From NCBI RefSeq assembly GCF_000300515.1, contig NZ_AMSI01000005.1:62001-126000 (forward strand): a stretch of DNA of 64,000 bases, written 5' to 3'. Position numbers and translations under genes: made by a program. Under the pieces are notes generated by a model. It searched no databases. It had not been told where the DNA came from and was given only the letters and a program-made list of their open reading frames with translations. Shown here one piece after another: positions 1 to 64,000 of the stretch. How positions within the stretch are numbered: the first letter of the stretch is position 1; every line of letters starts with the position of its first letter. This stretch comes from Nitratireductor indicus C115. GTDB taxonomy: Bacteria; Pseudomonadota; Alphaproteobacteria; Rhizobiales; Rhizobiaceae.

Positions 1-505
1 AGGCTTTCATGGCCGCGGCATTGGCCGATGGCTTCTTGAACCAGAAACCGATCAGCAGATAGGACGCCAGGCCCACGCCTTCCCAGCCGAAGAACATCTG
101 GATCAGGTTGTCCGACGTCACCAGCATGAGCATGGCGAAGGTGAACAGCGACAGATAGGCGAAGAAGCGCGGCCGATGCGGGTCATGATGCATGTAGCCG
201 ATGGAGTAGATATGCACGAGCGCGGAGACCGTGTTGACTACGATCAGCATGACCACGGTCAGCGTGTCGATGCGCAGCGCCCAGGACATGTCCAGGCTGC
301 CCGAGGTGATGAAGCGCAGAACCGGAACGGTGAAGGCCTCGCCGCTGCCCATGGCAACCGAGAAGAAGGCCACCCAGGACAAAAGCGCGGCGATAACCAT
401 CAGGCCCGAGGTGATGTACTCGGACGCCTTCGCGCCGATCGACCGGCCGAAGAGCCCGGCAATCAGAAATCCGACGAGCGGAAGGAAAACGATCGCGTGA
501 TACAT
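1..505 (-). CDS. nuoL: NADH-quinone oxidoreductase subunit L, N-terminal part (cut by window edge)
   Basis: Only the first 168 codons are in the window; the gene runs off the left edge. NuoL is the distal antiporter-like proton-pumping subunit of the membrane arm of complex I. The translation starts [13 protein letters not shown] and is strongly hydrophobic, with several predicted membrane helices. Around residues 130-155 it carries a stretch typical of NuoL ([20 protein letters not shown]). It follows nuoK after 10 bases on the same strand, in the usual nuoJ-K-L order. nuoM and nuoN are expected beyond the edge. Confidence 0.95.
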
Positions 506-515
506 AACCCGGCTC

Positions 516-827
516 TCAGCCCTTCATCATGTTGATGTCTTCGACGGCGATGGTGCCGCGATTGCGGAAGAAGACGACGAGGATGGCAAGACCGATCGCG
601 GCTTCCGCCGCCGCGACGGTGAGAACGAACAAGGCGAAGACCTGACCGACCAGATCGCCAAGCACCGAGGAGAAGGCGACGAAATTCAGGTTCACCGACA
701 GAAGGATCAACTCCACCGACATCAGGATGACGATGACGTTCTTGCGGTTCAGGAAGATGCCGAACACGCCGAGCGTGAAGAGGATGGCCGATACGGTCAG
801 ATAGTGTGCGATGCCGATTTCCAGCAT
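516..827 (-). CDS. nuoK: NADH-quinone oxidoreductase subunit K
   Basis: Small membrane subunit of the complex I proton-translocating arm, 103 residues, the normal family length. Three hydrophobic helices fill the protein. The two membrane glutamates needed for proton transfer in the family are visible at residues 39 (MSVEL) and 75 (AAAEAAIG), matching E36 and E72 of E. coli NuoK. It sits 2 bases after nuoJ, so translation is probably coupled. Confidence 0.98.
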
Positions 828-829
828 GG

Positions 830-1450
830 TCAGATTCCCTCGCCCGTTTCGACTTTCTTGATCTCGATCGCCGTTTCGGGCGTGCGCGCGACCTGCGCGG
901 AGATGCTCTGCCGCTTCACATTGGTCTTATGGCGCAGGGTCAGCACGATGGCGCCGATCATGGCCACCAGAAGCACCATGCCGGCGATCTGGAAGAAGTG
1001 GATGTAATCCGTATAGAGGATGTCGCCGAGAGCAGCCGTGTTGTGGCGCACATCGGCCGGCGGTATCGGCTTGGAGATGTCGCTGGCAAGCTCGGGCGCG
1101 AATGCATAGCCACCGAGCACGATGACAAGCTCCGCCGCCAGGATGATGCCCACCAGCGCGCCGACTGGCGCATATTGCAGCGCACCGCGCTTCAGCTCGG
1201 CAAAGTCCACATCCAGCATCATGACGACGAAGAGGAACAGCACCGCCACCGCGCCGACATAGACGACGAGCATGATGAAGGCGAGAAACTCGGCGCCCGT
1301 GAGCAGGAAGAGACCGGCCGCATTGAAGAAGGCGACGATCAGAAACAGCACCGAGTGCACGGGATTGCGCGCGGAGATGACCAAAAAGGCCGCCGCGACG
1401 GTTAGGAAGGCGAAGAGATAGAAGAAGATCGCCTCAAGTCCTGTCAGCAT
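830..1450 (-). CDS. nuoJ: NADH-quinone oxidoreductase subunit J
   Basis: Membrane subunit of complex I, 206 residues with five predicted helices in the first 170 residues and a charged C-terminal tail. The N-terminal segment [20 protein letters not shown] and the [10 protein letters not shown] motif are typical of NuoJ. A clear ribosome site (GAGGGAACC) precedes the ATG at 1450. A gap of 125 bases separates it from nuoI, the largest gap within the operon. Confidence 0.98.
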
Positions 1451-1575
1451 GGTTCCCTCGGTACCCTACTAGCCCTGGCCGGGTCGTGCCCGGCTGAGTG
1501 TGATCGCCCGGCCCCGCCAGGCAACGAATTCGCATGTGTCAGACGAGAACACTGCCCCGTCCGTGGTTCAAATCT

Positions 1576-2067
1576 TCACCGATACGGTGCGTCCAAGGCA
1601 ATGTTGCGCGCCAGTTCCCGCTCCCAGCGGTCGCCATTGGCGAGCAGCTTGTCCTTGTCGTAGTAAAGCTCTTCGCGCGTCTCGGTGGCGAATTCGAAAT
1701 TCGGTCCCTCGACAATCGCATCCACCGGGCAAGCCTCCTGGCAGAAGCCGCAATAGATGCACTTCACCATGTCGATGTCGTAGCGCACCGTACGGCGGGT
1801 GCCGTCGTTGCGGCGCGGGCCAGCCTCGATGGTGATGGCCTGCGCGGGGCAGATCGCCTCGCACAGCTTGCAGGCGATGCAGCGTTCCTCGCCGTTGGGA
1901 TAACGGCGCAGCGCGTGTTCGCCACGGAAGCGCGGTGAAACCGGCCCCTTCTCATGCGGATAGTTCAGCGTCGGCTTCGGCGCAAAGAACTGGCGCATGG
2001 AGAGGAAAACGGCCCCCACGAACTCTTTCAGAAGCAGCGATTTTGCGGCTTGAGCGAGCGCAGACAT
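1576..2067 (-). CDS. nuoI: NADH-quinone oxidoreductase subunit I (two 4Fe-4S clusters)
   Basis: Peripheral-arm subunit of complex I that carries clusters N6a and N6b and passes electrons toward NuoB. Length is 163 residues. Two ferredoxin-like motifs are complete: cysteines 63, 66, 69, 73 ([12 protein letters not shown]) and 103, 106, 109, 113 ([12 protein letters not shown]). The N-terminal amphipathic stretch before the first motif is usual for the family. The ATG at 2067 has a GGAG site 7 bases upstream. nuoH lies 40 bases upstream in the same direction. Confidence 0.98.
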
Positions 2068-2107
2068 GACTATTCTCCGGCGCGCGTGTTGAAGGGCAGC
2101 GACATGA

Positions 2108-3151
2108 TCATGCGAGCCCCGTGATTTTCAGGAATGCCGCGGTGGCCACGACCATGAACAGCGACAGCGGCAGGAACACCTTCCAGCCAAGACGCATCAG
2201 CTGGTCATAGCGGTAGCGCGGCACGAACGCCTTCACCAGGGCGAACATGAAGAAGACCATGCACACCTTGAGCACGAACCAGATGATGCCCGGCACCCAG
2301 GTGAAGGGCGCGAAGTCGAAGGGCGGCAGCCACCCGCCAAGGAAAAGGATGGTGGTGAGCGCGCACATCAGGACGATCGCGACATATTCGCCAAGGAAGA
2401 AGAGCAGGAACGGCGTCGAGGAATATTCGATCATGTGACCGGCGACCAGTTCCGACTCGGCTTCCACCAGGTCGAAGGGCGGACGGTTCGTCTCCGCCAG
2501 AGCGGAAATGAAGAACACGATGAACATCGGGAACAGCGCCAGCCAATTCCAGTCGAGGAAGGTGTTCGGCAGGCCGAGCATGGTGCCAAGGCCATCGCCC
2601 TGTGCGAGCACGATGTCCGTCAGGTTCAGCGAACCGACCGTAAGAAGCACCGTCACGATGACGAAACCGATCGAGACTTCGTAGGACACCATCTGCGCCG
2701 CCGAGCGCAGCGCGCCCAGAAACGGATATTTGGAGTTCGAGGCCCAGCCGCCCATGATGACGCCGTAGACTTCGAGAGAAGCGATGGCGAAAACATAGAG
2801 GATACCGATATTCACATTCGCGATCGCCCAGCCTTCGCTGACCGGGATCACCGCCCAGGAGGCGATGGCGAGCGTCGCCGCGATCACAGGGGCCAGAAGG
2901 AACACGCCCTTGTTGGCACCGGACGGAATGACCGGCTCCTTGAAGACGAACTTGAACAGATCGGCAAAGGCCTGCAGCAATCCCCAGGGACCGACCACGT
3001 TCGGGCCGCGGCGCAGCTGAACCGCCGCCCAGATCTTGCGGTCGGCATAGAGGATGTAGGCGACGAAGATCAGCAGGACGACGATCAACACCACCGACTT
3101 CAGAAGGATCAGAAGCCCCGGAAGGACGTAGGTTGCGAAGAAAGGTTCCAT
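2108..3151 (-). CDS. nuoH: NADH-quinone oxidoreductase subunit H
   Basis: Membrane subunit of complex I that forms part of the quinone chamber at the junction of the two arms. It has 347 residues and about eight membrane helices. Conserved loops are visible: [19 protein letters not shown] near residue 45, and the acidic segment [20 protein letters not shown] near residue 220, which contributes to the quinone site and the charge path. It begins 6 bases after the nuoG stop codon. Confidence 0.98.
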
Positions 3152-3157
3152 GCGTCT

Positions 3158-5239
3158 CTACTCGGCCGCCTGTTTCATTTCGCCCCGCGCAAGCGCCGAA
3201 CATTCGGCCATGACGGCCGAGGCGCGCGCGATCGGATTGGTGAGATAGAAATCCTTCACCGCGGAGGCGAAGGGAGCCTTGGTCAAGCGGCCACCCAGCT
3301 TGGCAGCCTTTTCCACCGCTGCCCCATCGGCCGGCGCAATCGTGTCGATGGCGGCGAAGTGGGGATATTCGGCATAGAGGCCGGCGCGCAGCGCATTCAG
3401 CGAATCGAATGGCAGCTTGTGGCCGAGCACGTCGGAGAGCGCCCGCAGGATCGCCCAGTCTTCCTTGGCCTCGCCGGGAGCGAAACCCGCCCGGTTGGCC
3501 ATCTGCACGCGGCCTTCGGTGTTCACGAAGGTGGCCGACTTTTCCGTATAGGTAGCGCCCGGCAGGATCACGTCCGCGCGGTGTGCGCCGGCATCACCAT
3601 GGGTGCCTATATAGACGGTGAAGGCCTCGCCAATGGCATTCATGTCGATCTCGTCAGCGCCGAGGAGGAAGAGCACATCCATGGCGCCCATCATGCCGGC
3701 GGCGTCCTTGGCGCCCTTCTCCGGCACGAAGCCGAGGTCGAGGCCGCCGACGCGGCTTGCAGCGGTGTGGAGCACCGCAAAGCCGTTCCACTCGGGCGAA
3801 ACAGCCTTCACATTGCCGGCCAATTTGGCGGCGAGCCCCAGAACCGCGGCACCATCCGAACGCGACAGGGCACCCTGCCCCACCAGGATCATCGGGCGCT
3901 TCGCCTTCTTCAGAACGGAAGCGAATTTGTGAGTGCCCTCAACCAGCTCCTTGAGCGTCTCGGGCCCGGCGCCAAGCATTTCGTAGTCATAGCGCAGCTC
4001 GCCCATGTCGCCGATGACGCCGATGGGGAAATCACCCATGCGCCAGCGCTTGCGGATGCGCGCATTCAGTACGGACGCCTCGAAACGCGGGTTGGAGCCC
4101 ACGATCAGAAGCGCATCCGCATTCTCGATACCCTCAATCGTGGGATTGAAGACATAGCTTGCACGACCGAGCGAGGGATCGAGCGCTGCGCCATCCTGGC
4201 GGCAATCGTAATTTGCGGAGCCAAGCGCCTGCATCAGCTTCTTGAGGGCGAACATCTCCTCGACGCTGGCCAGATCGCCGGCAATGGCGCCGATCTTTTC
4301 GGGAGCAGCCTTTGAAACGGCCTTTGCCACGGCGTCGAAGGCTTCCGCCCAGCTTGCCGGCTGGAGACGGCCATTGCGGCGCACATAGGGACGGTCGAGG
4401 CGCTGCGTGCGCAACCCGTCCCAGATAAAGCGCGTCTTGTCGGAGATCCACTCCTCATTGACCGCATCGTTGACGCGCGGCATGACACGCATCACCTCAC
4501 GGCCGCGCGTATCGACGCGGATCGCGGAGCCAACGGCATCCATCACATCGATGGATTGCGTCTTGTTCAATTCCCACGGACGCGCCTGGAAGGCGTAGGG
4601 CTTCGAGGTCAGCGCGCCGACCGGGCAAAGGTCGATGACATTTCCCTGGAGCTCGGACGTCATGGCCTGCTCGAGATAGGTCGTGATCTCGGCGTCCTCG
4701 CCGCGGCCGATCAGGCCAAGCTCGGAAATACCTGCAATTTCAGTCGTGAAGCGAACACAGCGCGTGCAATGGATACAGCGCGTCATGATCGTCTTGACGA
4801 GCGGCCCGATATATTTGTCCTCAACCGCGCGCTTGTTTTCATGGTAGCGTGAGGAATCGACGCCGAAGGCCATCGCCTGGTCCTGCAGGTCGCATTCGCC
4901 ACCCTGGTCGCAAATCGGGCAATCCAGCGGATGGTTGATGAGCAGGAATTCCATCACGCCTTCGCGGGCCTTCTTGACCATCGGCGTGTTGGTGAAGATT
5001 TCCGGCGGCTCGCCGTTCGGGCCGGGACGCAGGTCGCGCACGCCCATGGCGCAGGAAGCGGCCGGCTTGGGCGGCCCACCCTTCACCTCGACGAGGCACA
5101 TGCGGCAGTTGCCGGCAATCGACAGGCGTTCATGGAAGCAGAAGCGCGGCACTTCCGCGCCAGCCTCTTCGGCTGCCTGCAACAGCGTGTAGTGATCGGG
5201 TACCTCGATCTCCGTGCCGTCAACTATCAGTTTTGCCAT
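3158..5239 (-). CDS. nuoG: NADH-quinone oxidoreductase subunit G
   Basis: Largest hydrophilic subunit of complex I (693 residues), carrying several iron-sulfur clusters. The N-terminal ferredoxin domain has cysteines 34, 45, 48 and 63 for cluster N1b. It is followed by an H-x3-C-x2-C-x5-C motif ([14 protein letters not shown]) for N5 and CIHCTRC with a later [11 protein letters not shown] for N4. The C-terminal two thirds is the molybdopterin-oxidoreductase-like fold, which is inactive in this family. The length fits alphaproteobacterial NuoG, shorter than the E. coli protein of about 900 residues. It lies 48 bases after nuoF. Confidence 0.98.
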
Positions 5240-5287
5240 GGTCGCTGTCCGCTTACCTCTCGCCCCTTCCGGAGCAAAACTTGTATT

Positions 5288-6592
<1,305 letters not shown>

Positions 6593-6604
6593 GGCTTACG
6601 TCCC

Positions 6605-7759
6605 TTACCGCGGCTTCTTGCCGAAAACTTTGATGTATTCGGCTTCGCCGCCCTTGGCGAGCGCCTTGGCCTGTTTGACCCAGTCTTCACGCTCGATACG
6701 GCCGTGGAAGCTCAGATATCCGTCGACCCACTCACGCTCGGCCTTTTTCCAGGCCGCAACCTGAGCGAAGGTGAAAATGCCCAGATCGTGCAGGATGCCT
6801 TCGATCTTGGGACCAACGCCGGAAATCATCTTGAGATCGTCGGGTGTGACCGGTCGGGCAATGCCCTGCGGGCGGTTCTTGTCCTCGAGAGAAGGCTTGG
6901 CAGCCTTTGCTGCAGCAGCCTTCGCGGGGGAAGCTTTTGCAACAGCCGGAGCGCTCTTTGCATGTGTCTTCCTGGCAGGAGCCTTGCGGGCCGCGGCCTC
7001 ATCGGTCTTCACAGGCGATGGCGATGCGACGGCCTTCGCGGTCTCGATGGCATCCGTCTTGGGCTTTGCCGCGTTGGACGGGGGCACCTTCGCAGCGCTC
7101 GCCCTGGCAGTGCCAGCAGCCTTGCCGCGTCCTTTGCCGGTGACGGCCTTTTCGTCGGTCAGTGCAGTCAATCCGCCCTTCGGAGCGGAATAGATGCGGT
7201 CGATCTGCGGGCCCGGCTTGACGGTGTCGCCCTTGCCCGCCTCGAAGGCGTCGATGATCTCGGAAAGGCGCTCGGGCGTCAGATCCTCATAGCTGTCCTT
7301 GAAGATCATGACCATCGGCGCGTTCACGCAGGCGCCCTGGCATTCGACCTCTTCCCAGGAAAGCGTGCCGCCCTCGTTCAGATGGAACGGCTCGGGATGA
7401 ATCTTGCTCTTGCACAGGTCGATCAGTTCGCCCGCGCCCCGCAGCATGCAGGGCGTTGTGCCGCAGACCTGCACATGGGCGCGGGTGCCGACGGGCGCTA
7501 ACTGGAACTGGGTATAGAAAGTCGCCACTTCCAGAACGCGGATCAGCGGCATGTTCAGCATATTGGCTACATGCTCGATGGCCGCGCGCGTGACCCAGCC
7601 TTCCTGCTCCTGCGCCAGCATGAGCAGCGGGATCACAGCGGATTGCTCGCGGCCCTTGGGGTATTTCTTGATCCAGCGCTTCACCTCCCCGCTCATGGAG
7701 CGGGAGAAGGCGAAGGAAGCAGGCTGGACGGCTTCGTCTGCGAGACGGCGGACTGACAT
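6605..7759 (-). CDS. nuoE: NADH-quinone oxidoreductase subunit E with long Ala/Lys linker and C-terminal helix-hairpin-helix-like domain
   Basis: Residues 1-195 are a normal 24-kDa subunit: thioredoxin-like fold with the 2Fe-2S (N1a) cysteines 99, 104, 140 and 144. The protein is 384 residues, about twice the length of E. coli NuoE. Residues about 200-303 form a low-complexity linker rich in Ala, Lys and Pro. Residues 304-384 form a compact domain with DDLKMISGVGPKIEGIL, which looks like a helix-hairpin-helix (GVGPK). From memory, similar tails occur on NuoE and on ribosomal protein L21 of other Rhizobiales. The role of the tail is unknown to me. nuoD ends exactly at the next base upstream. 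Confidence 0.95.
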   Translation of the reverse strand: MSVRRLADEAVQPASFAFSRSMSGEVKRWIKKYPKGREQSAVIPLLMLAQEQEGWVTRAAIEHVANMLNMPLIRVLEVATFYTQFQLAPVGTRAHVQVCGTTPCMLRGAGELIDLCKSKIHPEPFHLNEGGTLSWEEVECQGACVNAPMVMIFKDSYEDLTPERLSEIIDAFEAGKGDTVKPGPQIDRIYSAPKGGLTALTDEKAVTGKGRGKAAGTARASAAKVPPSNAAKPKTDAIETAKAVASPSPVKTDEAAARKAPARKTHAKSAPAVAKASPAKAAAAKAAKPSLEDKNRPQGIARPVTPDDLKMISGVGPKIEGILHDLGIFTFAQVAAWKKAEREWVDGYLSFHGRIEREDWVKQAKALAKGGEAEYIKVFGKKPR

Positions 7760-8950
7760 TTATCTGTCTACCTCACCAAACACGATATCGAGGGAGCCAA
7801 GAATGGCGGCGACGTCGGCCAGAAGGTGACCGCGGCACAGGAAATCCATGGCCTGGAGATGGGCGAAGCCCGGAGCGCGCAACTTGCAGCGATAGGGCTT
7901 GTTGGAACCGTCGGAGACGAGATAGACGCCGAATTCGCCCTTGGGCGCCTCGACGGCCGCATAAACCTCACCCTCGGGCACGTGATAACCTTCGGTGTAA
8001 AGCTTGAAGTGATGGATCAGCGCTTCCATCGAGCGCTTCATCTCGCCGCGCTTGGGCGGAACGACCTTCCCATCCATGTTGGAAACGGGGCCGACACGAT
8101 CCTTGCCGAGAAGAAGCTCGACACACTGACGCATGATTTTCGCCGACTGGCGCATTTCTTCCATGCGGATCAGATAACGATCGTAGCAGTCGCCGTTCTT
8201 GCCAACCGGAATATCGAAATCCATCTCCGGATAGCACTCATAGGGCTGGCTCTTGCGCAGATCCCAGGCAGCGCCCGAACCGCGCACCATGACGCCGGAG
8301 AAGCCCCAGGCCCATGCTTCTTCCAGCGTCACCACGCCGATATCGACATTGCGCTGCTTGAAGATGCGGTTGCCCGTCAGGAGATTGTCGAGATTGTCCA
8401 GCGTCTTGAAGAACGGATCGATCCAGTTGCCGATGTCTTCGATCAGCTTTTCAGGCAGGTCCTGATGGACACCGCCGGGACGGAAATAAGCCGCGTGCAT
8501 GCGCGCGCCGCAGGCCCGCTCATAAAACACCATCAGCTTTTCGCGTTCCTCGAAGCCCCACAGCGGCGGGGTGAGCGCGCCCACGTCCATGGCCTGCGTA
8601 GTGACGTTGAGGAGATGGTTCAGGATGCGGCCGATCTCCGAATAGAGAACACGGATGAGCTGGCCGCGCCTGGGAACATCGATACCGATCAAACGCTCGA
8701 CGCCGAGCGCGAAAGCATGCTCCTGATTCATCGGCGCGACATAGTCGAGCCGGTCGAAATAGGGCACGGCCTGCAAATAGGTCTTCTGCTCGATCAGCTT
8801 CTCGGTGCCGCGATGCAGGAGGCCGATATGCGGATCGACGCGTTCCACCACCTCGCCGTCGAGCTCCAGCACCAGGCGCAGAACGCCATGGGCCGCCGGA
8901 TGCTGAGGGCCGAAGTTGATGTTGAAATTGCGGACGGATGTTTCAGGCAT
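7760..8950 (-). CDS. nuoD: NADH-quinone oxidoreductase subunit D
   Basis: 49-kDa subunit of complex I that, with NuoB, lines the quinone pocket; homologous to the large subunit of NiFe hydrogenases. It has 396 residues and begins near [17 protein letters not shown], a signature of the family. The conserved C-terminal DIVFGEVDR is present. The gene is separate from nuoC, unlike the nuoCD fusion of E. coli, as is usual in alphaproteobacteria. It is directly adjacent to nuoE. Confidence 0.98.
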
Positions 8951-8967
8951 ATGACGCGGCCCAACCT

Positions 8968-9570
8968 CTAGTCTTTCGCCTTCTCATCGCCCGGCAGCAC
9001 GTAATCCGTGCCTTCCCAGGGCGAGAGAAAATCGAAATTGCGGAATTCCTGCCTGAGCTCGACCGGCTCGTAGACGACGCGCTTGAGATCGTCGTCGTAG
9101 CGAACCTCGACGAAACCGGTGACCGGGAAGTCCTTGCGCAGCGGATGCCCTTCGAAACCATAGTCCGTGAGAATGCGACGCAGGTCCGGATGGCCGGTGA
9201 ACAGGACGCCGTAAAGATCGTAAATCTCGCGCTCGAACCAGTCGGCGGCGGGGAAAACTTCGACAACGGAGGGAACCGGCGTGTCCTCATCCGTAGACAG
9301 CTTGACGCGCACGCGCTGGTTCTGCCGCGGCGACAGAAGATGGTAGACCACCTCGAAACGTTTCTCGCGGGCCGGATAATCGGCGCCAGAAATGTCAATG
9401 AAGGCGTAGAACTGACACTGGACGTCGTTCTTCAGGAAATTGAGCACATCCACGATATCGCCCGCCTCGACCAGGAAAGTCAGCTCGCCATAGGCGACCA
9501 CCGCATCCTGAATCTGCGCGTCGAGCTTTTCCGTGACGTAAGCCGCCAGGTCCTTCAGCGCTTCGCTCAT
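8968..9570 (-). CDS. nuoC: NADH-quinone oxidoreductase subunit C
   Basis: 30-kDa subunit of the peripheral arm of complex I. The chosen start is the ATG at 9570 ([12 protein letters not shown]), giving 200 residues, the usual length. The open frame continues upstream, but that part overlaps nuoB out of frame and is not coding. The family signature is visible in [37 protein letters not shown] around residues 115-155 (interrupted here for brevity). It lies 8 bases after nuoB. Confidence 0.97.
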
Positions 9571-9578
9571 ATCCGCCT

Positions 9579-10157
9579 CTATCGTTCGATCGTGCCGGTG
9601 CGCCGGATTTTCTTCTGCAGGAGAAGAATGCCGTAAAGCAGCGCTTCCGCGGTGGGCGGGCAGCCGGGCACGTAGATGTCGACGGGCACGACGCGATCGC
9701 AGCCGCGCACCACCGAATAGGAATAATGATAATAGCCGCCACCATTGGCGCAGGAGCCCATGGAGATGACATAGCGCGGCTCGGGCATCTGGTCGTAGAC
9801 CTTGCGCAGCGCCGGCGCCATCTTGTTGGTCAGCGTGCCCGCAACGATCATCACGTCGGACTGGCGCGGCGAGGCCCGCGGCGCGATGCCGAACCGCTCC
9901 GCGTCGTAGCGCGGCATGGAAATATGCATCATCTCCACAGCGCAGCAGGCAAGACCGAAGGTCATCCACATCAGGGAGCCGGTGCGCGCCCAGGTGATCA
10001 GCGCCTCAGAAGAAGTGACCAGAAAGCCCTTGTCGGACAGTTCGTTGTTGAGCCCCGTGTAAAACGGATCGTCCGCACCAACCGGATTGCCAGTGCGGGG
10101 ATCTATGAGCCCCTTGGGCTCGGGTGCTATGAGCGTGCTGCCCTGGTTCAATCCCAT
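9579..10157 (-). CDS. nuoB: NADH-quinone oxidoreductase subunit B (cluster N2)
   Basis: PSST subunit of complex I that carries the terminal 4Fe-4S cluster N2 next to the quinone. The cysteine pattern is complete: the tandem pair in [11 protein letters not shown], then GSCANGGG and [15 protein letters not shown] chose the ATG at 10157 (MGLNQGS), giving 192 residues, because of an AGAAGGGAG ribosome site upstream and because related proteins start with MGL. An ATG at 10178 would add seven residues. The start overlaps the end of nuoA by 10 bases. Confidence 0.96.
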
Positions 10158-10513
10158 TCCAGCGCTCCCTTCTTCCATTCATAGATGAAGCCGATGGTCA
10201 GAACCCCGAGGAAGACCATCATGGACCAGAAACCGAGCCAGCCGATCTCGCCGAAAGAAACAGCCCACGGGAAAAGGAAGGCGACTTCCAGATCGAAAAT
10301 GATGAACAGAATCGCGACCAGATAGAAACGCACGTCGAATTTCATGCGCGCATCGTCAAAGGCGTTGAACCCGCACTCATAGGCCGACAGCTTTTCAGGA
10401 TCCGGATTGCGGTAGGCAACAAGGAATGGCGCCACCACAAGCGCAAGCGCCACGACCAGCGCGACGCCGATAAAGATCACGATAGGCAGGTATGAACTCA
10501 GAAGCTCATTCAT
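10148..10513 (-). CDS. nuoA: NADH-quinone oxidoreductase subunit A
   Basis: First gene of the nuo operon; 121-residue membrane subunit of complex I with three predicted helices. The loop between helices 1 and 2 carries the family motif [20 protein letters not shown], whose cysteine lies near the quinone site. The C-terminal half has the conserved [21 protein letters not shown]-type stretch (here [19 protein letters not shown]). The promoter should lie in the gap upstream of 10513. Confidence 0.98.
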
Positions 10514-10883
10514 GGTCCGACTTTCCGTTGCCCGCCGCGGGCGAGGCTGCGTATCAAGGCCCGAGACCGGCCTTTGCGCTCTTCAGCCGAGGCGGCAAGG
10601 CTGGCTCATGTTGCAACGCGGCGAGGGTTAGCGCAGGGCGCTTGGCGACGCAAGTCAAACCTTGGCGAGATTACGGCATTGTGCGTCGCTTAGTCACCGA
10701 ATGACGCAAATAATGCCTTTCGGCACCCCGTCCGTGCAGCATGTTTTCACATCATTCACGCCCCCACAGAATGTTTTATCCACTGTCAGGAGACTCACGC
10801 AACCGCCTTCGAAACGGGTGGCACCGCCTTGCAGCAGCGGTTAACTCTTTTTGAGCGAAAGGCACCAGAAGAGGCATGAACTG
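10514..10883. other. Intergenic region between divergent nuoA and ycaQ-like gene
   Basis: This 370-base gap must hold the promoter of the nuo operon (minus strand) and that of the glycosylase gene (plus strand). On the minus strand a TTGACT hexamer lies at 10653-10658, but the element 17 bases further on is a poor -10, so I do not call a promoter. No other gene or strong hairpin was seen. Confidence 0.5.
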
Positions 10884-12089
10884 ATGCGAGCAGACCGTTT
10901 GACATCCTCCGAGGTGCGGCGAATTGCCCTTGGCGCTCAAGGATTTGGCGACAGGCGGCCTGTTTCGCAGGTCGGACGCAATCATATGCGGCGCGCGATC
11001 GAACGCACGGGACTGCTGCAGATCGATTCCGTCAACGTGATCGCGCGCGCCCATCTCATGCCGCTCTTTTCGCGCCTCGGCCCCTACCCGCTCGATCTTC
11101 TCGACCGCGCACAGGGTCGCAAGCCGCGCATGCTGTTCGAATACTGGGCTCACGAAGCCTCGCTGCTGCCGGTGGAAATGCAGCCGCTGTTTCGCTGGCG
11201 CATGCAGCGGGCGGAGCGTGGCGAAGGCATCTACAAGGGGCTTGCTCATTTCGCACGAACGCGCAGCGATTTCATCGAAGCGCTCTTTCGGGAGGTTGAA
11301 ATGCGCGGCCCCCTCGCCGCCTCAGACTTCGAGGGAGAAAAGGGCAGCGGCGGCTGGTGGGGATGGAGCGACACAAAACGCGCCCTGGAGTGGTTGTTCT
11401 GGGCCGGCCGGATTACCACCCATTCACGCCGACCCAGCTTCGAGCGTCTTTATGACGTGCCGGAGCGTGTATTGCCTGCATCGGTGCTCGACACCCCCAC
11501 GCCTTCGACCGAAGAGGCCCATCGCAGTCTCCTTGCCCTCGCCGCCCGTTCGCTAGGCGTGGCGAGCGAGCAGGACCTGCGCGATTATCATCGGCTTTCG
11601 GCGAGCGACGCGGCGCCGCGCATTCCCGAACTGGTGGAAGATGGCACCCTCATTCCCGTCGAGATCAAGGGCTGGCGCCAGCAGGCCTATCTCCATCGCG
11701 ACGCCCGCCTTCCCAGAAGAATAGAGCGTTCGGCACTGCTTGCCCCCTTCGATCCGGTCGTATGGGAGCGATCGCGCGCCGAGCGCATCTTCAGCTTCCG
11801 CTACAGGATCGAAATCTATACGCCCGCGCACAAGCGCGTTCACGGTTATTATGTGCTGCCCTTCCTCCTTGGAGACAGGATCGCGGCCCGTCTTGACCTG
11901 AAGGCGGACCGGGCGGGCCGGAAGCTTCTCGTTCAATCGGCACATCGCGAAAAAGGTGCGCCCGAACATACGGTCGATGCCCTGGCGGAAAATCTCTCAG
12001 CAATGTGCCAGTGGCTCAGCCTCGATCAGATCGAGGTAAAAGGACGGGGAGAATTCGACAAAATACTGCAAGCCCATCTGGAAAGCTGA
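10884..12089 (+). CDS. YcaQ/AlkZ-like winged-helix DNA glycosylase
   Basis: Protein of 401 residues of the HTH_42 (former DUF1006) family, which includes the interstrand-crosslink glycosylase YcaQ of E. coli. The catalytic Q-hydrophobic-D motif is visible as QID at residues 46-48 (LLQIDSVNV), as in YcaQ and not QxQ as in Streptomyces AlkZ. Further family segments are YWAHEASLLP and GWWGWSDTKRALEWLF. I chose the ATG at 10884, which has AGAAGAGG upstream, over an in-frame TTG at 10851. It probably removes bulky or cross-linked bases from DNA; substrate is inference. It diverges from nuoA. Confidence 0.88.
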   Translation: MRADRLTSSEVRRIALGAQGFGDRRPVSQVGRNHMRRAIERTGLLQIDSVNVIARAHLMPLFSRLGPYPLDLLDRAQGRKPRMLFEYWAHEASLLPVEMQPLFRWRMQRAERGEGIYKGLAHFARTRSDFIEALFREVEMRGPLAASDFEGEKGSGGWWGWSDTKRALEWLFWAGRITTHSRRPSFERLYDVPERVLPASVLDTPTPSTEEAHRSLLALAARSLGVASEQDLRDYHRLSASDAAPRIPELVEDGTLIPVEIKGWRQQAYLHRDARLPRRIERSALLAPFDPVVWERSRAERIFSFRYRIEIYTPAHKRVHGYYVLPFLLGDRIAARLDLKADRAGRKLLVQSAHREKGAPEHTVDALAENLSAMCQWLSLDQIEVKGRGEFDKILQAHLES

Positions 12090-12521
12090 TTCCGCGGACC
12101 GGCCAGATCGGTGAAAGAGACGGCGCAGATTTGTATGTAGCTTTTGAATGACGAACGATTTCAGAAAAAATTTTTTCCGAATACAGGCGGATTTTCTCCT
12201 CCAACTGGAACGAATGCTTTTTCAGCAAGACGGATGTACCGATTTTTTTCTTTCTCAACTTCAATCCAAAGATGCAGACCCTGCAAGGCTTGATTCTCAA
12301 GGTTATTCGGGGCTTTTCGGATCGATGATCCAAATATAAAATACCTATTGCAACACCATAAGTTGTTGTGTATCGTCATTTTCAATGATAATCTTAGGTT
12401 GATTAAAAATATTTTTTGTAACCTTTGATTGCATAAATTGTATATACAAGTCTAATTTCCAGTTTATACTTTTTTTATTTCTCCTCCTGAATCCTTCTCA
12501 CAGGGCTTGGGAGTAAGTGTT
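12090..12521. other. AT-rich intergenic region upstream of tadE-like gene
   Basis: About 430 bases without a credible gene. From roughly 12140, and most strongly 12330-12480, the base composition is far more AT-rich than the rest of the window. It holds a perfect 12-base palindrome (12438-12449) and a shorter inverted repeat CAACA/TGTTG near 12351-12368. It probably contains the regulated promoter of the tad pair. No RNA gene was recognised. Confidence 0.6.
12438..12449. promoter_or_regulatory. 12-base perfect palindrome, possible operator
   Basis: TTGTATATACAA is a perfect palindrome in the AT-rich gap about 73 bases upstream of the tadE-like start. Position and symmetry would suit a dimeric regulator. 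No specific regulator can be assigned, and in AT-rich DNA such a palindrome can arise by chance. Confidence 0.3.
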
Positions 12522-12950
12522 GTGAGAAGGAAATCCCTCTTCAGTTTTATCCGTAAGACAGACGGTGCAGCGGCGCTCGAATTTGCCATTATTGCCCCCG
12601 TCTTCTTCATGAGCGTCTTTTCGATGATTGCCTATGGCATCTATCTGGGAGCCGCGCATTCCGTTCAACAATTGAGTGCCGATGCGGCGCGAGCCGCCGT
12701 TGCCGGCCTATCGCTGACCGAACGGCAATATCTGGCGCGGAACTACATTCAGCAGTCGACGCTCAGACATCCGTTCATCAATGCGCAGAAACTCAGCGTG
12801 TTGACCACTGATGACCCGGCAAATCCTGGGCAATTCACCGTTACGCTGTCCTACAACGCGGAGGACCTGCCGATCTGGTCGCTCTACGCGTTCGCCATGC
12901 CGGACAAGGAAATCAAGGGCTTCTCAACAATCCGGCTGGGAGGGATATGA
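12522..12950 (+). CDS. TadE-like pilus assembly protein
   Basis: Protein of 142 residues with an N-terminal TadE-like signature: a charged start, then GAAALEFAIIAPVFFMSVFS, where a glutamate follows the first hydrophobic residues as in type IV prepilin-like pseudopilins. The single helix covers about residues 18-45. TadE is a minor pseudopilin of Flp/Tad adhesion pili, acting at the inner membrane. I chose the GTG at 12522 because GGGAG lies 8 bases upstream; a TTG at 12507 is also in frame. It is followed by the TadG-like gene after 1 base. No other tad genes are in the window. Confidence 0.85.
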   Translation: MRRKSLFSFIRKTDGAAALEFAIIAPVFFMSVFSMIAYGIYLGAAHSVQQLSADAARAAVAGLSLTERQYLARNYIQQSTLRHPFINAQKLSVLTTDDPANPGQFTVTLSYNAEDLPIWSLYAFAMPDKEIKGFSTIRLGGI

Positions 12951-12951
12951 C

Positions 12952-14694
12952 ATGATGTTGCGTGTCCCCAAAGCCGTCAGCAAGCTCATTTCCGACCGCA
13001 GCGCCAATACGGCGACGCTCTTTGCCTTGTTCATGCCAATCATGATCGGCTGCCTGGCGCTCGGCGTGGACTATGGCAATCTGACACTTCAGCAGCGCAA
13101 GCTTCAGAAGACTGCGGATCTTGCCTCGATCATTGCAGCCGCCGATATCAAAAATGCAGAAAAGGCTGTCGCCCAATTCTTCGCACTGAACAATGAAAAG
13201 ATTGCCGTCGAGACAAGCAACGGTCTTCTTCTTGGAAACGATTTGATCCCTCGTGAGGAATATGTCGCCGATGCGAAAGGCGGAATAGCGCATCTTATAC
13301 TGGGCCGGTACTATCCTGACCCTTCGATTGATACGAATATGCGCTTCGTCGCCATGAACACGTCGCCGGATGCGGCCAAGGTCATGATACGCAAGGAGGG
13401 AGACCTCTATTTCGGCAAGATGTTCAGTTCCGCGCCGGAATTGAGCGCGGAAGGAACTTCATCTGCCGAAAAGCTTGCCGGCTTCTCGGTAGGGTCGCGC
13501 CTTGCAAGCCTCGACGGGGGCATTCTCAACAGCCTCCTCGGCGCCATGCTTGGCACCACCGTGTCGCTCAAAGTCATGGATTACGAGGCACTGCTCGATG
13601 CCGATGTGAATGTCCTGTCCTTCATCAATGTGCTGGCGACGAGGCTGAACCTGACCGCCCTCACCTATGATGAAATCCTGTCGACAGACCTGACGCTTCC
13701 GCAGCTCCTCTCGTCGATGCGCCTGACGAGTGGCGTGCCGCCGACCGTGCAAACGGTTTTGCGCACCCTTGAGACCATCACCTCGAAGGACAACCGCACA
13801 TTCAAGCTGGAGCAACTCCTGAACCTCGACCCGAAGGGACCGCTGACGATTGCCACCGATGCCCCCTGGGACATGAAGATCGGAGCTCTGGAAATGGTGA
13901 CCGCGGCGGTGGCGCTTTCCAACGGTACCAATCAGATAAGCATCAATACCGGGCTCAATCTTCCGGGATTGGCGGGCGTCAAGCTCAACATCGCCATCGG
14001 CGAACCGCCGGTCGGCACGCCGAGCCATGCACTTGCCCCAATCGGAACCGCCGTGCGCACGGCCCAGACGCGACTGACGCTGGAAGTGAGCGTGGACGGG
14101 CTTCAGCTTCTTGCCGGAACCAAGATCCGACTGCCCCTTTATGTGGAGGTCGCCCATGCGGAGGCGCGGATTGCCGATATCCAATGCAGCAACAGTTCGA
14201 AGAATAGCGGCACAGTGGCAATAGATGCCGTGCCGGGAGTGCTTGAACTTGCCGTCGGCGATGTCAATCCTTCGGTTCTGTCGAATTTCTCAGACGATGC
14301 ACGGGTAACAAAGGCCGAATTGGTGAACGCCATCGGTCTCGTGAAGATTTCGGGAATGGCCCACACCGAGGCCAAGAACCTCTCGATTTCGCGGCTCAAC
14401 TTCTCAAGCTCGGATATTTCGCAGGCACGCGTCAAATCGGTGTCGACAAAGGACATACTGAGCTCGACAACTTCAACGCTGATCAACAATCTCGATCTGG
14501 ATGTGAAAGTGCTGACGCTGTCTCTCGGCCTTGAGCCCCTGTTGAAGGCCGCGCTCTCGGCGACTTTGGCAAATGTCACCGCTCCGATCGACACCCTTCT
14601 CTACAACGTGCTGGCGCTGGTGGGCGTAAAGGTCGGCGAGGCGGATATCCGTGTGACTGGCGTGAGTTGCCAGCGGCCCGTTCTGGTTCAGTAA
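12952..14694 (+). CDS. TadG-like pilus assembly protein
   Basis: Protein of 580 residues. The N-terminus (SANTATLFALFMPIMIGCLA, then a sequence ending in QQRKLQKTADLASIIAA) is the Flp/Tad TadG-type signature: one membrane helix about residues 20-42 followed by a long periplasmic part. I do not see a von Willebrand A domain; the rest is rich in leucine, threonine and serine and has only a few cysteines (IQCSNS, VSCQRP). The ATG at 12952 has GGGAGGGA upstream and lies 1 base after the tadE-like gene, so the two form an operon. An intrinsic terminator follows. Confidence 0.82.
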   Translation: MMLRVPKAVSKLISDRSANTATLFALFMPIMIGCLALGVDYGNLTLQQRKLQKTADLASIIAAADIKNAEKAVAQFFALNNEKIAVETSNGLLLGNDLIPREEYVADAKGGIAHLILGRYYPDPSIDTNMRFVAMNTSPDAAKVMIRKEGDLYFGKMFSSAPELSAEGTSSAEKLAGFSVGSRLASLDGGILNSLLGAMLGTTVSLKVMDYEALLDADVNVLSFINVLATRLNLTALTYDEILSTDLTLPQLLSSMRLTSGVPPTVQTVLRTLETITSKDNRTFKLEQLLNLDPKGPLTIATDAPWDMKIGALEMVTAAVALSNGTNQISINTGLNLPGLAGVKLNIAIGEPPVGTPSHALAPIGTAVRTAQTRLTLEVSVDGLQLLAGTKIRLPLYVEVAHAEARIADIQCSNSSKNSGTVAIDAVPGVLELAVGDVNPSVLSNFSDDARVTKAELVNAIGLVKISGMAHTEAKNLSISRLNFSSSDISQARVKSVSTKDILSSTTSTLINNLDLDVKVLTLSLGLEPLLKAALSATLANVTAPIDTLLYNVLALVGVKVGEADIRVTGVSCQRPVLVQ

Positions 14695-14713
14695 CAGCAG
14701 GTCCGCAACTCAG

Positions 14714-14743
14714 GCCCCCGCCCTTACGCGGGGGCTTTTTTTT
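14714..14743 (+). terminator. Intrinsic terminator after the tad pair
   Basis: A perfect 8-base stem (GCCCCCGC 14714-14721 with GCGGGGGC 14728-14735) with a 6-base loop is followed by eight Ts on the plus strand. It ends the TadE/TadG transcript. Confidence 0.93.
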
Positions 14744-14754
14744 GCGTTCGATCA

Positions 14755-15147
14755 TCAGGCCGCGACAAGCTCGATATGCGGATGCTGGGCGAATATCTCG
14801 ATGATCGTGTCGAAATAGGTCGGGCCCGAACCGTCATCGAGCGCAGCAAGCTCTTTTGCCATGCGCCGGGCATCGTAAGTCTTTGGTTGCAGCAGCTTCC
14901 GACGCAGGTGGGCGCGGGTTGCCTCGACACCAAGAGCAAGCCTGCTTCTTTCAATGTCCCGCCAAACGATCCGCACCGGCTTTCCCGCCTCGAGCGTACC
15001 AATGCCGCCGTAAAGCAGGTCGTTCAAGGCATCCAGGCTGGGACCGAGCTCCCAGTCCTCATTCGCCATGAAGAGGCGGTTGATCTCGTCATAGAATGAC
15101 TGAATATCGCGAATGGCGTTGCCCTCTATCGTGAATGTCGCAGTCAT
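14755..15147 (-). CDS. Barstar-family protein (orphan)
   Basis: Protein of 130 residues. The first half (FTIEGNAIRDIQSFYDEINR, then a leucine- and aspartate-rich stretch ending LGPSLDALNDLLYGGIG) resembles barstar, the tight protein inhibitor of the RNase barnase. The second half carries RIVWRDIERSR and an acidic DTIIEIFAQHPHIELV end. I chose the ATG at 15147 with GGAGAAG upstream; the frame remains open 25 codons further. No barnase-like gene is visible nearby, so its partner, if any, is elsewhere. Such orphans are common in proteobacteria and their role is unclear. Confidence 0.8.
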   Translation of the reverse strand: MTATFTIEGNAIRDIQSFYDEINRLFMANEDWELGPSLDALNDLLYGGIGTLEAGKPVRIVWRDIERSRLALGVEATRAHLRRKLLQPKTYDARRMAKELAALDDGSGPTYFDTIIEIFAQHPHIELVAA

Positions 15148-15313
15148 TTCGGCTTCTCCGAATTCCGGCCTTGCTCGTCGAATCAAAGAACGACCGATTC
15201 GGCATAGCTTGCAGCACGACATGAAGAAACCGCGCGTCTACACTGAAAATCATGGGGATTTGTTGAAATGCCGCTTCGGCTTTTGCGCTGGCCACTTTCC
15301 AAGGCTTGGAAAG

Positions 15314-15390
15314 TGGCGCGAGTGACGGGGCTCGAACCCGCGACCTCCGGCGTGACAGGCCGGCACTCTAACCAACTGAGCTACACCCGC
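15314..15390 (-). tRNA. tRNA-Asp (anticodon GTC)
   Basis: On the minus strand the 77 bases fold as a full cloverleaf. The acceptor GCGGGTG pairs with CACTCGC, the anticodon loop reads CTGTCAC with GTC in the centre, and the T arm carries GGTTCGAGCC. The CCA end is encoded (15314-15316). A good promoter lies upstream. Confidence 0.97.
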
Positions 15391-15433
15391 GCTTGAGGCG
15401 TTGTGCCGAAGCAGCAACGCGTCGTTGGGCGGT

Positions 15434-15462
15434 GAATTAGGCGGTTCTTGAGGTGCTGTCAA
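15434..15462 (-). promoter_or_regulatory. Probable sigma-70 promoter of tRNA-Asp
   Basis: On the minus strand TTGACA (15462-15457) is followed after 16-17 bases by CTAATT/TAATTC (15440-15434). This fits the alphaproteobacterial housekeeping promoter and lies about 45 bases upstream of the mature tRNA end. Confidence 0.6.
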
Positions 15463-15531
15463 GCAGGGTTCGCACGCTTTATCAGACTTTGTTGCGATTA
15501 GTTTGAATGGCCCTGTGGAAACCGATTTTCG

Positions 15532-15560
15532 CTTGCGATCAGGCCGCGAACACCCTAAAC
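15532..15560 (+). promoter_or_regulatory. Probable sigma-70 promoter of tRNA-Val
   Basis: CTTGCG (15532-15537), a 17-base spacer and CTAAAC (15555-15560) match the CTTGAC/CTATAT type of promoter in part. The tRNA begins 15 bases downstream. Confidence 0.5.
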
Positions 15561-15574
15561 GAACCGCTTGGAAT

Positions 15575-15650
<76 letters not shown>

Positions 15651-15777
15651 TTCCCTCGCCTGATCATGCCCACCGGATAGCCGGGACCAAGCCCGTCGTT
15701 TTTCCGACGCGCGCGCTCAGGCCTTGAGTTTTCATCTTCATGCGTGTGAATTACTCCGCATACGGGTGGGACCGGGG

Positions 15778-16566
15778 ATGAAACATCAATCAGGACCTTG
15801 CACGGTCAACAGCCTGTGGGTCGGGCCGAGACTGGGGGTATTGCACACCGCGTGTCTGAATTCATTCCTGCGCCATGGGCACAGGGTGATCCTGCATGTG
15901 TATGAACCACCGCAGGACACGCCGACCGGGGTGGAACTGTTCGATGCAGCGCGCCTCATGAAACAGGATGAGCTGCGCCGGGAACACTGGAAACAGAGCT
16001 ACGCGCTTTCCTCCGACATCTATCGCTATAGGATGCTGCAAGCCGATATGGGGGCGTGGATCGATGCGGATGTCTATTGCCTGCGCCCCCTGCCCGACAC
16101 GGAATATCTCTTCGGTTGGGAAAACGACACGAGCATCAATGGCGCCGTGCTCAAAATGCCGGCGCAGTGCGCCTTGCTGCAAGCGCTTTGCAAGGCTGCG
16201 GAAGACCCCACCTTCATCCCGCCATGGCTCAAGCGCAGCCGCAAGGAAAAGCTCCGCTGGCGCAAGCGCCTGGGGATTGCAAAGCCAGTAACGAAAATGC
16301 CCTGGGGCACAATCGGCCCTATGCTGCTGACGCATCTGATTGCGGAAATGGAGCTCGGCGACCAGGCTCTGCCTATCGATTTCCTCTACCCGCTCTCCTA
16401 CGGCAATACGAATCTCCTGTTCGAGCCCGGATTGTCGCTGAAGGACATCACCACGCATCGAACGATCGCGATCCATCTATGGAACTCGCTGCTCAGAAAG
16501 CGTCCCGTGCCCGCCCGGTCTCCCTTGGCTGAAATCATCGGCGCAGCAGGCGGGCATCTGGAGTGA
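15778..16566 (+). CDS. DXD-type glycosyltransferase (GT32/capsule-type)
   Basis: Protein of 262 residues. The N-terminal part (VNSLWVGPRLGVLHTACLNS) and the sequence LSSDIYRYRMLQADMGAWID with the DXD motif DAD at residues 96-98 (WIDADVYCLRPL) match the glycosyltransferase sugar-binding DXD family, which transfers sugars from nucleotide sugars to lipid or polysaccharide acceptors. The acceptor is not predictable. I chose the ATG at 15778 over an in-frame TTG at 15724. It stands alone, downstream of tRNA-Val and convergent with prfB. Confidence 0.8.
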   Translation: MKHQSGPCTVNSLWVGPRLGVLHTACLNSFLRHGHRVILHVYEPPQDTPTGVELFDAARLMKQDELRREHWKQSYALSSDIYRYRMLQADMGAWIDADVYCLRPLPDTEYLFGWENDTSINGAVLKMPAQCALLQALCKAAEDPTFIPPWLKRSRKEKLRWRKRLGIAKPVTKMPWGTIGPMLLTHLIAEMELGDQALPIDFLYPLSYGNTNLLFEPGLSLKDITTHRTIAIHLWNSLLRKRPVPARSPLAEIIGAAGGHLE

Positions 16567-16641
16567 GCAACGGGCATGGGCATTGGGGGTGGCAGCCCGC
16601 ATGTGGGCTACCAAAACGCCCTCACAGCCCGCATCAAAAGA

Positions 16642-16675
16642 AAACGCCGTGCATCCACTTGAACGCACGGCGTTT
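16642..16675 (-). terminator. Intrinsic terminator downstream of prfB
   Basis: AAACGCCGTGC (16642-16652) pairs perfectly with GCACGGCGTTT (16665-16675). On the minus strand the stem is followed by TTTTCTTTT-like sequence, so it would end the prfB transcript. Its plus-strand side lacks a T run. Confidence 0.75.
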
Positions 16676-16697
16676 CATCATACTGCCTGCCGCAATA

Positions 16698-16728
16698 TGC
16701 GGACGTCAGGTGCTTCCACCTGACTGCA
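16698..16728. repeat. Intergenic palindrome, family A copy 1
   Basis: TCAGGTG (16706-16712), loop CTTC, CACCTGA (16717-16723), flanked by TGCG and CTGCA. The same core with the same CTGCA arm recurs at 36129-36156 and 41250-41288. It lies just downstream of the prfB stop codon. Confidence 0.65.
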
Positions 16729-16735
16729 CGGTGCC

Positions 16736-17867
16736 CTAATCGATATCCTCGACCTCAGCCCCCGCACCGCCTTCGATACGCTGGGACAGGGAAGCTTCCA
16801 TGAAGGTGTCGAGATCGCCATCCAGGACGTCCTGCGGGCTGGTGCTTTCCACACCGGTGCGCAGATCCTTCACGAGCTGATAGGGCTGAAGCACGTAGGA
16901 GCGAATCTGGTGGCCCCAGCCGATATCGGTCTTGCTCGCTTCAGTCGCACTCGCAGCTTCCTCGCGCTTCTTCAGCTCTTCCTCATAGAGGCGCGAGCGC
17001 AACATCTCCCATGCGGTGGCACGGTTCTTGTGCTGCGACCTCTCCTTCTGGCACTGCACGACGATGCCGGAGGGAATATGCGTGATGCGCACGGCAGAAT
17101 CGGTCGTGTTGACGTGCTGACCGCCCGCACCGGAAGCGCGATAGGTATCGATGCGTACTTCCGATTCAGGAATATCGATCGCGATGGTGTCGTCGACCAC
17201 CGGGTATACCCAGGCACTGGCAAATGACGTGTGGCGGCGGGCATTGCTGTCAAAAGGCGAAATGCGCACGAGACGATGCACGCCCGATTCCGTCTTCAGC
17301 CAGCCATAGGCATTGCGCCCCTTGATGAGAAGCGTTGCGGACTTGATGCCGGCTTCCTCGCCGTCATGCATTTCCAGCACTTCCACTTTCATGCCGTGAC
17401 GGTCGGCCCAGCGCGTGTACATGCGCAGCAGCATCTGGGCCCAGTCCTGGCTCTCCGTACCGCCGGCGCCCGCATGGACTTCCAGATAGGTGTCGTTGCT
17501 ATCCGCTTCGCCGGAGAGCAGCGTTTCCACCTGACGCGCCGCGACATCCTCGCTCAGCGCCTTCAGCGCCGCTTCAGCCTCGCGCACGACACTGTCGTCG
17601 CCTTCTTCCTCGCCGAGCTCGATCAGCCCGACATTGTCCTCAAGCGCGGCGGACAAACCGCGCACGGCATTGATGCCGTCATCCAGCATCTGCCGTTCGC
17701 GCATAAGCTTCTGAGCTTCCTGCGGATCGTTCCACAGGTCGCCTTCTTCGGCGCGGGCATTGAGATAGTCGAGTCGCTTTACCGCCTCGTCCCAGTCAAA
17801 GATGCCTCCTCAGCAGGCTTATGGCCTGCTTGATTTCGTCGACAAGATTTTCGGTCTCCGCACGCAT
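16736..17867 (-). CDS. prfB: Peptide chain release factor 2, made by programmed +1 frameshift
   Basis: RF2 terminates translation at UGA and UAA. The gene is split into two frames: 23 codons from the ATG at 17867 end in CTT TGA (17801-17796), and the second frame starts at GAC 17797. The classic signals are present: an internal AGGAGG (17810-17805), 3 bases, then CTTTGAC. The joined protein has 376 residues. The stop-recognition tripeptide SPF is at 203-205 and the catalytic GGQ at 248-250. The gene follows mrcA on the same strand. Low RF2 favours the shift, giving autoregulation, as known in E. coli. Confidence 0.97.
17795..17810 (-). promoter_or_regulatory. RF2 programmed frameshift site
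   Basis: On the minus strand AGGAGG, a 3-base spacer CAT, then CTT TGA C. The internal Shine-Dalgarno element at this spacing and the slippery CTT before an in-frame UGA are the known signals for +1 shifting in prfB. Confidence 0.95.
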
Positions 17868-17937
17868 GGCAGATCAACACCCCGGATTAAAAGGATTGCT
17901 TTGGGTCAGACCCTGTGAATCGGACCGGAACATAAGA

Positions 17938-17968
17938 GGCATGCCCGCCGCTGTAAAGCAGGCATGCC
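17938..17968 (-). terminator. Hairpin between mrcA and prfB
   Basis: GGCATGCCTGC and GCGGGCATGCC (minus strand) form an 11-base stem with one wobble pair, 18 bases after the mrcA stop. A short T-containing tail (TCTTATGTT) follows, so termination is probably partial. Confidence 0.55.
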
Positions 17969-17985
17969 GGAGATGACAGGGCGGG

Positions 17986-20442
17986 TCAGTAGAGCCCGCC
18001 GGCGCCGGAACTGATGGCGCGGTTGGCCTGCGGAGAGATGGCCCTGGGGCCGCCCTGGCCTTCCAGGTCTTCCATGCCGATCACCCAGTAGCTGTCGGCC
18101 GGACCCGTTCCGGGCTTGAAGGCTTCCATGATGACGCCAGGCTGCCCCGCGGAAGCCTGCATACCGGTCTTGCGATCGATGGGGATGATTTTCATGCCCT
18201 CGGGAACCTGGAAGTCGACCGGGCGCATGTCCTTCAGCGCGTTGGTCATGAAATCCTTGAAGATCGGTGCGGCAAGACCGCCACCCGTCGAGCCGTGCCC
18301 CATCGGGCGTGGCGTGTCGAAACCCATGAAGACGCCAACCACGATGTCGGGCGTGTAGCCGATGAACCAGGCGTCCTTTTCATCGTTGGTGGTGCCGGTC
18401 TTGCCGGCAATCGGGCGACCGAGCTCGGAAACCGTCACCGCGGTGCCGCGCTGAACCACGCCCTGCATCATGGAGGTGATCTGATAGGCGGTCATCGGAT
18501 CGAGCACCTGCTCGGCATCGTCCACGATCTCCGGTTCGGCCTGCCCTTCCCAATCGGGAGCGACACAGCCCTCGCATTCGCGGCGATCGTGCTTGTAGAC
18601 GGTCTTGCCGTAGCGGTCCTGGATGCGGTCGATCAAGGAGGGGGTGATCTGCCTGCCGCCATTGGCGAAGACGGCATAGGCCGAAACCATGCGCATGACG
18701 GTCGTTTCACCGGAGCCGAGGGACATGGCGAGCACAGGCAGCATCTTGTCGTAGATGCCGAAATGCTCGGCATATTCGGCAACGAGGTTCATACCCATGT
18801 CCTTCGCCAGGCGCACGGTCATCAGGTTGCGCGAACGCTCGATGCCAGCGCGCAGTGTCGAGGGACCCGCGGACTTGCCACCGTAATTCTTCGGCTCCCA
18901 GACACTGTTGCCCACCTGGATGGAAATGGGTGCATCCAGCACCACGGAGGCCGGCGTATAGCCATTGTCGAGCGCGGCAGCGTAGACGATCGGCTTGAAG
19001 GCGGATCCCGGCTGGCGATAGGCCTGCGTTGCGCGGTTGAACTGGGATTCGGCGTAGGAGAATCCGCCGACCATCGCGAGCACGCGGCCGGTATGCGGAT
19101 CCATGGCCACCAGGGCTCCCTCGATCTCGGGCGGCTGGCGAAGCTGCCAAGAGCGTTCGGTGTCCTTCTTCTTTTCGACGAACACCACATCGCCGGGCTT
19201 CAACACATCCTCGATGGATTTCGCCTTAACGCGCTTGCCGTCGACCACATGGCGCATCGCCCACTGCATGTCCTCGGCCGCGATGGTACCGGTTTCGCGC
19301 GTTTCCGACAGCTTTCCGGAAATTTCGCGATCAGGCTTCAGGCCGATGGAAATCTTGCCATCCTCGGTGCCAAGCACCACGGCCAGATGCCACTCGGGCA
19401 CGTCGCTCAACCCGTCAACCTCGCCAAGCGGAGCCCCCCAATCGCCGGAGACGTCAATCGTATTGACCGGACCGCGGTAGCCACGCAGCGTGTCGTAGCG
19501 CAAAAGGCCGTTCTGGAGTGCCTTGCGGGCATAGAGCTGCAGCTTCGGATCGAGCGTGGTGCGCACCGACAAGCCACCCTCATAAAGGGCGTCCTCGCCA
19601 TAGCGGGCGATGATATCGCGGCGGACTTCCTCGGTGAAATATTCGCTGGCGAAAAGATAGCTGCCGCCGCGGCGCGGCTTCACATCGAGGCCGGTTGCCT
19701 TGGCCTTGTCTCCCTCCTCACGCGTGGCATAGCCATTGGCCACCATCTGATCGATCACCCAATTGCGGCGCTCGATCGCACGGTCGGTGTTGCGGAAAGG
19801 ATGGTAATTCGAAGGCCCCTTGGGCAGCGAAGCGAGATAGGCGGCCTCGGCAAGCGTCAGTTCGTTGACCGATTTGTCGTAATAGGTGAGTGCCGCACCC
19901 GCGATACCATAGGCACCGAGACCGAAGAAAATCTCGTTGAGATAGAGCTCGAGAATTCGATCCTTGGAATAGGCCTGCTCGATGCGAAAGGCGAGGACCA
20001 TTTCCTTGATCTTGCGCTGCATGGTCTGATCGGAGCTGAGAAGGAAGTTCTTCGCCACCTGCTGGGTGATCGTTGAAGCGCCGACAGGACGCCGGCCGGA
20101 ACCGAAATTGCGCAGATTGGTCAGCACGGCACGGCCGAGACCCGTCACGTCGATGCCGGGATGCGTATAGAAATTCTTGTCTTCGGCAGAAAGAAACGCC
20201 GCCTTGACGCGGTCGGGGATTGCCTGGATCGGCAGGTAAAGGCGCCGCTCACGGGCGAATTCGGCCATGAGCTCGCCATCGCCCGCATGAACGCGGGTCG
20301 TTACCGGCGGCTCGTATTTGGCGAGCACCTCGTAGTCGGGCAGGTCCTTGGTGAGGTCGCTCACATAAAGAGCGATGCCGGCAGCCACCAGCAAGGCGAG
20401 CACAATGCCGACGCCAAAGAAATATCCGATCAGACGTATCAT
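17986..20442 (-). CDS. mrcA: Penicillin-binding protein 1A (bifunctional glycosyltransferase/transpeptidase)
   Basis: Class A PBP of 818 residues that polymerises and cross-links peptidoglycan in the periplasm. Residues 4-26 form the membrane anchor. The GT51 glycosyltransferase follows (motifs AFLSAEDKNFYTHPGID near residue 85, STITQQVAKN near 125, and KIKEMVLAFRIEQAYSKDRILELYLNEIFFG, here only named by position 145-175). The transpeptidase has its active serine in QPGSAFKP, and the KTG motif in AGKTGTTND. An OB-like insert lies between them. It sits between amiC and prfB, all on one strand. Confidence 0.96.
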   Translation of the reverse strand: MIRLIGYFFGVGIVLALLVAAGIALYVSDLTKDLPDYEVLAKYEPPVTTRVHAGDGELMAEFARERRLYLPIQAIPDRVKAAFLSAEDKNFYTHPGIDVTGLGRAVLTNLRNFGSGRRPVGASTITQQVAKNFLLSSDQTMQRKIKEMVLAFRIEQAYSKDRILELYLNEIFFGLGAYGIAGAALTYYDKSVNELTLAEAAYLASLPKGPSNYHPFRNTDRAIERRNWVIDQMVANGYATREEGDKAKATGLDVKPRRGGSYLFASEYFTEEVRRDIIARYGEDALYEGGLSVRTTLDPKLQLYARKALQNGLLRYDTLRGYRGPVNTIDVSGDWGAPLGEVDGLSDVPEWHLAVVLGTEDGKISIGLKPDREISGKLSETRETGTIAAEDMQWAMRHVVDGKRVKAKSIEDVLKPGDVVFVEKKKDTERSWQLRQPPEIEGALVAMDPHTGRVLAMVGGFSYAESQFNRATQAYRQPGSAFKPIVYAAALDNGYTPASVVLDAPISIQVGNSVWEPKNYGGKSAGPSTLRAGIERSRNLMTVRLAKDMGMNLVAEYAEHFGIYDKMLPVLAMSLGSGETTVMRMVSAYAVFANGGRQITPSLIDRIQDRYGKTVYKHDRRECEGCVAPDWEGQAEPEIVDDAEQVLDPMTAYQITSMMQGVVQRGTAVTVSELGRPIAGKTGTTNDEKDAWFIGYTPDIVVGVFMGFDTPRPMGHGSTGGGLAAPIFKDFMTNALKDMRPVDFQVPEGMKIIPIDRKTGMQASAGQPGVIMEAFKPGTGPADSYWVIGMEDLEGQGGPRAISPQANRAISSGAGGLY

Positions 20443-20781
20443 GCCCGCTCCAATTCATGCATCGCCACGCTGCCACCCGTTGCGCGCTGCGATGCCTTTC
20501 CACTCAAGTCGCGCAGGAGCGGTACCGTCCAGCCGGAGCGCCCCTGTCGCATTCAGCCGCCCGATAAGGACAGGCCGGTTGCCCAAAGCCCCCGCCCGGA
20601 GAACCCCGCCTAAGCCATGCGGCGCGGCCGGACACCCTGTAATGCGGAGGACCAATAATATCCCATGCTTTTGCCTCAGCCTTGTGGGCAAAATACGGCG
20701 ATTGAATCGCGATTGTAACAGATCGTCATTAAACCACGTCACGTTGCAGAAACGCAACGGCTCCAAGGCAGTATAGGCACT
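20443..20781. other. Intergenic region between amiC and mrcA
   Basis: About 340 bases. A small hairpin CGTTGC/GCAACG (20742-20759) lies 23 bases after the amiC stop and could weakly terminate it. A palindrome GCGATTGAATCGC lies at 20698-20710. The promoter of mrcA is expected here. No gene was seen on either strand. Confidence 0.5.
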
Positions 20782-21993
20782 TCAACCACCTGCCCCGGCC
20801 CTCGCCTTCGCGAAATAACCGATTGCGGTGACGATTGCATCCATTGTCTTCGATCTCCACGCCGGATCGCGCAGTTGCGCTTCATCCTTCTCATTCGAAA
20901 GATATCCCAGTTCAAGAAGAACCGAAGGGATATCGGGAGCGCGCAAGACGCGAAATCCGGCATAGCGATGCGGATTGTTGACCATGTGAAGCGTATGCGA
21001 CAGCTCGCCGACCAGATTGCGGGCAAAGCGGATCGAGAAAGCGTGCGTTTCGCGGCGAATGAGCTCAACGAGAATATCCTCGACCTCATCCTTTCTTTCT
21101 TCCACAACCATGCCCGCGATCTCATCGGACAGGTTTTCGCGCGCAGCAGTGGCAGCGGCCTCCGCATCGGACGCCTTGTCCGAGACAGTATAGACCGTCG
21201 CGCCGCGCATGTTGCGCAGCCCGATTGCATCCGCATGGATGGAGATGAAGAGATCGGCGTCATGTTCGCGCGCGATACGCACGCGCTGATCCAGGCGCAG
21301 GAAACGATCCGCGTCGCGAGTCAGGACAACCTTGTAACGTTCTGTTTCTTCAAGTTTTTTCTTCAATTCCAACGCGAAAAGAAGCGTGATCGTTTTCTCG
21401 ACCGTTCCGTTGATGCCGCGCGCGCCACCATCCGCTCCGCCATGCCCCGCGTCGAGCACGACGGTGAAGCGCTCGTCCTGCTCCACGGTATCGACAGGCG
21501 CCTTAAGCCCGGACGCATCAGCCCCACTCGCACTCCCGCCCATGCTGTTGCGCAGGGCAATATCGAAATCCTTGCGTGAAGCGGCCTTCAGGCCGATCAT
21601 CAGGCGATATCCTTCGGAATTCTCGTTCTTGACGGTTTCGACGGCTTCTACGGCAAAAGGCCCCACTGTCCTGAAGACGATACGCGCCCGCTTTTCGTCC
21701 AGGGCGCCGTATTGAACCGCGCTTACAAGGCCGCGCGCTTCCAGCTCGCGCTGATCGAAAGCGAATTCAGTCTTCGGCAGGTCGAGCACGAGCCGATAGG
21801 GATCACGCAGCAGGAACCATCTGGCGCCCGGGTCACGATCGAAATGCATGACGATCCGCGTATATTGCTGATCGCCTGCCATCTTGTAGTCGAATGCCTT
21901 GAAGGCCTTGTCCTCGGCACGCGCGGAAAGCATGCACAGAAAAAGTGCGGCAAGGAGCGCCGCCATGAACATCGCCGTTCTGTTCAAAACCAT
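20782..21993 (-). CDS. amiC: N-acetylmuramoyl-L-alanine amidase (AmiC type)
   Basis: Periplasmic zinc amidase of 403 residues that cuts the peptide from muramic acid during cell separation. A signal peptide (MVLNRTAMFMAALLAALF to LSARA) is followed by an AMIN domain (about 30-150) and an Amidase_3 domain (about 190-400). Zinc and catalytic residues are visible in DAGHGGADGG, GTVEKTITL, SIHADA and LLELGYLSN. I chose the ATG at 21993 with GGAG upstream; an ATG at 22020 would add nine residues. It diverges from rne and is followed by mrcA. Confidence 0.92.
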   Translation of the reverse strand: MVLNRTAMFMAALLAALFLCMLSARAEDKAFKAFDYKMAGDQQYTRIVMHFDRDPGARWFLLRDPYRLVLDLPKTEFAFDQRELEARGLVSAVQYGALDEKRARIVFRTVGPFAVEAVETVKNENSEGYRLMIGLKAASRKDFDIALRNSMGGSASGADASGLKAPVDTVEQDERFTVVLDAGHGGADGGARGINGTVEKTITLLFALELKKKLEETERYKVVLTRDADRFLRLDQRVRIAREHDADLFISIHADAIGLRNMRGATVYTVSDKASDAEAAATAARENLSDEIAGMVVEERKDEVEDILVELIRRETHAFSIRFARNLVGELSHTLHMVNNPHRYAGFRVLRAPDIPSVLLELGYLSNEKDEAQLRDPAWRSKTMDAIVTAIGYFAKARAGAGG

Positions 21994-22658
21994 GTTTCTC
22001 CGGTGCGTCGCCAGGGACATCGTCGAATCAGGGACCATTTGGTATGGAAAGGCGGTGATTTTGGGGCCCGAATCACTGCAGCACGGGTCCATAAGCTTCG
22101 CAAACCACATTGTTGATAGGCAATCAACAATGGCCTTCACGAAGAGGCCGACATTTTGCCCAGCACGGCTGCCGCAGGGGCAGCCGATGGAAATACGGGT
22201 TGCCAACGCATTTGCCAGAACATAAAAGCGTCTTGAATCATCGCGCTACTCGTCCTCAATAGTGTCCGCGCTGACACCGGCGATGAAAGATGGGGCGAAC
22301 CATTTCTGCCGCCGCACCTCGCGCCGTCATATTGTGCACGAGCGGTGATTCAGAGGAATTTCTCAGGGTCCTTCCCCACGATGGAAGCTCTGACTTCAAG
22401 AAACGGTGGGTCTTAACACCTGCTGGCTCGCTGTGAGCAAAAGCTGGCCCGCTGCTCGGGCCTTAGTTGAAACGGTTCTGCCGGGCGATGTAATGGCTGC
22501 AGGCGCGATAGAGAAAAGCTCCAGACTAACATGCCCCGTTCATTCGGGAGCTCGGACTTTTTTCGCGCGGTTGCCGGCGCCAGCGGACCTCAAATTATCC
22601 GACACCGACAGTCCTTACGGCTTGAGGCTTTCGCGCGGTGCCGGGGAGACAAGAATTA
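21994..22658. other. Divergent amiC-rne intergenic region and rne leader
   Basis: About 665 bases between divergent start codons. No credible gene on either strand. A long 5' leader on rne would fit the known autoregulation of RNase E through its own leader in E. coli, but I could not fold this region reliably. It must hold promoters for both genes. Confidence 0.5.
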
Positions 22659-25427
22659 ATGCCGAACAAAATGCTTATAGACGCCTCCCATCCGGAGGAA
22701 ACAAGGGTCGTCGTCCTTCGCGGTAACCGCATCGAAGAATTCGATTTCGAATCGCAAGACAAGAAGCAGCTCAGGGGAAACATCTATCTGGCGCGCGTAA
22801 CGCGCGTCGAACCCTCGCTTCAGGCGGCGTTCGTTGAATATGGAGGCAACCGGCACGGTTTCCTCGCCTTCAGCGAAATCCATCCCGATTACTATCAAAT
22901 TCCTGTTGCCGACCGGCAGGCCTTGATCGACGCAGAGGCAGAAGAGGCCAAGGCGGAAGACGAGGACGAGGAAAACGAAGCCCGTCAAGCCCAGAAGGGC
23001 GGACGCAAGCGGCGGCGCGCCAACACCAAGAAGTCCCCCCGCAAAGAAGCCGGCAAAGCCGATAACGGGGCCGACGACGAGGCAAAGGACGAGACCGACG
23101 GCGAGGACAGCCCGGCCGCCATCGCGGCAGAGGTTTCCGACGAAACGGTTTCTGAAGAAGTGCGCGAAGACGCCTCGGGTTCCGACGACAGCGCCGCCAA
23201 TGGCAACGAAAACGGTGGCGACGACGACCATGTCGACACGGTCGGCGCGGAAGATGCGCTCGACGAGGCGCAAAACCGCCGGCGTCCGGCGCGCAAGAAC
23301 TACAAGATTCAGGAAGTTATCAAGCGCCGTCAGATTCTGCTCGTGCAGGTGGTCAAGGAAGAGCGCGGCAACAAAGGCGCCGCCCTGACGACCTATCTGT
23401 CGCTGGCCGGCCGGTACTCCGTCCTGATGCCCAACACGGCGCGTGGCGGCGGCATTTCGCGCAAGATCACCAATGTTCAGGACCGCAAGCGGCTCAAGGA
23501 CATCGTGCGCCACCTCGAAGTGCCGGAGGGCATGGGCGTTATCCTGCGCACGGCAGGCGCCAACCGCACCAAGGTCGAGGTCAAGCGGGACTACGACTAT
23601 CTGATGCGCCTTTGGGAGAAGGTGCGCGGCCTGACGCTCGAATCGACGGCGCCCGCCCTCGTCTATGAGGAAGGCAGCCTGATCAAGCGTTCGGTGCGCG
23701 ACCTCTACAACAAGGATATCGGCGAAATCCTTGTGGCAGGCGAGGAAGGCTATCGCGAAGCCAAGGACTTCATGCGCATGCTCATGCCGAGCCATGCAAA
23801 GGTCGTCCAGCCCTATCGCGAGGTCACGCCGATCTTTGCGGGCAACGGCATCGAGGCACAGCTCGACCGTATGCTGCAGCCGCAGGTGACGTTGAAGTCC
23901 GGCGGCTACATTATCATCAACCAGACAGAAGCTCTGGTGGCAATCGATGTGAACTCCGGTCGCTCGACCAAGGAACATTCCATCGAAGACACCGCGCTGC
24001 AGACCAATCTGGAAGCGGCGGAGGAAGTCGCCCGCCAACTCCGCCTGCGCGATCTGGCCGGTCTCATCGTGATCGATTTCATCGACATGGAAGAGAACCG
24101 CAACAACCGTGCGGTGGAAAAGCGCCTCAAGGATTGCCTGAAGAACGATCGTGCCCGCATCCAGGTGGGGCGCATCTCGCATTTCGGCCTTCTGGAGATG
24201 TCACGCCAGCGCATCCGTGCCAGCGTTCTGGAAAGCACGATGCAGCCCTGCCCCCATTGCGGCGGCACCGGGCAGATCCGCTCGGATTCCTCTGTGGCGC
24301 TCTATGTGGTGCGCTCCATCGAGGAGTATCTGCTCAAGGACGCACGCAACGACATCGTGGTGCGCACGCCGGCTGCGACGGCGCTCTATCTGCTCAATCA
24401 GAAGCGGGCCAACCTCATCGAGATGGAGAGCCGCTTCGGCGTTTCCATCATGGTCGAGGCGGACGATGAGGTGGGCGCACAGCATTTCGCCATCGTCAAG
24501 AAACAGCTCGCCGACAAATCCGCCCATGAGGCACCCGCCGCACCGGTGATTGCCCATGTGGAGATCGAGGATGAGGAGGAAGAGGCTCCCATTCCCGAGG
24601 TAAACGAAAACGAGGACGGTGAAGGCCGCAAGCGGCGGCGCAAGCGCAAACGCCGCGGCGGGCGCAACCGCAACGGCAACGCGCAGGCCGAACAGGCCAA
24701 TGGCGATCAGATTGCCGAGAACACCGATGCCGAAACTGACGACGGCGAGGTTGTGGCCGCTTCACCGGCTGAAGATGGCGATGAAAACGCCGCTCAGGCA
24801 GAGGGCACGGGCGAGCGCAAGAAGCGTCATCGCGGCAAGCGCGGCGGTCGCCGCAATCGCCGTGGCGAACAGCAGGCCGAGACAACGGGTGAGACCGAAG
24901 GCGACGCCGCCGAAGGTACCGCCGAGGCAGGAGCCGAGCTTTCCGGCCAGTCCGATGAGGTGACCGAAACGGAAACCGCCGTTGCGGATGCCGCGAACAC
25001 CGTGGAGGCTGATGCGCCGGTTGCCGCCGAGGTGGCAGCGCCCGAGGCCACCGAGGACGAGAAGCCCGCCAAGAAGCCGCGCCGGCGTACACGTAAGGCC
25101 GCAGCGAAGGATGAGGCGGGGGAGGCTCCGGCTGCAGCAGGAGAGACCGTGGCAACCGAGGCGGTCTCAGAAACGGCAGATGAGGAAAAGCCGGCCAAGG
25201 CCCCTGCCCGCAAACGCGCAGCACCGCGCCGCAAGGCGAAGGCGGAAGCGGAAGCCGAAACCAAGGCGGAGGTCGTGGCCGAGCCAGAGGTCGAGACAAA
25301 AGCCGACACTGCAGCGGCCGAAACCAAGGAACCAGCCAAGCTCGAGCCGGTGGTTTCTTCTTCCGAGTCTGCAAACGCCGATGCGCCGCGCAAAACCGGC
25401 TGGTGGCAGCGCAAGGGCTTCCTCTGA
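22659..25427 (+). CDS. rne: Ribonuclease E
   Basis: Endoribonuclease of 922 residues that starts mRNA decay and processes rRNA and tRNA. The N-terminus MLIDASHPEETRVVVL and the S1 domain are typical. The S1 domain is split by an acidic and basic low-complexity insert of about 120 residues (roughly 87-210). The catalytic DNase-I-like part carries VAIDVNSGRS and VIDFIDM with the metal-binding aspartates, and the zinc link is CPHCGGTG. Residues about 620-922 are a disordered tail of Ala, Glu, Lys and Arg, the expected scaffold of the degradosome. The ATG at 22659 has GGGGAG upstream. Confidence 0.96.
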   Translation: MPNKMLIDASHPEETRVVVLRGNRIEEFDFESQDKKQLRGNIYLARVTRVEPSLQAAFVEYGGNRHGFLAFSEIHPDYYQIPVADRQALIDAEAEEAKAEDEDEENEARQAQKGGRKRRRANTKKSPRKEAGKADNGADDEAKDETDGEDSPAAIAAEVSDETVSEEVREDASGSDDSAANGNENGGDDDHVDTVGAEDALDEAQNRRRPARKNYKIQEVIKRRQILLVQVVKEERGNKGAALTTYLSLAGRYSVLMPNTARGGGISRKITNVQDRKRLKDIVRHLEVPEGMGVILRTAGANRTKVEVKRDYDYLMRLWEKVRGLTLESTAPALVYEEGSLIKRSVRDLYNKDIGEILVAGEEGYREAKDFMRMLMPSHAKVVQPYREVTPIFAGNGIEAQLDRMLQPQVTLKSGGYIIINQTEALVAIDVNSGRSTKEHSIEDTALQTNLEAAEEVARQLRLRDLAGLIVIDFIDMEENRNNRAVEKRLKDCLKNDRARIQVGRISHFGLLEMSRQRIRASVLESTMQPCPHCGGTGQIRSDSSVALYVVRSIEEYLLKDARNDIVVRTPAATALYLLNQKRANLIEMESRFGVSIMVEADDEVGAQHFAIVKKQLADKSAHEAPAAPVIAHVEIEDEEEEAPIPEVNENEDGEGRKRRRKRKRRGGRNRNGNAQAEQANGDQIAENTDAETDDGEVVAASPAEDGDENAAQAEGTGERKKRHRGKRGGRRNRRGEQQAETTGETEGDAAEGTAEAGAELSGQSDEVTETETAVADAANTVEADAPVAAEVAAPEATEDEKPAKKPRRRTRKAAAKDEAGEAPAAAGETVATEAVSETADEEKPAKAPARKRAAPRRKAKAEAEAETKAEVVAEPEVETKADTAAAETKEPAKLEPVVSSSESANADAPRKTGWWQRKGFL

Positions 25428-25482
25428 GGTCTGGCCTCTCAATGCACCCGTGGTGAACGGGGCATACGGAATGAAATGAACG

Positions 25483-25514
25483 GGACCGGCTCGATGAGCC
25501 GGTCCTTTTTCTTT
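25483..25514 (+). terminator. Intrinsic terminator of rne
   Basis: GGACCGGCTC (25483-25492), loop GAT, GAGCCGGTCC (25496-25505), then TTTTTCTTT. A perfect 10-base stem. Confidence 0.93.
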
Positions 25515-25528
25515 CCGCAGCGTCCAAA

Positions 25529-25568
25529 GGCGCCGATCAAAACTCCATGATCGGCGCCTGTTTTGTCT
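25529..25568 (+). terminator. Second terminator-like hairpin between rne and the M48 gene
   Basis: GGCGCCGATCA (25529-25539) and TGATCGGCGCC (25548-25558) form a perfect 11-base stem with an 8-base loop, followed by TGTTTTGTCTTT. It ends only about 36 bases before the start codon of the next gene, so it is either a backup terminator for rne or an attenuator of the protease gene. Confidence 0.75.
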
Positions 25569-25603
25569 TTCCAACGCCTTTTTGCTCGTCTACCTATCGG
25601 GCC

Positions 25604-26995
25604 ATGTGGAAAAAATGGCCCCTCTTCCGGTTGTCTTCGTCCCGTTTTGCGGCGCTTTTTCTGGCTTGCGCGCATGTCTTCGTCTTTGCGGCGCCGCCGG
25701 CCGCCGTGGCGCAGCAACGTGTCGCCATCGTCCGCGATGCCGAGATCGAGGCGCTCGTTACCGAATATGCGCGTCCCATCCTCAAGGCGGCGGGGCTTTC
25801 ACGCTCCGGTATCGACATCGTTCTGGTCAACAACCGCAGCTTCAACGCGTTTGTGGCCGGCCGGCGCATCTTCATTCACACCGGAACGCTGATGGAAGCG
25901 GAATCGCCGAACGAGATCATCGGCATCATCGCGCATGAAGCTGGCCATATCGCCGGCGGACACCAGGAACGGTTGCGCCAGCAGATCGCCCGGGCGCAGA
26001 CCATGGCGATTGTGGCCGCGCTTGTCGGGCTTGGTGCCGGTGTCGCCGGCGCGGCCTCCAAGTCGGGAGACCTGGCGCAGGCGGGCGTAGGCATCGCTGC
26101 AGGCGGTGCAGAGATCGCGCGGCGCGGTCTGTTGAGCTATCAGCGTTCGGAAGAGGCAACCGCCGACCGCACCGCGATCGACTATCTCAACAAGACCGGA
26201 CAATCCGCCAAGGGCATGTTGACCACCTTCCAGCGGCTCGCAGGTGGAATGGCGCTCGCCGGCGTGAATGTGGACCCCTATCAGGTCAGCCACCCCCTGC
26301 CGCGCGAGCGTATCGCCAATCTTGAGGAACAGGCCCGCAAGAGCCCCTATTTCGACCGCAAGGATCCTCCGGAACTGCAACTGCGCCACGATATGATGCG
26401 GGCGAAGGTCGCCGCCTATACCGAGGGCGCGCAGGCTGTGCCCCGCCTTTTCCGCAAGGATCCGAACGGCATTCCCGCACGCTATGGAAATGCGATCTCG
26501 ACCTATCTTACCGGCAATCCGCGCGATGCGCTGAAGAAGGCCGATGCACTCATCTCGTCCATGCCGCGCAATCCCTATCTTCAGGAGCTGCGCGGCGATG
26601 TCCTCATCAAGCTCAACCGGGCCGAGGAGGCGGCGAACGCCTATGCGAAGGCCATCGCGCTTGCGCCTGGAACACCGGGGCTGCTGCAGGTCGGCTACGG
26701 GCAAGCACTGCTTGCGACCGGAAAGCCCACACTTGTGAAAAAGGCGGCATCGGAGCTTGCCACCGGATTATCGCGCGAACCCGAATTCGCCAATGGCTAC
26801 CGCTATCTCGCACAGGCCTATGGACAGAGCGGCGATATTGCGGCGGCAGACCTCGCAACCGCCGAGGGGCATTTCCATTCGGGCCAATATCGCGATGCAA
26901 AAATTTTCGCGATGCGGGCACAACAGAAGATGAAGCGCGGCTCACCCGGCTGGCTGCGCGCCCAGGATATCGTTCAATACAAGCAGCCGCGTTAG
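25604..26995 (+). CDS. Periplasmic M48 metalloprotease with TPR repeats (BepA/YfgC-like)
   Basis: Protein of 463 residues. An N-terminal signal peptide (about 1-37, ending PAAVAQ) leads into an M48 peptidase domain with the zinc motif HEAGH at residues 111-115 and a downstream EEATADR segment that supplies the third ligand. The C-terminal 170 residues contain TPR-like repeats (NPYLQELRGDVLIKLNRAEE and following). This layout is that of BepA, a protease and chaperone of outer-membrane protein assembly; function here is inferred. The ATG at 25604 has no strong ribosome site. Confidence 0.88.
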   Translation: MWKKWPLFRLSSSRFAALFLACAHVFVFAAPPAAVAQQRVAIVRDAEIEALVTEYARPILKAAGLSRSGIDIVLVNNRSFNAFVAGRRIFIHTGTLMEAESPNEIIGIIAHEAGHIAGGHQERLRQQIARAQTMAIVAALVGLGAGVAGAASKSGDLAQAGVGIAAGGAEIARRGLLSYQRSEEATADRTAIDYLNKTGQSAKGMLTTFQRLAGGMALAGVNVDPYQVSHPLPRERIANLEEQARKSPYFDRKDPPELQLRHDMMRAKVAAYTEGAQAVPRLFRKDPNGIPARYGNAISTYLTGNPRDALKKADALISSMPRNPYLQELRGDVLIKLNRAEEAANAYAKAIALAPGTPGLLQVGYGQALLATGKPTLVKKAASELATGLSREPEFANGYRYLAQAYGQSGDIAAADLATAEGHFHSGQYRDAKIFAMRAQQKMKRGSPGWLRAQDIVQYKQPR

Positions 26996-27102
26996 GGCAG
27001 CCGCGTTAGGGGCAGCCGCTTTAGAGCTGATACCGATGAACCTTTCTGCCGCTCACGGCACACAGACTTGAAACCGTTTCTCACCAAGAACTGGAACCGA
27101 AT

Positions 27103-27870
27103 ATGCGAATTTCACAAAAAGCCGGCGTTCTCCTGACCGCCACCGCGCTTCTGGTCTCCCCGCTTTCCGGCGTTGCACAGTCAACAGCCGCCGAGCTGGA
27201 CCGCGCTGAAGTCGAGACGATCGTGCGCGAATATCTGCTTGCCAACCCCGAAATCATGCTTGAAGTGCAGGATGCGCTTGAGAAGAAGCAGCGCGAACAG
27301 CAGGAAGTCGCGCAGCGCGCCGTTCTTGAAAGCGAGCGGGAAGCCATCTTCAGCAGCGCTTATGACGGCGTGATCGGCAATCCGGATGCGCCTGTCACCG
27401 TCGTCGAGTTCTTCGATTACAATTGCGGTTTCTGCAAGCGCGCCCTTGGCGACATGCAGGCTCTGGTCGAGGAAAACAAGGATGTGCGCTTCGTCCTGAA
27501 GGAGTTCCCGATCCTTTCGCCTGAATCGCGCGAGGCCCATGTGGTATCGATGGCCGTGCATGCGGCCGCCCCGGACAAATACGCTGAATTCCACCAGAAG
27601 CTCCTCGGCGGAGAGGCCCGCGCGAACGGCGAGCTTGCCATGCAGATCGCCACCGGCCTCGGCATCGATGAGACCGCCATTCGCGAACATATGAAGGATG
27701 CCAAGATCCAGGAAGTCTTCGGAAAGACCTACGATCTCGCCAACAAGCTGGCCGTGACCGGCACCCCGGCCTATGTCATCGGCAATGAAGTCGTCTTCGG
27801 AGCCCTGGGCAAGGCTACGCTGGAGGAGAAGATCGAGGAAGCCCGCGCTTGCCTGACGACGAAATGCTGA
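27103..27870 (+). CDS. DsbA-family thiol-disulfide oxidoreductase
   Basis: Secreted protein of 255 residues with a signal peptide (about 1-26, SGVAQS). Residues 33-85 form a charged helical segment, as in the ScsC/Com1-like group. The thioredoxin-like domain carries the redox motif CGFC at residues 108-111 in VEFFDYNCGFCKRA, and a cis-proline loop GTPAYVIG near residue 220. It probably forms or isomerises disulfides in periplasmic proteins. It follows the M48 protease in the same direction after about 107 bases. Confidence 0.9.
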   Translation: MRISQKAGVLLTATALLVSPLSGVAQSTAAELDRAEVETIVREYLLANPEIMLEVQDALEKKQREQQEVAQRAVLESEREAIFSSAYDGVIGNPDAPVTVVEFFDYNCGFCKRALGDMQALVEENKDVRFVLKEFPILSPESREAHVVSMAVHAAAPDKYAEFHQKLLGGEARANGELAMQIATGLGIDETAIREHMKDAKIQEVFGKTYDLANKLAVTGTPAYVIGNEVVFGALGKATLEEKIEEARACLTTKC

Positions 27871-27953
27871 GCCTCTTTCGGCAATTTTCAGATGGCGCGT
27901 CTGCCTGACGATCGGAAACCGGCTTTCAACAAGCGCAATGCGCAATTGCATAA

Positions 27954-27999
27954 TTTACAGCGCCTCTTGTGCGTCCTAAAGGACGCATGGCGCTGTAAA
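27954..27999. repeat. Intergenic palindrome, family B copy 1 (RIME/BRIME-like)
   Basis: The outer arms TTTACAGCGCC and GGCGCTGTAAA pair perfectly over 11 bases, and inside them TGCGTCC and GGACGCA pair around a TAAA loop. A relative lies at 41941-41984. The pattern (CTGTAnAGTGC edge) is like the intergenic mosaic elements known from Rhizobiales. Confidence 0.7.
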
Positions 28000-28062
28000 G
28001 TGCCTATAAGGCCTTTGTGGACAGAGCAAGAAGCCCCTTGCCATCTTTGCGACGCGGTCTAA

Positions 28063-28078
28063 GCCCTCTATAGAGGGC
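28063..28078. promoter_or_regulatory. 16-base perfect palindrome upstream of aroQ
   Basis: GCCCTCTATAGAGGGC is perfectly symmetric and lies 36-51 bases before the aroQ start codon. It could be an operator overlapping the promoter of the aroQ-accB-accC operon. No regulator can be named. Confidence 0.4.
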
Positions 28079-28113
28079 GCTTGATTGTGCCGCGCGGGGC
28101 CAAGGGGACTTTT

Positions 28114-28557
28114 ATGGCAAAAACGGTCTTCATTCTGAACGGACCCAATTTGAACATGCTTGGCAGACGGGAGCCGGGTATCTATGGAGCCCTCTCTCTC
28201 GAGGCCATCGAGAAGATGTGCGCCGAAAAGGCAGCCGTGCTCGGCCTGGAGCCCGTGTTCCGCCAATCCAACCACGAGGGCGATCTGGTGGACTGGGTTC
28301 AGGAAGCCGGCGACAAGGCTGTCGGGGCGATCATCAATCCGGGCGCCTATGGGCACACGTCAATCGCGCTGCACGATGCGGTGCGCGCGGTCGATCCTCT
28401 CCCCGTCATCGAGGTGCATATCTCGAACATTCATGCGCGGGAGCCCTTTCGGCATCGCTCGATGCTCGCGCCCGCTGCAACAGGTATGATTTGCGGTCTG
28501 GGCACAATCGGTTATGTACTCGCGCTCGATGCGCTTGCCGCCCGCCTGCAGGGCTGA
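28114..28557 (+). CDS. aroQ: Type II 3-dehydroquinate dehydratase
   Basis: Enzyme of 147 residues of the shikimate pathway that dehydrates 3-dehydroquinate. Type II signatures are complete: [17 protein letters not shown] with the catalytic tyrosine, [23 protein letters not shown], and [11 protein letters not shown] followed by RHRS with the catalytic histidine. The ATG at 28114 has AAGGGGAC upstream. It heads an operon with accB and accC, an order common in alphaproteobacteria. Confidence 0.96.
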
Positions 28558-28576
28558 AAACAAACAGGACGAAAAA

Positions 28577-29047
28577 ATGTCGACAAAAAAACCTGGCATC
28601 GATCAGCAACTCATTCGTGAGCTCGCGACGATCCTCAACGAGACGCAGCTGACCGAGATCGAAGTGGAGCAGGACGACCTGCGCATACGCGTCTCCAAGC
28701 AGTCTCCGGCAGCCGCGGTTCAGGCCTATGCGCCAGCGCCTGCCCCGGTTGCTGCCGCGCCAGCAGCGGCTGCGCCGCGCGCCGGCGACGAGAAGCCTGC
28801 TGCAGCCGATTCCAAGAATGCCGTTCCCTCGCCCATGGTCGGCACGGCATACCGGTCGCCGGCTCCCGGCGCCAACGCCTTCATCGAGATCGGCCAGACC
28901 GTCCGCGAAGGCCAGACGCTTCTCATCATCGAAGCCATGAAAACGATGAACCAGATTCCCGCGCCGCGCTCCGGTACGGTGACCGCGATCCTTTTCGAGG
29001 ACGCGCAGCCGGTCGAATATGGCGAGCCGCTGGTCGTGATCGAATAG
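28577..29047 (+). CDS. accB: Biotin carboxyl carrier protein of acetyl-CoA carboxylase
   Basis: BCCP of 156 residues. The N-terminal 40 residues are helical, then comes an Ala/Pro linker (about 44-72) and the biotinyl domain. The biotinylated lysine is K122 in EAMKTMN. It carries carboxybiotin between AccC and the AccAD transferase for malonyl-CoA synthesis. It starts 19 bases after aroQ. Confidence 0.97.
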
Positions 29048-29063
29048 GCCGGGACCTCAGCGT

Positions 29064-30407
29064 ATGTTTCACAAGATTCTCATCGCCAATCGGGGCGAAA
29101 TCGCACTCCGCGTACTGCGCGCGGCCAAGGAGCTCGGCATCAAGACGGTGGCCGTTCACTCCACGGCAGATGCCGACGCGATGCATGTGCGGCTGGCCGA
29201 TGAAAGCGTCTGCATCGGTCCCCCGCCCTCGCGCGAGAGCTATCTGAACATCCATCAGATTCTGGCGGCCTGCGAAATTACCGGCGCCGATGCCATTCAC
29301 CCTGGCTATGGCTTCCTGTCGGAGAATGCCAAATTCGCCGACATTCTGGCAGCCCACAACATCACCTTCATCGGCCCCTCGGCCGATCACATCCGCATCA
29401 TGGGCGACAAGATCACCGCCAAGAAGACGGCGAAGGATCTGGGTATTCCTGTCGTTCCGGGTTCGGATGGCGCGGTTACCGACGAAGAGGACGCCAAGCG
29501 GATTGCCGCCGATATCGGCTATCCGGTCCTCATCAAGGCTTCGGCCGGCGGCGGCGGACGCGGCATGAAGGTTGCCAAGACGGAAGCCGATCTTGCAGAA
29601 GCGCTTGCCACGGCGCGCAGCGAAGCGGGCGCCGCCTTCGGCGACGATGCCGTCTATATCGAGAAATATCTCGAAAAGCCGCGCCATATCGAGGTGCAGG
29701 TGATGGGCGACGGAGCTGGCAGGGCGATCCATCTCGGCGAGCGCGACTGTTCGCTGCAGCGCCGCCACCAGAAGGTCTGGGAAGAGGCCAATTCTCCCGC
29801 TCTCAACATCGAGCAGCGAACGAGGATCGGCGATACGGTCGCCACCGCCATGGCCAATCTCGGTTATTCCGGTGCTGGCACGATCGAGTTCCTCTACGAG
29901 AACGGCGAGTTCTATTTCATCGAGATGAACACCCGCCTGCAGGTGGAGCATCCGGTGACGGAGGCGATCACCGGGATCGACCTGGTGCATGAGCAAATCC
30001 GCGTGGCGTCGGGCGGCGGCTTGTCTTGCACGCAGGACGAAGTGCGCTTCGAAGGGCATGCCATCGAATGCCGCATCAATGCCGAGGACCCGCGCACCTT
30101 CACGCCCTCGCCGGGCACGATCTCGCATTTCCATACGCCCGGTGGTCTGGGTATCCGTGTCGATTCGGGCGTCTATTCGGGCTATCGCATTCCCCCTTAT
30201 TACGACAGCCTGATCGGCAAGCTGATCGTGCATGGGCGCAATCGCGTGGAGTGCATGATGCGGCTACGCCGCGCGCTCGACGAATTCGTCGTGGACGGCA
30301 TCAAGACGACGCTGCCGCTCTTCCAGGACCTCGTCGGCAACCCCGATATCGCCAATGGCGACTACGACATCCATTGGCTGGAAAACTATCTGGCGAAAGA
30401 AAACTGA
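29064..30407 (+). CDS. accC: Biotin carboxylase subunit of acetyl-CoA carboxylase
   Basis: ATP-grasp enzyme of 447 residues that carboxylates biotin on AccB. It begins [19 protein letters not shown], typical of AccC. The ATP-binding glycine loop [12 protein letters not shown] lies near residue 160 and the catalytic segment [14 protein letters not shown] near residue 290. It follows accB after 16 bases. Confidence 0.97.
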
Positions 30408-30500
30408 TGCCGTGACGGGCGGGCCTTGCCCGCCCTCCACCGGCCTTGCCTGCCGCCCGGTTGAAGTCCGGCCGAAAATGCCCACAAGCCGGTTTGTGCA

Positions 30501-31112
30501 ATGACACGCCCTTTTGCCCCTGGTTACAGGATTCCGCCCGACCTCCTGCTGCGCGCTTATGCGACGGGCGTATTTCCGATGGCGGAGAGTGCTGACGATC
30601 CGGAAGTCTTCTGGGTGCGCCCCGAAACGCGCGGCGTCATCCCCCTCGACGCATTTCACATTCCCAAGAGCCTTGCCAAGACCATGCGGCGCAATCCTTT
30701 CCGCATCGCCTTCGACACCAGCTTCGAAGGCGTGATCGAAGGCTGCGCGGAAGAGCGGGCGGGCGCCGATGACACCTGGATCAACGAGCCGATCCGGGAG
30801 GCCTACAGCCTGCTCTTCGAAAGCGGAAATTGCCACACCGTGGAGGCCTGGACGGATGACGGGCTGATGGGCGGGCTCTACGGTGTCACGCTGGGGCGCG
30901 CCTTCTTCGGTGAAAGCATGTTCTCACGGCAGACCGATGCATCCAAGATTTGCCTCGTGCATCTGGTCGAGCGGCTGCGCGAGCGTGGCTTCGTGCTGCT
31001 CGACACGCAATTCACCACCTCGCATTTGAAGCGCTTCGGTGCCATCGATATTCCGCGTGCGCGTTACGAGCAGCTTTTACAGGAGGCCTTGCGCGGCGAA
31101 GCCCGATTCTGA
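30501..31112 (+). CDS. aat: Leucyl/phenylalanyl-tRNA-protein transferase
   Basis: Enzyme of 203 residues that adds Leu or Phe to proteins with N-terminal Arg or Lys, marking them for ClpS/ClpAP. Family motifs are visible: [45 protein letters not shown], and [16 protein letters not shown]. It is 93 bases after accC and convergent with the beta-lactamase gene. Confidence 0.96.
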
Positions 31113-31222
31113 CGGCTGGCAGCGCCATGGAGAGGCTTTTTCAGCGCCGAACGCAAACGCGACCTTTGCACTCCTGCCACCAGGCCAGAGGCCGCTCCCA
31201 CGCGGAAAACATCCCGGCGGGC

Positions 31223-32032
31223 TTATCGGGCTACGTCAAGCAAAGCGGGCCATTCCTCAAGCAGGGCCTTTTTAGCCCGAATGCCGGGGGAAACAGCGTC
31301 TCGCCGCTCATCCTGCGTCAGGCGGGCAAAGGCAATTCTCCTGCCCTCGCCTTCTGCCCATCCGACGAACCAGCCCCAACCGCGTGCATAATCAAAGCTG
31401 CGGTCTGCACGCCGGGGATAGGCGCCGCCCGTCTTGCCATGGATTGTCCAGCGTCCAATCCCCGTGCGCTCGACGATAGAGCGGGTCCGTTCGATGGCAT
31501 TCTGCGTCACCGGGAGACGCCCGAGCACAAGCGCTCGCATGAAGGCAACCTGCTCTCCGGGCGAGACCTGAAGCGAAGATGCAATCCAGGCGCGGTCCAG
31601 ACCGTTGTCGAACCCCTTGTCGCCGGAGAAATCGGCGTTGCCGTAGCCCATGGAGCGGGCGTAGGCGGACAGGCGACTTGCGCCAAGCTCATGGGTGATG
31701 CGCTGCGAGTACCACACCACCGAATAGCGTAGCCAGCTTTCCGGTGTCGTGTCCTTCTTCCAGTTCGCACCGCCCCAATCGGGATCGCCCGCACGGAAGG
31801 GCAGTCTGGGGGTTTCTGCGTCCTTCAGGAAGCCGCTGTCATACCCCATGACGGCCAGCGGTATCTTGAAGGTCGAGGCAGGTGTGGTGCGGCTTCCGCA
31901 ATCGCCTTCTTCATGGAGAATATCTCCCGTCTCCACGTCGACCATGAGGGTGCAGACGGTACGCGCTTCGGCTTGCGCCGCGTGCAGGAGCGCCAGGGAA
32001 GATACGCCGAACGACAGAAGGAACTTCGTCAT
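31223..32032 (-). CDS. Class D (OXA-type) beta-lactamase homologue
   Basis: Secreted protein of 269 residues with a signal peptide (about 1-23). All class D active-site motifs are in order: STFK (PASTFKIPLAV), SVV (LRYSVVWYSQ), YGN (SMGYGNADFSG), a WIASSLQVSPGEQ segment, and KTG (IHGKTGGAYP). The enzyme would hydrolyse penicillin-type antibiotics through an acyl-serine. It lies in a minus-strand series after the NDUFA12 and DUF2155 genes, with no mobile element near it, so it looks like a resident chromosomal gene. Activity cannot be judged from sequence. Confidence 0.88.
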   Translation of the reverse strand: MTKFLLSFGVSSLALLHAAQAEARTVCTLMVDVETGDILHEEGDCGSRTTPASTFKIPLAVMGYDSGFLKDAETPRLPFRAGDPDWGGANWKKDTTPESWLRYSVVWYSQRITHELGASRLSAYARSMGYGNADFSGDKGFDNGLDRAWIASSLQVSPGEQVAFMRALVLGRLPVTQNAIERTRSIVERTGIGRWTIHGKTGGAYPRRADRSFDYARGWGWFVGWAEGEGRRIAFARLTQDERRDAVSPGIRAKKALLEEWPALLDVAR

Positions 32033-32053
32033 CGAGGTTTCCGGCAGCCTGAA

Positions 32054-32485
32054 TTACTGGGTCTTTTCAGGTGGCGGTACGTCGGATTTTTCTTTGCAGG
32101 TTTTCAGCCACACATCATAGATCGGATGCTCGACCGCGTTCAGCCCGGGGCTTTCGGCGAACATCCAGCCGGTGAAGATGCGGCGAATCTCGCGATTGAG
32201 CGTGATCTCATCCACCTCGACAAAGGCGTCGGTGCGCTGTTCATCCGTCTCGGGCGAGGTATAGCAGACGCGCGGCGTGACCTGCAGCGCGCCAAACTGC
32301 ACCGTTTCGTCCATATAGACGTCAAAGGAAATGATACGGCCGGTGATCTTGTCGATGCCGGTGAACTCGGCAACCGGGTTCTTCAGCCGCTCGGCCGAAG
32401 CCGGCAGGGAAGACGCCACGATCAAGGCAAGGGCCGATGCTGCGACGCGCCAGCCGGGGCGCCTCTTGCTCAGGGCTGAAGTCAT
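32054..32485 (-). CDS. DUF2155 secreted protein
   Basis: Protein of 143 residues with a signal peptide (about 1-31, SSLPASA). The body (NPVAEFTGIDKITGRIISFD, PRVCYTSPETDEQRTDAFVEVDE split, and FTGWMFAESPGLNAVEHPIY) matches the alphaproteobacterial DUF2155 family, of unknown function. Two cysteines could form a disulfide. The ATG at 32485 is preferred; the frame stays open far upstream into the neighbouring gene. It sits between NDUFA12 and the beta-lactamase, an order I recall from related genomes for the first two. Confidence 0.87.
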   Translation of the reverse strand: MTSALSKRRPGWRVAASALALIVASSLPASAERLKNPVAEFTGIDKITGRIISFDVYMDETVQFGALQVTPRVCYTSPETDEQRTDAFVEVDEITLNREIRRIFTGWMFAESPGLNAVEHPIYDVWLKTCKEKSDVPPPEKTQ

Positions 32486-32610
32486 GTGGTGCGACACCCG
32501 TCTCGTCCGATTTCTATCCGGGATAACTCGACGGATTCGCCGAGTCCATGCAAGAGCCCGAACTAAATCGCAATTGTGGCAAGAAAGACGGCAGGTTTCT
32601 GCTGCCAGTT

Positions 32611-33009
32611 TCAGTTGCCGGGCGTCCAGGCGTCGTATTCGCCGGTGACCCGCGGGCGTTCCTTGTCGCTCAGCACCGAACCTGTCGGATGATAGGCGGC
32701 CGGCGTGCCGGTGAGATTCGGCTGGTGCGGCTTCTGCCATTCATGCGGCCGGTAATTCTCGTTCACGGGTGCGACGTCGACACGGTGATGCAACCAGCCG
32801 TGCCAGCCCGGCGGCACCAGCGATGCGTCAGAAATACCGTTATAGATGACCCAGCGACGCGTGCGTCCTTCCGAGTCCTTGCCGCCCTCGAAATAGACGT
32901 TGCCGAACTCGTCCTCGCCCACGCGGGTGCCCTTGCGCCATGTGTGCAAGCGCGTGCCCAGTGTCTGGCCGTTCCACCAGGTAAAAAACTGAAGCAGGAA
33001 CTTCTTCAT
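32611..33009 (-). CDS. NDUFA12 (B17.2)-like accessory subunit of complex I
   Basis: Protein of 132 residues homologous to the mitochondrial complex I accessory subunit NDUFA12, which is present as a supernumerary subunit in alphaproteobacteria. Signatures are FFTWWNGQTLGTRLHTW, GNVYFEGG, RRWVIYNG, WHGWLHH and PHLTGTPAAY-like (QPNLTGTPAAYHPTGS). It is expected to bind the hydrophilic arm of the complex encoded at 1-10513, although the gene is more than 20 kb away. Confidence 0.93.
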   Translation of the reverse strand: MKKFLLQFFTWWNGQTLGTRLHTWRKGTRVGEDEFGNVYFEGGKDSEGRTRRWVIYNGISDASLVPPGWHGWLHHRVDVAPVNENYRPHEWQKPHQPNLTGTPAAYHPTGSVLSDKERPRVTGEYDAWTPGN

Positions 33010-33108
33010 GGCTTCCTCGGTTCGCTCGCTGTCATCATCCGATGTGGCTTCGATTGCGTTATGGCGTCCGTCCGGCCAGAAGGCAAGGCCGGAGATAACG
33101 CCTTACCC

Positions 33109-33597
33109 TCATTTCAGTTTCATCTTGAAACCCACATGGCTGCGGGCAAAGCCAAGTCGTTCGTAAAAGTGGTGGGCACGGTCGCGCTGGGCGTTGGACA
33201 TGAGCTGGACAAGACGCGCGCCGGAGGTCCGCGCCACCTCGACAGCGTAAGCGATCATCGTCGCGCCGATGCCCTTGCCACGCATGTCTTCGCGGGTCTG
33301 CACGGCCTCGATGGTCATGCTGGTGCCGCCACGTCCGGTCATGCTGGTGATGAAAGTGGTCTGAAACGTGCCAACCACCTGCGCATCCAGTTCCGCCACA
33401 TAAAGCGTGTCGCCGGCGCTCGCCGCGATGCGCCGGAATGCCGCAAGATAATCGTCATAGGCTGCCGGATCCGTCGTGTCGCCATGGCCCCCAAGTGCGT
33501 CCGAGGCAAAGAGCGCCACGATAGCCGGCACATCGCTTTCCCGCGCTTCACGAATGACAAGACCGTCAGCGCCTTCTTGCGCACGCCTCTCCATCAA
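33109..33597 (-). CDS. GNAT-family N-acetyltransferase (second of a pair)
   Basis: Protein of 162 residues with the acetyl-CoA-binding motif RGKGIGATMI near residue 112 and a C-terminal FYERLGFARSHVGFKMKL strand-helix typical of GNAT enzymes. The substrate is unknown. Its start overlaps the stop of the upstream GNAT gene by four bases (ATGA), so the two are translationally coupled. Confidence 0.88.
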   Translation of the reverse strand: MMERRAQEGADGLVIREARESDVPAIVALFASDALGGHGDTTDPAAYDDYLAAFRRIAASAGDTLYVAELDAQVVGTFQTTFITSMTGRGGTSMTIEAVQTREDMRGKGIGATMIAYAVEVARTSGARLVQLMSNAQRDRAHHFYERLGFARSHVGFKMKLK

Positions 33598-34100
33598 AGG
33601 GTCTTTCCGTAGATCAGCGCAGGAAGGCTGCCGGCAGTTTGGTCCGCCGCGTCGGCGCGGCCCAGACGAGAGAAGCCGTTGGCCACGTAAAAGGCGATCG
33701 CCGAAGCATTCGCCTCCTCGACCTCCAGCCGGATTTCCCGGGCCTCGGGGAAGCTGTCCTCGATTTCGGCAAGCAGGGCGCGGCCTATTCCAAGCCTTTG
33801 CCTGGCGGGCAGGACGTAAAGTTGCTGAAGGTGCAGCGCCCCGCCCCCTTCGCCGCTGACCGCATAGGCCATGCCTGCGATCTCGCTGCCATTGTCTGCA
33901 ATGACGAACTCGGAATTTGGCTGCCCGAGACGCGCTTCGAGCGCCTCCGGACTGTGCCAGCTATCCGTGATCTCGCCCACCCGCGCAGCGCCATAAATGG
34001 AATCGCAGGTGTCGTGCCAGGTCTCAACCAGCAGAGCCCGAACCGCCGGCAGGTCCCGGCGGCTCGCGGTGCGGATGAAATAATTCCCGGCGCTACTCAT
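33594..34100 (-). CDS. GNAT-family N-acetyltransferase (first of a pair)
   Basis: Protein of 168 residues with motif [15 protein letters not shown] near residue 98 and [17 protein letters not shown] near the end, both typical of GNAT enzymes. The substrate is unknown. Its start codon overlaps the end of gatB by eight bases, and it is followed by a second GNAT gene with a four-base overlap. Confidence 0.88.
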
Positions 34101-35595
34101 CGATGCCGAGCTTTTCCTTCACAAGCGCGTTGACGGCCTGGGGATTGGCCTTGCCACCCGTGGCCTTCATAACCTGACCGACGAACCAGCCGGCCAACGT
34201 CGGTTTTGCCTTGGCCTGCTCGACCTTTTCAGGGTTGGCCGCGATGACGTCGTCCACGGCCTTCTCGATAGCGCCGGTGTCCGTCACCTGCTTCAGACCG
34301 CGTTCCTCAACGAGGGCGCGCGGATCGCCGCCCTCGGCAAGAACGATTTCGAACAGATCCTTGGCGATCTTGCCCGAGATCGTGCCATCCTTGATCAGGT
34401 CGATGATGGCACCGAGCTGATCGGGCGTGACACGGGTGGTTTCAAGGTCTTCGCCCGCCTTGTTCAAGGCTCCCAGCAGATCGTTGATAACCCAGTTGGC
34501 CGCGGTCTTGCCGTCACGCCCTTCGGCCACCTTCTCGAAATAGTCGGCGGTGGCCTTCTCGGCGATCAGAACGGAGGCGTCATATTCCGACAGTCCGAAA
34601 TCGCCCATGAAACGGGCCTTCTTGTCGTCGGGCAATTCCGGCAGATGAACAGCGAGGGCGTCCACATAGGCCTGGTCGAACTCGAGCGGCACCAGGTCCG
34701 GATCCGGGAAATAGCGGTAGTCATGCGCTTCTTCCTTGGAGCGCATGGAGCGGGTCTCGCCCTTTACCGGATCGAACAGGCGCGTTTCCTGATCGATCTT
34801 CCCGCCATCCTCGAGGATGGCGATCTGGCGGCGGGCCTCCGATTCGATGGCCTGGCCGACGAAACGGATCGAATTCACGTTCTTGATCTCGCAGCGCGTG
34901 CCGAATTCGCCGCCTGGACGGCGCACCGAAACGTTCACGTCGGCGCGCATGGAACCTTCGTCCATGTTGCCGTCGCAGGTGCCGAGATAGCGCAGGATGG
35001 TGCGCAGCTTGGTGAGAAACGCCTTCGCCTCGTCGGAAGAACGGATGTCGGGCTTCGACACGATCTCCATCAGTGCCACACCCGAACGGTTCAGATCCAC
35101 ATAGGACATGGTCGGGTGCTGGTCGTGCATGGACTTGCCGGCATCCTGCTCCAGATGCAGGCGTTCAATGCCCACCTCGATCTCCTCGAAGGAGCCATCC
35201 TTGGCTGGGCCGACGAAGACCGCCACCTTGCCCTCGCCCACGATGGGCTGCTTGAACTGGGAAATCTGATAGCCCTGCGGCAGGTCCGGATAGAAATAAT
35301 TCTTCCGGTCGAAGACGGAGCGATGATTGATCTGCGCCTTCAGGCCAAGGCCGGTGCGGATCGCCTGCTTGACGCATTCCTCGTTGATGACGGGCAGCAT
35401 GCCGGGCATGGCTGCGTCAACCAGCGAGACATTGGCATTGGGCTCGGCGCCGAATGCGGTCGATGCACCAGAGAAAAGCTTGGACTGCGACGTCACCTGG
35501 GCATGGATCTCCATGCCGACGATGATTTCCCAGTCGCCGGTGGCGCCGGAGATGAAACGCTTGGGATCGGGCGTGCGCGTGTCGATAATGGTCAT
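34093..35595 (-). CDS. gatB: Aspartyl/glutamyl-tRNA amidotransferase subunit B
   Basis: Subunit B of the GatCAB complex, which converts Glu-tRNA-Gln or Asp-tRNA-Asn to the amide form. It has 500 residues. Family signatures are [49 protein letters not shown] and RTEIKN-like CEIKNVNS. The C-terminal YqeY-like domain ends [10 protein letters not shown]. The start is the ATG at 35595. gatC and gatA are not adjacent here. Confidence 0.96.
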
Positions 35596-35670
35596 GAGCC
35601 GTGCGGTCGGATTGTTCGAAAGGACTGCGCTTTCGCTAGACCAATCATCCCGCCGTGGCAAGCCGAGCGG

Positions 35671-35699
35671 CTTTATTCCGCCAGCTTGTTGCGCTATGA
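35671..35699 (+). promoter_or_regulatory. Candidate promoter of the yjhX-like leader transcript
   Basis: CTTTAT (35671-35676), 17 bases, CTATGA (35694-35699). The match to alphaproteobacterial sigma-70 sites is partial. It would start RNA near 35706, just ahead of the short upstream ORF. Confidence 0.3.
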
Positions 35700-35721
35700 A
35701 GCGCCGACATTCGGAGTTTTT

Positions 35722-35748
35722 ATGTCTACCAACAGTGAGTCCTGCTGA
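35722..35748 (+). CDS. Eight-codon upstream ORF (possible leader peptide MSTNSESC)
   Basis: ATG at 35722 to TGA at 35746-35748 encodes [14 protein letters not shown] ribosome site lies 5 bases before the ATG. A hairpin begins 2 bases after the stop codon, and alternative hairpins follow before the yjhX-like start at 35864. No homologue is known to me. It might be a leader peptide that controls the downstream gene, or chance. Confidence 0.4.
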
Positions 35749-35749
35749 A

Positions 35750-35777
35750 GCCCCGACCTGAGGATCAGGATCGGGGC
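35750..35777 (+). promoter_or_regulatory. Leader hairpin 1 upstream of the yjhX-like gene
   Basis: GCCCCGA (35750-35756) with TCGGGGC (35771-35777), and inside CCTGA (35757-35761) with TCAGG (35765-35769), one bulged base and a GGA loop. Strong stem directly after the upstream ORF. Confidence 0.5.
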
Positions 35778-35798
35778 GAGAAAACCGCAAGCATCCGT

Positions 35799-35841
35799 GC
35801 CGGCAAAACGGCGCGGCGTTTTGTGTTGGCTTTTTGCCAAC
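35799..35841 (+). promoter_or_regulatory. Mutually exclusive leader hairpins (terminator-like and alternative)
   Basis: Stem one: GCCGGCAAAACG (35799-35810) with CGTTTTG..TTGGC (35817-35830), followed by TTTTT (35831-35835), which looks like an intrinsic terminator. Stem two: GTTGGC (35825-35830) with GCCAAC (35836-35841) around the same TTTTT. Both use 35826-35830, so they exclude one another. A longer-range pairing GAAAACCG (35780-35787) with CGGTTTTC (35841-35848) is also possible. Confidence 0.45.
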
Positions 35842-35863
35842 GGTTTTCCCGGGATTTCAAACC

Positions 35864-36121
35864 ATGGACATTTCACGCGCGGAACAGCGCGTCCTGCACA
35901 TTCTCGCGCAGGGCGGCCGGATCGACATCGAAAAAGACGATACCGGCCTCATCATCGATTTGAGTTGCGTCACACGCGAGGGCTGGCACCTTGCCTGCCT
36001 CGACATGACGCTCTTTCGCAAACTGAAGCGCAAACGCGCTATCAGATCGGTGAATGGCGGCCCCTACCGGATCACCAGACGGGGGCTCGAACTCGTGCGC
36101 TCGCAACCCGACAACAGGTAG
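35864..36121 (+). CDS. YjhX/TopAI-family toxin homologue (UPF0386)
   Basis: Protein of 85 residues that matches YjhX of E. coli along its length (MDISRAEQRVLHILAQGGRI, VTREGWHL, FRKLKRKRAIRSVNGGPYRI, ending RSQPDNR). In E. coli this protein, renamed TopAI, is reported to inhibit topoisomerase I and is paired with the GNAT-like protein YjhQ. No yjhQ gene is adjacent, but two GNAT genes lie downstream of the divergent gatB. The ATG at 35864 has GGGA 9 bases upstream and lies after a structured leader. Confidence 0.87.
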   Translation: MDISRAEQRVLHILAQGGRIDIEKDDTGLIIDLSCVTREGWHLACLDMTLFRKLKRKRAIRSVNGGPYRITRRGLELVRSQPDNR

Positions 36122-36128
36122 GCGCATT

Positions 36129-36156
36129 TGCAGTCAGGCGGCAACGCCTGACTGCA
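36129..36156. repeat. Intergenic palindrome, family A copy 2
   Basis: TGCAGTCAGGCG (36129-36140) pairs perfectly with CGCCTGACTGCA (36145-36156) around a GCAA tetraloop. It sits between the convergent yjhX-like and CBS genes, where it could act as a transcript end, though no T run follows. Confidence 0.7.
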
Positions 36157-36228
36157 GCAAACCTCATGCTCGATGAAAGCCCGGCTTCATCTCGCCGGAA
36201 CCGGGGCGAAGCCGGACAGCCTCCTGTC

Positions 36229-36660
36229 TCAGGCGGTTGCGATATATGTGCGGATTTCTTCCGCCTCGCGTTCCGCTTCCTCGATACGCTTCTTGACCAC
36301 ATCGCCGATGGAGATGATGCCGGCAATCCGCCCATTGTGCTCAACGGGAAGATGACGGAAACGGCCGGCAGTCATGATCTGCATGACCTCGTTGACCGTG
36401 TGCGCCTCCTTGCAGCGTTGCACCTTCGCCGTCATGACCTCGGATACGGGTTGATCGAGAGCTTCGGCTCCATTGCGTCCCAATGCACGCACAATATCGC
36501 GTTCGGAGAGAATTCCCGCGATCAGGCCCTCCTCGCGCGTCACCACCACTGCGCCGATGCCGCGCTCGGCCAAGAGACCTGCGGCTTCCGCAAGGCTCTT
36601 GTCGGGGCTGATGGTCACAACATTGCGCCCCTTGGAATCGAGAATGGCCTTAACCGTCAT
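36229..36660 (-). CDS. CBS-domain protein
   Basis: Protein of 143 residues made of two CBS domains (about 8-62 and 72-128) and a charged C-terminal helix. The repeats show the usual ILSERDIVRALG and IISIGDVVKKRI endings. Stand-alone CBS pairs bind adenine nucleotides and act as energy sensors; the target here is unknown. The ATG at 36660 has a GGAGGAAAC site just upstream. It is convergent with the yjhX-like gene. Confidence 0.92.
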   Translation of the reverse strand: MTVKAILDSKGRNVVTISPDKSLAEAAGLLAERGIGAVVVTREEGLIAGILSERDIVRALGRNGAEALDQPVSEVMTAKVQRCKEAHTVNEVMQIMTAGRFRHLPVEHNGRIAGIISIGDVVKKRIEEAEREAEEIRTYIATA

Positions 36661-36805
36661 GGCAGTTTCCTCCTCTTTCCAGACACAGGAATGTTGCGCC
36701 CGGAAATCGCCCTTGGCAAGCCTCCGAAGGGTGGAGAGTGCTGCAAAGATCGTTGATAAAGAGGATGTTAGGGCGTGATGGCCGGTGCAACCGGGAGCTA
36801 TACCC

Positions 36806-37561
36806 CTATTCTGTCCGGGTTTCGCGCAGGTTCTCGTTTCGAGACGGCCGGTCGAAAAACTTGATCCCAAGGAAGCCCAGCAGAAAGCCGCCGATATGTG
36901 CCTCCCAGGCGATCTGCTGCGAATCAGGCCCTCCTCCGAAGCCCACTCCCGTCACGACATTGACCACCATCCATACGGCAAGGAACACGAGAACCGAACG
37001 TGAGGAGAGCACGAGGGAGATTGGCAGCAGGGGACCGTTGAAGGCCGGTTTGGATTGCCTGCGATCGACATAAAAGGCAAAACGCGCCGCAGCCCCCATC
37101 ATGGCCGAGATGGCGCCAGAGGCGCCGACCAGCGGCGTTGCCGACGAAGGGTAGATGGCAAAATGGAGCGCCACAGCCGCCAGCGCGCCGGCGACCCAGA
37201 AGGCTACGAACCGGGCCGTGCCGATGCGGTTCGCCAAAGGCGAGCCAAAGGCGGCAAGCCATATCATGTTGACGAAAAGATGCGCGAGACTGCCGTGCAG
37301 CAGCGAATAACTGACGGGGCTGATGAACGCCGCCAAATCCAGCGCATAGGGGCCGGTGTAACGGATCGGCACGAATGCGAAGTTAACCAGGAGCCATATC
37401 TGGCCCTGCTCGTCGAGAAGCATGGCCTGCACCGCATAGATCGCGATGCAGATCAGTGCGAAACCGACCACGGCAGGCGCCAGGTTGAAAACGGGCTCGC
37501 GCCCTGCGGAATGATTGCGGCCGGTTTCTGGTTCCGGCAAGCCGTGCTGTTCTTCGCTCAT
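36806..37561 (-). CDS. Rhomboid-family intramembrane serine protease
   Basis: Membrane protein of 251 residues with about six helices. The catalytic serine is S148 in GASGAIS and the histidine is H222 in EAHIGGF; the oxyanion-loop HGSLAHLFVNM carries H89 and N98. The enzyme cuts membrane proteins within the bilayer; substrates are unknown. A GAAGGGC ribosome site precedes the ATG. A strong intrinsic terminator ends 28 bases upstream of the start codon, so transcription from further upstream would have to pass it. Confidence 0.92.
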   Translation of the reverse strand: MSEEQHGLPEPETGRNHSAGREPVFNLAPAVVGFALICIAIYAVQAMLLDEQGQIWLLVNFAFVPIRYTGPYALDLAAFISPVSYSLLHGSLAHLFVNMIWLAAFGSPLANRIGTARFVAFWVAGALAAVALHFAIYPSSATPLVGASGAISAMMGAAARFAFYVDRRQSKPAFNGPLLPISLVLSSRSVLVFLAVWMVVNVVTGVGFGGGPDSQQIAWEAHIGGFLLGFLGIKFFDRPSRNENLRETRTE

Positions 37562-37589
37562 GCCCTTCGGTAGCAGAGGATCAGGACGG

Positions 37590-37624
37590 AAAAAAGCCGC
37601 TCAGGATTTCTCCCGAACGGCTTT
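37590..37624 (-). terminator. Strong intrinsic terminator just upstream of the rhomboid gene
   Basis: On the minus strand AAAGCCGTTCGGG (37624-37612) and CCTGAGCGGCTTT (37605-37593) pair over 13 bases (two wobbles) around AGAAAT, followed by a run of six Ts (37595-37590). No gene on the minus strand lies upstream for kilobases, so it ends either an unannotated small transcript or acts as an attenuator of the rhomboid gene. Confidence 0.8.
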
Positions 37625-37708
37625 GGTCGAGCCCCCCTGGCCGATCTGTTGAAAGCGCGGCGCACTGCCCGTCGTCCCGCCTTTTCGGCGTGTCCCTGTG
37701 ACCGTCAC
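37601..37708 (-). CDS. Candidate short ORF overlapping the attenuator (35 codons)
   Basis: GTG at 37708 to TGA at 37603-37601 encodes 35 residues, basic and glycine-rich (VTVTGTRRKGG, then QQIGQGGSTKAVREKS). Upstream TTG codons at 37726 and 37735 are in frame, the latter with AAGGG 6 bases before it. The stop codon lies inside the terminator stem, so a ribosome reaching it would melt the stem. It may be a leader peptide, a small protein, or chance on the antisense side of the spacer. Confidence 0.3.
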   Translation of the reverse strand: MTVTGTRRKGGTTGSAPRFQQIGQGGSTKAVREKS

Positions 37709-37709
37709 A
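37697..37709. promoter_or_regulatory. Palindrome in the rhomboid-PAS spacer
   Basis: TGTGACCGTCACA is a perfect inverted repeat of six bases around one central base. It lies between the divergent rhomboid and PAS genes, inside the candidate short ORF. It resembles CRP/FNR-type half-sites but with too short a spacer. Confidence 0.3.
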
Positions 37710-37889
37710 CTGCCACCACGCCGCAAGGCCGGCAATCTAAACCCTTTTTTAACCTTAATGATGCGTGCGCAGGGGCAAACGCCGCTCCTCTGGCACGCAA
37801 TCTGCAGCCATCCACATGTCGCTATTGAAAACACCCTCGCCTGTTCGCCTATGGGACAGGCCCGGGCCGGAATCAGGGAGCCAAGAGGC

Positions 37890-38528
37890 ATGAGACAGGA
37901 TGGTTCTGTAACACTGTTCCAATATTGGGACAGGTTGCGAGGCAATCGGCCGGCGCCGAAGCGTACGGAGGTCGAGCCAGCCGACATCAAGATGCTTTTG
38001 GCCGATACGTTCATTCTGGAAAAGGATGCGCGTGGCGAAGCCGTGTTCCGTCTGGCAGGTACGCGGCTTTGCGCCATCTTCGGCAAGGAGCTGAAAGGCT
38101 TCGCCTTCGGTTCGCTGTGGTCGGGGCGTGACCGGTCCGTTGCAGCGAAGCTCGCCCGCAGCGCCTTCGACGCCAAATCGGTGGTCACCTTCTCCTTCGA
38201 GGGCAGGACGCAAAGCGGGGAACCCGCGAATTTCGAACTGCTGCTTCTTCCGCTCGATGGCGGCGTGGAAAGCCCCCGCGCGCTCGGTTCGATCATCGCC
38301 TGCGACAAGCCTTTCTGGCTCGGGACGGAACCGGTGGTCGACTGCCGCATCAGCTCGCTGCGCCTTATCGATCCGGATCGCGATCCAGTGTTCCTGAAAA
38401 ACCGTCCGGCGATGGCCGTTCCTCCGCTCGCGCCGGAGCGGCGCTCCATCACCGACAGCCTGATCGAGCCAGGCCAGGGCCGGCGCTTCCGGCATCTGGT
38501 TGTGTTCGAGGGTGGGCGCACGGACTGA
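37890..38528 (+). CDS. PAS-domain protein (PAS_5 / DUF1457)
   Basis: Protein of 212 residues. The sequence FQYWDRLRGNRPAPKRTEVE at the start and FRLAGTRLCAIFGKELKGFAF after it are typical of the PAS_5 family, stand-alone PAS proteins of alphaproteobacteria with no output domain. The ligand and partner are unknown. The start is set at the ATG at 37890, with AAGAGG upstream. It is followed by the tandem PilZ gene after about 95 bases, which suggests a shared signalling role. Confidence 0.85.
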   Translation: MRQDGSVTLFQYWDRLRGNRPAPKRTEVEPADIKMLLADTFILEKDARGEAVFRLAGTRLCAIFGKELKGFAFGSLWSGRDRSVAAKLARSAFDAKSVVTFSFEGRTQSGEPANFELLLLPLDGGVESPRALGSIIACDKPFWLGTEPVVDCRISSLRLIDPDRDPVFLKNRPAMAVPPLAPERRSITDSLIEPGQGRRFRHLVVFEGGRTD

Positions 38529-38623
38529 GCGAAGCCCTTACGGCTTGTTAACCGGCACAGCGTATTTTCACCCTGCTTTGTCAGCATTTCCGGCCCGCGC
38601 CGGGAAAAGGGTATGGAAAAACG

Positions 38624-39241
38624 ATGGCGACGGCGCTCAATCCGGCTTCCTTGGGTAGCGAGAGACGCAACTTTCAGCGTGTGCGGGTCACCATCTATGG
38701 CCGCTACATGCTTGAAGACCGGACCGAGCATGCATGCCGTGTCACCGACATGTCGCCTGGAAACGTCTCGCTGATCGCCGAGCGCTCTGGCAGACCCGGT
38801 GAAAAGGTCATTGCCTATCTGGATCATATCGGACGCATAGAGGGTGTCATCACGCGAACCCATGAGAACGGGTTTGCCATGACGATCTCAGCCTCCGACC
38901 GCAAGCGCGACAAGCTCGCCGCGCAGCTTACCTGGCTCGCCAACAAACACGAACTGGACCTGCCGGAAGACCGCCGACACGAGCGCGTCGCACCGCGCAA
39001 TCCCTACTGCATGCTGCGCCTGCCCGATGGCAGTGAATACCGCAGCCGCATCATCGACCTTTCCCTTTCGGGTGCAGCCATCGAGAGCGATATCCGTCCG
39101 GAAAAGGGAACATTGGTTCATCTTGGCACATTGCGCGGCCAGGTGGTGCGCCATTTCGAAGACGGTATCGCCATCGAGTTCGCCAGCATCCAGGACCGTC
39201 AGGCACTGGAAGCGGAATTTTCGCTTGCACAGGACGATTGA
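38624..39241 (+). CDS. Tandem PilZ-domain protein
   Basis: Protein of 205 residues with two PilZ-like domains. The first has RRNFQRVRV and DMSPGNVSL (about residues 14-50), the second RRHERVAPR and DLSLSGAAIES (about 117-155). RxxxR and DxSxxG are the cyclic-di-GMP-binding motifs; the second copy is canonical, whereas the first has DMSPGN, in which the glycine is one place early. It may link cyclic-di-GMP to surface traits. It lies between the PAS gene and the dehalogenase. Confidence 0.88.
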   Translation: MATALNPASLGSERRNFQRVRVTIYGRYMLEDRTEHACRVTDMSPGNVSLIAERSGRPGEKVIAYLDHIGRIEGVITRTHENGFAMTISASDRKRDKLAAQLTWLANKHELDLPEDRRHERVAPRNPYCMLRLPDGSEYRSRIIDLSLSGAAIESDIRPEKGTLVHLGTLRGQVVRHFEDGIAIEFASIQDRQALEAEFSLAQDD

Positions 39242-39330
39242 CGCGCAGACAGTTTGCAGCGACCTGCACTGACGCACGCGGAACAGCAGAAGAATGCGGA
39301 TCGTGCGCCCGGAAGAGTGTACGGTATGCT

Positions 39331-40047
39331 CTAGACGCCTAGTGCCTCTGCAAGCTCAAGAAAACTTCCAACAGAGATATCCCAGTCCTCCAGCGGAACA
39401 AGGTCACTGGTCTGTTCAGGTCCGTGTTCGCGAGGGCGCGCCACGAACGCCGTCTTCAGCCCGCAGCGTCTAGCTGCGGCAAGATCGCTATTGTGGGCAG
39501 CCACCATCATCACCTCGCCCGGCGACATTCCCAAGATGTCGACGGTGCGCAGATAAGCCTGCGGAGACGGCTTGCAGGCACCTGCGACTTCCGCTCCCAG
39601 AATCGCATCCCAGGGCAGGCCCGCGCGCTTTGCCATGTCCAACATCAGGATCACATTGCCGTTGGACAGAGGGGCGATGATAAAGCCGCGCTTCAAACGC
39701 TGAAGTCCGGCCACAGCATCCGGCCACGGATCGAGCCTGTGCCAGGCAAGATTGAGCGCAGCCAACTCATCTTCGGCAACATCCTCGAGGTCAATGCCCA
39801 TTTCAGGAAGGATCGCCTCAAGATTCTCGCGATGCAGGACATCGAGGCGCGTAAAGGGCCGACGGCCGCTGCGCATCTCTTCCATGGCCGGTTGATAACG
39901 CGCCCGCCATGCATCGGCAAAGACGCCCGGATCCAGCGCATCCGCAGCATGCCGTTTCAGAAATTTCTCCGCTTCGCGGGCAACCCCGCCACGCCAGTCC
40001 ACGACTGTTCCGAAGACATCAAACACCAGTGCACGGATATTCGCCAT
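39331..40047 (-). CDS. Haloacid dehalogenase, type II (HAD superfamily)
   Basis: Protein of 238 residues. The nucleophile aspartate is D10 in ALVFDVFGTVVDWRGG, the second motif is APLSNGN, and the lysine and acidic motif are CKPSPQAY and MMVAAHNSDL; these are the L-2-haloacid dehalogenase signatures. It would hydrolyse 2-haloalkanoic acids, although many family members act on phosphoesters. The ATG at 40047 is chosen; the frame is open 28 codons upstream. It is convergent with the PilZ gene. Confidence 0.88.
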   Translation of the reverse strand: MANIRALVFDVFGTVVDWRGGVAREAEKFLKRHAADALDPGVFADAWRARYQPAMEEMRSGRRPFTRLDVLHRENLEAILPEMGIDLEDVAEDELAALNLAWHRLDPWPDAVAGLQRLKRGFIIAPLSNGNVILMLDMAKRAGLPWDAILGAEVAGACKPSPQAYLRTVDILGMSPGEVMMVAAHNSDLAAARRCGLKTAFVARPREHGPEQTSDLVPLEDWDISVGSFLELAEALGV

Positions 40048-40219
40048 TCCTCGCTCCCCTCTTCGCGCAAATATTTCGCAAAAAACCAGTCTCGATCCGA
40101 GCCCTTCGAGCGCCCCTGAACAACCGTGCACAAAGGCTGTTGCGGCAAAACCGCATCCCTCTTCATACGCTGCGCCGCAATCACAGAACCATAGAAACCA
40201 ACAGATGCAGGCTCAATCG

Positions 40220-40231
40220 ATAAAATTTTAT
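40220..40231. promoter_or_regulatory. AT-rich palindrome upstream of the cysteine protease gene
   Basis: ATAAAATTTTAT is a perfect 12-base palindrome in an AT-rich block (about 40205-40330) that precedes the transglutaminase-like gene. It could be a site for an AT-binding regulator, or chance in AT-rich DNA. Confidence 0.3.
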
Positions 40232-40383
40232 ACAAATTCTATTCAAATAAAAATCAAAATAAAATCTGATTTTCTATTTGTTTTCCGAAAATAACCATAC
40301 AATTTACGCCAATTTCTACTTCGGTATTTTGCCGGGAATAAATTCGCCCCTGCCATTGTCGCCTCAAACGGGGAGACATTTCG

Positions 40384-40998
40384 ATGGGGACTTCAAAGCT
40401 CTTGCGGCTTACCGTTGGCGCTGCGGCAATTTTCGCCGCATTCGGGGCAAGCGCCAATGCCACGCCGAATTTCATGAAGACCGAGGGTCTGACAACGCAG
40501 CCTATCGGCCACTACGAACTTTGCCAGCGCTCGCCTTCCGAGTGCCGCCAGACCGCCAGCAGTCCGCGCCGCGTGGCACTCAGCCGCGCGCTCTGGAAAA
40601 CGCTGATCGACGTCAACAACGCGGTCAATACCGCCGTTATTCCACGCACGGACCAGGAAATGTGGGGCGTCGAGGAATTCTGGTCCTATCCCGACGGATA
40701 TGGCGATTGCGAGGATTATGTTCTCGAGAAGCGCCGGCTGCTCATCAAGGCGGGCGTGCCGGCAAGCAACCTGCTCATCACCGTCGTCCGTCAACCGAAT
40801 GGCGATGGTCATGCAGTGCTGACCGTGGTCACGGATCTCGGAGATTATATTCTCGATAATCTGGAAGGACGCGTCCTTCTGTGGAGCGACACGGCCTACA
40901 CCTACCTGAAACGCCAGTCGGCGATGAATTCGGGCAAATGGGTCAGCGTCAACGATGGCCGTGCCGTGGCCGTCGGCAGCGTGGGTACGGCTCGCTAA
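40384..40998 (+). CDS. Transglutaminase-like cysteine protease (BTLCP, LapG-like)
   Basis: Secreted protein of 204 residues with a signal peptide (about 1-26). The catalytic triad of the bacterial transglutaminase-like cysteine protease family is visible: C109 in YGDCEDYVLEKR, H143 in DGHAVLTV, D158 in ILDNL. LapG of Pseudomonas, a member, cuts surface adhesins under cyclic-di-GMP control. No LapD or giant adhesin gene is in the window, so the substrate is unknown. The upstream DNA is AT-rich. Confidence 0.88.
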   Translation: MGTSKLLRLTVGAAAIFAAFGASANATPNFMKTEGLTTQPIGHYELCQRSPSECRQTASSPRRVALSRALWKTLIDVNNAVNTAVIPRTDQEMWGVEEFWSYPDGYGDCEDYVLEKRRLLIKAGVPASNLLITVVRQPNGDGHAVLTVVTDLGDYILDNLEGRVLLWSDTAYTYLKRQSAMNSGKWVSVNDGRAVAVGSVGTAR

Positions 40999-41299
40999 CC
41001 AATCTCTCTGTCGCGGCGCGCAGCCCAAATGCCAAGCGCCGCGACCCTGTCAAAAAAGTTTCCGGGCCCGCCTTGCTCGATCGTTCAAGATCGGGATCGG
41101 GCCCGGTGCGGGACACCCGGTCGAGTCCCCACCTCCCCGTCCCCAAACGACCGGGTCAGGAGCCGGCCCATCCCCTGGGCCGGCTCCGCCTCTCAAGATC
41201 GGTTCACCGTTTCACGGAAACCCTGAACCGATCTATCTCTTTGTATTTATGCAGACGTCAGGTGATTAGGTGATTTCACCTGACTGCAAAATGCTCTAG
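40999..41299. other. Intergenic region with strong hairpin
   Basis: About 300 bases between convergent genes. GGAGCCGGCCCA (41159-41170) pairs perfectly over 12 bases with TGGGCCGGCTCC (41176-41187), without a following T run. A family A palindrome lies at 41250-41288. No gene was seen. Confidence 0.6.
41250..41288. repeat. Intergenic palindrome, family A copy 3
   Basis: TGCAG then TCAGGTGA (41258-41265), a 10-base loop, TCACCTGA (41276-41283) then CTGCA. Same arms as copies at 16698 and 36129; here it is followed by AAAATGCTCTAG, an edge seen in rhizobial intergenic mosaic elements. Confidence 0.65.
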
Positions 41300-41827
41300 T
41301 CAGGCGGGCTTGAGCTCTGCCTTGAAGCGCCGGGCATTATTCACATAGCTTTGAGCTGATTTCCTGAGTCCCTCGACAGCGGCCTCATCCAGTGTGCGGA
41401 TAGCCTTTGCGGGGCTTCCGACAATCAGGGAATTGTCGGGGAAACTCTTGCCTTCCGTCACCAAGGCTCCGGCACCGACCAGTGAATTCCTGCCGATTTT
41501 CGCGCCATTGAGGACGATGGCGCCCATGCCGATCAGGGAATTGTCGCCAATCGTGCAACCGTGCAGCATCGCCCGGTGACCGATGGTGCAGCCGCGTCCC
41601 ACGGTCAGGGGAAAGCCCATGTCCGTGTGCAGGACGGAATGTTCCTGAATGTTGCTGTCATCTTCAATATGAATCAATTCATTGTCGCCGCGCAGCACCG
41701 CACCGAACCAGATTCCCACATTGCGCCCCAACCTCACACGCCCCATGAGCGAAGCATCTGGAGCGATCCAGTTGCTGTCGCGGTCGTCGAATTCGGGGCT
41801 GATGTCGGCAAGCTGATAGATCGGCAT
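41300..41827 (-). CDS. Gamma-carbonic anhydrase-family protein (YrdA/PaaY-like)
   Basis: Protein of 175 residues with left-handed beta-helix hexapeptide repeats through about residues 25-140. Metal-site histidines are visible in IQEHSVLHTD and TIGHRAMLHGCTIGD. It begins MPIYQLADISPEFDD. Members are zinc hydratases or thioesterase-like; activity is not predictable. The ATG at 41827 is used. Upstream of it lies an 18-base tandem duplication. Confidence 0.92.
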   Translation of the reverse strand: MPIYQLADISPEFDDRDSNWIAPDASLMGRVRLGRNVGIWFGAVLRGDNELIHIEDDSNIQEHSVLHTDMGFPLTVGRGCTIGHRAMLHGCTIGDNSLIGMGAIVLNGAKIGRNSLVGAGALVTEGKSFPDNSLIVGSPAKAIRTLDEAAVEGLRKSAQSYVNNARRFKAELKPA

Positions 41828-41836
41828 ATTTTCAAT

Positions 41837-41872
41837 CCTGTCTTTCGGTTCCGGCCTGTCTTTCGGTTCCGG
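41837..41872. repeat. 18-base exact tandem duplication
   Basis: CCTGTCTTTCGGTTCCGG occurs twice in direct succession, 10 bases upstream of the gamma-carbonic anhydrase start codon. It looks like a recent slippage event and places a doubled element in the 5' leader. Confidence 0.9.
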
Positions 41873-41940
41873 CAAACCTAGCGTATCGGCCCGAAAACCG
41901 GAATCGGCTTTCGGAAGGGAGTATGCGCACATTCAATACC

Positions 41941-41984
41941 CTACAGCCTCCGTTCTGCGTCCAAAAGGATGCACGGTGCTGTAG
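41941..41984. repeat. Intergenic palindrome, family B copy 2 (RIME/BRIME-like)
   Basis: CTACAGC (41941-41947) pairs with GCTGTAG (41978-41984), and TGCGTCC (41956-41962) with GGATGCA (41967-41973) around AAAA. It has the same two-stem design as 27954-27999 and is followed by AGCACTTTGGATG. Confidence 0.7.
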
Positions 41985-42156
41985 AGCACTTTGGATGCTT
42001 GCGCAGCAGTATTGGATTTTCAGACGGCGGCACTCGCAATCGCCGGTGTATTTACCGGGCATTTACCACGTTGCCGCAGGGTCAGGTTGAAACGAACCGT
42101 GTCAGTAGACGTTTCACGCGCATGATCTGCGCGACATAGCGTTGGGGGCGTGCGAG

Positions 42157-42897
42157 ATGACGGCAGGACTTGAAATAGATGGATCGGAAACAAGACCGCA
42201 GGCGCTCAGGCCGCGCTTTGTAATACGCATGTTCCAAGCCTGTGTCCTACTTCTCCTATTGTCCATCAGCATTGCCTTTGGCGGGCGATGGTTCGGTGCC
42301 CAGCTTGCGGACGCCGGTCACAGCGAAGCGACCACGCTCCGCGAAATCGTTATCGGCAACAATGTGCTTTCCGTACCGGACAATGCCATCCGCTTCGCCG
42401 AGGCAAGGCATGATGGTATTGCACAGCGACTCGATCTTTATCTGCGATGGCCGAACCTTGAGGGATATAGCCGCGAAACGCGCAACGACTTCAACCACGT
42501 GGACAGCTCGAAACAGATCATCTTTCTCTCTTTCGAAGAACAGATGACCTCCCGCGACATGAGCAACCGTTTCGAGACCGTCTACTCCAAGATAATCGAA
42601 CCCGGTCCCATCGAGGGACCGAATGGCATTTTATTCTACCGTTTCAAGCCGGAAGCAGGTTTCGGCGACGAGGTTCTCGCCGTAGGCCATGAAGAAGGAC
42701 AGACCCTGCCCTTCGTCGCACGTTGCCTAAGCGGTGAAGCGGCACGGCAGGCGCTCGCCCCATGCGAGCGCGATGAGGTGGTCGGCAACGATATGAGCAT
42801 GACCTATCGCTTCCCCGCGAGCCTTCTGGCCGAATGGCGCATGATGGAACATGCGGTGCGGGACAAGGCGTCCACCCTCATACGCGGCCCGCGCTGA
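42157..42897 (+). CDS. Conserved hypothetical membrane-anchored protein
   Basis: Protein of 246 residues that I cannot assign to a named family. A charged N-terminus is followed by one membrane helix (about residues 25-46), so the rest probably faces the periplasm. It contains a RLDLYLRWPNLEGYS segment and two cysteines (VARCLSGEAARQALAPCERDE), perhaps a disulfide. The ATG at 42157 has GGGGGCG upstream; an in-frame TTG at 42142 is possible. Codon use resembles the neighbours. Confidence 0.75.
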   Translation: MTAGLEIDGSETRPQALRPRFVIRMFQACVLLLLLSISIAFGGRWFGAQLADAGHSEATTLREIVIGNNVLSVPDNAIRFAEARHDGIAQRLDLYLRWPNLEGYSRETRNDFNHVDSSKQIIFLSFEEQMTSRDMSNRFETVYSKIIEPGPIEGPNGILFYRFKPEAGFGDEVLAVGHEEGQTLPFVARCLSGEAARQALAPCERDEVVGNDMSMTYRFPASLLAEWRMMEHAVRDKASTLIRGPR

Positions 42898-42960
42898 GAG
42901 CTGTCACTTGTTGATGCGGACGGCGAACTTTTCCATCCGACTGCTGAACGGTCGAAAGAA

Positions 42961-42988
42961 AACCCGGAAGCCTTCGGGCTTCCGGGTT
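42961..42988 (-). terminator. Terminator between convergent genes
   Basis: AACCCGGAAGCC and GGCTTCCGGGTT pair perfectly over 12 bases around a four-base loop that reads TTCG on the plus strand. On the minus strand the stem is followed by TTCTTTC, so it serves the DUF3126 gene best, and it may also stop the plus-strand gene. Confidence 0.85.
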
Positions 42989-43044
42989 CTCAAGTGGTTC
43001 CCGTCATCGACACAGGCGGCATCCCTGGCAGACGGCCCGCTATC

Positions 43045-43248
43045 TCACAGGTCGATGTCGAGAATGGCCATGGAGAAGTTGTAGGAAAGCTCGCCCTCTT
43101 CCTCGTCTTTGAAGACGATGCCGAGGAACTCGTCACCGAGATAAACCTCGCAGGAATCTTCCTTGCGCGGACGCGCCTTAACGGTCAGGGCCGGATTCAG
43201 GGTGCGCTTGAAATAGGCTTCGAGTTTTCTGACTTCTTCGGGCTTCAA
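43045..43248 (-). CDS. DUF3126 family protein
   Basis: Protein of 67 residues (KPEEVRKLEAYFKRTLN at the start, RPRKEDSCEVYLGDEFLGI in the middle, SYNFSMAILDIDL at the end), a small conserved alphaproteobacterial family of unknown function. I chose a TTG start at 43248 because GGAG lies 7 bases upstream and related proteins start at this lysine; the frame remains open 19 codons further. It lies downstream of cysE on the same strand, the usual neighbour. Confidence 0.85.
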   Translation of the reverse strand: MKPEEVRKLEAYFKRTLNPALTVKARPRKEDSCEVYLGDEFLGIVFKDEEEGELSYNFSMAILDIDL

Positions 43249-43483
43249 GAAACGTCTCCGCAGGCTATACAGCGCCGTGCATCCCTTCAGACACACGAAG
43301 GACACTGCAAGTGATTGAATTCACACACCGTGCTTTCCGAAAATCGATTCCGCTTTTCGCGCCGGTGCGTCAGGATCGAACGGGCTTCTGACACGAGCCC
43401 CGCTGCGATGTAAACCCTTGCCACGAAATATCGTCCTCCTGATGGCAGAAGGTCAACAGGGCATTTTCCGGCCCGCTTGGCGC

Positions 43484-44320
43484 CTATTCTTCACCGCGCA
43501 ATATCTGGTCCATGGAGCGCGAGGGCTCGCTGCATCCCGATTCACCCACGACACGCGCGGGCACGCCCGCAACCGTCTTGTTTGCAGGAACCGGGGACAG
43601 GAGAACGGACCCGGCGGCAACGCGCGCGCAATGGCCGACCTCGATATTTCCCAGAATCTTTGCTCCTGCCCCGATCAGAACGCCATGACGGATTTTCGGA
43701 TGCCGGTCGCCCGTCTCCTTGCCGGTGCCGCCGAGCGTCACACTATGAAGCATGGAGACATTGTCTTCCACCACCGCCGTTTCGCCGATCACGACACCCG
43801 TCGCATGGTCGATGAATATGCCCTTGCCCATGCGGGCGGCAGGATTGATGTCGGTCTGGAAAACCGCCGACGACCTGCTCTGCAGGTAGAGCGCGAAGTC
43901 CCTGCGCCCCTCGTTCCAGAGCCAGTGCGCCAGGCGGTGCGTCTGGATCGCATGAAAGCCCTTGAAATACAGCACCGGCATGATGAAGCGGTCGCATGCC
44001 GGGTCCCGGTCATAATAGGCCTGAATGTCGACACGCACATTGGTGCGCCATTCCGGCTCTTCATTGAGCATGGCATGGAATGTCTGGCGGATCAGATCCG
44101 CTCCCATATCGGGATGATCGAGCCGCTCGGCGACACGGTGAATGACCGCGCTCTCCAGATCGTCATGGTTGAGGATCGTCGCATAAAGGAAAGCCGCCAG
44201 AAGCGGATCATTGGCGACGGCCTCCTCCGCTTCGCTGCGCACGGCGCGCCAGATGGGATCGACAGGTTGCAGGCTATCCTGGCGGGAGCCGGTTTCCTGA
44301 ACCGCTTTACGGACGCTCAT
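43484..44320 (-). CDS. cysE: Serine O-acetyltransferase
   Basis: Protein of 278 residues that acetylates serine for cysteine synthesis. An N-terminal helical domain (about 1-145) is followed by the left-handed beta-helix with DINPAARMGKGIFIDHATGVVIGETA, where D and H form the catalytic pair, and HPKIRHGVLIGAGAKILG. The ATG at 44320 has GGAGACC upstream. It diverges from the enoyl-CoA hydratase gene. Confidence 0.95.
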   Translation of the reverse strand: MSVRKAVQETGSRQDSLQPVDPIWRAVRSEAEEAVANDPLLAAFLYATILNHDDLESAVIHRVAERLDHPDMGADLIRQTFHAMLNEEPEWRTNVRVDIQAYYDRDPACDRFIMPVLYFKGFHAIQTHRLAHWLWNEGRRDFALYLQSRSSAVFQTDINPAARMGKGIFIDHATGVVIGETAVVEDNVSMLHSVTLGGTGKETGDRHPKIRHGVLIGAGAKILGNIEVGHCARVAAGSVLLSPVPANKTVAGVPARVVGESGCSEPSRSMDQILRGEE

Positions 44321-44427
44321 GAAAGGTCTCCGGTCGGGCTTGAATCTTGCGTTGTGCAAAAACATACGCCAGAAGCCCTTTCGATTGAACCGAAAAAACC
44401 TTGATCATCATTGCAGGGAATTGATCC

Positions 44428-45228
44428 ATGGCTGTCGAAAACGCTTCCGCCGAACACGGCTTCTCCGTCAGCGTGGACAATGGCATCGCCCATTTGACGC
44501 TGGAACGGCCACAAAAGCTGAATGCCGTGACGGCTGCCATGTGGCAGGCCCTTACAACAAGTCTCGAAGAGCTGAGCGCTGACGAGCGGGTGCGGGTCGT
44601 GATCATCAGCGGCGACGGTGGCAATTTCTGTGCCGGTGCGGACATCGCTGAATTCGAAACAGTGCGCCGCGATGCCCATACGGCACGCAACTATGAGGCG
44701 CTCAACGCGGCAAGCTTCTCGGCAATCCGTAATTGCGCGAAACCGACGATTGCAATGATTTCCGGTGTTTGTTTCGGCGGCGGTTTCGGGCTTGCTGCAA
44801 GCTGCGATCTACGCATCGCGGCGCCGGACGCACGCTTTGCAGTGCCGGCCGCAAAGCTCGGCCTTGGATATCCCGTCGAGGCAATGGCCGATATCGTGGC
44901 GTCCACCGGCGCGCAGATGGCGCGCTACCTGACCTTCAGCGGTGCACGGATCGACGCCAGGCGCGCGCTCGAATGCGGGTTTCTGCTCGAAATCGTCGAC
45001 ATGGATTCGCTTGTTCCTAGGGCACGTGAAATCGCCAACTCGCTTGCGCAGGCGGCGCCGCTCTCGATACGCGCCTCCAAGGCTTCCATCGCCGCAGCCC
45101 TTTCGGGGCGCCCCGAAGACACGATCCGGGCGCAGGAACTCGGCGACATCACCTTTGAAAGCCAGGATTACGCCGAGGGGCGAGCCGCATTCCGCGAACG
45201 GCGGCCAGCTCGTTTCATCGGGAAATAA
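44428..45228 (+). CDS. Enoyl-CoA hydratase/isomerase family protein
   Basis: Crotonase-fold protein of 266 residues. The oxyanion-hole segments are GDGGNFCAGADIAEF (about residues 55-70) and ISGVCFGGGFGLAASCDLRIA (about 112-132, shown in part). After the second, the usual catalytic glutamate position reads FAVPAAKLGLGYPVEA, without an obvious glutamate pair, so isomerase or other crotonase activity is possible. The ATG at 44428 has CAGGGAA upstream. It is convergent with the hydrolase pair. Confidence 0.88.
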   Translation: MAVENASAEHGFSVSVDNGIAHLTLERPQKLNAVTAAMWQALTTSLEELSADERVRVVIISGDGGNFCAGADIAEFETVRRDAHTARNYEALNAASFSAIRNCAKPTIAMISGVCFGGGFGLAASCDLRIAAPDARFAVPAAKLGLGYPVEAMADIVASTGAQMARYLTFSGARIDARRALECGFLLEIVDMDSLVPRAREIANSLAQAAPLSIRASKASIAAALSGRPEDTIRAQELGDITFESQDYAEGRAAFRERRPARFIGK

Positions 45229-45231
45229 GCC

Positions 45232-46101
45232 TCAGGCCGCCTGATCGCGGGCCAGGAATTTCAGGATTTCCGCAGCGAATACATCATTGCGATCACCGGC
45301 GACCATATGCCCCGCTCCACCAACATCCACATAGGATGCCCCAGGAGCAAGCGAGACGAATTCGCGCGCGTGCTCTTCCTGAACCAGTTCGGAGCGCATG
45401 CCGCGCACCAGAAGCACCGGCAGATGGAGTGCCGGAAGCCCCGCCATCAGCTCCTGCATCAGTTCTTCGGAACCCGAGTTGATGTTTGCCTCGCCCTTGA
45501 TGAAGGCAGGGTCCCAATGCCAGCGGTAGCGACCATCGGCATCGCGGCGCAAATTCTTGCGCAAGCCATCGAGCGAACGGCGGGGCGCGCGGTTCGGAAG
45601 ATAGGCGGAGATGGCCTCCGCAGCTTCCTCCAGCGTTGCGAACCCCTCTTCCATGCGATCGGCCATGAAACCCTGTATCTTGTCGACGCCGCGCGGATCG
45701 AGCCTCGGAGTTATATCGACGAGGATCAGTGTTTCGAGAAGCGGACCCTCGCGGCTTTCCGCCGTCAGGGCGGCAAGACCGCCCAGCGAAGCGCCCACCA
45801 GCGAGGGGCGCGCATGAAAGCGCTCCTCCACCTGCCTGATCAGACAAGCCGCATCGGCGCCGTAATGGCTGAAACCGTAATTGCCGCTTTCCACCCAATC
45901 GCTTTCGCCATGGCCGCGCTGATCCACCAGAACCGCCCGCATCCCCTGCCGCGCCACAGCCTCTGCCGTTGCGTCCCAGGCACGTCTCGTCTGGCCGCCG
46001 CCATGCAGAAAAATCACGGGATGGCCACCGCCATCCATGATATCGGCCGCGAGCCTGTTGCCTTCAGCGCCGGTGAAAAACGTGCCCTCAGTCTCGAGCA
46101 A
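45232..46101 (-). CDS. Alpha/beta hydrolase (second of a pair)
   Basis: Protein of 289 residues with the alpha/beta-hydrolase fold. Motifs: oxyanion HGGGQTRRAWD, then DQRGHGESDW, the nucleophile serine in GASLGGLAAL, and the histidine in GGAGHMV near the end. I chose a TTG start at 46101 with GGAGG 9 bases upstream; no ATG is available. It overlaps the end of the preceding hydrolase gene by 14 bases, so translation is probably coupled. Substrate unknown. Confidence 0.87.
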   Translation of the reverse strand: MLETEGTFFTGAEGNRLAADIMDGGGHPVIFLHGGGQTRRAWDATAEAVARQGMRAVLVDQRGHGESDWVESGNYGFSHYGADAACLIRQVEERFHARPSLVGASLGGLAALTAESREGPLLETLILVDITPRLDPRGVDKIQGFMADRMEEGFATLEEAAEAISAYLPNRAPRRSLDGLRKNLRRDADGRYRWHWDPAFIKGEANINSGSEELMQELMAGLPALHLPVLLVRGMRSELVQEEHAREFVSLAPGASYVDVGGAGHMVAGDRNDVFAAEILKFLARDQAA

Positions 46102-46852
46102 GGGGATGTTCCTCCAGAAAAGCCAGCGCACGCGCCTTGAAGCTGCGGTCGCCCACGGCCAGCATATGATCTCTTTTCTCAATCGCAAATGCCGTACCGT
46201 CAGGCAACAGATCGGCAAGCCCCTCAGGCGAGCCCGCAATATCGTCGCGTGTTCCTACCGCAACGAGCGTCGGCTGCGCGATCCGCCGCGCATCGTCGGC
46301 GCTCAACAATTCCCGCGAAGTGGAGATGCAGGCGGCAAGCGCGTTTCTATCGCTCCTCGTCTGATCGGCAAATTTCCTGAACATCTGGCCGCGTTCGGAA
46401 ACGATGCTTGCCGGATCGGGTGCTAGAAGCGCTTCGGCGATCTCGTCCCAATCGCCCACCCCCTCGATCATGCCCATGCCAAGCCCACCCAGGATAAGCG
46501 TCGCCACTTTTTCCGGGTTAGCCAACGCCAGGAAGGTAGAGAGGCGCGCACCCATCGAATAGCCCATTACATGGGCCCGTTCTATACCCAGATGATCGAG
46601 CAAGGCGGCAGCATCACTGGCCATTTTCGGAGGCGTGTAATCGGCCTTGTCGTGGCTTTTCGACGATTGGCCGTGGCCGCGATTGTCGAGCGCGATGACG
46701 CGGTATCCGGCATCTCGCAGGGTCTTCACCCAGCCGGGCGCCACCCAGTTGACGAAATGGGTGGAGGCAAAACCGTGGATGAGAAGGATCGGGTCGCCTG
46801 CGCCTTCGTCGATGAAGGCGATATCGAACCCATCATGGGAGAAAAACTTCAT
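46088..46852 (-). CDS. Alpha/beta hydrolase (first of a pair)
   Basis: Protein of 254 residues with motifs LLIHGFASTHFVNW, DNRGHGQSSK, nucleophile serine in GYSMGARLS, and a late KRDHMLAVGD with the histidine. The ATG at 46852 is used; the frame is open 43 codons further, overlapping the DUF192 gene's 3' flank. It is only distantly similar to the following hydrolase, so the pair need not be a recent duplication. Substrate unknown. Confidence 0.9.
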   Translation of the reverse strand: MKFFSHDGFDIAFIDEGAGDPILLIHGFASTHFVNWVAPGWVKTLRDAGYRVIALDNRGHGQSSKSHDKADYTPPKMASDAAALLDHLGIERAHVMGYSMGARLSTFLALANPEKVATLILGGLGMGMIEGVGDWDEIAEALLAPDPASIVSERGQMFRKFADQTRSDRNALAACISTSRELLSADDARRIAQPTLVAVGTRDDIAGSPEGLADLLPDGTAFAIEKRDHMLAVGDRSFKARALAFLEEHPLARD

Positions 46853-46958
46853 TGCAACCGCTAGCACACCGTGTGAACGCGGATCGGCCGCAGAACTGGC
46901 GACCGCTCCAACCTCGTTTCCTGAAACGGAGCGGAATGATATTCCGCTCCGAAACGTA

Positions 46959-47483
46959 TCAACGGCCAGCGGGCGCCTCAATGCGCGGATGGCTCAGGCG
47001 GCTGCCGACCTCGATGCCAGTCTTCTGCGCGGTTCCCGCGACAAGTTCAAGCACGAACTGGGCCTCGACTCCTGGCGCAATGGCAGCCGTGGAGAATGGC
47101 ACTCCCTTGCCGATCGCGCGTACCTTGCCACCCGCGTCTATGAAAAGCAGATCGAGTGCGAGCGGCGTGTTCTTCATCCAGAAGCTCTGGCGCCCCTCGG
47201 AGGGAAAAATGAACAGCATGCCGCGATCTTCAGGCATGGATTGCCGGTACATGAGCCCCCGTTGCCGCTCGACGGGTTCGTCGGCGATCTCGATTGCAAA
47301 GCGCTTTTCCCCCGAAACCGTTTCAATAATGAGCGGATCGGGATCGACCGGCAAGCGCATGACCGTCGTCTGCGCCAGGGCGCCAGCAGCGCTCGCAAGC
47401 AAGAATGCCAGCAAGAACAGAACACGCTGAAGACTGGGAAAAACCACTCTACGGAGCAGGAAACAGTTTGCGGTCGAAACCAT
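46959..47483 (-). CDS. DUF192 family secreted protein
   Basis: Protein of 174 residues with an N-terminal signal peptide or anchor (about 12-38, ASAAGALAQ). The DUF192 core is clear: EIADEPVERQRGLMYRQSMP, GMLFIFPSEGRQSFWMKNTP, and ALDLLFID. The family forms a small beta-barrel of unknown function. The ATG at 47483 is preferred; one at 47537 is possible. It precedes the hydrolase pair on the same strand. Confidence 0.88.
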   Translation of the reverse strand: MVSTANCFLLRRVVFPSLQRVLFLLAFLLASAAGALAQTTVMRLPVDPDPLIIETVSGEKRFAIEIADEPVERQRGLMYRQSMPEDRGMLFIFPSEGRQSFWMKNTPLALDLLFIDAGGKVRAIGKGVPFSTAAIAPGVEAQFVLELVAGTAQKTGIEVGSRLSHPRIEAPAGR

Positions 47484-47580
47484 CAAATCACATCCGGTCT
47501 GGTCACTTCCAAATTCGGGCACCCAAAGGTGGCACACGAAATTTGCACGCCGCGAAGCGTAAGGAAACCGCCATGCAGAC

Positions 47581-48177
47581 TCAATGCGCGGCGTTCAGCG
47601 TCCCTTTATCCGGATAGATTTCGGCAGCCATAAGGCCCTTGTCGCCACGGCCGAAACGAACCAGCACGACCTGACCGGGGCGAAGCTCGGTCACGCCATA
47701 GCGCCTCAGGGTTTCCATGTGAACGAAGATATCCTCCGTCCCCTCACCGCGTGTGAGAAAGCCGAAACCCTTGGTACGGTTGAACCATTTGACGAGCGCA
47801 CGTTCCAGTCCGCTTTCGGGCGTGACTGTGACATGGGTGCGCGGCGTTTGATCTTCAACCGGATGAACGGCGGTCGAAAGATCGATGGAAATAACCTTGA
47901 AAGCCTGCATGCCTTTGTCGCCCTGACGGGCCAGGCATTCGATGCGGGCCCCTTCGAGCGCCGTTTGAAAGCCATCCTTACGAAGGCATGTCACATGCAA
48001 AAGCACGTCGCCGTGCCCTTCCTCGTCGGGGAGGACGAAGCCATAGCCTTTTGCGACATCAAACCATTTGATCGCGCCGGAAATCTCGACAACTTCCCCG
48101 CTCTCCGCGGCATCGTCGGTAGACGTTGCCCGGTTATCCGCCCCGTATCCCCTGGTTGCAGAGGATTTGTCTTCCAT
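47581..48177 (-). CDS. Tandem cold-shock-domain protein
   Basis: Protein of 198 residues with two cold-shock domains. The first (about 32-97) has [18 protein letters not shown], the second (about 125-190) [20 protein letters not shown] with DIFVHM. The RNA-binding RNP motifs are intact in both. It binds single-stranded nucleic acid and probably melts RNA structure. The start is uncertain: an ATG at 48177 is used, while one at 48249 would add 24 residues. Double-domain forms are common in Rhizobiales. Confidence 0.9.
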
Positions 48178-48401
48178 CCCGACCTGCCTTTTTTCAAGCC
48201 CGCCCGACTCATTGTCAGGATTGAAGATAACATTTGCGCTTTGTGGCATAGCAAGACCCAGTTTCGATTTTCAACAAAAGGTGCAGATGCCGGGATTTGA
48301 AGGGCTTCAACAGCGCTCGACAATCCATTAACGGTCAAGGACACCGGATTGCGGAGTAGCTCCGAAGTACTGTTTACGTAACGATGAAAGCGAGGTGAAA
48401 C

Positions 48402-48842
48402 ATGCGTTATCTGCACACAATGGTTCGAGTGAGGGATCTCGACGAAGCTCTTGATTTTTATTGCAACAAGCTCGGCATGGTCGAAACGCGACGCACCGAA
48501 AGCGAGAAGGGTCGCTTTACGCTGGTTTTCCTCGCAGCGGACAAGGATAAGGAGCGCGGACAGCGCGAGAAGGCGCCTCTCCTGGAACTCACCTACAATT
48601 GGGATCCGGAGGACTATCAGGGTGGACGCAATTTCGGTCACCTCGCCTATGAGGTGGACGACATCTACGCGCTTTGCGCGAATCTCATGGACAAGGGGGT
48701 GACCATCAACCGGCCCCCGCGCGACGGCTACATGGCCTTCATTCGCTCCCCCGACGGCATTTCCATCGAACTGCTGCAGAAGGGCGAGGCCAAGGCTCCG
48801 GCCGAGCCCTGGGCTTCCATGCAGAACATTGGAAGCTGGTGA
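48402..48842 (+). CDS. gloA: Lactoylglutathione lyase (glyoxalase I)
   Basis: Enzyme of 146 residues that converts methylglyoxal-glutathione adduct to lactoylglutathione. Four metal ligands can be placed: H5, E62, H80 and E123, in [26 protein letters not shown] and SIELLQKG. The ATG has GAGGTGAAA upstream. A 10-base-stem hairpin follows the stop codon, then pccB. Confidence 0.95.
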
Positions 48843-48849
48843 TCTCCCA

Positions 48850-48889
48850 ATGCCGGCGCAAGGTCGTATTTGCCTCCTCGCGCCGGCAT
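48850..48889. other. Stem-loop between gloA and pccB with CCTCC-containing loop
   Basis: ATGCCGGCGC (48850-48859) and GCGCCGGCAT (48880-48889) pair perfectly over 10 bases around a 20-base loop that contains GCCTCCTC, a sequence able to pair with ribosome-binding sites. No T run follows. It may be a processing or termination signal. Confidence 0.5.
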
Positions 48890-48946
48890 GCTAACAGCAC
48901 GTAATGAGATCATAATCCATAGTCATAATCCCTGGGGGAGACGCGC

Positions 48947-50479
48947 ATGAAGGAAGTGCTTCTCGAACTGGAACGCCGCCGGGCCAATGCTCGCGAAGGT
49001 GGTGGCCAGAAACGCATCGACGCACAGCACGCCAAGGGTAAGCTGACCGCGCGAGAGCGCATCGAAGCATTCCTGGATGAAGGCTCCTTCGAGGAATTCG
49101 ACATGTTCGTCGAGCATCGCTCGACGGATTTCGGCATGGAGAATACGAGGATCGCAGGCGATGGTGTGGTGACCGGCTGGGGCACCGTAAACGGGCGTAC
49201 CGTCTTCGTCTTCGCCAAGGACTTTACCGTTTTCGGCGGTTCCCTCTCGGAAGCCCATGCCGAAAAAGTGGTCAAGGTGCAGGAAATGGCCCTCAAGAAC
49301 CGCGCGCCGATCATCGGTTTCTACGATGCTGGCGGCGCGCGTATCCAGGAAGGCGTCGCGGCGCTCGGCGGCTACGCGGAGATATTCCAGCGCAACGTGC
49401 TTGCCTCCGGTGTCATTCCCCAGATTTCCGTCATCATGGGCCCCTGCGCCGGCGGCGATGTCTATTCTCCCGCAATGACCGATTTCATCTTCATGGTTCG
49501 CGACACCTCCTACATGTTCGTGACCGGCCCGGATGTGGTGAAGACCGTCACCAACGAGACCGTGACCGCGGAAGAACTGGGGGGCGCTTCGGTGCATACG
49601 GTCAAATCCTCCATCGCCGACGGTGCCTATGACAACGACGTGGAGGCGCTTTTGCAGATGCGTCGCCTGATCGACTATCTGCCCGCCTCCAACACGGCTG
49701 AACTGCCTGAAGTGGAGTGCTATCAGTCGGTGACGGAGAAGGATTTTTCGCTCGACAGGCTGGTTCCCGACAATGCTAACAAGCCCTACGACATCAAGGA
49801 ACTCATCCTGAAGACCTGCGACGAAGGCGACTTCTTCGAGATTCAGGCCTCCTTTGCGAAGAACATCGTGACCGGCTTCGGGCGTGTGGAGGGTCGCACC
49901 GTCGGGTTCGTCGCCAACCAGCCCATGGTGCTGGCGGGTGTTCTCGATTCGGATGCTTCTCGCAAGGCGGCACGCTTCGTCCGGTTTTGCGACTGCTTCA
50001 ACATTCCCATCGTCACCTATGTGGACGTTCCGGGCTTCCTGCCGGGTACGGCACAGGAATATGGCGGCCTCATCAAGCATGGCGCCAAGCTGCTCTTTGC
50101 CTATGCGGAAGCCACCGTGCCGAAGATCACCGTCATTACCCGCAAGGCCTTTGGCGGCGCCTATGACGTCATGGCCTCCAAGCACCTGCGCGGCGACATC
50201 AACTATGCCTGGCCATCGGCACAGATCGCCGTGATGGGCGCCAAGGGCGCGGTCGAGATCATTTTCCGCAAGGACATCGACGATCCGCAGAAGATCGCCA
50301 CCCATACGAAAATGTATGAAGATCGCTTCCTTTCACCCTTCGTGGCGGCGGAACGCGGCTATGTGGATGAGGTCATCATGCCCCACTCCACCCGCCAGAG
50401 ACTAGCGCGGGCGCTGCGCATGCTGCGCAACAAGGATCTCCAGAACCCCTGGAAGAAGCACGACAATATTCCCCTTTGA
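48947..50479 (+). CDS. pccB: Propionyl-CoA carboxylase beta subunit
   Basis: Carboxyltransferase of 510 residues that moves CO2 from biotin to propionyl-CoA. It begins [19 protein letters not shown], typical of PccB. The acyl-CoA site carries [11 protein letters not shown] and [14 protein letters not shown]; the biotin site carries [13 protein letters not shown] and [12 protein letters not shown]. The end [12 protein letters not shown]-like ([13 protein letters not shown]) is also typical. pccA, the biotin subunit, is not adjacent in this window. The ATG has GGGGGAG upstream. Confidence 0.94.
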
Positions 50480-50537
50480 GAAGGGAGCGGCACGCTCCGT
50501 CCTCACGCGCATCCTAAAGTGCCCTTGTCCCGCCCGA

Positions 50538-50882
50538 TCAGAAACTGCGCGGCGGGACGAACAGGCAGATCGTGCGCGAATCGTTCTTGCCCGCCACCGA
50601 ACACCAGTGAAAGACCCCGTCAGGCGAATTCCGAATACGCTTGTCGCTATAGGCGATCACCTCGCCCGTCACCTGAATGCGGTAACCGTCCGGGATTTCG
50701 GAAATCGCGGCATCCTGCACCTCACGGCAATCGCGATCCGAACAACAGGCATAGGGATAGCGCCAGCCGGTTTTGGCCTCATGGGCAGATACCGACAAGA
50801 CAAACGATAGGAGGATTGCGCTGGAAAATGCGGTGCTCGCCATTGCGCGCAAAATGGGAGCGGATCCTGAGCTGGACATCAT
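50538..50882 (-). CDS. Small cysteine-rich secreted protein
   Basis: Protein of 114 residues with a signal peptide (about 1-33, SVSAHEA). The mature part carries five cysteines (YACCSDRDCRE, FHWCSVAG, RTICLFVP) and no family that I recognise; similar small proteins occur in Rhizobiales. The start codon lies in a hairpin. It is convergent with pccB and divergent from pncB. Confidence 0.75.
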   Translation of the reverse strand: MMSSSGSAPILRAMASTAFSSAILLSFVLSVSAHEAKTGWRYPYACCSDRDCREVQDAAISEIPDGYRIQVTGEVIAYSDKRIRNSPDGVFHWCSVAGKNDSRTICLFVPPRSF

Positions 50883-50912
50883 CGTCTCCTCGGATCTCCT
50901 CCCGAGGACGAT
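50881..50912 (-). promoter_or_regulatory. Hairpin over the start of the small secreted protein gene
   Basis: On the minus strand ATCGTC and CTCGG pair with CCGAG and GACGAT, the last covering the first bases of the start codon at 50882, with GAGGAG-type ribosome-site sequence in the loop. It could limit translation initiation, as RNA thermometers do, but this is a prediction by eye. Confidence 0.35.
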
Positions 50913-51080
50913 TGTTCTCCCGCATGGTTAACAAAAGCTTTACGACATTAATCGCATCTTAAGAGACTGGCGGTGAAACCTTGCGGTCGACACCGCGAGA
51001 TTGACAAAGCCCCCTCTCCCGTTGTCGTCTGCCTCTCCCGAAACAGGCGCTGCGGCGCCACTGCAGGATCGACCTTTAAA

Positions 51081-52385
51081 ATGCCGAAGACGGATATCGC
51101 CCGACGGGTCTACAATCACACCTGGAAGCTCGATCCGATCTGCCGCAGCCTGCTGGATACGGATTTTTACAAACTCCTGATGTTGCAGATGATCTGGGGG
51201 CTTTATCCGCATGTGGACGCCACCTTCACGCTCATCAACCGCAACAAAAAAGTGTTTCTCGCCGACGAAATCGATGAGGGAGAACTGCGCGAACAGCTCG
51301 ACCATGCCCGCGCCATTCGCTTCAGCAAGAAGGAGATGATCTGGCTGGCGGGCAATACCTTCTATGGCCGCAAACAGATCTTCCAGCCGGAATTTCTGAA
51401 CTGGCTCGCCGATTTCCGGTTGCCGGAATACGAACTCAAACGCGATGGCGGCCAGTACGAATTGAATTTCCATGGCCGGTGGATGGAAACCACCATGTGG
51501 GAGATTCCTGCGCTCGCCATCATCAACGAGTTACGCTCGCGCGCCGCCATGCGCGCGCTCGGCCCCTTCGCGCTTGATGTGCTTTATGCCCGCGCCAAGG
51601 CAAAGGTGTGGTCCAAGGTCGAACGGCTCAAGAAACTGCCCGACATAAAGATTTCGGATTTCGGCACCCGCCGCCGCCACTCCTTCCTCTGGCAGCGCTG
51701 GTGCGTGGAGGCACTGAAGGAGGGTATCGGCGATTCTTTCACCGGCACCTCCAATGTGCTTCTGGCCATGGATACCGACCTCGAAGCGCTTGGAACCAAT
51801 GCCCATGAACTGCCCATGGTCCTGGCTGCGCTCGCCAAGAACGACGAGGAGCTGAGAGCATCCCCCTACAAGGTGCTCCAGGATTGGCAGAGCTATTATG
51901 GCGGCAATCTTCTGATTGTGTTGCCCGACGCATTCGGGACGGAATCCTTCCTGCGCGACGCCCCCTCCTGGGTCGCCGACTGGACCGGCTTCCGGCCCGA
52001 CAGCGCCCCGCCCATCGAAGGCGGCGAGCGCATCATGGAGTTCTGGCGTCAGCACGGGAAAGACCCCAGGGACAAGCTTCTCATCTTTTCCGACGGGCTC
52101 GACGTGGATACGATCGAGTCGGCCTATCGGCATTTCAACGGCAAGGTGCGCATGGCCTTCGGCTGGGGTACCAACCTCACCAACGATTTCGAGGATTGCG
52201 CCCCACGTGAAATCAACGGGCTGAAGGCAATCTCCATGGTGTGCAAGGTAAGCAAAGCCAATGGCCGGCCTGCCGTAAAACTGTCCGACAATCCGGAAAA
52301 GGCGACCGGCGACCCCAAGGAAATCCAGCGCTATCTCAAGCTTTTCGGCGCGCAGAACCGGATGAGCCGGGCTGTTCTGGTGTAG
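51081..52385 (+). CDS. pncB: Nicotinate phosphoribosyltransferase
   Basis: NAD-salvage enzyme of 434 residues that joins nicotinate to PRPP. Signatures: [16 protein letters not shown] near the start, [12 protein letters not shown] in the middle with the histidine that is phosphorylated in the family (RRRHSF), GTSNVLLA and [11 protein letters not shown] in the phosphate-binding part. The ATG at 51081 is preferred over in-frame codons upstream. It is convergent with cckA. Confidence 0.95.
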
Positions 52386-52430
52386 AGCGACCGCGTTTCC
52401 ATCGCAGGGCGGCAATCGCCGCTCGTGACC

Positions 52431-55016
52431 TCAGCTCTCCAGCATTTCCTTGACGACGGTCGCAAGCTGCTTGAGCGAGAAAGGTTTGGGAAGGAAGCCG
52501 AACTGTGCATCTTCCGGCAGGTTCTTGGCGAAGGCATCTTCGGCATAGCCCGACACGAAAATGAACTTGATGTCGGGTTGCACCTTGCGCAATTCGCCCA
52601 GAAGCGTCGGGCCATCCATTTCGGGCATGACGACGTCGGAAACCACGAGGTCGACCTTGCCTTCCAATTCGTGGAAGACCTCCAGCGCCTCGGTACCCGA
52701 ACTCGCCTCATGCACTTCATAGCCACGCGAGGACAGTGCGCGAACGCTGCCCATGCGCACCGCATCCTCGTCTTCCACGAGGAGAACGCGCGCTGAGCCG
52801 GAAAGATCTCGGCTTTCTTCCTTGGCCTTGGAGCGCCCCTGCCCCTCATCGCCGCCATTCGCCTCGGAGGCAGCCTTTTCGGCCTCGGTCGGGATGTAGC
52901 GTGGCAGGAAAATGCGGAAGACGGTTCCCTCGCCGACTTCAGAATCGCAGAAGATGAAACCGCCCGTCTGCTTGACGATGCCATAGACCATCGACAAGCC
53001 GAGACCCGTTCCCTTGCCCACTTCCTTGGTGGTGAAGAAAGGCTCGAAGATCTTCTTGATCGTCTCCGCGTCGATACCCGTTCCGGTGTCCTGCACCTCA
53101 ACCGCAACATAATCGGCGGGAATGAGCTCGCGATAGGGGAAAGCCGTGCATTCGGCAGCCGTGATGTTGCGGGTCTTTACTGTCAGGGCGCCGCCATTGG
53201 GCATGGCATCGCGGGCATTGACCGCCAGATTGACCACCACCTGCTCGAACTGGCCGATATCGGCCTTCACGGGCCAGAGGTCGCGGCCATGTTCGACCTT
53301 GAGCGAAATGTCATTGCCCACGAGACGGGCAAGAAGCATGCGCAGATCGGCAAGTACATCCGTCAGGTTCAGAACCTCGGGGCGCAGGGTCTGGCGCCGC
53401 GAAAAGGCCAGGAGCTGGCGCACCAGCGATGCCGCCCGGTTGGCGTTCTGCTTGATGTTCATGATGTCCGGAAAAGACGGATCGGACGGACGGTGGTTCG
53501 TCAGAAGAAGGTCGGAGGCCATGATAATGGCCGTGAGCACATTGTTGAAATCATGCGCGATGCCACCCGCAAGCTGGCCCACAGCCTGCATCTTCTGGCT
53601 CTGGGCCATCTGCGCCTCGAGCGCCTTCTGTTCCGTCGTCTCAACCGCGTAGACGATGGCCGCCTCCTCAGCGCCTTCTCCGCCGGCATGGTCCACAACA
53701 GGATGCACATAGAAGCGCACATGGCGCTCGGCATCGTCGGGCAGGACCGTGTCGATCGGCGCAATCTCGGCCTGACGCTGCTTGGCGCGTTCCAGAGCGG
53801 TTGCGAAAGCCTCGCGGTCACGCTCGTGGATCACGCTGTCGAGGCGGATGTGGCGCTCCACCGCGCCGCTGTCCACTGCTCTTGAAAAGAGCGAAAGGAA
53901 CGGAGCATTGGTGCGCAGGATGCGGCCCGTCTGATCCACCGAGGCGATGGCCATGGGCGTGGAATTGAAGAAGCGCGTGAAACGGACCTCCGATGCCCGC
54001 AGATCGGCGGAAGCATCCTCCCCCTGGCTGCGGTTCAGGACAATGGTCCGCGTCGGGCCGGCCGAGCCGTCGCGCGTTGCGGTGACGCGGTGCATGAAAC
54101 GAACCGGCAGCACTTCGCCGTTCATAGTGGAAAGGTCGAGATCGACGACCGCATCGCGCACCGTTCCCGGATCGGCGCGCACCGCATGGATAAGCGCCAT
54201 GCCGTCGCCCGCGACGATCTGCGAAAGACGAACGCCGCCGGGCACGAAATTGGCAAGATCGATGCCCAACCATTCGGCGAGTGTCGCGTTGATATAGGTA
54301 ACGCGGCCATCCGGGTCTGCCGCGAAGAAGCCCGCCGGAGCATGGTCCAAATGGTCGATGGCTTTCTGCAGATCGAGAAAGAAGCGCTCCTGCTCCGCCC
54401 GTTCCGTGGAAATATCGGCGATCTGCCAGGCGGAAACCGGCTGACGATGACCGGGCAGGTTGAAGACGCGGGCCCAGGCGCGATACCAGCGCGCGCCAAG
54501 CTCCGCGCCGGGACGGATGGAGCGGGAAAGGCGGAATTCACCGTCGCCCGTGCGGCCGTCGCGCAGCCCCGCGGCAAGACGTTCCACGACGGGGGCGGCT
54601 TCGGGATTGTCCGAAAGAAGCGCGTCCACGGTCTTCACATCGGCGACGGAGGTTGCTCCGGTCATCTGCGCATAGGCGTGGTTCGCATAGAGAATGCGCC
54701 CCTTGGCGTCGGCGACGACGAGCCCCTCCTCCATGGAATCCACGAAGGCACGAGAGAGTTCGCTACCGGCCGAACGCGGGGCGACCTGGACGAAGCCTAT
54801 GGCGGTGGCAAAGAGAAAGCCCACGCCGATCATCGCCATGACGCCCAATATGCCGAGAAGCACCGGATCGCCCAGGCGCTCCTTGAACAGCGAGAAGACG
54901 ATTGCCGAAACAGTCAGCACCAGGATGAAAATGACCAGACGCGTAATGGCGCCGGGGCGCGAACTCTGGTCGATGATAGGTGCCGCGTGGATTTGTCCGC
55001 CCGATTGCTTGGCCAT
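52431..55016 (-). CDS. cckA: Hybrid histidine kinase CckA (cell-cycle phosphorelay)
   Basis: Membrane hybrid kinase of 861 residues. Two helices lie at about 25-45 and 52-78, followed by PAS domains (about 90-205, 215-330 and 340-470). The phosphorylated histidine is H488 in [13 protein letters not shown], followed by the ATPase domain ([27 protein letters not shown]). The receiver has D794 in [12 protein letters not shown]. CckA passes phosphate through ChpT to CtrA and CpdR to control the alphaproteobacterial cell cycle. The ATG at 55016 is used. It diverges from fliO. Confidence 0.95.
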
Positions 55017-55248
55017 GCGTCTTCCGTCTGTCGCGCCCAGTGGTTGCCGGGTTTCCACGCGGAACCGGCTTATTCGGGATATATCAGGGCCTCACACATC
55101 TGCAAGCGTGCGCCAGTAATGGAACGGCAAATAGAGCTTATTTCATCGGAAAACAGTTACACGGGAAAGGGATAAGCGGGCACGCGGGTTGCCGCACGGT
55201 TGTGCCGGGCATACTGTTGAACGATTGTAATTATCTCGGAGCGATTCA

Positions 55249-56151
55249 ATGAACGCTTGGCTGGTGGACATTTTCGGAGAGGCTTACGCCCCCGCGGTCT
55301 TCTGGATCATTGTGCTGATCCTCGTCGCCATAGTGCTTTGGATCGTCCTGCGCCTGGCGCGTGGCGGTCCGGGGGGCACCTTCATTTCCAGCGGCAAGGG
55401 GCGGCAGCCGCGCCTTGCGGTGACAGATGCAACCCCGGTGGACAATCACCGGCGCCTGGTGCTGGTGCGCCGCGACAATGTCGAGCATCTGATCCTCATT
55501 GGCGGTCCCTCGGATATCGTGGTCGAAAGCAATATCCGTACGTCCGGAGGAGCAGAACGGCCCGAACCAGAATTTGCGCCGCGTGCGGCCTCGCCTCGCC
55601 CCGCACCGCCGCGCAGAGCGCCTCCAGCCGAGCCAACCCCGCCCAGGCCCGCACCCGAACCGCGCCCGGCGGAACCGCCGCGCATGCCGGAAGCCCCGGT
55701 GCAAATCGCTGAAGCGCGGCGGCCTGAGCCTCATGCGGAGACCAGAGCAGAGCCCAAACCTGCCCCCCGGCCTGAGCCGAGGTCCGAAACAGGATACGAG
55801 CCGCGAACAGCGCCTGCAGCCTCTCCGGCAACGGATACGGCGCGCAACGAGCCGGAGGTTTCCTTAGCGCAAGCTGGGATTCGTGCCGCGCCTGCGGCAG
55901 CGGCGAGCTTTGTGTCGTCACCTCAGCCGGAACTGCCTTCGACGCCAGCGATGAAGCATACCTCCACGCCGGTCGAGGACAGCAAACCTTACGCCGTGGC
56001 ATCCTATGAGGAAGAGGTTGTGCTCGACGATCTGTCTGATGCCATCGATGCGGAAGCGCGCAACATCAACCGTTCCCACGAGGACACGCTTGAAGACGAG
56101 ATGAGCAAGCTGCTCGAAGAACTCGGCAGTGACAGGAAACCCGGTCATTAA
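55249..56151 (+). CDS. fliO: FliO-family flagellar export protein with long proline-rich tail
   Basis: Protein of 300 residues. Residues about 14-36 form a membrane helix, and residues 50-95 (QPRLAVTDATPVDNHRRLVL then DNVEHLILIGGPSDIVVESNI, in part) are the FliO core that helps assemble the flagellar export gate. Residues about 100-250 are low-complexity Pro, Ala, Glu and Arg; the acidic end has LEDEMSKLLEELGSD. No other flagellar gene is in the window. The ATG has GGAG 7 bases upstream. Confidence 0.8.
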   Translation: MNAWLVDIFGEAYAPAVFWIIVLILVAIVLWIVLRLARGGPGGTFISSGKGRQPRLAVTDATPVDNHRRLVLVRRDNVEHLILIGGPSDIVVESNIRTSGGAERPEPEFAPRAASPRPAPPRRAPPAEPTPPRPAPEPRPAEPPRMPEAPVQIAEARRPEPHAETRAEPKPAPRPEPRSETGYEPRTAPAASPATDTARNEPEVSLAQAGIRAAPAAAASFVSSPQPELPSTPAMKHTSTPVEDSKPYAVASYEEEVVLDDLSDAIDAEARNINRSHEDTLEDEMSKLLEELGSDRKPGH

Positions 56152-56376
56152 AGGGTTTTGACGCCTGAGGATCAACCGGTGCGCTTCCTGTGTCCGGTGC
56201 GGCGCACGTCGAATTTCGTGACGCAGGAGCATACGGCAGATGCGTTGTGCGTGGTTCGCCAAGCTTGCCCAGGATGAAGTGAAGACACAGATCTGGGCGA
56301 ACTACGCTGTCTCCCATGCAATCGGGCGACGCGCTAACACATCCTCCGGTCAGGCGAAATCACAGCCAACACCCAT

Positions 56377-56405
56377 AAAAAAACGCCGGGCTTGGCCCGG
56401 CGTTT
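56377..56405 (-). terminator. Intrinsic terminator of dksA
   Basis: AACGCCGGGC and GCCCGGCGTT pair perfectly over 10 bases with a 3-base loop (56382-56404). On the minus strand a run of seven Ts follows (56383-56377). Confidence 0.93.
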
Positions 56406-56431
56406 CGCTAAACGGGTAATGGTGCGAACCA

Positions 56432-56848
56432 TCAATCGTCACGATAAACCTTTTCCCGACGCTCGTGCCGTTCCTGCGCCTCTATCGAGAGCGTAGCAAT
56501 GGGCCGGGCGTCCAGACGCTTGAGAGAGATCGGTTCGCCGGTCTCCTCGCAATAGCCGTAGGTTCCATCCTCTATACGCTGCAACGCCGCGTCGATCTTC
56601 GAAATCAGCTTGCGCTGACGATCACGGGCACGCAGTTCAATGGCGCGATCGGTCTCCGAAGAGGCACGATCTGCCAGGTCGGGATGGTTGGCGCTCTCCT
56701 GCTGCAAAGCTTCCAGCGTTTCACGAGCTTCCTTCAGAATCTCGTTCTTCCAGCCGATCAGCTTGGCGCGAAAGTAGGAGCGTTGCCGCTCGTTCATGAA
56801 CGGCTCGTCCTCGGAGGGCACGTAGTCGGCATCAATGAGCTCATTCAT
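56432..56848 (-). CDS. dksA: DksA/TraR-family transcription factor lacking most zinc cysteines
   Basis: Protein of 138 residues that binds the RNA polymerase secondary channel and acts with ppGpp on stable-RNA promoters. A long coiled coil (about 20-90) ends in the DRASSETDRAIELRARDRQR tip region. The zinc-finger part reads YGYCEETGEPISLKRLDARP and has one cysteine only, so the usual four-cysteine zinc site is absent, as in some other alphaproteobacterial DksA proteins. The ATG at 56848 is used. Confidence 0.94.
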   Translation of the reverse strand: MNELIDADYVPSEDEPFMNERQRSYFRAKLIGWKNEILKEARETLEALQQESANHPDLADRASSETDRAIELRARDRQRKLISKIDAALQRIEDGTYGYCEETGEPISLKRLDARPIATLSIEAQERHERREKVYRDD

Positions 56849-56881
56849 CGAGTCACCCCAAGATGTTCTAACGCCGGCGCC

Positions 56882-56910
56882 TATATATTCGCGCCCCCCC
56901 GCAACCACAA
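56882..56910 (-). promoter_or_regulatory. Probable promoter of dksA
   Basis: On the minus strand TTGTGG (56910-56905), 17 bases including a run of seven Gs, then TATATA (56887-56882). RNA would start near 56875, about 26 bases before the start codon. Confidence 0.55.
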
Positions 56911-57090
56911 GCGCAAAGCGGCACGGTTTCACGCTTTTGTTAAAGCTCATGGGAAAACGCACATAAGCTTTTCCTTGAAATCGAAATGCATATTAGGCTC
57001 ATTCGGGGTCGCTTAAGACGATTTGCCGTTTCAAACGAGCAAAATGCCGGCTTTTTGGTGCAAAAACTGGTAACAGGGAGGATTTCCGCC

Positions 57091-57600
57091 GTGCACAGGC
57101 TTTTTCTTCTCAGGCATGCAAAATCCGGCTGGGCAGCACCCGGAATGACCGATTTCGAACGCCCGCTAACGGCTTCGGGTATCTCCGATGCGGAAGCACT
57201 CGGCCGACATATGCGTGATTCCGGCCTTCTGCCCGACCTTGTCCTGTGCTCGACCGCCAGACGCGCACGCGAAACGCTCGACCGGGTTCTCTCGGTTTTC
57301 GGCGAGATGACACCGCGCATTATCCATGATGAAGAGCTCTACAATTCCGATGCCGCACGCTATGTGGAAATTATTCGGGAAGCGCCCGAAAATGCCGCCT
57401 TGCTGGTCGTTGGACATAACCCGGTGATGGAGGATTTAGCCTTCGCGCTTCCCAGAGGCGGCAATGCGGACGCGATGCGGCTTGCATCCTCCGGTTTTCC
57501 AACCTGCGGCCTTGCCGTCCTGGGCTTTGAAAACCCGCTGTCGGAACTCCAACCGGGAACCGGCAGCCTCGAAGCCTTCCTGAGACCTGAACGCGTCTGA
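57091..57600 (+). CDS. SixA-like phosphohistidine phosphatase
   Basis: Histidine-phosphatase protein of 169 residues. The nucleophile histidine lies in LLRHAKSGW near the N-terminus; the second arginine and histidine lie in CSTARRARETLD and VVGHNPVMEDLA. Related SixA removes phosphate from phosphohistidine in phosphorelay or phosphotransfer proteins. The GTG at 57091 is chosen because GGGAGG lies 9 bases upstream. It diverges from dksA and precedes ycjX by 156 bases. Confidence 0.88.
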   Translation: MHRLFLLRHAKSGWAAPGMTDFERPLTASGISDAEALGRHMRDSGLLPDLVLCSTARRARETLDRVLSVFGEMTPRIIHDEELYNSDAARYVEIIREAPENAALLVVGHNPVMEDLAFALPRGGNADAMRLASSGFPTCGLAVLGFENPLSELQPGTGSLEAFLRPERV

Positions 57601-57756
57601 GTCATGTTTTCCAGACAGGACCGGCACCTGCGGAACGCAGGAACTAATGGGCTCTGGGCGTATCAGCCGATAACGCGACATGCTTTTACGATGCCCTTCA
57701 ATCGCCAGATGAGTTTCCTATATGCAAGGCGCTGCATCTTTTGAGGAATTCGCCCG

Positions 57757-59214
57757 TTGGCATCGCTGACCACCTTCTCCGATGAAGCCCGGATAGCACT
57801 GGACACCCTGACGGGTCGAGCCGCCGGGATCGTGTCGCCATCGCTCAGGCTCGGCGTCACGGGTCTGTCGCGGGCGGGCAAGACCGTTTTCATCACCGCC
57901 TTTGTGCACAACCTGATCCATGGCGGGCGGCTTCCCATGTTCGACGCCCAGAAATCGGGGCGTTTGACCAAGGCTTATCTCGAACACCAGCCCGATGACA
58001 CCGTTCCCCGCTTTCAGTACGAGGATCACATCGCCGCTCTCGTCGATGAAAGGATCTGGCCTGAATCCACACGGGCCATCTCCGAATTGCGCCTGACGGT
58101 CGAATTCGAATCCGCCTCCGCCTGGAACCGTCTCTTTTCGCGCGGCAAACTGTCTTTCGACATCGTCGATTATCCCGGCGAGTGGCTGCTCGACCTGCCG
58201 CTTCTCGGAAAGAGCTATGCGGAATTTTCCGCGGAGGCACTTGAACTTGCCACGCTGCCGGCCCGGGCAGACCTTTCGGCGAAATGGCGGGCCCTCACCG
58301 AAGGGGCCGAACCCGACCAGCCGGCGGACGAGATGACGGCGCGGCGGCTTTTTGAAGCCTTTTCGGCCTATCTCAAAGCGTGCAAGGCCGACCATCGGGC
58401 CCTGTCGACGCTTCCGCCCGGGCGGTTTCTCATGCCGGGCGATCTCGACGGATCGCCCGCCCTCACCTTTGCGCCGCTCAAACCTGCCGGAAAGGCCAAA
58501 AACGGCTCCCTGCATGCGATGATGGAACGGCGTTACGAAGCCTACAAGACCCACGTCGTGCGCCCCTTCTTTCGCGAACATATCGCGCGGCTCGATCGGC
58601 AGATCGTGCTTGTAGACGCCATGCAGGCCATGAATGCGGGCGCAGAGGCGGTGGCCGATCTCGAACGCTCCATCACCGAAATCCTTTCCTGCTTCCGGCA
58701 AGGACGCGGCAATCTCCTGACCGGCCTCTTCTCGCACCGGATCGATCGCATCCTGATTGCGGCCACCAAGGCCGACCACATTCATCATGAAAGCCATGAC
58801 CGCTTGCAGGCCATCGTGCGGCGCCTGGCGGACCGGGCCATTGCGCGGGCCGACTTTTCAGGAGCCGCAGTGGATGTGCTTGCCATGGCTGCAGTTCGGG
58901 CAACCCGCGAAGGCACGGTAAAACAGGGCAAGGAAACGCTGCCCGTCATCATCGGCACCCCGCTTGCAGGCGAAACCATTGGCGGAGAAACTTTCAACGG
59001 TGAGGCGGAAACCGCCGTTTTTCCCGGCGACCTGCCGGAAAAGCCCGGACAGCTGTTTCAGGCCATGGAGCAACAGTCGCCGGAAGCACCGATACGTTTC
59101 GTTCGGTTTCGTCCGCCACGGCTGGAGCGCACCGCAGAGGGCGTTACGCTCTCCCTTCCCCATATACGCCTCGACCGGGCGCTGCAGTTCCTGATTGGAG
59201 ATCATCTGGCATGA
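57757..59214 (+). CDS. ycjX: YcjX-family P-loop ATPase/GTPase
   Basis: Protein of 485 residues of the DUF463 (YcjX) family. The Walker A motif GLSRAGKT is at residues 36-43; family segments include DIVDYPGEWLLDLPLLG and RVKYFRPP-like IRFVRFRPPRLER near the end. In E. coli ycjX belongs to the phage-shock regulon; the role is not settled. The start is a TTG at 57757 with GAGG 10 bases upstream. Its stop overlaps the next gene by four bases (ATGA). Confidence 0.9.
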   Translation: MASLTTFSDEARIALDTLTGRAAGIVSPSLRLGVTGLSRAGKTVFITAFVHNLIHGGRLPMFDAQKSGRLTKAYLEHQPDDTVPRFQYEDHIAALVDERIWPESTRAISELRLTVEFESASAWNRLFSRGKLSFDIVDYPGEWLLDLPLLGKSYAEFSAEALELATLPARADLSAKWRALTEGAEPDQPADEMTARRLFEAFSAYLKACKADHRALSTLPPGRFLMPGDLDGSPALTFAPLKPAGKAKNGSLHAMMERRYEAYKTHVVRPFFREHIARLDRQIVLVDAMQAMNAGAEAVADLERSITEILSCFRQGRGNLLTGLFSHRIDRILIAATKADHIHHESHDRLQAIVRRLADRAIARADFSGAAVDVLAMAAVRATREGTVKQGKETLPVIIGTPLAGETIGGETFNGEAETAVFPGDLPEKPGQLFQAMEQQSPEAPIRFVRFRPPRLERTAEGVTLSLPHIRLDRALQFLIGDHLA

Positions 59215-60278
59215 GCCGCCCGCCAGCCGCGTTCCCTATCGAGCCCCCAACGCCGGAACCTGAAGAAAAGCCAGCTGCGAAGCGCAAGCCCCGCGCCATC
59301 GACCCGCAGAAGGCGGTGGCCGTGCGCGTGGACCCGCAGGACTATTTCGAGGAGACAGATCTGGCCCTTGCGGAGCTGCCGCCAGTGCCGCCGCGCCGGC
59401 GCTCATGGCTTGCGCGGATTTTCTTCGGGGCTTTCGGTCTCCTGATTTCGCTCGCCATCGGCCTGTGGACAGATCGGCTGATACGCGATCTCTTCACCCG
59501 TGCCGACTGGCTCGGCTGGCTGGCGCTCGCGGCTGCGGGCATTGCCGTGTTCGCCCTTGCCGCAATCGTTGCGCGCGAGGCCCTGGCGCTGATGCGCCTT
59601 GCCTCGATCGAAGAAGTGCGGCGCGATGCCGACGACGCCATACTGCGCGACGATGCCAAGGCTGCGCGCAAGACGGTCGAGCACCTCACCTCGCTACTGG
59701 CCGCCAAGCCCGAAACCGCGCACGGACGCCGGACACTGGCCGGGCTGAAGGACGATATCATCGACGGCTCCGATCTCATGGCCCTGGCGGAAAAGGAGCT
59801 GATGGCGCCGCTCGATGCGCTCGCCCGCAAGCAGGTGCTGGACGCTGCCAAACGGGTTTCCGTGGTGACGGCTGTGTCGCCCCGCGCACTGGTCGATGTC
59901 GCCTATGTGGTTTTCGAGGCAGCGAGGCTTACCCGGCGTATTGCCGACATCTATGGCGGCCGACCGGGCTTTCTGGGCTTCCTGCATCTGGTGCGCAACA
60001 TTCTGGCGCATCTCGCCGTCACCGGGTCCATGGCCGCCGGTGAGACACTGGTGCAACAGGTGGTCGGACACGGTCTGGCGGCGAGGCTTTCCGCCAAGCT
60101 TGGCGAAGGGGTTGTCAATGGCATGATGACCGCGCGCATCGGCATCGCCGCCATGGCGGCCGCCCGCCCCCTCTCCTTCAATGCCCTGCCCCGGCCAGGC
60201 ATAGGAGACTTCCTGAAAGCGCTGACGAGCTTCACGGCGCAGAAGGCGAACGGTAAGGATCCCGAACAGCAACGGTAA
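59211..60278 (+). CDS. ycjF: YcjF/UPF0283-family membrane protein (TIGR01620)
   Basis: Protein of 355 residues. A proline-rich, charged N-terminal part (1-60) is followed by two membrane helices (about 66-88 and 98-120) and a DUF697-like C-terminal half with PRALVDVAYVVFEAARLTRR and a GxSG-free helical end. It is the usual partner of YcjX; the two overlap by four bases, so they are translated together. A complex of the two at the inner membrane is inference. Confidence 0.9.
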   Translation: MSRPPAAFPIEPPTPEPEEKPAAKRKPRAIDPQKAVAVRVDPQDYFEETDLALAELPPVPPRRRSWLARIFFGAFGLLISLAIGLWTDRLIRDLFTRADWLGWLALAAAGIAVFALAAIVAREALALMRLASIEEVRRDADDAILRDDAKAARKTVEHLTSLLAAKPETAHGRRTLAGLKDDIIDGSDLMALAEKELMAPLDALARKQVLDAAKRVSVVTAVSPRALVDVAYVVFEAARLTRRIADIYGGRPGFLGFLHLVRNILAHLAVTGSMAAGETLVQQVVGHGLAARLSAKLGEGVVNGMMTARIGIAAMAAARPLSFNALPRPGIGDFLKALTSFTAQKANGKDPEQQR

Positions 60279-60399
60279 GTCCCGGCTGAAGATAAAAGCG
60301 GCTCTTCGATTTGCCGGCGCGCTATGGTAGACAAAGCGTTAACCAATCTGCTGCATGGTTCTTGCAACCCCTGTCCGAATGAACTGGTGCCGTCTCGTC

Positions 60400-60945
60400 A
60401 TGCTGAAAACCGCGCTGAAGATCGCTCTCGCCACCATCGCAGCCGCGCCGCTGGCCGGCCTTGCAACGAAGGCGGACGCCTCCGAGCGCGAGAAGGTGTT
60501 TTTCCAGTCAGTCGAAGGATCGTGGTCAGGGCCCGGCGAGATCGTCGCGGGTAAGTATAAGGGCACCAAATTCGTCTGCAATTTCGACGGCGACACGCCG
60601 CAGGGCGGTGTGGGAATGGCGCTCGACGGCAATTGCCGCGTGGGCGTTTTCACACAACCCATGAAGGCCAGCGTGGTTCGCGGCAAAGGCGGCTTCAAGG
60701 GCACATTCCTTGATGGGGCCGCCGGCAAGGGGCTCGATGTGACGAGCGGCAAGGTCATCGGCAATGACGTCATCTTCGCTCTCAACCGCTCCTCGCTCAG
60801 CGGCGCAATGCGCGCGCGCATCACCGGGCGCGATACGATGCAGATCACCATATCGGTGAAGGTCGAGGAAGAGATGGTGCCGGTGATCGGCATGAAGCTG
60901 AAGCGCGTCGATACGGGTGCGGTCGGCGCAATCGCCCGCGACTGA
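60400..60945 (+). CDS. Conserved secreted hypothetical protein
   Basis: Protein of 181 residues with a signal peptide (about 1-28, ATKADASE). The mature part (SVEGSWSGPGEIVAGKYKGT, then repeated glycine-rich strands such as VVRGKGGFKGTFLDGAAGKG) suggests an all-beta, lipocalin- or calycin-like barrel, but I do not recognise the family. One possible disulfide joins VCNFD and GNCRV. Start uncertain: ATG codons at 60379 and 60355 are also in frame. It lies downstream of ycjXF. Confidence 0.75.
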   Translation: MLKTALKIALATIAAAPLAGLATKADASEREKVFFQSVEGSWSGPGEIVAGKYKGTKFVCNFDGDTPQGGVGMALDGNCRVGVFTQPMKASVVRGKGGFKGTFLDGAAGKGLDVTSGKVIGNDVIFALNRSSLSGAMRARITGRDTMQITISVKVEEEMVPVIGMKLKRVDTGAVGAIARD

Positions 60946-61044
60946 GCCTGACGCGCCGTGCATCTTTTCGCACTTGCATCGGATTCCTGAACTTCCTGTC
61001 GTCCGTGTTCAGGCAGCCCGCAAGCGTTGCGGCTGCCCAATGCT

Positions 61045-61551
61045 TCATTTCCACCAATCTTGCGGGCGCGCGACACGCTCCAGGCCGACTCGGTCAACGG
61101 TCTCCAGCCAGGACGCAATGCTGCGGCCCTCGACCAGCCGTTGCGGGGCCAGTTCCGCCAGCGGCTCCAGCACGAAGGCCCGTTGCGTCATGCGCGGATG
61201 GGGGATGGCAAGCCCCTCTTCATTCACCATACGATCATCGTAAAGCAGGATATCGATATCGATGGAACGCGGTCCCCAGCGCTCGTCGCGCACCCTTTTT
61301 AGGCTGCGCTCCATGTCGAGACAGGCCGCCAGCAGCGCATGCGGCTCCAGATCTGTCCGGATATGGGCGGCGGCATTGAGAAAATCGGGCTGGTCGACCT
61401 TACCCCAGGGAGGGGTGCGATAAAGAGAGGAAACGGCGACGACCTCGGTATCGCCGCGCCTATCAAGCATGCTCAAAACGGAGTGTATGGCAGCTTGCGG
61501 ATTGCCGATATTGCCACCAAGGCCCAGATAGACGTCGTGCGTAGCCTTCAT
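61045..61551 (-). CDS. folK: 2-amino-4-hydroxy-6-hydroxymethyldihydropteridine pyrophosphokinase
   Basis: HPPK of 168 residues in folate synthesis. It begins VYLGLGGNIGNPQAAI, and the catalytic signature is LKRVRDERWGPRSIDIDILL with YDD following. It starts 1 base after folB and ends the folP-folB-folK operon. Confidence 0.96.
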   Translation of the reverse strand: MKATHDVYLGLGGNIGNPQAAIHSVLSMLDRRGDTEVVAVSSLYRTPPWGKVDQPDFLNAAAHIRTDLEPHALLAACLDMERSLKRVRDERWGPRSIDIDILLYDDRMVNEEGLAIPHPRMTQRAFVLEPLAELAPQRLVEGRSIASWLETVDRVGLERVARPQDWWK

Positions 61552-61552
61552 G

Positions 61553-61915
61553 CTATTGGGGCCAAACCACCGTCACCTCGACGTAGTCGAGAACGCCAGG
61601 GACTGGTGCGTTGGGCTTACGGATGGTGATTTCGGCACTGCTTATCTCGCGGAAACGCGCCGTTAAGGCCTGCGCTACCTCGAGCGCCAGCGCTTCTATC
61701 AGAAAACGGCGCTGGCCGGTGACGATCTCCTCGATCACCTTGAAGGCAACACCGTAGTCCACGGTGCCTTCGAGAGAATCATCGCTCAGTGCACGGCCTG
61801 GCTCGACCGTGAGCACAGCATCGACATAAAAACGCTGTCCGAGGCGCTCTTCTTCATCGTGCACGCCGTGACGGGCGAAGAACGCGCAATTCTGCATCCG
61901 GATTACATATTTCAT
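61553..61915 (-). CDS. folB: Dihydroneopterin aldolase
   Basis: Enzyme of 120 residues that makes 6-hydroxymethyldihydropterin. The start MKYVIRMQNCAFFARHGVHD with EEERLGQRFYVD contains the active-site glutamate; the later EALALEVAQAL and KPNAPVPGVLDYVEV are typical. The ATG at 61915 overlaps the folP stop codon (ATGA), which supports it over the ATG at 61927. Confidence 0.95.
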   Translation of the reverse strand: MKYVIRMQNCAFFARHGVHDEEERLGQRFYVDAVLTVEPGRALSDDSLEGTVDYGVAFKVIEEIVTGQRRFLIEALALEVAQALTARFREISSAEITIRKPNAPVPGVLDYVEVTVVWPQ

Positions 61916-62766
61916 CTGTTCCACCATCCTTCGCCCGAAGCATTGAGCATAGCATCGGCAACCTTCAGGGCATCTGTGTTCATTGCAACATCGTGCACAC
62001 GGAAGGCGGCTGCGCCCTTTAGCCTCAGCGCGACACTCGTCGCGGCCGTTCCCGCATCGCGTTCCTCGGCAGCCTCGCGACCCGTCATATGGCCGACGAA
62101 GCGTTTGCGCGAGGTGCCCACGAGCAATGGAAAGCCCAGAGCCGACAATTCGCCAAGCCGGTTCATCAGCTCGATATTCTCATCCGCCTCCTTGGCGAAG
62201 CCAAAACCGGGATCAAGCAGGATCGCCTCTTCGTCAATACCGGCATCACGCGCGATTTCTATCGAACGATGCAGGAAAACATACTGATCCTCGATGACAT
62301 CCGGCAATTTCTCCCGCTCCCGCCCCGTATGCATGATGACAAGCCCGGCGCCCGTTGCCGCGGCGACACGGGCAATGCCGGGCTCTCGCTGGAGACCCCA
62401 CACGTCGTTGACGATGTGAGCGCCTGCGGAAACGGCAAGCCGCGCGGTTTCCTCGCGATACGTGTCAACGGAGAGGATTGCACCCGTTTCCGCAGCCAGC
62501 CTCTCGATAACGGGCAGGACACGATCCTGCTCTTCTGCTGAGGATACCGCTGCGGCGCCGGGCCTGGTCGATTCACCGCCTATGTCGATGATATCGGCCC
62601 CCTCGGCGATCATCCGGCGGGCCTGAGCGAGCGCATTTTCAAGTTGAGCATAATGACCGCCATCGGAAAAGCTGTCAGGCGTCACGTTGAGAATGCCCAT
62701 CACAAGCGCCCGTTCGCCCAGAGCGAGGCTGCGCCCGTGCGCAAGTTTCCAGGACCGGATTGTCAT
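61912..62766 (-). CDS. folP: Dihydropteroate synthase
   Basis: Target enzyme of sulfonamides, 284 residues, joining p-aminobenzoate to the pterin. Signatures: MGILNVTPDSFSDGG, DIGGESTRPGA, LDPGFGFAKEADEN, and LLVGTSRKRFVG. It heads the folP-folB-folK operon, with four-base and one-base junctions. It diverges from the DUF922 gene. Confidence 0.96.
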   Translation of the reverse strand: MTIRSWKLAHGRSLALGERALVMGILNVTPDSFSDGGHYAQLENALAQARRMIAEGADIIDIGGESTRPGAAAVSSAEEQDRVLPVIERLAAETGAILSVDTYREETARLAVSAGAHIVNDVWGLQREPGIARVAAATGAGLVIMHTGREREKLPDVIEDQYVFLHRSIEIARDAGIDEEAILLDPGFGFAKEADENIELMNRLGELSALGFPLLVGTSRKRFVGHMTGREAAEERDAGTAATSVALRLKGAAAFRVHDVAMNTDALKVADAMLNASGEGWWNR

Positions 62767-62938
62767 CGGCTTTTCCGCGGTTCGATCTCGTCGCGCCGTA
62801 TGTGCGGCGCAATGCTGCCAAAATCAATGCCCACATATAGCTGTTGTGCTTGTCAGCACGATGTTCTGCCAGGAAATTCGCCAGAAAATTCGATTGCCAG
62901 AACAGACGCCAGGCCGCAGGCTGTATCGGGGAATCGCC

Positions 62939-63553
62939 ATGAAGAACATCGCACTGTCACTCGCCCTTCTTGCCGCGCTCTGCGCACCGGCGTCTGCCGC
63001 CAATGTGGCGCGGAGCTACACGTATTTTTCGATCGGCGGAAAATCGCTGAGCGACATCGAACAGCAGTTGCGGTCGCGCGGGCCACATGTGCAAAGCACC
63101 GGCCAGCGCCATCCGGGGGCAACGCGGATGGAGTTCACCACCAAAGTCAGTTACGCCGAAACCAAGGGAAATTGCCGGGTTTCCAAGGCCGCCGTTTCCG
63201 TGAAGGCCAACGTATTCCTGCCGAAATGGCGCAATCGCCGCACTGCCGACCGTGAAACGGCTTTGATCTGGGATACACTCTCGCGCGACATCAAGCGCCA
63301 CGAAGACAGCCACATCAGCATTGCCAAGCGCTATGCACGCAAGATCGAAGATACGGTCGAAGCGCTGCCCTATCGCTCGTCCTGCAGCAAACTGCAGGAG
63401 ATCGCCCAGAAGGAGACCGCGCGCATCCTGGAAGAACACGATGCGGCGCAGGAGAAATTCGACCGGATCGAGAGCCACAATTTCGAGGATCGCCTCATGC
63501 GGCTTCTGAACTACCGGCTGGATCAGATTTCAAAGGGCCGCCTGCCCGGCTGA
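62939..63553 (+). CDS. DUF922 secreted zinc-dependent protease
   Basis: Protein of 204 residues with a signal peptide (about 1-20, APASA). The zinc motif HEDSH is at residues 121-125 in DIKRHEDSHISIAKRYARKI, in an HExxH context typical of DUF922. Two cysteines (KGNCRVS, RSSCSKL) may pair. It probably acts in the periplasm; substrate unknown. An ATG at 62939 after AATCGCC is used. Confidence 0.87.
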   Translation: MKNIALSLALLAALCAPASAANVARSYTYFSIGGKSLSDIEQQLRSRGPHVQSTGQRHPGATRMEFTTKVSYAETKGNCRVSKAAVSVKANVFLPKWRNRRTADRETALIWDTLSRDIKRHEDSHISIAKRYARKIEDTVEALPYRSSCSKLQEIAQKETARILEEHDAAQEKFDRIESHNFEDRLMRLLNYRLDQISKGRLPG

Positions 63554-63602
63554 CGAGACCCGACGGCTCGCACGGATCGCCTTTTTGACAATGAATGCCT
63601 GC

Positions 63603-63995
<393 letters not shown>

Positions 63996-64000
63996 TCAAG

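What the first reader, a model, noticed from the sequence alone, without database searches (positions are those of the whole stretch)
35671..36121. Possible leader-peptide control of a topAI/yjhX homologue
Seen: an 8-codon ORF (MSTNSESC) with a GGAG site, a strong hairpin 2 bases after its stop, then two mutually exclusive stems sharing 35826-35830, one of them followed by TTTTT, all within 120 bases of the yjhX-like start. Known, from memory: E. coli topAI (yjhX) is controlled by a short leader ORF (toiL) that responds to ribosome-targeting antibiotics. Inference: a similar device, with a different peptide and perhaps intrinsic termination, may exist here. I know of no description of it in alphaproteobacteria.
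Basis: partly seen in the sequence, partly recalled or inferred. Interest (0 to 1): 0.78.

Follow-up and report, generated by a model that had tools for sequence, protein, structure and literature searches.

The report
Ribosome-sensing leader of topAI/yjhX gene
A tiny eight-codon reading frame in front of a gene for a probable DNA-topoisomerase inhibitor can base-pair with that gene's ribosome-binding site, so a ribosome stalled on the small frame should switch the gene on; this arrangement, known from E. coli, is found here before most of the alphaproteobacterial copies examined.

Summary
The window (probably Nitratireductor) has an 8-codon ORF (35722-35748, [12 protein letters not shown]) 142 nt before a yjhX/topAI homologue (35864-36121; PF09857, E 3e-38), with a strong hairpin one base after its stop. 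Of 215 distinct yjhX loci, 150 carry an ATG+SD ORF of exactly 8 codons 100-260 nt upstream (2.7 expected; 1 on the opposite strand). E. coli ToiL (MLENVIIR, 139 nt upstream) belongs to the same series. In predicted folds the ORF is the strand that pairs with the yjhX ribosome-binding site; mean duplex z against shuffled sites is negative in 46 of 46 YjhX clusters. Masking the ORF as a ribosome would opens the site in most loci and in the window, but the window's duplex alone is no better than chance. The peptide is hardly constrained (pN/pS about 0.8; 1.19 in the genus). Class A loci, the window's kind, have no YjhQ-like gene just downstream (0 of 142). Best reading: a toiL-like translation attenuator of an orphan topAI gene. 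Conserved intrinsic termination is not shown. Translation, antibiotic response and Rho could not be tested.

The parts
35671..35699 (+). promoter-like element CTTTAT, 17 nt, CTATGA; transcript start near 35706 (inference)
   Evidence: read by eye; CTTTATTC-N9-TTTGC-N2-TATGAAA in 8 of the 10 Nitratireductor rows printed (L001, the window, and L008 deviate). The sigma-70 scan did not list it; it lists another site at 35561-35589.
35713..35716 (+). Shine-Dalgarno GGAG of the small ORF
   Evidence: alignments A2 and A4
35722..35748 (+). 8-codon upstream [11 protein letters not shown] with stop TGA
35722..35728 (+). 5' strand of helix 1, pairs with 35865-35871 at the yjhX start codon
   Evidence: probability 0.82-0.96; 7 pairs, 100% of cells paired in 18 rows, 5 pairs never vary, no change on both sides
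35737..35744 (+). 5' strand of helix 2 (GAGUCCUG), pairs with 35850-35857
   Evidence: 0.86-0.97; 79% of cells paired; duplex energy of the window not above shuffles
35750..35777 (+). P1 hairpin directly after the stop, -20.5 kcal/mol
   Evidence: a hairpin of -9 kcal/mol or better opens 3-7 nt after the first base of the stop in 187 of 198 leaders; one of 6 pairs covaries (CG/UA) in 22 rows
35780..35786 (+). GAAAACC, pairs with GGUUUUC 35842-35848
   Evidence: 93.8% of cells paired in four of its pairs, 48.9% in the other three
35795..35816 (+). P2 hairpin CCGTGCCG/CGGCGCGG, followed by CGTTTTGTGT
   Evidence: 91.6% of cells paired, 5 of 8 pairs with changes on both sides
35825..35841 (+). 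P3 hairpin GTTGGC-TTTTT-GCCAAC
   Evidence: 50% of cells paired on the sequence alignment
35850..35857 (+). CGGGATTT, yjhX Shine-Dalgarno region, paired with the small ORF in the predicted fold
35864..36121 (+). yjhX/topAI homologue, 85 aa
   Evidence: PF09857, 3e-38; 47% identical to E. coli TopAI

Best explanation
A toiL-like translation attenuator. The transcript starts upstream of the small ORF. [quoted passage not shown] A ribosome parked on the ORF covers the pairing strand, frees the yjhX ribosome-binding site and lets YjhX, a probable topoisomerase I inhibitor, be made. Shown by computation: the ORF and its length are conserved, the ORF is the strand that pairs with the yjhX site, and masking it opens the site. 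Inferred: that the ORF is translated, that stalling by ribosome-targeting drugs or similar stress is the natural signal, and that YjhX inhibits TopA here as in E. coli.
For: 8-codon ORF in 150 of 215 loci against 2.7 expected and 1 of 215 on the reverse strand. E. coli toiL, shown by others to work this way (PMC12121999), has the same length and place and behaves alike. ORF:RBS duplex against shuffled RBS: mean z -1.46 over 200 loci, p at most 0.05 in 70 of 200, mean z at six control offsets -0.38 to +0.59; cluster means negative in 46 of 46 YjhX clusters, mean -1.83. Cognate -16.5 against mean non-cognate -13.6 kcal/mol, cognate stronger in 152 of 200. Mean unpaired probability of the RBS 0.354 free, 0.575 / 0.547 / 0.497 with a ribosome mask at start / codon 5 / stop, 0.355 with a control mask, 191 loci; window 0.375 to 0.526 / 0.512 / 0.534. 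Shuffling the ORF raises accessibility in 153 of 191 loci and in 10 of 10 Nitratireductor loci. Pairing with the RBS is highest along the ORF and near zero from two bases past its stop (165 leaders).
Against: For the window alone the ORF:RBS duplex is not above shuffles (z +0.06; +0.39), and 2 of 20 ORF shuffles give an equally closed site. Helix 1 shows no covariation (2.04 against 2.03 of 3 pairs). In Nitratireductor the ORF shows no coding constraint (pN/pS 1.19 in frame, 1.22 and 0.88 in the other frames), so translation is not shown from sequence. Masking raised accessibility by no more than 0.05 or lowered it in 26, 38 and 64 of 191 loci (start, codon 5, stop). All folds are thermodynamic predictions. 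15 of 215 loci got no uORF, and the picking score of that call favours 8 codons, E/Q motifs and a distance near 140.
Confidence: 0.78

Rival explanations
1. Transcription attenuation: P2 (35795-35816) with its U-run is an intrinsic terminator; a ribosome at the ORF's stop melts P1, whose freed 3' arm disrupts P2. (Not exclusive of the best explanation.)
For: Hairpin of -10 kcal/mol or better followed by U4 in 66 of 200 leaders, 12.1 expected from shuffles; three terminator-like sites between 35795 and 35828 against 0.9 in shuffles; P1 lies where a terminating ribosome would cover it.
Against: Only U4 after P2 in the window. Hairpins followed by A4 are about as common (59 loci) and U4 followed by a hairpin occurs in 34, so the signal mostly reflects abundant hairpins. 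Pairing of P1's 3' arm with P2 was seen by eye in some rows and not tested. E. coli topAI uses Rho (PMC12121999), and the one terminator candidate of the S. meliloti DUF1127 leader proved not to terminate (PMC12218461, passages).
Confidence: 0.15
2. A specific arrest peptide: the Ser-rich peptide itself senses one drug, amino acid or metabolite.
For: Among 173 eight-codon ORFs residue 6 is Glu in 117 and Gln in 14, residue 8 Arg in 121 and Cys in 27.
Against: pN/pS 0.80 in frame against 0.96 and 1.12 in the other frames for class A, 1.19 in Nitratireductor; GAGTCC (Glu-Ser) is also the RNA stretch that pairs with the yjhX SD region.
Confidence: 0.12
3. A structured RNA leader in which the ORF is incidental (protein or sRNA site, RNA stability).
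For: Strong fold and hairpins; weak coding constraint.
Against: Exact 8-codon length with SD and stop in 150 of 215 loci; hairpin P1 placed with respect to the stop codon.
Confidence: 0.06

Closest known systems
toiL leader of topAI-yjhQP, E. coli (PMC12121999: abstract, Results, first of two parts of the Discussion and passages read; figures and their supplements not held)
   Same: 8-codon ORF about 140 nt upstream, ORF pairs with the topAI RBS, hairpin at the end of the ORF in the predicted fold, same target family
   Different: peptide MSTNSESC instead of MLENVIIR; no YjhQ gene in the window; 47% TopAI identity, below the 50% cut used in that paper for its structural alignment; drug response and Rho not tested here
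S. meliloti DUF1127 uORF attenuator (PMC12218461: abstract and passages)
   Same: same bacterial order; uORF-dependent control that reports ribosome availability; induced by tetracycline
   Different: uORF of at least 24 codons, C-rich attenuation element, presumed Rho termination between uORF and gene; other target; no anti-RBS ORF in what was read
ermC/ermB leader peptides (as described in PMC12121999)
   Same: a stalled ribosome on a short ORF frees the next gene's RBS
   Different: resistance gene as target, drug- and peptide-specific stalling

Membership tests
toiL/topAI leader | 8-codon ORF about 139 nt upstream of a topAI/yjhX gene | tested here: met
   142 nt in the window, the median of the eight-codon set
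[quoted passage not shown]
   met for the family (46 of 46 clusters) and in the window's predicted fold, but the window's duplex alone is no better than shuffles
toiL/topAI leader | first seven residues of ToiL (MLENVII in E. coli) conserved | tested here: not met
   MSTNSESC; class B relatives such as MLELVTTR and MLEIVIDR look intermediate
toiL/topAI leader | topAI followed by yjhQ | tested here: not met
   no YjhQ in the window (best tblastn E 0.51); two weak GNAT matches on other contigs of G000
toiL/topAI leader | induction by ribosome-targeting antibiotics; Rho termination inside topAI | not testable with these tools
   needs cultures
intrinsic-terminator attenuator | hairpin with U-run between ORF and gene, and a competing antiterminator | tested here: inconclusive
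   hairpin and U-run; antiterminator not tested

The most novel reading that the evidence does not exclude
The small ORF is a peptide-independent ribosome-parking sensor: its reading frame is the antisense strand of the next gene's ribosome-binding site, its length is fixed near one ribosome footprint so that a stall at any codon opens the gene, and the peptide is free to drift. It controls YjhX in alpha- and gammaproteobacteria, and in class A lineages YjhX works without a linked antitoxin, as a regulated brake on topoisomerase I under translation stress rather than as half of a toxin-antitoxin pair.
Probability: 0.35. Interest if true: 0.75.

Novelty: new variant of a known kind. Interest (0 to 1): 0.56.

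Why it matters
It takes a regulatory device published from E. coli into alphaproteobacteria, where the searches made listed no description of it, and suggests what selection keeps: the ORF's length and its complementarity to the ribosome-binding site rather than the peptide. It offers many natural variants for testing how one short ORF can report many kinds of translation stress, and it raises the question why a TopA inhibitor is kept without a linked antitoxin.

Tried and rejected
Start-to-start helix as covariation evidence: one search used a register off by one and gave a seemingly strong permutation result there; one search repeated it in all registers. The right register shows nothing (2.04 against 2.03 of 3 pairs), while several wrong registers reach nominal significance with tiny differences, so this permutation test is inflated by kinship and is not used. 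Intrinsic termination: unspecific. Specific arrest peptide: weighed with pN/pS. Other genes under the same leader: with model R1, G000 has one strong match, the yjhX leader (E 6.5e-19; next 0.13), and all 15 matches below 1e-6 in 61 genomes lie before yjhX (13 by comparison with the places, two checked). The model was run with stricter filters and misses the leader of G023, so it finds 13 of the 14 yjhX genomes. L248 (E 0.001) showed no yjhX in the stretch. YjhQ and uORF class: 0 of 142 class A (with L225 moved to B), 15 of 42 class B (where class A has 141 rows); only one independent pair on starred branches, so it is descriptive. Alignment A3 has the Shinella hairpins one column out (seen by eye), so the model was built from 22 rows (A4) instead of 30. 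A5 (101 matches) was made and not analysed. Rfam found two tRNAs only.

Counts and rows dropped: 232 loci gave 215 distinct (16 duplicates, 1 without a hit); 200 were given a uORF (173 of 8 codons) by a score that favours 8 codons, E/Q motifs and a distance near 140, so 150 of 215 is the unbiased count; 15 got none. Later sets: 198, 191, 199, 165. Classes were drawn by my own patterns (another pattern). Tests are not corrected for kinship; averages within clusters. The genome draws overlap. The structure counted was derived from the window's own row; there the covariation score and cells with double changes exceed 500 of 500 shuffles, but pairs with double changes (17 against 14.1; reached by 38 of 500) and further pair types (40 against 41.6) hardly do.

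Full report
What is there. On the + strand, between gatB and a CBS-domain-like ORF that both lie on the other strand (names of these two recalled from their sequence), the window carries an 85-aa yjhX/topAI homologue at 35864-36121 (PF09857, E 3e-38; 47% identical to E. coli TopAI). An 8-codon ORF with GGAG starts 142 nt before it (35722-35748, MSTNSESC), and a hairpin opens one base after its stop (35750-35777, -20.5 kcal/mol).

Is it more than chance. PF09857 was found in 107 of 397 genomes drawn from the order, 20 of 385 from the class and 40 of 398 from the phylum; the draws overlap. From 215 distinct loci, 150 have an ATG+SD ORF of exactly 8 codons 100-260 nt upstream, 2.7 expected; each other length from 4 to 13 occurs in 1-9 loci with 2.3-3.1 expected. 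The reverse complement gives 1 of 215 and 99 ORFs of the window give 0. In 34 of 52 YjhX clusters at least one locus has such an ORF. The median distance of eight-codon ORFs to yjhX is 142 nt. The set is mostly alphaproteobacterial: only E. coli and four phylum-level loci (L219, L220, L221, L223) were drawn from outside the class.

Two peptide classes. Class A (window; for example MSTSFESR, MSNSSETC, MSRLSESR) and class B (MLELVTTR, MLEIVIDR, MSELVGNR); E. coli ToiL is MLENVIIR and falls in B by pattern; 16 of 200 fit neither. All 41 class B loci have YjhX starting Met-Asn; class A has Met-Asp in 123 and Met-Asn in 20 of 143. On a YjhX tree of 199 rows the A/B label needs 4 changes, or 15 with the third group counted; the tree has few columns and many open forks. 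YjhQ-like genes lie just downstream in 0 of 142 class A loci (L225 moved to B) and 15 of 42 class B loci; this rests on few independent events. In G000 only two weak GNAT matches to YjhQ, on other contigs, were found.

Hairpin P1. A hairpin of -9 kcal/mol or better opens 3-7 nt after the first base of the stop in 187 of 198 leaders. By single offset the count peaks at 158 (offset 5) and falls to 25 (offset 11); hairpins are common further on too, with up to 111 at offset 47. In 22 rows one of six outer pairs changes on both sides and the others do not vary.

Pairing with the ribosome-binding site. The duplex of ORF with yjhX -26..+3 is stronger than with shuffled RBS (mean z -1.46, median p 0.11, p at most 0.05 in 70 of 200), while stretches at six other offsets give mean z between -0.38 and +0.59. 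Averaged within 46 YjhX clusters z is negative in all 46, mean -1.83. Nitratireductor loci average -1.09, the window itself +0.39. In whole-leader folds of 165 loci the mean probability of pairing with yjhX -20..+9 is 0.25-0.73 over ORF positions 1-25, lower upstream (0.21-0.47 over the eight bases before the ATG), and 0.01 or less from two bases past the stop (positive position labels printed there are one too low). In the window, positions 1-7 and 16-23 pair with probability above 0.8. The window's minimum-energy fold is a closed multi-branched structure: helix 1 35722-35728:35865-35871, helix 2 35737-35744:35850-35857, P1, an outer stem 35780-35786:35842-35848, P2 35795-35802:35809-35816, P3 35825-35830:35836-35841. 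On 18 rows P2 has changes on both sides in 5 of 8 pairs, helix 1 is paired in every cell but nearly invariant, helix 2 in 79% of cells; whole-structure measures are mixed (see Tried and rejected). RNAalifold on its own predicts helix 1, P1 and P2 but not helix 2.

Mechanism by computation. Masking about 31 nt as a ribosome at the ORF start, at codon 5 or at the stop raises the mean unpaired probability of the yjhX RBS from 0.354 to 0.575, 0.547 and 0.497; a control mask in the middle leaves it at 0.355 (191 loci). It rises by more than 0.05 in 165, 153 and 127 loci and falls by more than 0.05 in 7, 9 and 14. The window goes from 0.375 to 0.526, 0.512 and 0.534. Shuffling the ORF raises accessibility from 0.354 to 0.462 on average and in 153 of 191 loci; for the window 2 of 20 shuffles are as closed as the native sequence, for the ten Nitratireductor loci 0 to 3 of 20. 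The E. coli leader, where the mechanism was shown by experiment, goes from 0.21 to 0.44-0.46.

Peptide or RNA. Pooled pN/pS of codons 2-8 among relatives is 0.82 in frame, 1.00 and 1.08 in the other frames; class A 0.80, 0.96, 1.12; class B 0.79, 2.38, 1.68 (39 pairs); Nitratireductor 1.19, 1.22, 0.88 (45 pairs). Pairs are not independent. The peptide is weakly constrained at best, while ORF length, start, stop and pairing persist, which favours a sensor of ribosome position over a dedicated arrest peptide.

Termination. A hairpin of -10 kcal/mol or better followed by U4 occurs in 66 of 200 leaders, 12.1 expected, but hairpins followed by A4 occur in 59 and U4 followed by a hairpin in 34, so the signal is not specific. 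In the window the best candidate is P2 with CGTTTTGTGT. TTTTT 35831-35835 is the loop of P3 and is not shared in that place by the other rows of A2.

Literature. PMC12121999 was read in the abstract, Results, first of two parts of the Discussion and passages; the words alphaproteobacteria and Rhizobi do not occur in its main text, but its figure supplements with homologues are not held. PMC4666372, PMC4117421 and PMC7815308 were seen in passages, PMC12218461 in abstract and passages. PMC4666372 already names a TopAI homologue in Caulobacter, so the protein, not the leader, is known from alphaproteobacteria. Searches for topAI/yjhX/toiL, topAI with leader peptide and alphaproteobacteria, YjhX with Rhizobi (no paper), family names, Caulobacter uORFs and topoisomerase inhibitor with Rhizobium uORFs listed no description of such a leader in alphaproteobacteria; the library holds only openly licensed PMC papers.

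Verdict. It works like toiL; strict membership fails on the peptide and on the missing yjhQ, so I file it as a variant. Confidence in the attenuator reading is 0.78, held back because nothing experimental bears on the window and its own duplex is not above chance.

Noticed in passing
L014 (genome G004), around 1501-1566: A same-genus yjhX with an apparent internal loss, next to a leader whose small ORF begins with GTG; leader and gene may be decaying together.
   Followed up: no
L034, L041, L049, L173 (small ORF 258-260 nt from yjhX): Leaders, at least three of them Pleomorphomonas, with roughly 115 extra bases between small ORF and yjhX; inverted repeats seen by eye, like a palindromic insertion element.
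   Followed up: no
L044, L054, L077, L083 (MSELV) and L112, L113 (MPETA): Some class B loci have 5-codon ORFs in the same place; for L044, L054 and L112 predicted duplexes with the yjhX RBS of -16.8 to -18.3 kcal/mol were shown.
   Followed up: partly
G346 and G371 (L084, L085, L094, L095): Two yjhX copies in one genome: one with an 8-codon ORF (MRARQESR) and no YjhQ-like gene found, one followed by a YjhQ-like gene and without a recognised uORF.
   Followed up: partly
window 33109-34100 and 31223-32032, minus strand: Two ORFs that look like GNAT acetyltransferases next to gatB, and one that looks like a class D beta-lactamase (STFK); names recalled from sequence, not searched.
   Followed up: no
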